Assembly: GCA_016841675.1 (NCBI GenBank)
Contig: JAENYQ010000031.1
Coordinates: 1-35,458, forward strand
Direction: 5' to 3'
From: Desulfotomaculum sp.
Lineage (GTDB): Bacteria > Bacillota > Desulfotomaculia > Desulfotomaculales > Desulfallaceae
Length of the DNA stretch: 35,458 bases
The notes under the pieces were generated by a model, which was not told where the DNA came from, did not search any database, and saw only the letters and a program-made list of their open reading frames with translations. A program made the position numbers and the translations under genes. Below are positions 1-35,458 of the stretch, one piece after another. Numbering within the stretch: the stretch's first letter is position 1; each line of letters starts with the position of its first letter.

Positions 1-60
1 TTGCTGTGCGTTTCTCTTTACTCTGTTTAGTTTTCAAAGACCTGTTGTTACCGTTATCTA
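1..60 (-). other. Putative leader of an rRNA operon lying beyond the left edge
   Basis: Read on the minus strand, bases about 42 to 26 give GGTCTTTGAAAACTAAA. This closely resembles the conserved boxA-like leader sequence found just upstream of 16S rRNA in Bacillus-type rRNA operons. No 16S sequence lies inside the window, so the call is an inference from this motif, the tandem promoters behind it, and the B. subtilis gene order, where gyrA is followed by an rRNA operon. An 82-codon open frame on the plus strand across this region has no ribosome site or recognisable protein and is treated as non-coding. Apart from these signals I see no gene in 1-342. Confidence 0.55.
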
Positions 61-86
61 CCGCTTGTTTTCCAGCGGCGTTTATC

Positions 87-115
87 ATTGTATCATGGCT
101 TTTTTACACTGTCAA
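87..115 (-). promoter_or_regulatory. Strong leftward sigma-A promoter (rRNA-type, proximal)
   Basis: On the minus strand TTGACA (110-115) is separated by 17 bp from TACAAT (87-92). The -35 box is perfect and the -10 box is near consensus. It sits just upstream of the rRNA-leader-like sequence and points out of the window. Confidence 0.65.
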
Positions 116-162
116 GTGTCGCTTTAACCCTGCTACACCGACTCGCTCAAGCCAACTTCCTT

Positions 163-191
163 ATACTATCACTTTCTATGCCGTAGTTCAA
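163..191 (-). promoter_or_regulatory. Possible second leftward promoter
   Basis: On the minus strand TTGAAC (186-191), a 17-bp spacer, then TAGTAT (163-168). It is weaker than its neighbours but lies in the same tandem array as the promoters at 87-115 and 248-277, an arrangement typical of rRNA operons. Confidence 0.35.
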
Positions 192-247
192 CCATCAAAT
201 TTTTCCAGTTATCTTTTTACGCATTTGTGTACTACGACAGCTTTGTT

Positions 248-277
248 AATATAGCACATTAATTATAACTATGTCAA
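248..277 (-). promoter_or_regulatory. Leftward promoter, distal member of a tandem set
   Basis: On the minus strand TTGACA (272-277), an 18-bp spacer and TATATT (248-253). It begins immediately downstream of the gyrA terminator, so it would start a new leftward transcription unit, probably the rRNA operon. Confidence 0.5.
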
Positions 278-282
278 CATAA

Positions 283-305
283 AAAGCGCGCAAAATGCGC
301 GCTTT
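283..305 (-). terminator. gyrA intrinsic terminator
   Basis: A perfect 9-bp stem (283-291 with 297-305, arms AAAGCGCGC and GCGCGCTTT) has a 5-base loop. On the minus strand it is followed by a short T-rich tract. It lies about 40 bases after the gyrA stop. Confidence 0.8.
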
Positions 306-308
306 CGA

Positions 309-345
309 GGGGTTTGGTGTTATCGTAAGGATGCGTAGGAGCTTA
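309..345. repeat. Solo arm of the GGGGTTTGGTGTTATC palindromic repeat, carrying the gyrA stop codon
   Basis: This 37-base segment matches the right arm of the large palindromic element at 25068-25244 in reverse orientation, with about two differences. The gyrA stop codon (TAA on the minus strand, 343-345) is the first triplet of the shared sequence. Only one arm is present, so it is either a remnant or a minimal form. Confidence 0.75.
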
Positions 346-2796
346 TTCGTTTTCTCCATCTACCTCGTTATCTTCACCTAGAACCACCCTGGCCACTGCC
401 ACTACGTGATCACCCTGGCCCATCTTCATCAGCATCACACCCTGGGTAGCCCGGCCGATAAGAGATATTTCACCGGCTTTAAGCCTAATCATTACTCCCT
501 CGCTGCTAATCATTAAAACTTCTTCCTCCGGTCTAATCACCTGTAAGGACACCACGTAACCGTTGCGCTTGGTGCATCTTATGTTGGTGACTCCAATGCC
601 GCCCCGGGATTGAATTCGGTAATCTTTTAACCTGGAGCGTTTACCGTAGCCGTTGCTGGTAACTATCAATAGATCGCTATCGTCACGCGCCCGGTCCATA
701 GTTACCACCTGGTCTCCTTCGCGCAGGGTAATTCCCCTAACACCGCGGGTAACCCGGCCGGTAACCCGAACATCATCTTCGGCAAACCTAATCGCCATGC
801 CATATTTAGTACCAATAATAATATCATCGGTGCCGTCTGTAAGCAGCACGTTAACCAGTGCATCCCCCTCGTCCAGGTTGAGGGCAATAATACCGTCACG
901 CCTGGACGAGTCATAGTCGCTCAGCGAAGATTTTTTAATCACGCCGTTGCGGGTGCCCATAAGTAAATAATAATCGGGAACGTAATGGCGAATGGGTATC
1001 ACGGTGGTGATATACTCATCCTTATCTATATAGAGCAGGTTGACGATGGCGGTACCCCGGGCCTGGCGGCCGGATTCAGGTATTTCATGGCCCTTAAGTC
1101 TCAGTACTCGACCCCGGTTGGTGAAGAACAAGAAATAGTTATGAGTGGTGGCAATAAATAAGTGCCGGAGAAAATCATCCTCCTTAATCCCCATCGCATT
1201 AATACCTCTACCGCCCCGTTTTTGGCTGCGGTAAGTATCAACGGGCATTCGTTTAATATAGCCATGGTTGGTCATGGTAACCACTATATCTTCTTCAGGA
1301 ATCAAATCTTCATCTACAAAACCAATGCTCTCGTTAGAAATAACTGTCCGGCGGGGGTCACCAAACTTATTTTTAATTTCCAGTATTTCTTGCCGGACAA
1401 TGCCCAGCACCATTCTTTCATCGGCCAAGATAGACCGGAGATATTCTATCTTCTTGATTAATTCCGTATATTCAGCCTCCAGTTTGTCCCTTTCCAAGCC
1501 GGTCAAACGATGCAGACGCATATCTAAAATGGCTTGGGCCTGTTTTTCAGACAGGGTGAAACGATCTATCAAGCCTTCACGAGCCTGAATTACCGTTTTG
1601 GAACCGCGAATAATCTTGATCACCTCGTCTAAATTGGCTAGAGCGATACGCAGTCCCTCAACTATATGAGCCCTTTCCTCAGCTTTATTGAGGTCGTATT
1701 GGGTGCGTCTGGTGATAATCTCTTTCTGATGTTGCAGATAATGATGGATGACTTCCTTAAGATTTAGAACCAGGGGCTGGTTGTTCACCAGGGCCAGCAT
1801 AATTACACCGAAAGACTCTTGCATTTGGGTATGTTTGTATAGCTGGTTGAGAATCACCTTGGGCACAGCATCTCGGCGCAATTCAATTACCACGCGCATG
1901 CCATGGCGGTCCGACTCGTCACGCAAGTCTGAGATGCCTTCTATCTTTTTCTCTTTAACCAACTCGGCGATTTTTTCCACCAAACGGGCCTTGTTTACCT
2001 GGTAAGGCAGCTCCGACACAATAATAGTGGTCTTACCATTTTTACTAACTTCAATGTCAGCCTTGGCCCGCACTTTTATAGAGCCCCGGCCGGTTTGGTA
2101 AGCAGAGCGGATACCTTCCCGGCCCATGATAATAGCACCGGTTGGAAAATCAGGCCCCTTAATAGTTGTCATTAAGTCTTCTATTTCGGTTTCGGGGTTA
2201 TCAATCATCATTACTACCCCGTCAATTACTTCTTCCAGGTTATGAGGCGGAATATTGGTAGCCATACCCACAGCAATGCCAGATGAACCGTTCACCAAAA
2301 GGTTGGGTATGCGAGAAGGCAGAATAACCGGTTCCTTACCGCTTTCGTCATAGTTGGGAATGAAATCTACGGTTTCCTTTTCAATTTCAGATAGCATTTC
2401 TACAGTAATTTTAGCTAGCCGGGCCTCTGTATAACGCATCGCCGCAGCGGCGTCTCCGTCCACTGAACCAAAGTTACCATGTCCGTCAACCAGTGGGTAT
2501 CGGCATGCGAAATCCTGAGCCAGCCTGACTAGAGTATCGTAAATAGCCGAATCACCGTGGGGGTGGTATTTGGCCATTACTTCACCCACAATATAGGCTG
2601 ACTTACGGTGTGGTTTATCCGGGGTCACCCCCAAGGTATGCATGGCGTACAAAATGCGCCTGTGTACAGGCTTTAAACCGTCCCTTACATCCGGTAAGGC
2701 TCGGCCCACAATTACGCTCATAGCGTAATCAAGATAGGAATTTTTCATCTCTACATTTATATTTATAGGTACAATTTTTCCGGTCAGGGCAGACAC
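343..2796 (-). CDS. gyrA: DNA gyrase subunit A
   Basis: GyrA is the DNA breakage-reunion subunit of the A2B2 gyrase that introduces negative supercoils ahead of the fork. The 817-residue product is full length. The catalytic tyrosine is Y122 in AMRYTEARL. The quinolone-resistance region has Ser83 and Asp87, the usual sensitive residues, by E. coli numbering. The C-terminal half is the beta-pinwheel DNA-wrapping domain and includes the GyrA-box-like QKRGGRG near residue 530. The protein ends in an acidic tail. The start is GTG at 2796, behind GAGGTGA on the minus strand. It is separated from gyrB by about 200 bases that include the gyrB terminator, so it probably has its own promoter. Its stop codon lies inside a repeat arm shared with 25209-25244. 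Confidence 0.98.
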
Positions 2797-2949
2797 TGTA
2801 TTTTCACCTCGTGGTTATATTTACACACTATTATTGATACAGTACAGCGACACAAGAGCCTTGTACAAAAACTATGGATTTAAAGCAGTTTGAGACATTA
2901 ATATAGTTTCCTTTACCGGTTATTACAATACCTTAAAATGGTAATTACA

Positions 2950-2984
2950 AAAAAGAAAAGCGGGCTTGTACAATTCCCGCCCGC
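2950..2984 (-). terminator. gyrB intrinsic terminator
   Basis: The stem GCGGGC/GCCCGC (2960-2965 with 2979-2984) is followed on the minus strand by a pyrimidine tract of mostly T (2950-2959). It starts about 15 bases after the gyrB stop, so gyrB and gyrA are at least partly separate transcription units. The remaining bases up to the gyrA start hold no clear promoter that I could fix. Confidence 0.75.
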
Positions 2985-2998
2985 ATTAACAACATATA

Positions 2999-4945
<1,947 letters not shown>

Positions 4946-5032
4946 CTATAACTATTTTATTCAAATCCCAATTTATAAAAATTTAATCGTCTTTATACAA
5001 ACCCTCGATTTTAGAATTTCAACCTAAACTTG

Positions 5033-5275
5033 CTAATAGGAAGATAAGGCCCGTTTTTTCAAAGTGGTGCAAGATATGGGTGAATAATATATTTCATTGC
5101 TGGTGATCACGTATGTTTTTTCCTTGCCCGTCTCAGCAGTATTAATAATAAACCCTTCTTCTATTGCGGTTTTCAAAAATTCACGGGTAATGGTAGAAGA
5201 TCTGGACCTGATATCCAAAATCGCTACTATATCCTTTTTAGGGACAATCACATCGCCGCCCAAGTGTAAAAACAT
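5033..5275 (-). CDS. remB: DUF370 / RemB-type DNA-binding regulator
   Basis: This 80-residue protein belongs to the RemA/RemB (DUF370, YaaB) family. It starts MFLHLGGDVIVPKKDIVAIL, with the family's N-terminal beta-strand region and a following ILDIRS segment. It sits between recF and gyrB exactly as B. subtilis yaaB (remB) does, and overlaps nothing: the gap to recF is only two bases, suggesting co-transcription with recF. In B. subtilis, RemA and RemB activate extracellular-matrix genes. Whether this copy regulates matrix, osmoprotection or something else here cannot be told from sequence. The start is ATG. Confidence 0.9.
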   Translation of the reverse strand: MFLHLGGDVIVPKKDIVAILDIRSRSSTITREFLKTAIEEGFIINTAETGKEKTYVITSNEIYYSPISCTTLKKRALSSY

Positions 5276-5277
5276 AC

Positions 5278-6375
5278 TTAGACCTCCTTCATCCCAAAAC
5301 CATCAACTAGGTATATTTTACCCTGTAGTCCGCTAAATTTTTCCTTCCCTGTGGACGAAGTGATAAAAGTCTGTATTTGACCACTAATCATATCCATCAA
5401 GTAATGCTGCCTGGCCTCGTCCAACTCCATTAAAACGTCGTCCAATAATAAAATTGGTTCCTCGCCCGTGTCTTGGTAAAATAGCCTCATTTGGGCAGTT
5501 TTTAGCGCCAAAACTACAGATCTTATTTGTCCCTGTGAACCGAACTGACGGACATCTTTACCATTCAGGTAAAAAACAAGATCATCCCGGTGCGGTCCGA
5601 TAATGGTTTGTTTTTTATATAGTTCTTCTCTTTCCCTGGCTTTTCCTTCAGCTGTAAAATCTTTCGTTATCTGCTCTGCATCAGCAGAATTGGATAATTT
5701 TACTGTGGAGAGATATCTCATACCAAGTTCTTCACCGGCACCCGAAATTTCAGAGTAAGCCTTTTTTACCAGGGGGTAAATTTTTTTTAATAATCTAATT
5801 CGCAGTGATAAAACTTGAGCTCCATACAAATAAAGTTGTTCGTTCCATATTTCTATGTTTTCGCCACACATATCTCCGCCGACACGTAGTAAATTATTTC
5901 TGTGCGCCAGTACACGGCGGTATTTATTAAGTGTATTCCGGTACATTGGTTCAATAACACCAAGGTCGTTGTCAATAAAATCCCGCCTTAACCCAGGTGA
6001 ACCTTTAATAATCTGTAAATCGTCAGGCTTAAACAAAACAATGCCGAAACAACCCGGCATATCCTGCCGCCCGTTATCGGCACCATTTATAAGTATTTTT
6101 TTCTTTCCTTCGCTGGCTATTTCAGCTTTAACTTCAACCGTACAATCCGCAAGATAAAAAAAAGCCTGCACGGATGCACGATTTGCATCCCACTTGATTA
6201 TATCACGGTCATGGCCACGAAATGTCCGGCCTAACCCGGCAAAAAAAATCGATTCTAAAAAATTAGTCTTACCCCGGGCATTGGGACCGGTAATAAAATT
6301 TAGTTCACGGTGGGGCTGCACCCGCAGGTTGTTGTAATTTCGAAAATCATTAATTCTAACTTCTTTTAGGTACAA
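5278..6375 (-). CDS. recF: DNA replication and repair protein RecF
   Basis: RecF is an SMC-like ATPase that, with RecO and RecR, loads RecA at ssDNA-dsDNA junctions and gapped forks. The 365 residues include Walker A GPNARGKT (30-37), the ABC-type signature region GSQGQIRSVVLAL and Walker B ILLLDDVLMELD. The length is normal. The chosen start is TTG at 6375, seven bases after GGAGGG. A nearer-looking ATG overlapping this spot is out of frame and closes after seven codons. The gene lies just downstream of the S4-domain gene in the dnaA-dnaN-rlbA-recF-remB order conserved across Firmicutes. Confidence 0.97.
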   Translation of the reverse strand: MYLKEVRINDFRNYNNLRVQPHRELNFITGPNARGKTNFLESIFFAGLGRTFRGHDRDIIKWDANRASVQAFFYLADCTVEVKAEIASEGKKKILINGADNGRQDMPGCFGIVLFKPDDLQIIKGSPGLRRDFIDNDLGVIEPMYRNTLNKYRRVLAHRNNLLRVGGDMCGENIEIWNEQLYLYGAQVLSLRIRLLKKIYPLVKKAYSEISGAGEELGMRYLSTVKLSNSADAEQITKDFTAEGKAREREELYKKQTIIGPHRDDLVFYLNGKDVRQFGSQGQIRSVVLALKTAQMRLFYQDTGEEPILLLDDVLMELDEARQHYLMDMISGQIQTFITSSTGKEKFSGLQGKIYLVDGFGMKEV

Positions 6376-6387
6376 CCATGAGCCCTC

Positions 6388-6615
6388 CTACCGGGTTAAA
6401 ACACGGAAAGAGCCCATGTTTTCAACTTCCACCAGGTCTCCACTCTTTAGTTTTCTGGACCGATGGTTCTCCAATTCGCCATTAACCTGCACCATATTAT
6501 TATGAATCATTTGTTTGCTGTGACCGCCAGTAGAGGCTACCCGACACCATTTTAAAAACTGGTCCAATTTTATTTCACCGTCAATATAGATATCTTTAGT
6601 CTCTTTCTCGGACAA
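6388..6615 (-). CDS. rlbA: S4-domain RNA-binding protein, YaaA/RlbA family
   Basis: A 75-residue S4-domain protein with the signature IKLDQFLKWCRVASTGGHSK and a C-terminal LKSGDLVEVEN beta-strand. Families of this size between dnaN and recF are called YaaA or RlbA and are thought to act in ribosome biogenesis or rRNA binding. The frame is open to GTG/ATG codons at 6627-6622. The ribosome site AGGTGATG leaves proper spacing only for the TTG at 6615, so I prefer that start. The gap to dnaN is under 20 bases, so the gene is almost certainly co-transcribed with dnaN and recF. Confidence 0.88.
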   Translation of the reverse strand: MSEKETKDIYIDGEIKLDQFLKWCRVASTGGHSKQMIHNNMVQVNGELENHRSRKLKSGDLVEVENMGSFRVLTR

Positions 6616-6633
6616 GAAAATCATCACCTTTTT

Positions 6634-7737
6634 TTAAGCTATGGCCGGTACCAGGATAGAAAAATAACTTTCGCTGTCCACGGGCTTAAAAACCGCCGGG
6701 CTGTTATAACCGCTAAGTTTAATAATTATTTCCTCGGTATCCGCGGACTTCAATAAATCAATAAAGAACCTAATATTAAAACCAACATCCAGAGGTTCAC
6801 CAGAAAACTGAGCCACGATCTCTTCCCTAATACGGCCCGAATCGGAATTAAAATAAACAAGTAATTCATCGGGCTGAAACTTAATATTAAAAACGTTTCT
6901 TCTAGCACTTACCAGCAGCATAGCTCTTTCGGCTGCGTCTATAAGAGCACTTACCGATGCCCTTACCTCACACAAGCACTGATTAGGAATTACAATTCGA
7001 TAATCCGGGTATTGCCCGGCTATTAGCCGTGACATTAAGCATATGTTATCGATTTCAAAAAAAACCTTATTATCAGTAATATATACCTTAAACTCATCTT
7101 CCACTGATTCAAGGACCTTGTAAAGCTCGTTTAAAGTTTTACCAGGTATAATAATGTTTATTACCCGACCCGCCAATTGCTCCAATCTTTCCTCACACAC
7201 CGCCAACTTTCTTGTATCGGTGGCCACCATAGACAGCATTCCATCATCAGATATTCTAATGTTTATACCGTTGAACACAGGACGGTGTTCATCATGAGCC
7301 ACTGCAAAAAGAACCCTTTTGAGCATAGTTTTAAAGACACCCTGACCGATAGTAAAAGAAGGTTCTTCAGGTAAAATAGGGAATCTGGGAAATTCCTCCG
7401 CCGGGAAACCGTGTAAAACCATTTCCGAACCATCGTAAGAAAAAGAAGTAGTATTGGTGGAAAGGTCGGTAATAACATCAATATTAACCTCGGGAAGACG
7501 GGTTAACACACTGGCCACGTATTTACCGGGTAAGGCAGCCGATCCTTCAATAACAGTCTCAACCGGCATAGAACAACGAATGCCGAACTCCAGGTCTGTG
7601 GCAGTCATGATCAACTTATTGTCATTAGTTTCGAAAAGCAGGCAGGATAACACAGGCATCGGGTTGCGTTGGGACACAGCCCGCATAGTAATTTGCGTTA
7701 AAGTATTAAGGTCAGTTTTTGGGGCCGTGACATGCAT
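6634..7737 (-). CDS. dnaN: DNA polymerase III beta subunit (sliding clamp)
   Basis: DnaN dimerises into the ring that tethers DNA polymerase III to the template and recruits repair factors. The 367-residue product has the three repeated clamp domains and begins MHVTAPKTDLNTLTQITMRAV. It has the FPAEEFPRFP segment between domains 1 and 2 and ends FSILVPAIA where the family typically ends near a PMR/PIR motif. The start at 7737 is supported by GGAGGT at good spacing on the minus strand. The spacer upstream of it contains the presumed unwinding part of oriC. Confidence 0.97.
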   Translation of the reverse strand: MHVTAPKTDLNTLTQITMRAVSQRNPMPVLSCLLFETNDNKLIMTATDLEFGIRCSMPVETVIEGSAALPGKYVASVLTRLPEVNIDVITDLSTNTTSFSYDGSEMVLHGFPAEEFPRFPILPEEPSFTIGQGVFKTMLKRVLFAVAHDEHRPVFNGINIRISDDGMLSMVATDTRKLAVCEERLEQLAGRVINIIIPGKTLNELYKVLESVEDEFKVYITDNKVFFEIDNICLMSRLIAGQYPDYRIVIPNQCLCEVRASVSALIDAAERAMLLVSARRNVFNIKFQPDELLVYFNSDSGRIREEIVAQFSGEPLDVGFNIRFFIDLLKSADTEEIIIKLSGYNSPAVFKPVDSESYFSILVPAIA

Positions 7738-7744
7738 GCTTGTA

Positions 7745-7905
7745 CCTCCGTCAATAATATTATTAATATATTTATAAAACAGTAGAAGTAGTAGTAGGGG
7801 TTGTGAGTATGTGGAAAAGCAGGTTCAGAACAAGCCGGGTATAGATAAAAATGCTGTACAAACCTGTTATCAGCTATTACAAAAACATTAATGAAATGTG
7901 GGTAA
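7745..7905. other. oriC: oriC unwinding region (DnaA-trio, A+T-rich DUE, DnaA boxes) in the dnaA-dnaN spacer
   Basis: Reading leftward on the minus strand: a DnaA box-like TTTTCCACA (810-818, prefix 7), a CCCC run (7797-7800), then CTA CTA CTA CTT CTA (7783-7797). That last block is the complement of five DnaA-trio repeats. It is followed by the A+T-only stretch at about 7753-7779. This order (box, GC cluster, trio, A+T-rich DNA) is the basal unwinding system described for B. subtilis oriC. A further one-mismatch box, TTACCCACA on the minus strand, lies at 7897-7905. The trio and boxes are seen directly; the function is inferred from that precedent. Confidence 0.8.
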
Positions 7906-7949
7906 TTATTAAATAACCGTAGGCGATCTAAATTGTGCATTTTATTAAA

Positions 7950-9287
7950 TTAACTTTGTTGTAGTACTTCTTTAATTTTATTTACCGCCTGGGCAATAGC
8001 AGGATCTTTTTCTATTTCATGGCTGATCTTATCTTGGGCGTGCATTACGGTGGTATGGTCCCGGTCACCAAAATGTTTACCTATTTTAGGCAGCGAATTA
8101 TCTGTCAGTTCGCGGCACAGGTACATAGCTACCTGGCGGGGAAAAGACACCACCCGGGCTCTTTTTTTTGATTTCATATCTTCAGTTTTAATGCCAAAAT
8201 ACTCAGCTACTTTTTGTTGAATTAGCGTTATAGTTATTAGCACTGGTTTTTTTGCCGGTAATATATCTTTTAGCACTTCTGCGGCCGTCTGCCTGTCCAT
8301 CTTATTATCGGTAAGGGAACTGTAAGCCGATACTCGAATTAGAGCACCTTCCAACTCCCTGATATTAGAATTAATTCGGTCGGCAATAAAATTTATAACC
8401 TCGTCGGAAACGTGTAAATTTTCTACTTGCGCTTTTTTTTGTAAAATAGCAATCCTGGTTTCATAATCCGGCATTTGAATATCCGTGATTAATCCCCATT
8501 CAAAACGGGAACGCAGTCTGTCTTCCAGAGTTGGTATTTCTTTTGGCGGTCGGTCGCTGGAAATTATAATTTGCTTGTTAGCTTCGTAAAGGGTGTTGAA
8601 AGTGTGGAAAAACTCCTCCTGAGTCCTTTCCTTACCAGCCAGGAATTGAATATCGTCGATTAAGAGGATATCCATACCGCGGTATTTATTTTTAAAATTC
8701 ACTGTTTTCTCTTCTCGGATAGAATTAATTAAATCATTGGTAAACTTTTCAGAAGTAACGTAAGCCACATTGCTGTTAATAAGTTTTTCCCTAATCAGAT
8801 GACCTATAGCGTGCATCAAGTGAGTTTTACCCAGTCCCACACCACCATAAATAAAAAGAGGGTTATATGCTTTAGCCGGCGATTCGGCTACCGCCAGGCA
8901 GGCGGCATGAGCAAAACGATTACTGTTGCCGACGACAAAATTATCAAAGGTAAACCTGGGGTTAAGGGTACTGTTTTTTAATTCATTATCTGCCGGTTGT
9001 TGTTCTCTATGACCATTATTTACCCGTTGATATTCATCGTGCAGGACAAACTGAACACTGGTTTCAACGGTTATTATTTGACTGATAATATCTTTAAACA
9101 AAGGTGCGTAACTGTTGTTTAACCAATCTTTTGAGAAGTGATCGGGTACCCCTATGTAAAAAATGTTATTTTTAATGGCCACTGGCCGCATGGCTATTAT
9201 CCATGTTTCGTAGGACTGGGTGTTGAGTACATTTTTTAATTGATTTACTGTTTGATCCCAAATAGCCATGATGCTGGCAGATGTCAA
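7950..9287 (-). CDS. dnaA: Chromosomal replication initiator DnaA
   Basis: DnaA is the AAA+ initiator that binds oriC, melts it and recruits the helicase. The 445-residue protein has domain I (about 1-85), a short linker, and the AAA+ domain with Walker A GGVGLGKT (148-155) and Walker B LLIDDIQFLAGK. Domain IV ends with the DNA-binding signature DHTTVMHA (410-417). The start is TTG at 9287, about eight bases after GGGGGATC; an internal ATG six codons later lacks such a site. The gene is flanked by DnaA-box clusters on both sides, which suggests autoregulation and a bipartite origin. Confidence 0.98.
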   Translation of the reverse strand: MTSASIMAIWDQTVNQLKNVLNTQSYETWIIAMRPVAIKNNIFYIGVPDHFSKDWLNNSYAPLFKDIISQIITVETSVQFVLHDEYQRVNNGHREQQPADNELKNSTLNPRFTFDNFVVGNSNRFAHAACLAVAESPAKAYNPLFIYGGVGLGKTHLMHAIGHLIREKLINSNVAYVTSEKFTNDLINSIREEKTVNFKNKYRGMDILLIDDIQFLAGKERTQEEFFHTFNTLYEANKQIIISSDRPPKEIPTLEDRLRSRFEWGLITDIQMPDYETRIAILQKKAQVENLHVSDEVINFIADRINSNIRELEGALIRVSAYSSLTDNKMDRQTAAEVLKDILPAKKPVLITITLIQQKVAEYFGIKTEDMKSKKRARVVSFPRQVAMYLCRELTDNSLPKIGKHFGDRDHTTVMHAQDKISHEIEKDPAIAQAVNKIKEVLQQS

Positions 9288-9300
9288 TGATAGATCCCCC

Positions 9301-9400
9301 TAAATTAATTAAAAATTTAAACAATTACTTGATAGCTGTGTATAAAATTTTTACACACAGCTTTGTCCACAGCCTGTGTATAAATAACCAGCATAGGTGC
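9301..9400. other. oriC: oriC DnaA-box cluster upstream of dnaA
   Basis: Two perfect TTATACACA boxes lie on the minus strand (9337-9345 and 9375-9383). Between them are two one-mismatch boxes on the plus strand, TTTTACACA (9349-9357) and TTGTCCACA (9363-9371). An A+T-rich stretch (9301-9328) adjoins on the dnaA side. Gene direction flips here: dnaA and everything to the left read leftward, rpmH and almost everything to the right read rightward. The cluster probably also serves as the DnaA-repressed dnaA promoter region, although no clear promoter could be fixed. Confidence 0.85.
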
Positions 9401-9501
9401 TAAGCTAAATGATACCAAAATTTACTGTTATATTCAATATAATATGCCTGGGGCCCGGGTGTCCTAATTTATCTTGTAGAAACTTTAATAATAAGCTATA
9501 C

Positions 9502-9531
9502 TTGACTGTAATAAAATGCATACTATATAAT
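9502..9531 (+). promoter_or_regulatory. rpmH operon promoter
   Basis: TTGACT (9502-9507), an 18-bp spacer and a perfect TATAAT (9526-9531) lie 55 bases before the rpmH start. This is the best rightward promoter in the origin spacer and would drive rpmH-rnpA and the genes behind them. Confidence 0.75.
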
Positions 9532-9586
9532 GGATACGTACGTCTAGTATTTTCCATTATCGTAGCAACAATCAGGGGGTGCTTAT

Positions 9587-9721
9587 ATGAAAAGAACATA
9601 TCAACCTAAGAAAAGCAGAAGAAAAAAAGTCCACGGATTTTTAAAGAGAATGTCAACCAAAGCGGGACGCAACGTTATCAAGAGCAGAAGGAATAAAGGA
9701 AGAAAGAAACTAAGTGCATGA
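9587..9721 (+). CDS. rpmH: 50S ribosomal protein L34
   Basis: A 44-codon gene encoding the very basic L34 protein, starting [20 protein letters not shown] and ending GRKKLSA. Both the length and the KRTYQP opening are diagnostic of the family. L34 is a late-assembling large-subunit protein. The ATG follows AGGGGG at good spacing. rpmH next to rnpA on the far side of oriC from dnaA is the near-universal bacterial order. Confidence 0.98.
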
Positions 9722-9746
9722 GGCCGCTTCCCCGGAGTGGCCTTTT
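9721..9746 (+). terminator. Weak terminator/attenuator between rpmH and rnpA
   Basis: AGGCC (9721-9725) pairs with GGCCT (9739-9743) around a loop, followed by TTTT. The hairpin begins on the rpmH stop codon. It is a weak hairpin and would more plausibly reduce than stop read-through into rnpA, matching the much higher demand for L34 than for RNase P protein. Confidence 0.45.
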
Positions 9747-9799
9747 GTTAATTGTATTCTATTTTAATTCCTGGCTGGTGGAATCAAAACAAAGTACCT

Positions 9800-10153
9800 A
9801 TGAAAAAACAATATCTGCTTAAGAAAAACAAAGAATATAGAAGAGTATATCAGCGAGGGCCATCTATGGCTAACCGGTACCTGGTTGTTTTTTGTTTGGA
9901 AAATAATAATATTAATTGGAGACTGGGGTTCTCTATAGGTAAGAAAATTGGCAAGGCGTTCCAGAGAAACAAAATCAAAAGGCGCCTTAAAGAAATCTGT
10001 AGGATAAACAGCCAGTGGTTTAAAAGTGGATATGATTATATTTTCATTGCCCGTAAAGGAATTGAAAAACAGCCTTATGTAAAACTGGAAGAAAGTGTGG
10101 AAAATCTGACGTACAGAATAAATAAGAAAACAGCAAGGAAAATTAATGGATGA
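9800..10153 (+). CDS. rnpA: Ribonuclease P protein component
   Basis: RnpA is the protein cofactor of RNase P, the ribozyme that trims tRNA 5' leaders. The 117-residue basic protein has the RNR signature in [15 protein letters not shown] and the [10 protein letters not shown] strand before it. The ATG at 9800 gives the family's usual start ([20 protein letters not shown]). An upstream TTG at 9752 would add 16 unlike residues and is rejected. The ribosome site is poor (GGTGGA about 14 bases upstream). The last four bases, ATGA, overlap the start of yidD, so the two are translationally coupled. Confidence 0.96.
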
Positions 10154-10356
10154 AAAGTTTGCTGATCACATTGATTCGGTTATACCAGGTCCTTTTATCT
10201 CCGCTAAAGGGGCCTACTTGCAGGTTTTATCCCACTTGTTCGGATTATGCGGTTCAGGCACTAAACAAATATGGAGTATGTAAGGGGTCATTTAAGGCAA
10301 TCATTAGAATTTTAAAATGCCATCCCTTTCACCCCGGAGGATATGACCCGGTTTAA
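10150..10356 (+). CDS. yidD: Membrane protein insertion efficiency factor YidD
   Basis: A 68-residue YidD family protein with the hallmark [15 protein letters not shown], including two conserved cysteines, and the C-terminal [12 protein letters not shown]. It is thought to be a membrane-associated helper of YidC-dependent insertion. It overlaps rnpA by four bases and precedes yidC, the usual rpmH-rnpA-yidD-yidC order. A 190-base spacer containing a dispersed hairpin repeat separates it from yidC, longer than is common. Confidence 0.95.
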
Positions 10357-10400
10357 TGTAATCGCAGTTCTTTGGCCGAACCGTAACCTGTTGATAATGG

Positions 10401-10476
10401 TAAGGGGGACACAAATAAGTAAAGGGGACACACCTCCTGCGGAGGAATGTCCCCAACTTGTGAATGTCCCCAACTT
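10401..10476. repeat. GGGGACACACCTC hairpin repeat, copy 1 (between yidD and yidC)
   Basis: The core hairpin pairs GGGGACA (10424-10430) with TGTCCCC (10448-10454) and CCTCC (10433-10437) with GGAGG (10441-10445). A partial GGGGGACACA lies just before it and a second GAATGTCCCCAACTTG just after, as if two units overlap. The same sequence family occurs at 23490-23567 and 28302-28352. Confidence 0.8.
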
Positions 10477-10547
10477 GAATGTTCCTAATGTATGGTAAGG
10501 TTTCGGGATTTTTCAGTTTTTTTGCACAAAAGCAGGGAGGCGATGGT

Positions 10548-11240
10548 TTGGGCGAATTGTGGGGTGCACTTGTAGGCGGTATGGCCAGTTTGATTAATTG
10601 GCTTTACAACGGTACAGTCGCTATTGGTATACCAAACTATGGTATTGCCATTATACTATTGACGGTGATGATTAAGATTTTACTGTTCCCGCTTACACAG
10701 AAGCAAATGGTGTCAATGAAGCGGATGACCGAAGTACAGCCGAAGGTTAAAGAAATTCAAGCCAAGTATAAAAATAAAGATCCAAAAAAAATGCAAGAAA
10801 AAATCATGGAGATTTACAAAGAGAATAATGTTAACCCAATGGCCGGGTGCTTGCCTATATTAGTTCAGATGCCTATTCTTATAGCATTGTATAGAGCTTT
10901 ATATGATTTCGACTTCCTTAATCATGCCCACGCCAATTTTCTCTGGGTAGCAGACTTAAGTAAGGTCTACTCAATATCATTTACAAGTCCTGAAAATCTT
11001 ATTTTGCCCCTATTGGCGGGCGCATCCACATTTTTACAAACCAGGCTTACAACATCCTCAACTGACCAGACTCAACGGATGATGCTATATATGATGCCTG
11101 TGTTTATTGGTTGGATTTGTACAACTGTGCCGGCTGGCTTGGCACTGTACTGGACATCATTTAATGTACTTGGTTATGCCCAGCAGTACCTTGTGAACAA
11201 GCAGTTAGGACAGGTAAAGGAGGGTGCTCCTTCAAAGTGA
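10548..11240 (+). CDS. yidC: Membrane protein insertase YidC/Oxa1/SpoIIIJ
   Basis: YidC inserts and folds inner-membrane proteins, alone or with SecYEG. The 230-residue product has the Oxa1 core: a first core membrane segment around the YGIAIILLTVMIKILLFPLT region with its conserved positive residue, a basic cytoplasmic loop (KEIQAKYKNKDPKKMQEK), and later segments ending in ALYWTSFNVLGYAQQY. The chosen start is TTG at 10548, seven bases after GGGAGG. An upstream ATG at 10479 begins in the repeat and would add 23 residues without a ribosome site. With the TTG start there is no lipoprotein cysteine or cleaved signal, unlike B. subtilis SpoIIIJ. The stop overlaps the GTG start of jag. Confidence 0.94.
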   Translation: MGELWGALVGGMASLINWLYNGTVAIGIPNYGIAIILLTVMIKILLFPLTQKQMVSMKRMTEVQPKVKEIQAKYKNKDPKKMQEKIMEIYKENNVNPMAGCLPILVQMPILIALYRALYDFDFLNHAHANFLWVADLSKVYSISFTSPENLILPLLAGASTFLQTRLTTSSTDQTQRMMLYMMPVFIGWICTTVPAGLALYWTSFNVLGYAQQYLVNKQLGQVKEGAPSK

Positions 11241-11872
11241 ACGTTGAACCTAATATCATTGAATCATCCGGGAAAACAGTAGACGAGGCGATTGAAAGTG
11301 CTTTGGGGGTTCTCAAGCTAAATCGGGAAGACGTGGAAATTGATATACTTGAAGAAGCGACCAAGGGTTTTTTCGGGATTTTAGGCGGCAAACCGGCCCG
11401 GGTGAGGGTGAAAGCCAAAATTACAGCAGCCGGGCGGGCCAAGGATATGCTAAACAATGTAATGCAGGTTATGAAACTGGACGTAGAATTAGAAATGATC
11501 GAAAAAAACGAAAAAATATTAATTAATATCAACGGTTCTGATTTAGGCATATTAATAGGCCGGCGTGGAGAAACGTTAGACGCGCTACAGTACTTGGTGA
11601 ATCTGTCGGCTAATAAAAACGCTGAAAAGCGAAAAAGAATTATTATCGATATTGAGGGTTACCGTAGAAGGCGCGAAGAAACCCTTATGAAACTGGCCTT
11701 TAAACTTGCGGATAAAGCCAAACAGAGAGGCCGAAACGTTGTGCTTGAACCAATGAATTCCATGGAGAGAAGAATCATCCACACTGCGCTGCAGGAAAGA
11801 GACGATATTTACACTTTTAGTGAAGGTGAGGAACCATATCGCAAGATTATCATCTCTCCTAAAAAAGGTTAA
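11237..11872 (+). CDS. jag: Jag/KhpB-type RNA-binding protein
   Basis: A 211-residue protein with the Jag N-terminal domain (about 1-50, including KGFFGILGGKPARVRV), a KH-like domain around GSDLGILIGRRGETLDALQYL and a C-terminal R3H domain with ERRIIHTALQ. Jag/KhpB proteins pair with KhpA, bind RNA and influence cell division and envelope assembly in Firmicutes; linkage to yidC is conserved. GTG at 11237 overlaps the yidC stop by four bases, so translation is coupled. Confidence 0.94.
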   Translation: MNVEPNIIESSGKTVDEAIESALGVLKLNREDVEIDILEEATKGFFGILGGKPARVRVKAKITAAGRAKDMLNNVMQVMKLDVELEMIEKNEKILININGSDLGILIGRRGETLDALQYLVNLSANKNAEKRKRIIIDIEGYRRRREETLMKLAFKLADKAKQRGRNVVLEPMNSMERRIIHTALQERDDIYTFSEGEEPYRKIIISPKKG

Positions 11873-11885
11873 TGATTGTGAATGT

Positions 11886-11922
11886 AAAAACCCAGCTACG
11901 GTTTATCCGGGCTGGGTTTTTT
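11886..11922 (+). terminator. Terminator of the rpmH-rnpA-yidD-yidC-jag unit
   Basis: AAAAACCCAGC (11886-11896) pairs with GCTGGGTTTTTT (11911-11922), which ends in a six-T tract. This is a textbook intrinsic terminator 14 bases after the jag stop. The A-rich left flank could also make it bidirectional. The following spacer up to mnmE is A+T rich, with a TATAAT at 12003-12008 but no convincing -35. Confidence 0.9.
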
Positions 11923-12059
11923 AAGCTAAAACAAAATGCACGACCAAATTTTTTAATAATGCCACTACATAATTCCATAAACCGCCTTATTTAAGGTAAG
12001 AATATAATATAATAATAAGTTAGGAGTCAAAGATTCTATATAACAACGGGGGTTAGTAA

Positions 12060-13448
12060 ATGCTTGACGATACCATTGCCGCAATTGCCACACCTTTGGC
12101 AGAGGGTGGTATCGGCATAGTAAGAATCAGCGGGCCACAGGCTATCGACATAGCGGAAAAAGTATTTATCCCTGTTTCTAACAGTCTATGGCGAAAACAA
12201 AAATACAAGCTGGTTTACGGGCACGTGGTTGATAATAGAACAGGCAAGATAATTGATGAAGTACTTTTGAGTAACATGCCGGGGCCAAAATCTTACACCA
12301 GGGAAGACGTGGTGGAAATAAACTGCCACGGTGGCCCGGTACCACTGCGTAAAACTCTGGAACTCATTTTGGGCGCCGGGGCCAGGCTGGCTGAGCCAGG
12401 TGAATTCAGTAAACGGGCATTTTTAAACGGACGTCTGGATCTTACCCGGGCCGAGGCTATAATTGATATTATCAGGGCCACCACTGAGGATGCTCTGCAG
12501 CTGGCTGTCAGCCAGTTATCCGGCAGGTTGGCACAAGAAGTGGATGCCATTTTAAATGAATTACTTAGTGTGGTGGTACTTGTGGAAGCGGCAATCGATT
12601 TCCCGGAAGATGAAGTGGAAGATTACAGCCCGGAAAGAATAAACGAGCGGCTGGGAAAGGTATCCGCCAAGGCACAGAGTTTGATAGACAGTGCCGAAAT
12701 GGGCAAAGTTTACCGGGAAGGGCTTAGAACAGTCATTATTGGCAAGCCCAACGTGGGAAAATCATCTTTATTAAATGTTTTGCTCAGGGAAAAAAGAGCT
12801 ATTGTCACCGAAGTGCCGGGTACTACCAGAGATATAATTGAGGAAATACTGAATCTGGGCGGGGTGCCGGTGGTGCTTATAGATACCGCTGGTATTAGGA
12901 AAACAGGCGATGCGGTGGAAAAGATAGGTGTGGCCAGATCACTGGAAAGCATCGATAGGGCGGACCTGGTATTGATGGTGGTTGACGCTTCTACCGAGCT
13001 GGACAGTGAGGATGAGGAAATTATAGACCTAGTGAAAAACAAGCGGGGCGTTCTGGTATTAAATAAAATTGATTTAGAAGCTGGCAGTGCAGTTAAAAAT
13101 AAAAACCAATTAACATTTAAATTACCCCATTGGCCGATGGTGGAGATATCCGCCTTACTGGAGCAAGGGATTAAAAAATTGGAACAAACAGTAGTTGAAC
13201 TGGTAACCGGGGGGCAAGTTTTGCCACGAGACGGTGTTATGGTGAGTAATGTCCGACATAGAAACCAGTTGGTAAAAGCCAAAGAACATTTAAGGGAAGC
13301 GCAAGAAGCAATAAATTTAGGACTTACTCCGGAACTGGTGGTTATTGATATTCGAGCGGCCTGGGAAGCGGTGGGAGAAATAAACGGCAGCGTAATTACC
13401 GAGGATATTGTGGACAAGATATTTGCTGATTTTTGTATTGGAAAGTGA
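12060..13448 (+). CDS. mnmE: tRNA-modifying GTPase MnmE
   Basis: MnmE, with MnmG, installs the aminomethyl or carboxymethylaminomethyl group on U34 of tRNAs reading NNA/NNG codons. The 462 residues comprise the N-terminal folate-binding domain (1-120), a helical domain interrupted by the G domain, with G1 GKPNVGKS (228-235), the GTTRD switch and LNKID, and the C-terminal signature CIGK (459-462) with its conserved cysteine. The ATG at 12060 follows a GGGGG-containing site. The gene leads the mnmE-mnmG-rsmG operon, with mnmG starting 10 bases past its stop. Confidence 0.97.
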
Positions 13449-13458
13449 GGTTTTTAAA

Positions 13459-15357
13459 TTGGAGTACCTGGCCGGTAACTATGATGTAATTGTGGTGGGA
13501 GCCGGTCATGCCGGCTGCGAGGCGGGCCTGGCGGCGGCACGACTAGGGATGAAGACTTTACTCCTTACCATTAGTATGGAAAATATAGCGATGATGCCCT
13601 GCAACCCGGCGATGGGAGGACCGGCCAAAGGACAACTGATCAGGGAAATTGATGCTCTGGGCGGGGAAATTGGTATCAACACCGACCGGTCGGCCATTCA
13701 AATGCGCATGTTAAACACTGCCAAAGGTCCGGCGGTACAAGCGCTGCGAGCTCAGGCCGATAAAAACTTGTACCATGTGAACATGAAATGGACGTTGGAA
13801 AACCAGCCCAAACTGGATGTAAAACAAGTAATGGCCGAAAGAATAATTGTTGAGGCCGGTAAAGTTAAAGGTGTAGTAGGAAGTACCGGAGCCTTATTTA
13901 CCGCCCCAGCAGTAATTATAACCACCGGTACTTTTTTAAGGGGTCGAATTGTAATTGGTGATCTGGCATATTCCGGCGGACCTAATGGCCAATTTCCTTC
14001 GGTTAAGCTGGCCGAAAGTTTACAAGACCTGGGTTTTAGCCTGGGTCGGTTTAAAACCGGCACGCCGGCCAGAGTGGATAGACGCAGTATCGATTTTAGC
14101 CAAACATCCATTCAGCCCGGGGACAAAGAAACGTTAAATTTTTCATTTACTACAAACATCTGTGACCGGGAACAGATCCCTTGCTGGCTTACATATTCCA
14201 ACGATAAGACCCACGCTGTAATCAAGGAAAATCTACACCGATCACCTCTGTACAGCGGCTTTATCCAGGGCACCGGGCCTCGGTACTGTCCATCTATTGA
14301 GGACAAGGTGGTCCGTTTTGCTGATAAGCCTGCACACCAAGTTTTTATTGAACCTGAAGGGAGCAAAACCAACGAAATGTATGTCCAGGGCATGTCCACT
14401 AGTCTGCCCGAGGACGTGCAACTGCGCATGCTGAGGACCTTACCCGGATTAGAAAAGGTTGAAATCGTTCGCCCGGGGTACGCAATTGAATACGATTATG
14501 TAATACCAAGCCAACTTAGTCTGGATCTGCAAACAAAGGCAGTGGCCGGGCTCTTTACTGCCGGTCAAATTAACGGTACCTCCGGTTATGAAGAAGCGGC
14601 GGCCCAGGGTATTATGGCCAGCATAAATGCCGTTCGATATTTAAAAGGCGAACCGCCCTTTATTATTTCACGGTCTGAGGGTTACATAGGGGTGCTTATC
14701 GATGATTTGGTGACTAAAGGTGTCACCGAACCTTACCGCCTTTTAACATCCCGGGCCGAATACAGGCTTATGCTGAGGCACGATAATGCTGATATGCGCA
14801 TGACCGAAAAAGGTTATCAGTTGGGTTTGGTAACGCCGGAACGGTTTCAAAACTTTATTGATAAAAAAGCGGCCGTGCAACAGGAAAAGAACAGACTGGA
14901 CCAAACCAACGTTGTCGTCTCTCCGGAATTAAAAAAAATTCTGGATCGTAAAAGTTCGTCGCCGGTGCGCGATGGAACTTCGCTGTCCACCCTGCTTAAA
15001 AGGCCGGAAATTGAATACCGCGATTTACTGGAACTACCGCTGGAACACCCACCGGTGGATAGCGAAGTGGCTGAAGAAGTTGAAATTGAAATTAAATATG
15101 ATGGTTATATTAAGAAACAAAATGCCCAAATAAAAAAGTTTGAAAAAATGGAGGGTATTAAATTAGCCCCCGATATTGATTACCATCAGGTACGGGGATT
15201 GGCGGCAGAGGCAGTTCACAAACTAGCGCAGATTAAACCGTTGTCCATTGGTCAGGCATCACGTATATCTGGTGTGAACCCGGCCGATATATCGGTATTG
15301 ATGATTTATCTGGAACAGGAAAAAAGAAAGAACAGAGAGATATTAAATGGAAAATGA
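13459..15357 (+). CDS. mnmG: tRNA uridine-5-carboxymethylaminomethyl modification enzyme MnmG (GidA)
   Basis: MnmG is the FAD/NADH-dependent partner of MnmE. The 632-residue product shows the FAD-binding GAGHAG (14-19), the conserved [13 protein letters not shown] region and the [15 protein letters not shown] motif. Its helical C-terminal domain binds MnmE and tRNA. The start chosen is TTG at 13459, eight bases after GTGAGG. A GTG/ATG-type start at 13408 inside mnmE would add 17 residues foreign to the family. The 632-residue length matches E. coli MnmG (629). The stop overlaps rsmG by 11 bases. Confidence 0.97.
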
Positions 15358-16063
15358 GTTTAAGAAAACACTGCCCATATTATTAGCCGGGGCCGGAATT
15401 GAAATTGACCGGCGGATGCTTCAGCAAAGCGTCCGGTACTATATTCTGTTGGTTGAGGAAAACCAAAAATACAATCTTACCTCAATTATCAAACCCGAAG
15501 AAGCGGCGGAAAAACATTTTTTAGACTCACTCTTATTGCTGCCTGACCTGGGTAAATATAAAGAAGCACAAGTAATTGATGTAGGCAGCGGCGCCGGTTT
15601 TCCTGGTCTGCCTCTTAAAATTTTCAAGCCCGAACTGCAGATGACCCTTATGGATTCAGTCGGTAAAAAAACAGTTTTTATAGATAAAATCATTCAAGAT
15701 CTGGGTCTTGAGGGGGTAAGGACCGTGCACGCCCGGGCCGAGGAGCATGCCTTAGGCCACCGGGAATACTATGATTTAGCTCTGAGCAGGGCCGTGGCGG
15801 AAGTGAGGGTACTGATGGAATTGACAATACCGCTGGTAAAGGTGGGCGGTAAGGTGATTATTTCCAAGGGTCCGGGTGTACAAGAAGAAATCAGGGCCGC
15901 TAAAAACGCGTTACAGGTGTTAGGCGGCGAGGTGAAAAGAGTAAGAGAATTCTCCTTACCGGTAAGCGGAGATCAAAGAACGGTGGTAAGAATCGCTAAG
16001 ACACGTGCCACACCGCTCAAGTACCCACGTCGCCCAGGAATACCGAGCAAAAGACCTCTTTAA
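15347..16063 (+). CDS. rsmG: 16S rRNA (guanine-527-N7)-methyltransferase RsmG
   Basis: RsmG (GidB) uses S-adenosylmethionine to methylate G527 of 16S rRNA; its loss gives low-level streptomycin resistance in several bacteria. The 238-residue protein has the SAM motif [15 protein letters not shown] (76-90), the LMDSVGKK second motif, and a [10 protein letters not shown] segment typical of the family. The ATG lies inside the mnmG tail with an 11-base overlap. A basic tail ([17 protein letters not shown]) closes it. No terminator is obvious before the repeat-filled spacer that follows. Confidence 0.96.
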
Positions 16064-16070
16064 ACAATTA

Positions 16071-16375
16071 GGAGCCAGAATTCAGAGTCGGGAGTCAAAA
16101 AAAAACGGGCGAAAGCCTCATGTCATTTGCTATGAATACAAGAATTGAAGAAGCATTTAAGCCTGTCATTCTGAGCACAGCGAGGAATTTTAAAACCAAA
16201 TCCTTCGCTGCTCTCAGGATGACAAGTTTTGATTTGAACAGAGTGAATAATTTTGTCAATCGTAAATAACAACCGGTAAGTTGTATTCGTTTATCGTGGT
16301 GCGGGAACGCGTGGTAATTCTGAACGAAATGAAGAATCCAAATCCTTTGCTAACGCTGAGGATGATAGCTCCGGT
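16071..16375. repeat. Spacer of dispersed repeat fragments upstream of parA
   Basis: The 384-base gap before parA contains three recognisable repeat pieces. Bases 16071-16097 hold a degenerate GGAGTCAG-type fragment. Bases 16124-16223 match the interior of the MITE at 20515-20739 (reverse strand) over about 90 bases but lack its ends. They include the hairpin pair TGTCATTCTGAGC / GCTCTCAGGATGACA. Bases 16317-16374 hold a second degenerate version of the same hairpin, opening ATTCTGAACGAAATGAAG. No gene and no convincing parA promoter is visible. Confidence 0.7.
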
Positions 16376-16447
16376 AAAAAAATGCAGGAAGATGAATATC
16401 AAATGTTGAATCATGTTAACAAAATGGGCAGCCGAGGGGTGCGTAAT

Positions 16448-17209
16448 GTGGGTAAAATTATAGCTGTTGCTAATCAAAAAGGAGGTGTGGGTAAAACCAC
16501 TACGGCGGTTAACCTTTCCGCCTGGATTTCTATTCTTGGCTGCCGGGTACTGCTTGTGGATATTGATCCTCAAGGCAATGCCTCCAGCGGATTGGGTGTA
16601 AATAAAGAAGAATTGACTGGTTGTATATATGATTTGTTGCTCGGTGAAACTCAGATAAATCAAATCAAAATAACAAACCTGTTGGAACGAATGGACATCA
16701 TCCCTGCTTCTATTGAATTGGCCGGAGCTGAAATTGAAATGGTGGGGTTGGAAAACAGAGAGAGACTACTTGAACATATTTTACAGCCGGAGAAAGAACA
16801 TTACGACTACATAATTATTGATTGTCCACCTTCGCTAGGATTGCTTACCATCAATGCGTTGGTTGCTTCCGACTCAGTTATTGTACCTTTGCAGTGCGAA
16901 TTTTACGCACTGGAAGGTTTGGGGCAGCTGATGAATACCATTAAACTGGTCAAACAAAACCTGAATAAGGAACTCGACCTGGAAGGGGTGGTATTGACGA
17001 TGTTTGATGGACGCACCAATCTTTCCATCCAGGTTGTGGACGAGGTTAAAAAGTACTTTAGGGACAAGGTTTACCGAAGCATTATTCCCCGAAATGTAAG
17101 GTTAAGTGAGGCACCCAGCCACGGCAAGCCGGTCATGATTTACGATAAACGGTCGCGTGGCGCGGAATTATATCATGAACTGGCGCGCGAGGTGATGGGT
17201 ATTGAATAA
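16448..17209 (+). CDS. parA: Chromosome-partitioning ATPase ParA/Soj
   Basis: ParA/Soj is a Walker-type ATPase that binds DNA as an ATP dimer, moves ParB-parS complexes and, in B. subtilis, controls DnaA. The 253-residue product has the deviant Walker A KGGVGKT (11-17), LLVDIDPQGNASSGLG and the IIDCPPSLG Walker B. The start chosen is GTG at 16448, eight bases after GAGGGG, which gives the canonical MGKIIAVANQKGG opening and the same length as B. subtilis Soj. Upstream ATGs at 16382 and 16424 lack ribosome sites. It overlaps parB by eight bases. Confidence 0.95.
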   Translation: MGKIIAVANQKGGVGKTTTAVNLSAWISILGCRVLLVDIDPQGNASSGLGVNKEELTGCIYDLLLGETQINQIKITNLLERMDIIPASIELAGAEIEMVGLENRERLLEHILQPEKEHYDYIIIDCPPSLGLLTINALVASDSVIVPLQCEFYALEGLGQLMNTIKLVKQNLNKELDLEGVVLTMFDGRTNLSIQVVDEVKKYFRDKVYRSIIPRNVRLSEAPSHGKPVMIYDKRSRGAELYHELAREVMGIE

Positions 17210-18068
17210 GAAGAGAGGGCTGGGTAGGGGTTTATCATCTTTAATTCCAACCGCGGATAGCGATGAAGAAGCTATAATAAGCGAAAACTTGCGTGACATA
17301 CCGTTGTCCAAAATTATTCCCAATCCTAATCAACCCAGGCAGAGAGTGGACGAAAATAATTTGGCAGAGCTGATGGAATCCATAAAAATGCACGGTTTAA
17401 TCCAACCCATTGTCGTGCGTCCGGCTAAAAAAACAGGCTATGAGATTATTGCCGGTGAAAGACGTTGGTTGGCTTGCCAAAAACTGGACATGAAAAATGT
17501 GCCGGCCATCATTAAAAATTACAATGACTTGGAGGCCTCAGCAGCTGCACTGATTGAAAACATTCAGCGAGAGGACCTTAACGCAGTTGACGAGGCCGGC
17601 GCTTATAAAAAATTAATGGATAACCATGGTTTAACGCAAGAAGAATTATCTAGTCGCCTGGGTAAAAGCCGTTCTTTTATAGCCAATATGATCAGACTTC
17701 TGGCACTGCCCCTGGAAATTAAAGAATTACTTGCCGAGGGCAGGTTAACTGCCGGCCATGCCAGGGCGCTATTGCCATTGGCAGATGCGGCAATGCAAAA
17801 CAGGTATGCCGCTCGGATTATTGAAAAAAAAATGAATGTGCGAGAAACAGAACAGTTGGTTAAAAGATATATGGAAGACCAGGCCAGCAAAAGTAAAGAG
17901 AAAAAGACCGTTGATCGGGATAAAAAAGATTGGGAGCAAAAACTGGCCAGCCGACTGGGAAGACCTATAAATATCAAAAAAAAATCAGATGGAAGCGGGG
18001 CCCTGGTAATCAGGTATAACAACCCGGAAGACCTTTATTCATTGTTGAATAAGTTAACATTAAAATAA
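17202..18068 (+). CDS. parB: Chromosome-partitioning CTPase ParB/Spo0J
   Basis: ParB loads at parS, uses CTP to clamp and slide, and recruits SMC and ParA. The 288-residue protein has an N-terminal arginine/lysine-rich ParA-contact stretch (MNKKRGLGRGLSSLIP), the CTP-binding motifs GERRWL (85-90) and ENIQREDLN (119-127), and the DNA-binding helix-turn-helix near 144-167 (LTQEELSSRLGKSRSFIANM). The C-terminal part would dimerise. It starts with TTG at 17202 inside the parA tail. Its TAA stop lies within the 8-bp duplicated target of an inserted MITE-like element. Confidence 0.97.
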   Translation: MNKKRGLGRGLSSLIPTADSDEEAIISENLRDIPLSKIIPNPNQPRQRVDENNLAELMESIKMHGLIQPIVVRPAKKTGYEIIAGERRWLACQKLDMKNVPAIIKNYNDLEASAAALIENIQREDLNAVDEAGAYKKLMDNHGLTQEELSSRLGKSRSFIANMIRLLALPLEIKELLAEGRLTAGHARALLPLADAAMQNRYAARIIEKKMNVRETEQLVKRYMEDQASKSKEKKTVDRDKKDWEQKLASRLGRPINIKKKSDGSGALVIRYNNPEDLYSLLNKLTLK

Positions 18069-18245
18069 CATGGTTATACCGTTAACTCTGTAAGTGGTAC
18101 AGCGTCGTGTTATTGTAGAACAAAGTGAAGAATCTAGATCCTTCGCTAACGCTCTTAGATGACAGTTCTCCCCCGCGGTGCACAATTGTTTATTAAAAAC
18201 GTTTATCTCATCAATGGGGATTACTGAGTAAAGGGAATAACTATG
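18069..18245. mobile_element. MITE-like element copy 1, inserted between parB and parS
   Basis: A 177-bp non-coding element with imperfect 26-bp inverted ends. The left end reads CATGGTTATACCGTTAACTC; the right end read backwards is CATAGTTATTCCCTTTACTC. They agree at 20 of 26 positions. A perfect 8-bp direct repeat TAAAATAA flanks it (18061-18068 and 18246-18253), and the next base also matches. The interior (about 18111-18166) carries a hairpin-type repeat. Copy 2 at 20515-20739 is the same element in opposite orientation and is about 48 bp longer. No transposase is present, so it would depend on one elsewhere. Confidence 0.85.
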
Positions 18246-18254
18246 TAAAATAAC

Positions 18255-18270
18255 TGTTTCACGTGAAACA
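18255..18270. promoter_or_regulatory. parS: parS centromere site
   Basis: TGTTTCACGTGAAACA is a perfect 16-bp palindrome that matches the conserved bacterial parS sequence, one base off the common B. subtilis form. It sits 187 bases after the parB stop; without the inserted element it would begin only one base after that stop. I found no second parS in the window. A GTG inside it (18263) opens a frame into the next gene but is not a credible start. Confidence 0.95.
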
Positions 18271-18301
18271 ATTTAAGAAATTGTCATCATGGAGAGTAAT
18301 T

Positions 18302-18997
18302 ATGACAGGGACTATAGTAAACGCAGTGGCCATAGGCATGGGCACCATTATTGGGTTGTTGCTGAAAAAAGGCATCTCGGATAATATAAAAAATACTGTA
18401 ATGCAAGGTATTGGATTGGCTGTTTTGCTGATAGGAGGCAAGATGGCTTTACAGGGCACGCACATCCTAGTGGTCATCGTTAGCCTAACCGTGGGAGGCA
18501 TTTGCGGGGAATTGCTCAGAATTGAACATCGACTAGAACGGATTGGTTTGTTTATTGAGCGGCGGGTTGGTGGTAATGGAGGAAACGTGGCCCAAGCTTT
18601 TGTCACCTCCAGTTTGATATTTTGTGTTGGTGCTATGGCTGTGGTTGGGTCAATTGAGGATGGGTTGACCGGAGATGCCGGCACATTGTATGCCAAATCC
18701 ATGTTGGACGGAGTAAGCTCAATTTTCTTTGCCTCTACAATGGGTGTCGGGGTACTTTTTTCCGGACTTTCCGTACTACTGTACCAGGGGACAATCACTT
18801 TATTGGCGACATCAATTAAGGATATTCTAAATCCTTTTGTGATTAGTCAGTTAACATCAACCGGGGGGTTATTAATTCTCGGGGTGGCTATTAATATTCT
18901 GGAAGTAAAAAAAATAAGTGTCGGTAATCTGTTGCCCGCTATATTAATTGTCATACCCCTGGCATATTATGCAGATAAGTATTCCATATTAATCTAA
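18302..18997 (+). CDS. DUF554 family membrane protein
   Basis: A 231-residue polytopic membrane protein of the DUF554 (YdfK/YqgA-like) family, function unknown, possibly a transporter. It opens MTGTIVNAVAIGMGTIIGLL and contains the family's GxMAVVGSIEDGLTGD segment near residue 120 and a SSIFFASTMGVGV segment. About six or seven hydrophobic stretches are visible. The ATG at 18302 follows GGAGAG at about eight bases. A frame opening at the GTG of parS is rejected. Together with the downstream phosphoribosyltransferase it lies between two inverted MITE copies. No promoter other than read-through or MITE sequence is evident. Confidence 0.88.
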   Translation: MTGTIVNAVAIGMGTIIGLLLKKGISDNIKNTVMQGIGLAVLLIGGKMALQGTHILVVIVSLTVGGICGELLRIEHRLERIGLFIERRVGGNGGNVAQAFVTSSLIFCVGAMAVVGSIEDGLTGDAGTLYAKSMLDGVSSIFFASTMGVGVLFSGLSVLLYQGTITLLATSIKDILNPFVISQLTSTGGLLILGVAINILEVKKISVGNLLPAILIVIPLAYYADKYSILI

Positions 18998-19433
18998 CTA
19001 TTACATAACATTCTTTATTGTAACTACCCTGAAAATAATTTTGAGCGTTATTGGTATCTGGCGCTCCGGTGGTATCGCTCCGGTCGCTCTTGCAATTCTA
19101 CTTGTTGTAGCAGGCAAGGCTCTTGATGAACGCGCGCGGCTAAATACCTAACCATACTTACGCCCTAAGCAGCCATGAATTCGGGGCTATGACGGGGCAA
19201 GCGCCTGCGGCGCATGTCCTGATTAACAAGTGCAGCTTTAACGCAAAAAGCAGCAAAGGTTTGTATCTGTACAAGCTAATAATTGCTTTTGCGTTGCTGC
19301 ACGATTCAACGCATCCAGGTGCACCGCTCTCTCCGGATACCACCGGATCGCCTCCGTATGTTTGATTTTCATACACACTGATGGTGCGCCGCTACAGGCA
19401 TGGGGGTTTACCATGAAAATAAACTTTGGGTTT

Positions 19434-19496
19434 TGTCATCCTGAGCGCAGCGAAGGATCTTAAGGATCTAGATTCTTCACTTCGTTCAGAATGACA
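19434..19496. repeat. Hairpin module of the GTCATTCTGAGCGCAGCGAAG family
   Basis: Two arms face each other, GTCATCCTGAGCGCAGCGAA and GATTCTTCACTTCGTTCAG followed by AATGACA, around GGATC-rich sequence. The same module occurs inside both MITE copies (about 18111-18166 and 20597-20664) and twice upstream of parA (16158-16223, 16317-16374). It is a long imperfect stem, not a normal intrinsic terminator. Confidence 0.7.
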
Positions 19497-19581
19497 ATCC
19501 AAACAGGTTTTTATCTACTGATAGTGCCGCGCGTTTAGCGGCATGATGGCTACCCTGAAAATAATTTAAATTCATTAGCAG

Positions 19582-19607
19582 GAGCGTCTTCCAGGACGCT
19601 CTTTTTT
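19582..19607 (+). terminator. Intrinsic terminator in the spacer before the phosphoribosyltransferase gene
   Basis: GAGCGTC (19582-19588) pairs with GACGCTC (19595-19601), followed by six T (19602-19607). It reads rightward and lies 585 bases after the DUF554 stop. It would insulate the phosphoribosyltransferase gene from upstream transcription. Confidence 0.8.
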
Positions 19608-19806
19608 CCTCAAAATGGAAAAAACGTGTCTGCTCAGGGCGGTAATCGATAAACCGTTGTTTAGTGTTTTTGTTGACTCCTGTTGTTTTAGATTATTATC
19701 CAATTTGAATCCTGAATAGTTATAAATTTCTTTTATTTTAATTCATGATATGACATCATTTTTGTTAACATATAATCAACAATTGTTTACTGGGAGAGTG
19801 CTTGTC

Positions 19807-20502
19807 ATGCAGTTATACAAAGACCGTCTTGAAGCCGGAAATAGATTAGCGGAAATATTAATTAAATCAAACATTAAAGACGCCTTGGTGCTTGGGATAC
19901 CGCGGGGAGGTGTCGTAGTTGCTGCCGGGGTGGCAAAAAAGCTGGGTTTCCCCTTGGACATAATCATTCCGCGTAAGGTCGGCGCCCCTTTTAACCCTGA
20001 AGTAGCTGTGGGGGCAGTGACCCAGGACGGCGCGGTGTTTTTGAATCACATGGTGATGGATGTTTACAATATCAGCCGGGAAGATATCAGCGGGCTGGTG
20101 AATGATCAGGTAGCGGAAATCAAAAGGCGGATGATTAAATATCGCGGCAGGGATGATTATCCGTATAACAAAGGTAAAACGATACTACTGGTTGATGATG
20201 GTATAGCCACCGGGTTTACCGTAAAAGCTGCCATCGCATCGATCAAAAACATTTTTGCTCCAAAAAAGCTAATTTTAGCAGTACCTGTTGCCCCCCCTGA
20301 TATGGTCAAAATGCTGGCGGAAGAAGTTGATGAGCTAGTTTGCCCCTTAGTGCCGGATAATTTTTATGCTGTGGGACAGTTCTATCACAATTTTGAACAG
20401 ACTGGTGATGAAGAGGTTAAGGAATTGCTTAAGATTAACCAAAAAAACATGCGCAGATATGGAACGAAAAAAGATGCATTGGAAGTAAGCCTGCATATTT
20501 AA
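19807..20502 (+). CDS. Type I phosphoribosyltransferase-fold protein
   Basis: A 231-residue protein with a PRTase fold. The PRPP-binding loop is TILLVDDGIATG (about 125-136), an unusual but family-typical form with two aspartates. An N-terminal GIPRGGVVVAAGVAKKL segment and RKVGAPFNPEVAVGAV follow the pattern of the COG1926-like group of predicted phosphoribosyltransferases. The substrate is not known and cannot be assigned from sequence. The ATG at 19807 follows GGGAG ten bases upstream; an in-frame ATG at 19750 has no ribosome site. The gene stands alone, convergent with yyaC, and lies just inside the second MITE copy. Confidence 0.85.
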   Translation: MQLYKDRLEAGNRLAEILIKSNIKDALVLGIPRGGVVVAAGVAKKLGFPLDIIIPRKVGAPFNPEVAVGAVTQDGAVFLNHMVMDVYNISREDISGLVNDQVAEIKRRMIKYRGRDDYPYNKGKTILLVDDGIATGFTVKAAIASIKNIFAPKKLILAVPVAPPDMVKMLAEEVDELVCPLVPDNFYAVGQFYHNFEQTGDEEVKELLKINQKNMRRYGTKKDALEVSLHI

Positions 20503-20514
20503 AAATTATTTTAA

Positions 20515-20739
20515 AATGATTATTCCCTTTACTCAGTAATCCCCATTGATGAGATATACATTTTTAATAAACAATTGCGCACCGCGGGGGAGAGCTGTCA
20601 TCTAAGAGCGTTAGCGAAGGATCTGGTTTTAAGATTCTTCGCTGCGCTCAGAATGACAGGCTTAAAAGGTTCTTAAGTTCTTGCATTCATAGCAATGACA
20701 CGACGCTGTACCACTTACTGAGTTAACGGTATAACCATG
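20515..20739. mobile_element. MITE-like element copy 2, inverted relative to copy 1
   Basis: A 225-bp reverse-orientation copy of the 18069-18245 element. It runs from ATTATTCCCTTTACTCAGTA on the left to GTTAACGGTATAACCATG on the right. It carries about 48 bp more interior sequence than copy 1, including a complete hairpin module (20597-20664). The flanks share TTTTAAAA (20509-20516 and 20741-20748), a possible target duplication, though A+T richness makes this less certain than in copy 1. It fills the gap between two convergent genes and contains no gene. Confidence 0.85.
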
Positions 20740-20768
20740 TTTTTAAAATATTTTTGAATATCTAATAG

Positions 20769-20799
20769 AAAGCCCGGCGTTAACAGCTCCGGGCTTTCG
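20769..20799 (-). terminator. Probable yyaC terminator hairpin
   Basis: AAAGCCCGG (20769-20777) pairs with CCGGGCTTT (20790-20798), a 9-bp perfect stem that spans the yyaC stop codon. On the minus strand it is followed by only a short T-rich run (TTTCTATT); on the plus strand GGTTTT follows. It may serve both converging genes. Confidence 0.6.
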
Positions 20800-21376
20800 G
20801 TTTTCCATATTCAACTGCCGTTTTGTATAATCCTTGTACTAGTACCTGTGACATTTTCATAACTAAGTTAAGCCTGGTATTCTGCAGTACCAAGTATTCC
20901 ATAAAACCGCCTACGTTGACTATGCCGGTAATGTAAATGTCACCTACCGGCGGTAGCGACTTGTTTACCCCTGCGCCGGGTTGTAGAGGGCCATCGCAGA
21001 TATTAATATAGCCAACGTTTTCCGTACTGCCCAAGCAGGCATCAATTGCTACTATAAAGGGGTTATTAAAAGTCTGCTTGATAGTATCAATATACTCTTG
21101 CAAATTGGCTGCATGTACAGGGTGATCTAGAGTACCGTATACACAGAAAAAATCTTGCCTTTCGCAGCTTAACAGGCTTCCTGCCAGAGGTCCGAAACAA
21201 TCGCCGGTGGACCTGTCGGTACCGATGCAAAGGAGTACTACACTGTCAATATCTTTTCCGTTATAGAGAGCCAGTTTTTCTGTCAGCGCCTGATGAATTT
21301 TTTCGATAGCCAGCGGATCTTGTACATGGATACGATGTTTTTTAATGTCCTTAATTATCTTATTGGCCATGACCAT
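20780..21376 (-). CDS. yyaC: Spore protease-like protein YyaC
   Basis: A 198-residue member of the YyaC (DUF1256) family found in endospore formers and related to the Gpr-type spore proteases. The conserved LCIGTDRSTGDCFGPLAG segment (about 49-66), the AIDACLGS segment and PPVGDIYITGIVNVGGFMEY are visible. The start ATG at 21376 is nine bases from GGAG on the minus strand. It is the only leftward gene to the right of the origin and is convergent with the phosphoribosyltransferase. In B. subtilis yyaC is a forespore gene; a candidate sigma-F-like promoter lies upstream here. Confidence 0.93.
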   Translation of the reverse strand: MVMANKIIKDIKKHRIHVQDPLAIEKIHQALTEKLALYNGKDIDSVVLLCIGTDRSTGDCFGPLAGSLLSCERQDFFCVYGTLDHPVHAANLQEYIDTIKQTFNNPFIVAIDACLGSTENVGYINICDGPLQPGAGVNKSLPPVGDIYITGIVNVGGFMEYLVLQNTRLNLVMKMSQVLVQGLYKTAVEYGKPKARSC

Positions 21377-21409
21377 AATCTATCACTCCTAAAAACGAAC
21401 AATTAGTAT

Positions 21410-21439
21410 ATTTATGCCCTTCTCATCCGCCAAATATTC
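21410..21439 (-). promoter_or_regulatory. Candidate forespore (sigma-F/G-like) promoter of yyaC
   Basis: On the minus strand GAATA (21435-21439), 15 bases, then GGGCATAAAT (21410-21419). This resembles the forespore consensus (GTATA, about 15 bases, GGnnAnAnT) but is not perfect. The gene's family supports it; the match alone is weak. Confidence 0.35.
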
Positions 21440-21503
21440 CAGAGTATTTAATTTAATAATTAGCGAATAGGATGATTAATAAATACTCCTGAGAGGGTTT
21501 TAT

Positions 21504-22577
21504 ATGTCTATAACTACGCGTAATATATCCGTATTTAAGATTGCGGCCATGTATGCCGGGGCAGTCATTGGAGCCGGGTTTGCGTCCGGTCAGGAAGTTA
21601 TGCAATTTTTTACTGTTTATGGTATTAAAGGGCTTTGGGGCGTAATTGTGGCCACCATGCTATTGGCTTACCTGGGGGCATCCATTCTTTTTTTGTCCGT
21701 AAAATATGGTACGGGCAATTACCTGCTGTTGATTAACAATTTATCTGCGCCATGGGTAGCCAAAATTTTTGATTTGCTAAGTATGGTCATGTTGTTGGCG
21801 GGCCTGAGTGTTATGCTGTCGGGAAGTGGGGCGGTTTTTAGCGAGTACCTTAATATTGCTGCTTGGCCAGGAGTGTTGTTTTTATTGTTTACTGTTGGCT
21901 TGGTTCTAACGGGGGGATTGGCCGGGGTTATTAGGTTCAACTCTGTGCTGGTGCCGGTAAAAATTGCTGCCATTATTATTATTTCGCTGCTGGTGCTGGC
22001 GATGTGTAAAAGTGGTGCCCCTCCGGTAGAGGGAATGCGCAGTTCGTTTTTCGTGTCGCCCGGTAATTGGTTTGTATCCGGTGTGCTATACGTATCATAT
22101 AATATGATACTGGTACTGGCAGTGCTTAGCACGCTTGGCGACAGAGTGACCAGTCGCAGGGCGGTGGCCGGTGGTTTAGTGGGTGGAGTTGTGCTGGGTA
22201 TTGCTGTTGGAATGCTGTTGTTAGCCCAGCTCAAGCTTTATCCAACTATTGCTAACTACAAAGTTCCTGTACTTTTTATGGCCGGAGAGATTGGAGACAT
22301 GTTAAGAATTCCTGTCGCTATACTAATCTGGTTGGCCATTCTTACCACAGCTGTAGCCAACGCTCATGGCCTGGCGGCCCGTTTTGCACCACCGGGCTCA
22401 GTAAAATACAAATTGGTTGGTGTAGGCTGCACGCTGCTGGCCTTACCCTTGGCCAGGCTGGATTTTGATCGTTTAGTTGGCACCATCTACCCGATTTTCG
22501 GTTATGCAGGGCTGCTCATGATGTTTGTCTTATTTATAAGTCCGCTGTTGCCATTTATTAAAAGAATTAAAGTATAA
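21504..22577 (+). CDS. YkvI-like polytopic membrane protein
   Basis: A 357-residue integral membrane protein with about ten hydrophobic segments. The opening AAMYAGAVIGAGFASGQEVMQFF resembles the unwound first helix of LeuT-fold, APC-type secondary transporters, and matches the YkvI family of B. subtilis. The substrate is unknown. The ATG at 21504 follows GAGAGGG. It is divergent from yyaC with 127 bases between them. Following cvpA starts 76 bases after its stop, and no terminator is visible between them. Confidence 0.85.
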   Translation: MSITTRNISVFKIAAMYAGAVIGAGFASGQEVMQFFTVYGIKGLWGVIVATMLLAYLGASILFLSVKYGTGNYLLLINNLSAPWVAKIFDLLSMVMLLAGLSVMLSGSGAVFSEYLNIAAWPGVLFLLFTVGLVLTGGLAGVIRFNSVLVPVKIAAIIIISLLVLAMCKSGAPPVEGMRSSFFVSPGNWFVSGVLYVSYNMILVLAVLSTLGDRVTSRRAVAGGLVGGVVLGIAVGMLLLAQLKLYPTIANYKVPVLFMAGEIGDMLRIPVAILIWLAILTTAVANAHGLAARFAPPGSVKYKLVGVGCTLLALPLARLDFDRLVGTIYPIFGYAGLLMMFVLFISPLLPFIKRIKV

Positions 22578-22653
22578 TAGGATTATAGAAAGAGCAGCAA
22601 GAAGGAATAATGACAGCCCTATAGAAAAAAATGAAAGTTAAAGGAGCGGTTAG

Positions 22654-23352
22654 ATGAACTGGCTGGACTGGTTATTAATTGCAATTATTGTACTGTCAGC
22701 TTGGCACGGTTTTAAGGCTGGCTTTATCGTTGGTGTCGCCAGGCTGTTAGGTCTGGTACTGGGGCTGGCGGCAGCTTTTACCGGGTATAAAAACCTGGCC
22801 GTTTACCTGGACCGCCAGTGGAATTGGGGTGAATCCATCTCAGTTTTTATACTGGAACGTTTTCCCCAGGCATTGATGGATGGTGCCCTGGACAGTAGCG
22901 CTCCGGAAAATATGAACGGGCTGATCTCGGGCAGTGAACAACTGCTTCAAGATCAGGTAACTAATTACGCTACAATTGCTGCTCGGGAAATGGCCGGGTC
23001 TGTTTTGGAACTGCTTTCTTTTGTTATTTTGGCTTTGGCGGTTTATATATTAGTAAATATTATGATGCGAGCTTTATCAGGTGCCGCGGCCCATACTATT
23101 CTGGGGCCTCTGGACAGGATAGGGGGCTTGATACTGGGTCTGGCCCGGGGAGGCCTGGTTATAATTATTGCCGCTGCCCTACTCAATCCCATGTACTCGG
23201 CGGGCGCGGTTACCGGCGATGTGCAAACCGGTTTTTTAAGCCATGCTGTAATAGGCTCCGTGGTTTTACCTTATGCTCAGACGGCGGTAGAATTTTTGAA
23301 ACTACAGTTTCCCGGGTGGCCGCTCCTGGCAAAACCAGCACGCTTTATTTAA
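22654..23352 (+). CDS. CvpA family membrane protein
   Basis: A 232-residue CvpA-family protein. It starts MNWLDWLLIAIIVLSAWHGF, a typical CvpA opening, followed by KAGFIVGVARLLGLVLGLAAAF. Four hydrophobic segments are visible, with the LGPLDRIGGLILGLARG motif before the last. CvpA homologues are linked to colicin V export in E. coli and to envelope homeostasis; the role in Firmicutes is uncertain. The ATG follows AAAGGAGCGG. The next gene is nearly 300 bases away across nested repeats. Confidence 0.88.
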   Translation: MNWLDWLLIAIIVLSAWHGFKAGFIVGVARLLGLVLGLAAAFTGYKNLAVYLDRQWNWGESISVFILERFPQALMDGALDSSAPENMNGLISGSEQLLQDQVTNYATIAAREMAGSVLELLSFVILALAVYILVNIMMRALSGAAAHTILGPLDRIGGLILGLARGGLVIIIAAALLNPMYSAGAVTGDVQTGFLSHAVIGSVVLPYAQTAVEFLKLQFPGWPLLAKPARFI

Positions 23353-23390
23353 ACGCATGGCGTGAATACTATAATTAAGTTTGGTATTCA

Positions 23391-23620
23391 GGAGTCAGTA
23401 GTCAGTAGTCAGAATTTCCCGGGAATATAAAAAAACGTAAAGCTCAAGCAATTGCGCTTACTGCTATACACAGTAAGTCTTTAAAGGAAGGGGGACACAC
23501 CTCAGCTTATGGTTCAGTCTTTGGGGTCGAGGAAAATCCCGATGGGTTTAAGTCGAAGAATGCCCCCGATGTATGTTTTAGGCGTTTTTCTAATTCTGAC
23601 TCCTGACTCCTGGCTCCTGA
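23391..23620. repeat. Nested palindromic repeats (GGAGTCAG arms around a GGGGACACACCTC copy)
   Basis: Outer arms GGAGTCAGTAGTCAGTAGTC (23391 onward) and, inverted, ATTCTGACTCCTGACTCC (23593 onward, to 23620) bracket about 180 bases. Inside is copy 2 of the GGGGACACACCTC repeat, with arms GGGGGACA (23490-23497) and TGCCCCC (23561-23567). The spacer 23353-23648 contains no credible gene; a 64-codon frame across it consists of repeat sequence. The M18 gene starts 29 bases after the outer right arm. Confidence 0.75.
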
Positions 23621-23648
23621 GTAATTCGATATTGAAAGGGGTAATACA

Positions 23649-25046
23649 TTGGCTGAACAAAGCACTCTTGCATATAACAGGAAAACGGTCTGGGAACACT
23701 TGACCGAACAGGAAAAACAGGAAGTTATGAATATAGCCGAGGATTATAAAATTTTTTTGGCCAGGGCTAAAACAGAAAGGGAATCTGCTGCCTTGGTTGT
23801 AGAACACGCCAAAAGCCAGGGATTTATTTCCTTGGACAGTGTAAATGGCCCTTTAAAGCCCGGGGATAGGGTTTATCGCCTGGTGAAGGGTAAATCTGTA
23901 TTGCTGGCGGTAATGGGTGAACAGTCTGTAACTGAAGGATTTAATGCGATTGGCGCCCACCTGGACAGCCCGCGCTTGGATCTTAAGGTGCACCCTCTTT
24001 ACGAGGATGAAGGTCTGGCCTTGTTAAAAACTCATTATTATGGAGGAATAAAAAAATACCATTGGTTGGCCCTGCCACTGGCATTGCACGGGATTGTTTA
24101 TCGCGGTGACGGTTCGGGGGTGGAAGTTCGGGTGGGTGACGAACCCGGCGACCCGGTGTTTACCGTTACTGACCTACTGCCACACTTGGCCAAAGATCAA
24201 ATGGACAAAAAATTAAACGATGCGTTTCCCGGTGAAACACTAAGGGCTCTTTGTGGCAGCCTGCCGGCGGGAGACGAGGAAATCAAAAACCGGGTAAAAG
24301 AGAATATGCTGCTGCTTTTGTACGATAAATACGGATTAACTGAAGGTGACCTGGTAACCGCAGAGCTGGAACTAGTGCCGGCCATACCTCCACGGGACGT
24401 TGGCTTTGATCGTTCCCTGGTGGGCGCCTACGGCCAGGACGACCGGGTTTGCGCATATGCACAGCTGCTGGCTATAGCCGCTGCAGTTCACCCATCCCGT
24501 ACAGCGGTGGCAATTTTTGCAGATAAAGAGGAAATCGGCAGCGTGGGCAATACAGGCATGCAGTCCAGTCTATTTTTAAATTTTATAGCCGAACTGGTGG
24601 AACGAAGCACAGGAGGTTACAACGAACTTTTATTACGTCGCTCGCTAAGTGCCTCATTTGGCCTGTCCGCTGACGTTAACGTAGCTTTGGACCCTGTCTT
24701 TGCGGACACGGTGGAAAAGGATAACACCGCCCGCCTGGGTTGCGGGGTGGTGCTAACCAAATACACCGGGGCCAGGGGCAAGAGCGGGTCCAATGATGCC
24801 CATGCTGAGTTTTTATCCCGAGTGGTAAGGATTTTTAACAGTCGAAATGTAATTTGGCAGACCGGGGAACTAGGCAAGGTGGACCAGGGCGGTGGAGGTA
24901 CAATAGCATATATGATGGCTGCTCACGGGATGGATGTGGTAGATTGTGGCGTAGGGCTATTAGGAATGCATTCACCTTTTGAGGTGTGTCATAAAGCAGA
25001 TTTATATATGGCGGTTAGGGGTTACGCGTCTTTTCTGCTGGCTTAA
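23649..25046 (+). CDS. apeA: M18 family aminopeptidase
   Basis: A 465-residue zinc aminopeptidase of family M18, probably cytosolic and dodecameric. Metal and catalytic residues are in place: His104 and Asp106 in GAHLDSPR, the bridging Asp in GQDDRVCAY (264 or 265), Glu294 and Glu295 in DKEEIGS, and His441 in GMHSPFEV. It likely removes N-terminal, perhaps acidic, residues from peptides. The start is TTG at 23649, eight bases after AAAGGGG. It stands alone between two repeat clusters, and no terminator is seen except the palindromic elements downstream. Confidence 0.94.
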   Translation: MAEQSTLAYNRKTVWEHLTEQEKQEVMNIAEDYKIFLARAKTERESAALVVEHAKSQGFISLDSVNGPLKPGDRVYRLVKGKSVLLAVMGEQSVTEGFNAIGAHLDSPRLDLKVHPLYEDEGLALLKTHYYGGIKKYHWLALPLALHGIVYRGDGSGVEVRVGDEPGDPVFTVTDLLPHLAKDQMDKKLNDAFPGETLRALCGSLPAGDEEIKNRVKENMLLLLYDKYGLTEGDLVTAELELVPAIPPRDVGFDRSLVGAYGQDDRVCAYAQLLAIAAAVHPSRTAVAIFADKEEIGSVGNTGMQSSLFLNFIAELVERSTGGYNELLLRRSLSASFGLSADVNVALDPVFADTVEKDNTARLGCGVVLTKYTGARGKSGSNDAHAEFLSRVVRIFNSRNVIWQTGELGKVDQGGGGTIAYMMAAHGMDVVDCGVGLLGMHSPFEVCHKADLYMAVRGYASFLLA

Positions 25047-25067
25047 CTTTTGCTATTTACATAGTAA

Positions 25068-25244
25068 GGGGTTTGGTGTTATCTCCAGGATGCTACTCGC
25101 TATTATACTTGAAAGAGCTCGTTCGCTTTCGGGCGCCGGAGAACTCACGCCCTGCGGGCGTTCAAACATGCACCGGCGCTTCTCCTTCAGCTCTCTCACT
25201 CTTTGAACTAAGCTCCTACGCATCCTTACAATAACACCAACCCC
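25068..25244. repeat. Large palindromic repeat GGGGTTTGGTGTTATC, full copy
   Basis: A 177-bp element with inverted ends: GGGGTTTGGTGTTAT on the left and ATAACACCAACCCC on the right, extending with changes through AGGATGC/GCATCCT. The interior is also nearly self-complementary: TTGAAAGAGCTC against CTCTCACTCTTTGAA, and GGCGCCGGAGAA against CACCGGCGCTTCTCC. A central CGCCCTGCGGGCG hairpin completes it. As RNA or ssDNA it could fold into one long rod. It encodes nothing visible. Confidence 0.85.
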
Positions 25245-25277
25245 CCCCCGGAATGTGCTATTTGCAAAGTTTGGTAA

Positions 25278-25360
25278 TTGGTTTGGTGTTATCTCCAGGA
25301 TGCTACTCGCTATTATACTTGAAAGAGCTCGTTTGCATCCTTACGATAACACCAAACCCC
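25278..25360. repeat. Large palindromic repeat, internally deleted copy
   Basis: The left 50 bases equal those of the 25068 copy through GAAAGAGCTCGTT; the sequence then jumps to TGCATCCTTACGATAACACC and closes with AAACCCC. It therefore keeps both ends but lacks about 95 interior bases. It lies only 33 bases after the full copy in the same orientation. The rest of the 25047-25460 gap shows no gene. Confidence 0.85.
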
Positions 25361-25460
25361 TACGAAATGGGTCAGGGGAAGCGAAACTAGTGTTTGAAGT
25401 GATTTAGCGCAGAATTACGGTCATCTTCTTTAATGGCGGTGGGCTTACAGGAGGCTTGTG

Positions 25461-25670
25461 ATGCTGGTAAAATATTATGTAGGTGATGTTGTGAAGATGC
25501 GCAAACAGCACCCTTGCGGTGCCGACGAGTGGGAGGTCATGCGTACAGGGGTCGACTTTCGCATTAGATGCACGGGATGTGGTCGGGTGGTTATGCTGCC
25601 CCGACCTAAGTTTGAAAAGAGCGTAAAAAAAATAGTTAGTTCTAATCAGGGAGCCGAAGGGTCATCTTAG
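25461..25670 (+). CDS. DUF951 family small protein
   Basis: A 69-residue DUF951 protein of unknown function. It is mostly beta-like, opening MLVKYYVGDVVKMRKQHPCG. It contains WEVMRTGVDFRIRCTGCGRVVMLPR in the middle, with CxxC and an upstream cysteine that could bind zinc. The family is common in Firmicutes near the rpsF-ssb-rpsR genes and is predicted to bind nucleic acid by some annotations; nothing here proves it. The ATG at 25461 is six bases from AGGAGG; a GTG one codon earlier is too close. Confidence 0.88.
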   Translation: MLVKYYVGDVVKMRKQHPCGADEWEVMRTGVDFRIRCTGCGRVVMLPRPKFEKSVKKIVSSNQGAEGSS

Positions 25671-25690
25671 ACGCTTCGGCTTGTAATTTC
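25653..25690 (+). terminator. Hairpin at the DUF951 stop, possible weak terminator
   Basis: GCCGAAG (25653-25659) pairs with CTTCGGC (25674-25680) around a 14-base loop containing the stop codon. Only TTGTAATTT follows, so termination is uncertain. Confidence 0.45.
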
Positions 25691-25732
25691 TGTTCAGCAG
25701 ATAAACCCTTTAGGACATTTTGTCTACTTTCC

Positions 25733-25762
25733 TTGCTCCAAACACCGTTTATGTGCTATAAT
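25733..25762 (+). promoter_or_regulatory. rpsF-ssb-rpsR promoter with extended -10
   Basis: A perfect TATAAT (25757-25762) is preceded by TGC, making an extended -10. TTGCTC lies 18 bases upstream (25733-25738). It would give a leader of about 105 nt before the rpsF start. Confidence 0.65.
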
Positions 25763-25786
25763 TTGTTAGCCAAAAAATGCATATTT

Positions 25787-25846
25787 GGCCTACCCTGCTC
25801 TACGTGTCGGCGGATACTCAGGCAAACCGCTGCGAAAAGTAGGGCC
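25787..25846 (+). ncRNA. Candidate S6:S18-binding leader of rpsF
   Basis: The leader can fold with GGCCTAC (25787-25793) pairing to GTA and GGCC (25839-25846, one bulged G), enclosing an inner GCGG/CCGC stem (25810-25813 with 25827-25830). An AAACCG sequence precedes the inner right arm. In many bacteria the rpsF leader carries a structured site with a CCG motif bound by the S6:S18 complex for feedback control. The position and pairing fit; the covariation needed to prove it is not available here. Confidence 0.5.
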
Positions 25847-25874
25847 TTATGTCCATAGGGAGGAGGTGAACATC

Positions 25875-26162
25875 GTGCGTAGGTACGAGCTGATGGTTAT
25901 TATCAGGCCCGACCTGGACGATGAAGCAACCGAGGCGGTAATCGAAAAGGTACGGTCCATGATTGAGAACAATGGTGGAGAAGTAGCCAAGACTGACAAG
26001 TGGGGCAAGCGCAGACTAGCCTACGAAATCAAGGACTTGCGCGACGGTTTCTACGTTGTAATCAAATTCAAAGGCGAAGCCGCTTTGTCGGCTGAACTTG
26101 ACCGGGTACTTAAAATTACCGATACGGTATTGCGGCACATGATAGTGCGTGAGGAAGAGTAG
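25875..26162 (+). CDS. rpsF: 30S ribosomal protein S6
   Basis: S6 pairs with S18 on the 30S platform. The 95-residue protein opens [18 protein letters not shown] and contains the conserved [25 protein letters not shown] core. The start is GTG at 25875 behind an excellent GGAGGAGGTGA site. The frame stays open upstream for 30 codons, but those lie in the structured leader and are not family-like. It begins the rpsF-ssb-rpsR set; ssb follows after an unusually long 239-base gap. Confidence 0.97.
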
Positions 26163-26163
26163 A

Positions 26164-26254
26164 ACTAGTGCCTTGACTTTGACTAATCATTGCACAACCC
26201 AGGTTATATATTCAGTTTATTCCTTACAAAAAACCGTTTTGAGGCGGCACTAGT
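26164..26254. repeat. Short inverted repeat in the rpsF-ssb spacer
   Basis: ACTAGTGCC (26164-26172) recurs inverted as GGCACTAGT (26246-26254), enclosing 73 bases, directly after the rpsF stop. The 239-base spacer up to ssb holds no gene. Whether this is a small element or a regulatory structure cannot be decided. Confidence 0.45.
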
Positions 26255-26401
26255 ATAAGTAGCGTACAGTTAAACACAAAGACTCTGGTGTGGTGTATTT
26301 GCAATTTAAACAGGTAGTTAAAAATTTTCAAAAAGATACATCAGACGGTTTCTGTATTATTGCTGTACAAGTAAATAAAACACTCAAGGCGGTGAAATTT
26401 A

Positions 26402-26824
26402 ATGTTAAATAAAGTAATCTTGATTGGCCGTTTGACCCGGGATCCCGAATTGCGCTATACCCAAAACGGAACGCCCGTGGCTAATTTTACATTGGCCGTT
26501 GATCGCGCGTTCTCGAGTAAGCAAGGGGAAAGGGAAACGGATTTTATCAATATTGTAGTCTGGCAAAAGCTGGGGGAACACTGTGCCAATCATTTAGGCA
26601 AAGGTAGACTTGTGGCGGTTGATGGCAGGCTCCAAATTCGGTCTTACGATGACAACCAGGGTATTAAGCGCAGGGTCGCCGAAGTTGTGGCCAACGATGT
26701 CCGTTTTCTGGACTGGCCCAAGGAAGATCGTGAAGCACCACCTGTTGCTGCTGGCGGTAGTAAGGCCAGTGGAGAAGGTTTTGCCAGTGAGATTAGTTTC
26801 AATGAGGAGGAAATTCCTTTTTAA
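26402..26824 (+). CDS. ssb: Single-stranded DNA-binding protein
   Basis: SSB coats ssDNA at forks and gaps and recruits partners through its tail. The 140-residue protein has the OB fold (about 1-105: MLNKVILIGRLTRDPELRYT, and the FINIVVWQKLGEHCANHLGKG region). A short linker follows, then an acidic tip ending EEIPF, a conservative version of DDDIPF. The linker is short compared with B. subtilis SsbA (172 residues). The ATG follows GGCGGTGAAATT. It lies between the genes for S6 and S18, which its product does not bind. Confidence 0.97.
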   Translation: MLNKVILIGRLTRDPELRYTQNGTPVANFTLAVDRAFSSKQGERETDFINIVVWQKLGEHCANHLGKGRLVAVDGRLQIRSYDDNQGIKRRVAEVVANDVRFLDWPKEDREAPPVAAGGSKASGEGFASEISFNEEEIPF

Positions 26825-26839
26825 GGGGTGTATGTCAGT

Positions 26840-27070
26840 ATGAGACGTGAACGCGGTCGCCGGGGCAAAAAAAGGATCTGCAGTTTTTGCGTGGATAAAA
26901 TGCAGGCTGTGGACTACAAGGATGTGTCCCGTCTAAAAAAATATATCACCGAGAGGGGTAAAATACTTCCCCGCCGTATTTCCGGTAACTGTGCCAGGCA
27001 TCAGCGGATGATGACGTTGGCAGTTAAACGGGCTCGGAACATAGCACTTTTACCATTTACGTTAGAGTAA
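26840..27070 (+). CDS. rpsR: 30S ribosomal protein S18 (zinc-type)
   Basis: A 76-residue S18 with core [20 protein letters not shown] and [13 protein letters not shown]. Cys14, Cys17, Cys51 and His54 are all present, the zinc-binding (C+) form of S18. The start is ATG at 26840, about ten bases after AAGGGGTG; a GTG at 26828 would overlap that site. It is tightly linked to ssb. Confidence 0.96.
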
Positions 27071-27090
27071 AAATTTTTATAGTTCATTTG

Positions 27091-27124
27091 AAGGCAGGGG
27101 CATGTTAGCATCCCCTGCCTTTAT
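27091..27124 (+). terminator. Terminator after rpsR
   Basis: AGGCAGGGG (27092-27100) pairs with CCCCTGCCT (27112-27120), followed by TTATTA. The 9-bp stem is perfect although the T tract is interrupted. Confidence 0.8.
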
Positions 27125-27221
27125 TACTTCTGGCACCCGGGGTAACAAATAACAGGACCCGCTAGCCGCTTGTGGGAAGGAAATCAGGATGGTACGCAGA
27201 AATATAGAACAGGTTAGAGTG

Positions 27222-27250
27222 TTGCACATAGACTTTAAGGTGCGCAATAT
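27222..27250 (+). promoter_or_regulatory. Possible promoter of the DUF2232-rplI-lonC genes
   Basis: TTGCAC (27222-27227), a 17-base spacer and CAATAT (27245-27250), located between the rpsR terminator and the DUF2232 start. Both boxes are imperfect. Confidence 0.35.
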
Positions 27251-27333
27251 TTGTTCGTATTAACTGGATGAACAAAGCTGATCTGTTGCATAAATTTCGG
27301 TGTATTAAAAAGGCGCTGTTTTGAGGTGATTCC

Positions 27334-28296
27334 TTGTTCCCTACGAACAAGTATCCTAATTATGTCGAAACCCTGGCTGTAGCAACGGTTACCGTGCTGT
27401 TGGGTTTGCTGGCTCTGGTGCTGCCGTTGTTTTTTGCAGTTATCCTTTTATTGCCTTTGCCCATGGTTTATTTAATAGTTAAAAAAGATCTTAATCAGGG
27501 GTTGTTGGCGCTGATACTTGCTGCTATGTTCATTTTCCTGGCTATCGGTAATGTTTTTCTGGTTTTACTGCTTATATTGCATATCGGCCCTCCGGCGATT
27601 GTAATCGGCCTATTAATTAAAAACAGGGTTTCTGTGGAACAGAGTGTTTATGTACTCTTTTTCCTGGCACTGGTCGTGGCCGGCATCAACCTCTTTTATC
27701 TAAACGCATCCGGGGTATCCGGGTTTGATAACCCAACCGAAGAAATCAATGCCGTGGTTGAAGAAATGTCCGAACGGTATCTGGACAGCGGTATAACCGA
27801 TGATTCCGAGCGGCAGCAATTATTGCAGCTAACGGAAAAGATGGTTCGTTTGGTATGGCTGTTTTTGCCCGGCTTTGTGGTTGTCTGGACGTATTTGGCT
27901 GCACTATGCACTTTTTTTATTGCCAGGCGGCTGCTGGGTGGCTTGGGTTATGCCGTGCCCGGGGGGTTGGCCTTTCCCCATTGGCGTCTCCCCTGGTATT
28001 CTATTTGGCTGGTAATTAGCGGCCTGGCCCTGACACTGGCGGGGGAGGAGTTTGCCATTGTTTGGACCGGTGTGCTGGGTAAAAACATACTTTTTGTTTC
28101 CGCTTTTATTTTTTTTGTGCTGGGTATATCCGTAATGATGTATTTATTCCAGGTGTGGAAAATGGCGCGGATTGTGAAGATTATAATAGCCGTTATAATA
28201 GTAATGTACCTACCATTTGTTATACTGGCCCTCGGTGTGGTTGATCCTGTCGCCAACCTGCGCCGCCTTTCCGGCGAAGGTAGTGAGGAGAAATAA
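27334..28296 (+). CDS. DUF2232 (YybS-like) membrane protein
   Basis: A 320-residue polytopic protein of the YybS/DUF2232 family, function unknown. About eight hydrophobic segments are visible: a cluster in residues 10-110, then a hydrophilic stretch (about 125-165), then further segments ending near 310. The family commonly sits immediately upstream of rplI and dnaB in spore-forming Firmicutes, as here. The start is TTG at 27334, behind GAGGTGA. A dispersed hairpin repeat separates it from rplI. Confidence 0.85.
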   Translation: MFPTNKYPNYVETLAVATVTVLLGLLALVLPLFFAVILLLPLPMVYLIVKKDLNQGLLALILAAMFIFLAIGNVFLVLLLILHIGPPAIVIGLLIKNRVSVEQSVYVLFFLALVVAGINLFYLNASGVSGFDNPTEEINAVVEEMSERYLDSGITDDSERQQLLQLTEKMVRLVWLFLPGFVVVWTYLAALCTFFIARRLLGGLGYAVPGGLAFPHWRLPWYSIWLVISGLALTLAGEEFAIVWTGVLGKNILFVSAFIFFVLGISVMMYLFQVWKMARIVKIIIAVIIVMYLPFVILALGVVDPVANLRRLSGEGSEEK

Positions 28297-28301
28297 GGAA
28301 A

Positions 28302-28380
28302 GGGGACACACCTCAGCTTACGGGTCAAGCTTTGGGGTCGAGGCATGTCCCCGATCAGGATGGGTCGAGGAAAAGTCCTC
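28302..28380. repeat. GGGGACACACCTC hairpin repeat, copy 3 (before rplI)
   Basis: GGGGACA (28302-28308) pairs with TGTCCCC (28346-28352); CCTC pairs with GAGG and AGCTT with AAGCT inside. The interior CTCAGCTTA...CTTTGGGGTCGAGG closely matches copy 2 (23490). A further small hairpin, GAGGAAAAGTCCTC, ends at 28380, just before the rplI ribosome site. Confidence 0.8.
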
Positions 28381-28402
28381 AATGAGGGAGGTTAATATAT
28401 AA

Positions 28403-28849
28403 ATGCGGATTATATTGTTGGAAGATGTTAAAAAGCTTGGCCAGAAGGGCGACGTGGTGAACGTGGCCGAAGGGCACGCTCGGAATTTTCTTATTCCCCG
28501 TGGGCTGGCTGCTGAAGCTACCCAAGGCAAAATTAATGAACTGGACCGGCAAAAACAAATTAAGGCCAATAAGCACAAGAAGGCCGAAGATGATGCGCGG
28601 CTGTTGGGCCAGCGTATGGAAGGTCTGAAGGTAACTATGACTGCCAAGGTGGGTGACGCCGGCAAATTATTTGGGGCCATCAGCAGCAAGGACATAGTTG
28701 ATGCAATCAAAAAACAACATGGTCTCAACGTGGATAAGAAAAAAGTTTTGCTTGAATCGCCTATTAAAACGCTGGGTGTGCATGATGTCGCGGTGAAACT
28801 TCATCCGCTGGTACATGTGAACATCATGGTTGAAGTGGTGGCCAAATAA
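28403..28849 (+). CDS. rplI: 50S ribosomal protein L9
   Basis: A 148-residue L9 with the N-terminal domain MRIILLEDVKKLGQKGDVVN and ARNFLIPRGLA, a long central helix, and the C-terminal domain (AKLFGAISSKDI-like region). Length and both domains are standard. The ATG at 28403 follows GGGAGGT with a rather long 12-base spacing. It heads the rplI-lonC-dnaB cluster. Confidence 0.97.
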   Translation: MRIILLEDVKKLGQKGDVVNVAEGHARNFLIPRGLAAEATQGKINELDRQKQIKANKHKKAEDDARLLGQRMEGLKVTMTAKVGDAGKLFGAISSKDIVDAIKKQHGLNVDKKKVLLESPIKTLGVHDVAVKLHPLVHVNIMVEVVAK

Positions 28850-28933
28850 CTGTTTTGTGCAAACTCTAAAAATCCTCGTACCGATAATGCCGCGGGGTGA
28901 TACGGGCCGGCGCTGAAAGGAGCAACTGAAATT

Positions 28934-30856
28934 ATGAAGAGCTTCCTGAAAAAAATCAAAGTTAAAAGCGAACCGGGCACTAGATTTCAAGAGCAGGACC
29001 AACTAAAGAGGCAAGTTAATTCGGTTTTTAATGTACTGACTGATATTTACGGCTCAGACAAGATAGTGCTGCGGGCGGGCAAACTGAACGTATTGCAGAT
29101 GATGCGTTCAGAATACCTGCCTGAACGGGTACTGGCCTTGCAGAAACTGGTTTTTGAGGACCCTACGCTAGACACTGTACCTGAACCCGATAAACTGCCG
29201 GAGTTATTGGAGCAAATTGAGGATGAAATTGCCGATATTATTGCCAGGCGTACGGTAGAAGACGAACTGGACAAGAAGATTAACGAGCGCCTGCAGCAGC
29301 GGCACGAAGATTACGTGCAAGAAATTAAACTGCAGATTGTTAAGGAAAACGCGGGTCCGGAAAACGCCCAAACACTTAAAAAACTGGCCATGCTGGAAAA
29401 ACTGGAGCAAAAGAACCTGGTTAGCTCGGCCATGGATGTGTTAAGGCCGGCCAGTATTGAAGAGATCGTAGGCCAGGAACGACCGGTGCGGGCGCTGCTA
29501 TCCAAACTGGCTTCACCGTTTCCGCAGCACATATTGCTTTACGGGCCACCCGGGGTGGGTAAAACCACTGCCGCCAGACTGGTCTTGGAGGCGGCCCGGT
29601 CCACGGCCCACAGCCCATTTGATTCGGAAGCACCTTTTGTAGAGGTAAACGGTACAACATTGCGCTGGGATCCGCGTGAAGTGACCAACCCATTGCTGGG
29701 TTCGGTGCATGACCCGATCTACCAGGGAGCGCGGCGGGACCTAGCTGATACAGGGACCCCGGAACCTAAACCCGGGTTAGTAACTGACGCTCACTCCGGA
29801 GTGCTGTTTATTGATGAAGTGGGGGAAATGGATCCCATTTTACAAAACAAACTACTTAAAGTGCTGGAAGACAAACGGGTCTTTTTTGAATCGTCATACT
29901 ATGACCCTACGGAGGCCAATATCCCTCAGTACATTAAAAAGCTCTTCGAAGTGGGCGCTCCTGCCGATTTCATCCTGATCGGCGCTACCACCAGAGAACC
30001 CGAAGAAATTAACCCGGCTATTCGCAGCCGTTGTGCCGAAATTTTCTTTGACCCTCTGACTCCCCAGGATATTCGTGAAATCGTATTGCAGGCTGCCCAA
30101 AAATTAGACGTGGTTATGGAAAAAGGTGTGGAAAGCGTAATTGCAGAGTACACCATTGAAGGGCGTAAGGCGGTAAGTATACTGGCCGATGCCTTTGCGC
30201 TGGCCTGCCAGCGGTCGTGCGGCAGGCAGGGCGCCTCCATAGCGCTGTCGGATATTTACGAGGTAATCCAGATCAGTCGTCTGACTCCCTACGTAACCAG
30301 ACGGGCTTCATTAAACGGTGAAGTGGGACGGATTTTCGGTTTGGGTGTCGCAGGTTTTTTGGGCTCGGCGCTGGAGATAGAGGCGGTGGTGTTCCCGGCC
30401 CGCCGGGAAGGCGGCGGGGTAATCCGCTTTAACGAGACCGCCGGCAGCATGGCCAGGGATTCGGTGTTCAACGCCGCCTCGGTGCTGCGCAAACTCACCG
30501 GCCGGGACCTGCATGAATTTGACGTGCATGTTAACGTAATCGGTGGTGGGCGCATTGACGGACCTTCGGCGGGGGTGGCCATATGCCTGGCCTTGTATAG
30601 TGCACTGGAAGACCGTACGATCCCCCAAAACGTTGCCGTAACTGGTGAACTTTCTATCCAGGGCTTAATCCGGGCTGTGGGCGGGGTGCCGGAAAAGATT
30701 TACGGAGCCAAACAGTGCGGTATTGACACTGTCTTTGTGCCGCAGGAAAATGAAAAAGATATACCCGGAGATACCCGGGGCATTAAAGTTATCATGGTGC
30801 AGAACGTGGAAGAGATTATCGGTCACATTTTCCCCGCAGTGCCAGAAGTTAATTAA
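28934..30856 (+). CDS. lonC: Spore-type Lon family ATP-dependent protease (LonC)
   Basis: A 640-residue Lon-family protease of the type confined to endospore formers (the spore_lon_C group). After a coiled-coil-rich N-terminus (about 50-160) come Walker A GPPGVGKTT (204-212) and Walker B VLFIDEVGE (290-298). The AAA+ module is followed by the S16 protease domain with catalytic Ser545 in GPSAGVA and Lys588 in GGVPEKI. The classical Lon N-terminal substrate domain is absent. Both ATPase and protease residues appear intact. The start ATG follows AAAGGAGCAACTGAAATT. The substrate is unknown. It lies between rplI and dnaB. Confidence 0.92.
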   Translation: MKSFLKKIKVKSEPGTRFQEQDQLKRQVNSVFNVLTDIYGSDKIVLRAGKLNVLQMMRSEYLPERVLALQKLVFEDPTLDTVPEPDKLPELLEQIEDEIADIIARRTVEDELDKKINERLQQRHEDYVQEIKLQIVKENAGPENAQTLKKLAMLEKLEQKNLVSSAMDVLRPASIEEIVGQERPVRALLSKLASPFPQHILLYGPPGVGKTTAARLVLEAARSTAHSPFDSEAPFVEVNGTTLRWDPREVTNPLLGSVHDPIYQGARRDLADTGTPEPKPGLVTDAHSGVLFIDEVGEMDPILQNKLLKVLEDKRVFFESSYYDPTEANIPQYIKKLFEVGAPADFILIGATTREPEEINPAIRSRCAEIFFDPLTPQDIREIVLQAAQKLDVVMEKGVESVIAEYTIEGRKAVSILADAFALACQRSCGRQGASIALSDIYEVIQISRLTPYVTRRASLNGEVGRIFGLGVAGFLGSALEIEAVVFPARREGGGVIRFNETAGSMARDSVFNAASVLRKLTGRDLHEFDVHVNVIGGGRIDGPSAGVAICLALYSALEDRTIPQNVAVTGELSIQGLIRAVGGVPEKIYGAKQCGIDTVFVPQENEKDIPGDTRGIKVIMVQNVEEIIGHIFPAVPEVN

Positions 30857-30882
30857 TTAGTTTTTTAGCATAAAAATAACCA

Positions 30883-30968
30883 CAGGAGTCAGGAGTCAGT
30901 AGTCAGGAGTCAGAATAAGAGAACGTTGATTCGTCTCTATTCTGACTTCTGACTACTGACTTCTGAAT
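30883..30968. repeat. GGAGTCAG palindromic repeat before dnaB
   Basis: A near-perfect 28-bp stem (30890-30917 with 30938-30965) around a 20-base loop; only two mismatches, both of the kind that become G-U pairs in one RNA strand. The arms consist of tandem AGTCAGGAGTCAG-like units. The same units appear as outer arms at 23391 and 23593, and a fragment lies near 16071. It is the whole of the lonC-dnaB spacer apart from the dnaB ribosome site. Confidence 0.85.
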
Positions 30969-30997
30969 ACCTGTTTTACGGGCAGGTGTACAATTTA

Positions 30998-32341
30998 ATG
31001 TGGGATAAGGTACCTCCCCACAATATAGACGCTGAACAAGCAGTGCTGGGCGCAATTTTATTGGATAATTTAGTCGTTCCGAAAGTGGTGCGCCACATCC
31101 GCGCTGAAGATTTTTATATGCAGTCCCATCGGGTAATTTTCGAAGTTATCTTGGAGTTGGACGAAGGCGGGCAGGCCGCTGATCTGGTGACCGTCACCGA
31201 AAGCCTACGCCGCAAGGGTGAATTGGAGAAGGTAGGCGGCATCTCTTACGTGGCCACCCTGGCCAATATCGCGCCCACAGCAGCCAATGCTGAGTATTAC
31301 GCCCACATTGTCGAAGAGAAGGCTCTGTTGCGTAATTTAATCAATTTGGCTACCCGCATTGCGGGTATGGGTTACGAAGGCGGTGAGGATGCCGAACGCC
31401 TGATGGAAGAAGCGGAAAGAATGCTGATGGAACTTGGTTCCCGCCGCACTTCCACAATATTTACAGAAATTAAAGATATCCTCAAAGATGCCTTCAAGCA
31501 TCTGGAGTATTTGTACAAAAACAAGGGTGAAATTACCGGAGTACCCACCGGGTATACAGACTTGGACAGGATCTGCCAGGGTTTTCAGCCCAGCGACCTG
31601 ATTATCGTAGCGGCCCGCCCTTCCATGGGCAAAACAAGTTTCGGTCTTTGTGTAGCCTACCAGGCAGCGGTCCAGACCAGCAAGCCGGTGGCAGTATTTA
31701 GCTTGGAGATGTCCAAAGAACAGTTGGTGCAGCGAATGCTCTGCGCCGAGGCCAAGGTGGACCACCATAAACTGCGCAGAGGTGAAATGGGCGAAGAAGA
31801 TTGGGTGAAACTGGCCAACCAGGCCAGAGAAATGGCCAGGTTGCCCATTTTTATCGACGACTCGGGTATGCTCACCGCGCGCCAGGTAAGGGCCAAATCA
31901 AGGCAGATCCACATGGAAAAGGGCCTGGGGTTAATTGTCATCGATTACCTGCAGTTAATGCATGGTGGTAGGCGGACGGAAAACCGGCAGCAGGAAATTG
32001 CCGAGATATCACGCTCCTTGAAGAGCCTGGCTAAGGAATTAAATGTGCCTGTGGTGGCTCTGGCCCAGCTCAGCCGTTCGGTGGAGCAGCGCCAGGACAA
32101 ACGGCCCCAGTTATCCGATTTAAGGGAAAGTGGTTCCCTGGAGCAGGATGCGGACGTGGTGATGTTTATATACCGGGACGAGTATTACAACCCGGACACT
32201 GAAAAGACCTCAATAGCTGATATTATTGTGGCCAAGCAGAGGAACGGTCCTACAGGGACGGTTGAGTTGGGCTTTATCAAGGAATTTACCCGGTTCGTAA
32301 ACTTGGCTCGGCGCGGCGATCGGGAACAGGTCCCGGAATAA
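30998..32341 (+). CDS. dnaB: Replicative DNA helicase
   Basis: The hexameric helicase (DnaB, called DnaC in B. subtilis) that unwinds the fork and recruits primase. The 447-residue protein has the N-terminal domain (MWDKVPPHNIDAEQAVLGA), a linker, and the RecA-like domain with Walker A ARPSMGKT (206-213), FSLEMSKEQLVQRM and VIDYLQLM. DLRESGSLEQDADVV lies toward the end. The ATG at 30998 follows GGCAGGTG; a GTG at 30986 would sit inside that site. Being close to a 28-bp hairpin in its leader, it may be translationally or transcriptionally dampened. No terminator directly follows. Confidence 0.97.
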   Translation: MWDKVPPHNIDAEQAVLGAILLDNLVVPKVVRHIRAEDFYMQSHRVIFEVILELDEGGQAADLVTVTESLRRKGELEKVGGISYVATLANIAPTAANAEYYAHIVEEKALLRNLINLATRIAGMGYEGGEDAERLMEEAERMLMELGSRRTSTIFTEIKDILKDAFKHLEYLYKNKGEITGVPTGYTDLDRICQGFQPSDLIIVAARPSMGKTSFGLCVAYQAAVQTSKPVAVFSLEMSKEQLVQRMLCAEAKVDHHKLRRGEMGEEDWVKLANQAREMARLPIFIDDSGMLTARQVRAKSRQIHMEKGLGLIVIDYLQLMHGGRRTENRQQEIAEISRSLKSLAKELNVPVVALAQLSRSVEQRQDKRPQLSDLRESGSLEQDADVVMFIYRDEYYNPDTEKTSIADIIVAKQRNGPTGTVELGFIKEFTRFVNLARRGDREQVPE

Positions 32342-32356
32342 TATAGTTGCCTCACC

Positions 32357-32386
32357 TTGACAAAATAAGTTCTGTTTTGATAATAT
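32357..32386 (+). promoter_or_regulatory. Promoter upstream of the FAD-dehydrogenase gene
   Basis: A perfect TTGACA (32357-32362), an 18-base spacer and TAATAT (32381-32386). It opens a leader of about 190 nt containing a terminator-like hairpin. Confidence 0.65.
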
Positions 32387-32495
32387 GTTATTGTTGGGTG
32401 GTATGTGAAGCTGTGCAGCAGCGTGAGCATCAACACCATATCAATCGAACAAATAGTATAAGCTTAGTTTCCCGGATACCCCTGAGCAATTAGTT

Positions 32496-32530
32496 AACTC
32501 AAACAAACAATGTCTGTTTGGGTTATTTTT
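32496..32530 (+). terminator. Terminator or attenuator in the leader of the FAD-dehydrogenase gene
   Basis: AACTCAAACA (32496-32505) pairs with TGTTTGGGTT (32515-32524), a 10-bp stem with one G-U, followed by ATTTTT. It lies about 110 nt after the promoter and 48 nt before the start codon. It could be the dnaB terminator, an attenuator, or the 3' end of a small RNA. Confidence 0.55.
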
Positions 32531-32577
32531 ATGCTGGTGACACAGAATATGAGGTAACAAACAGGAGGTTTGACCAG

Positions 32578-35266
<2,689 letters not shown>

Positions 35267-35282
35267 CAGCAAACCCTGGAGT

Positions 35283-35319
35283 CAAAGGGTGGAAGCAAGG
35301 GTCCTGCTTCCACCCTTTG
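35283..35319 (+). terminator. Long hairpin after purA
   Basis: A perfect 15-bp stem, CAAAGGGTGGAAGCA (35283-35297) with TGCTTCCACCCTTTG (35305-35319), loop seven bases. There is no T tract behind it, so it may be a strong RNA-stabilising or factor-dependent terminator instead of a classical intrinsic one. Confidence 0.65.
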
Positions 35320-35321
35320 GC

Positions 35322-35354
35322 ACTGCCCCAGTACTGCCCCAGTACTGCCCCAGT
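35322..35354. repeat. Three tandem 11-bp repeats
   Basis: ACTGCCCCAGT is repeated three times without change (35322-35332, 35333-35343, 35344-35354). Each unit is nearly self-complementary at its ends (ACT...AGT). Confidence 0.95.
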
Positions 35355-35363
35355 TAATTCTTA

Positions 35364-35392
35364 TTGACACCTTACTCAACTTGCTGTAATAT
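35364..35392 (+). promoter_or_regulatory. tRNA-Lys promoter
   Basis: A perfect TTGACA (35364-35369), a 17-base spacer and TAATAT (35387-35392), 12 bases before the tRNA. Confidence 0.75.
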
Positions 35393-35404
35393 AAAGAACT
35401 GTAC

Positions 35405-35458
35405 GAGCCATTAGCTCAGTTGGTAGAGCACCTGACTTTTAATCAGGGTGTCCCGCGT
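35405..35458 (+). tRNA. tRNA-Lys (anticodon TTT), cut by the window edge
   Basis: The sequence GAGCCATTAGCTCAGTTGG begins the acceptor and D arm. The anticodon stem-loop is CTGACTTTTAATCAG with anticodon TTT. The window ends in the variable/T-arm region, so the 3' acceptor strand cannot be checked. The start and the anticodon arm match Gram-positive tRNA-Lys closely. Confidence 0.9.

Follow-up and report, generated by a model that had tools for sequence, protein, structure and literature searches.

The window (the whole 35,458-bp stretch of Desulfotomaculum sp. DNA analysed here, which is contig C76 of a 3.84-Mb draft genome) carries a full-length and an internally deleted copy of what is probably a non-autonomous MITE-type element. 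According to this reading, to which we give a probability of roughly 0.7, units of about 230 bp are mobilized in trans at TANNTA sites, the unit of the window was duplicated, one of the two copies lost 95 bp and the folded strand is under selection. Bacterial MITEs have mostly been described species by species; here, an interior fold persists across a phylum. That the shape is kept while the letters change hints that the shape, perhaps as RNA, does something.

The full copy and its internally deleted twin

The full copy (25068..25244, plus strand) is a 177-bp imperfect palindrome forming one long rod, which belongs to the family retrieved by BLAST and matches the covariance model R3 with 150.1 bits. 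It is given here in the orientation of the model; the purine-rich loops discussed below are those of the minus strand. The twin (25278..25359, plus strand, 82 bp) begins after a gap of 33 bp and lacks 95 bp from its middle. The left 63 bp of both copies (25064-25126 and 25274-25336) are 95% identical, and the alignment of the two copies places a CGC microhomology at either border of the segment absent from the twin (25124..25126 on the left and 25219..25221 on the right, both on the plus strand). The junction of the twin carries a T in place of C, i.e. one C-to-T difference at the join. Both copies fold far better than their shuffled versions (-64.6 kcal/mol vs -44.4 +/- 3.9, z = -5.2, for the full copy; -35.7 kcal/mol vs -13.5 +/- 2.9, z = -7.7, for the twin), 0 of 200 shuffles being as good in either case. 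The initial annotation, which had described a palindromic copy of 177 bp followed 33 bp later by a twin shortened by about 95 bp, was thus accurate both for the two forms, as seen from their coordinates, left-part identity and folding, and for the three sizes. It had delimited the interior correctly, but the complete unit is longer, with outer arms of about 24-29 bp per side, bearing the terminal repeats, in relatives.

Traces of these arms can be recognized by eye at the window locus. The spacer between the copies (25245..25277, plus strand, TGCTATTTGCAAAGTTTGGTAA) reads as what is left of a right outer arm, fused to a left outer arm, and resembles the spacers or left arm of tandem arrays found on contigs C140 and C45. 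The full copy is preceded by its probable, weakly recognizable left outer arm (25044..25067, plus strand), which resembles the left arm of the spacer, and the twin is followed by the remnant of a right outer arm (25360..25385, plus strand, starting with TACGAAATGGGTCAGGGGAA) that can be compared with CCGGAATGGGTCAAGGGAAC, followed by TAG, on C140. The locus has no intact outer end, as the end motif TCAGGGGGAACTAG is unmatched in the window with up to two mismatches allowed, and no target duplication is recognizable there. The pair is intergenic and follows an ORF whose translation reads as an M18-type aminopeptidase.

With E up to 1 as threshold, R3 matches nothing in the window but the two copies. 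BLAST also detects a one-sided family fragment (310..345, minus strand) that R3 leaves unreached at this threshold; it abuts the 3' end of gyrA and contains the TAA stop codon of this gene (345-343, minus strand). As for known structured RNAs, the window gives only a tRNA with Rfam 15 at gathering score.

Copies in the same genome and in relatives

BLAST with the full copy gave 32 matches in its own genome: 13 near-full-length ones (window copy included) and, for the rest, partial ones. Among 60 genomes searched in this way, 6 had matches, the own genome included. Two tandem arrays were found in the latter: four units spaced by 228-229 bp, approximately the unit length, on C45, and two units spaced by 288 bp on C140. 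The copies are mainly intergenic, 45 of 50 places being free of any overlapping ORF of at least 110 aa (places hand-chosen among the collected loci, with crude ORF calling). The initial annotation had proposed a non-autonomous family and had held that, were there no other copies in the genome, the pair would be a local duplication; the 13 near-full-length copies, together with the partial ones, those of relatives and the target duplications at other sites, uphold the family.

At the site corresponding to the window locus, the element is absent from three related genomes (G001, G004 and G005), and alignments with three others (G006, G007 and G008) leave just 54-69 bp between the flanking matches. 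In G002, about 40 bp look like what remains of the right arm, a resemblance that is no more than suggestive. Another site is more telling: G002 harbours a complete 232-bp unit (L082) where the own genome (G000) has the same flanks and ends, almost no interior and a foreign insert. By parsimony, the interior was deleted there after insertion. The window pair fits such an in-place deletion following a tandem duplication, and for the twin, loss of 95 bp from a local duplicate is the best reading. The initial annotation, which had offered a non-autonomous element or replication slippage of a long hairpin, is thus supported; it does not cover the phylum-wide conservation of the rod. In-place deletions with readable junctions constitute a natural record of the trimming of long hairpins.

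Several copies show local peculiarities. In the own genome, a REP-like hairpin (GGTCAGGGGACACACCC...GGGAATGTCCCC) lies inside the copies L014 and L015 (C140) and L016 (C5); these copies look as if the hairpin had been inserted into them. Other hairpins are inserted in copies of G001 (L042/L049 and L173) and G004 (L041 and L046). A loop of about 11 nt in the innermost hairpin region exists in two versions, CTCAGACATG and CGAAAGTCTAG, within the same genomes, one resembling the other inverted. In G001, the end of one copy (L060, contig C276) lies directly 5' of an ORF, with the final bases continuing into the ribosome-binding-like sequence AAGGAGGAG.

The complete unit and its target duplications

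The complete unit of the genus measures about 230 bp and consists of the 177-bp interior surrounded by outer inverted repeats of about 15 bp, without any recognized gene. The arms of many copies terminate in GTTCCCCCTGAAAAA and its complement. This end occurs at 19 places of the own genome with at most one mismatch, vs 1 place for the reversed control. A profile of the 232-position unit retrieved 22 units with both ends, to which five short forms were added. Units delimited by two ends range from 51 to 310 bp. Perfect 6-bp target duplications, all of them TANNTA, flank 11 of the 27 units (crossed flanks are perfect in 22 of 702 combinations), and none of 10000 permutations reaches the observed mean. 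The duplications of the remaining 16 units are imperfect, in part owing to mis-snapped ends or decay: the end-snapping rule shifted the ends of L122 and L169, whose flanks are equal by eye and which are counted as imperfect all the same. Two very short units (L071 and L065; 51 and 60 bp, respectively) keep both ends and a perfect duplication. A second family (f7) has a related end, GATTCYGCTGAAAAA, and perfect TANNTA duplications in four of the five units that have both ends, two of the seven loci entered being without a pair of ends. Flanking duplications, which the initial annotation had proposed to look for, are therefore present at other sites (perfect for 11 of 27 units) but not recognizable at the window locus.

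Two further observations concern the surroundings of the unit. In another family (f60), similar terminator-like hairpins flank the copies L307, L308 and L309 on both sides; insertion of this family may target or duplicate palindromes and not TANNTA. In L236 (G073:C77:48-225), the terminal stem is prolonged outward into a perfect palindrome, with arms of at least 47 bp, that the start of the contig cuts short.

No autonomous element with the same ends, as envisaged in the initial annotation, came to light through pairs of ends or through the loci inspected. ISDol1 and IS1182 are IS family labels that might at most be considered for it. None of the 20 PF01609 loci of four genomes and none of the 6 PF05598 loci (three of six genomes) carries such an element, several loci being cut by contig ends. 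Pairs of ends in G000 (at most three mismatches; about 100 of the 201 places listed) revealed none either; among the places listed, the only facing pair 0.7-4 kb apart (C77, 0.8 kb) corresponds to two separate short units. Such weak ends are uninformative, since the reversed control has 185 places vs 201. A 3.7-kb pair of ends in G021 was rejected as a transposon, as it encloses what appears from its translations to be an ABC-transporter operon. In G045, four contigs (C18, C15, C22 and C39; L290-L293) stop only a few bases away from ends of the GATTCTGCTGAAAAA type, beside TANNTA; a longer repeated element, possibly an autonomous partner, may have broken this assembly.

Distribution across the phylum

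The covariance model of the interior (R1, E up to 1e-5) matches 26 of the 113 genomes of the order, belonging to 14 of 55 genera and to six family labels; a search of the class is the same search, as the class holds the same 113 genomes. Full-length matches to the covariance model are mostly 165-184 nt long. With R3, which was trained on 71 matches, 29 of 398 genomes of the phylum were matched, i.e. 6 of the own order and 23 distributed among eight other families. Three of these 23 genomes are single-contig, and a few of the matches are partial or weak. All these counts at the scale of the order and of the phylum are lower bounds, as the strict filters lose weak matches. The G+C content is 0.53 for the window copy and ranges among the 71 matches from 0.43 (the twin) to 0.64.

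R3 had no match in any of 19 genomes from other phyla that contain the core 19-mer; an empty result of this kind says nothing by itself, but R3 does match within the phylum. A scan with this 19-mer yielded 48 stretches, of which those from other phyla are single in each record and mostly from high-GC groups; these look like chance occurrences. Rfam gave no match up to E 1 for six loci with distant members. A plasmid or phage origin was considered and rejected, as blastn of the window copy found no match among 72,556 plasmid and 50,697 phage records. None of the open-licence papers listed deals with comparable repeats in these bacteria.

A conserved rod fold

The conservation of the fold was assessed from several alignments. 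One (A1) comprises 34 of 49 units, without those carrying large inserts, a 248-bp unit from C45, a half-foreign copy from G008 and truncated or shortened copies; two consist of hand-chosen sequences (21 in A2 and 40 in A4); the last (A3) covers 67 loci and 71 matches, the twin included. In a plain MAFFT alignment of the 34 units, 96.2% of the cells are paired, vs 33-49% for slid structures, and both partners have changed in 12 of 28 pairs. Among the 71 model-fitted members, whose alignment was fitted to the model and hence leans towards it as fitted alignments do, the covariation score reaches 0.509, shuffles giving 0.157 and slid structures 0.05-0.12; each of the ten terminal pairs varies at both positions. 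A further model (R2), built from a plain alignment of 40 distant members, was discarded as it had lost the terminal stem.

Comparisons that need no alignment were carried out on hand-chosen representatives, mostly one or two per genus label. In 29 of them, the first 24 nt bind the last 24 nt of the same element at a mean of -29.7 kcal/mol vs -11.2 kcal/mol when crossed, the own partner being the best for 27 of the 29 terminal stems. In 32 representatives, the mean number of centre-symmetric pairs per element is 48.6 (lowest 15) vs 8.3 for shuffles (highest 57). Because the interior fold persists across the phylum while the letters of the stems and the outer ends drift, the fold looks like a selected structure.

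Which strand folds, and as what

In the predicted folds of the 32 representatives, the unpaired bases of the minus strand are mainly purines (43% A and 30% G). Tandem G-A (G-A/G-A) accounts for 51 of 68 two-by-two loops vs 61 of 561 in shuffles, and GGA/GGA for 13 of 50 three-by-three loops vs 8 of 422; 24 of the 32 folds contain one or more tandem G-A loops. In RNA, tandem G-A pairs make up a well-known stable motif, and DNA forms them too. The strand asymmetry of folding energy is not counted as evidence for RNA, because shuffles, through their base composition, show most of it in the same direction (-5.8 vs -10.1 kcal/mol). The comparison of GU and AC leaves the strand undecided by columns (29:43), and its cells (32:53), taken only from pairs predicted on both strands, are not independent counts. 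The orientation relative to the flanking genes has no clear bias (19 sense, 11 antisense, 11 divergent and 3 convergent).

On these predicted folds, an RNA reading of the rod is possible to likely, though unproven. Tentatively, the family might even represent a mobile class of structured RNAs, namely a rod of about 177 nt with variable closing stems and tandem sheared G-A loops, carried in many copies through the whole phylum by small transposons with different outer ends, the RNA (or single-stranded DNA) being the conserved functional part. This raises testable questions: is the rod transcribed or bound, and does it serve the transposon or the host?

Origin of the pair and alternative explanations

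The following model can be proposed for the pair. A transposase provided in trans, presumably of the DDE type, would have inserted the unit at TANNTA sites and duplicated 6 bp. At the window locus, recombination would have led to the tandem duplication of one unit, after which one of the two units would have lost 95 bp between the CGC triplets, probably through replication slippage or repair across the hairpin. Compensatory changes would maintain the rod in many of the phylum's lineages, with purine-rich tandem G-A mismatches between its stems. Selection would act on the folded single strand, which would most likely be an RNA produced from the minus strand of the window or else a single-stranded DNA substrate.

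The roles could be reversed if the rod were a family of structured non-coding RNA genes (minus strand of the window, about 177 nt) travelling on transposon ends, with the RNA as both the payload and the reason for conservation. This explanation, which we regard as possible and clearly weaker than the MITE-type reading, would fit a rod and loop sequences that are maintained under 14 family labels (6 of them within the order and 8 outside) while stems and outer ends vary, the A/G-rich unpaired bases and tandem G-A loops of the minus strand, and the narrow length range of full-length matches; the lack of an Rfam family and of a consistent orientation to flanking genes argues against it, and the energy asymmetry is mostly a matter of composition. 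More doubtful is a hairpin recognized as single-stranded DNA by a recombinase or an HUH-type enzyme, comparable to integron attC sites or REP elements, in which the mismatches would be protein contacts. The conservation of mismatches on one strand, the tandem arrays and the insertion of other hairpins into the core would suit such a substrate, whereas the 6-bp target duplications and the symmetrical outer repeats point, in two families, to a double-strand DDE mechanism.

Bacteria are known to mutate through quasi-palindrome correction, and stems that change letters yet stay complementary could be produced by template switching during replication, one arm being corrected from the other. A passive palindrome of this type, complementary without any function, should however lose its mismatched internal loops, whereas G-A/G-A persists between diverged stems and the loop letters are conserved, which makes it unlikely. 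Finally, two adjacent copies in a draft genome could simply reflect a local duplication or an assembly artefact limited to this locus; the independent copies on many contigs and in many genomes, with distinct flanks, rule it out for practical purposes. The MITE-type element, mobilized in trans and trimmed in place, remains the preferred reading.

Comparison with known systems

REP elements associated with transposases (RAYT) are palindromic and dispersed, and are much shorter than the present element. As they consist of a short hairpin tied to a Y1 transposase, the length of the present element (177-230 bp) argues against its membership. Integron attC sites, simple conserved sites next to gene cassettes that IntI recombines, were considered for comparison owing to the one-strand conservation of mismatches in the present element.

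Prokaryotic MITEs are described as multicopy, mainly intergenic and typically AT-rich elements of less than 500 bp, bounded by inverted repeats of about 4-30 bp and flanked by direct repeats (PMC10969869). A related autonomous IS is expected to provide their transposase. The present element has the size and the terminal repeats (units of about 230 bp and ends of about 15 bp in relatives and elsewhere in its own genome, those of the window locus not being intact), as well as the direct repeats, the copy number and the intergenic location. It departs from AT-richness, which is typical and not obligatory, with a G+C content of 0.53 for the window copy. ERIC, BOX, RUP and Correia, which are dispersed and mostly intergenic according to the description in PMC10969869, resemble it in these two respects, the present element having no Rfam match; BOX, RUP and SPRITE reportedly insert into one another (PMC10969869).

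Two MITEs come closest. Chunjie from Geobacter uraniireducens is 235 bp in full length and has shortened copies of 178-235 bp, with tens of copies in total (PMC10969869). As described there, it shares with the present element the coexistence of full and shortened forms, tens of copies, terminal repeats and direct repeats, but it belongs to another host group and section 4 of PMC10969869 does not describe a phylum-wide conserved fold for it. QMITE2 from Coxiella burnetii is a MITE of about 190 bp with full and small versions and a stable predicted stem structure; related sequences occur in distant bacteria and it is an insertion target for another element (PMC5896051, PMC10969869). All these features, as given in these descriptions, have their counterpart in the present element. 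The direct repeats of QMITE2 are described as 7-11 nt long and variable in sequence, unlike the 6-bp TANNTA found here, and an analysis of compensatory changes such as that made for the present element does not figure in the accounts of PMC5896051 and section 4 of PMC10969869. What appears new with respect to known MITEs, and sets the element apart from Chunjie and QMITE2 as these are described, is an interior whose fold is conserved throughout a phylum, in contrast to its variable ends.
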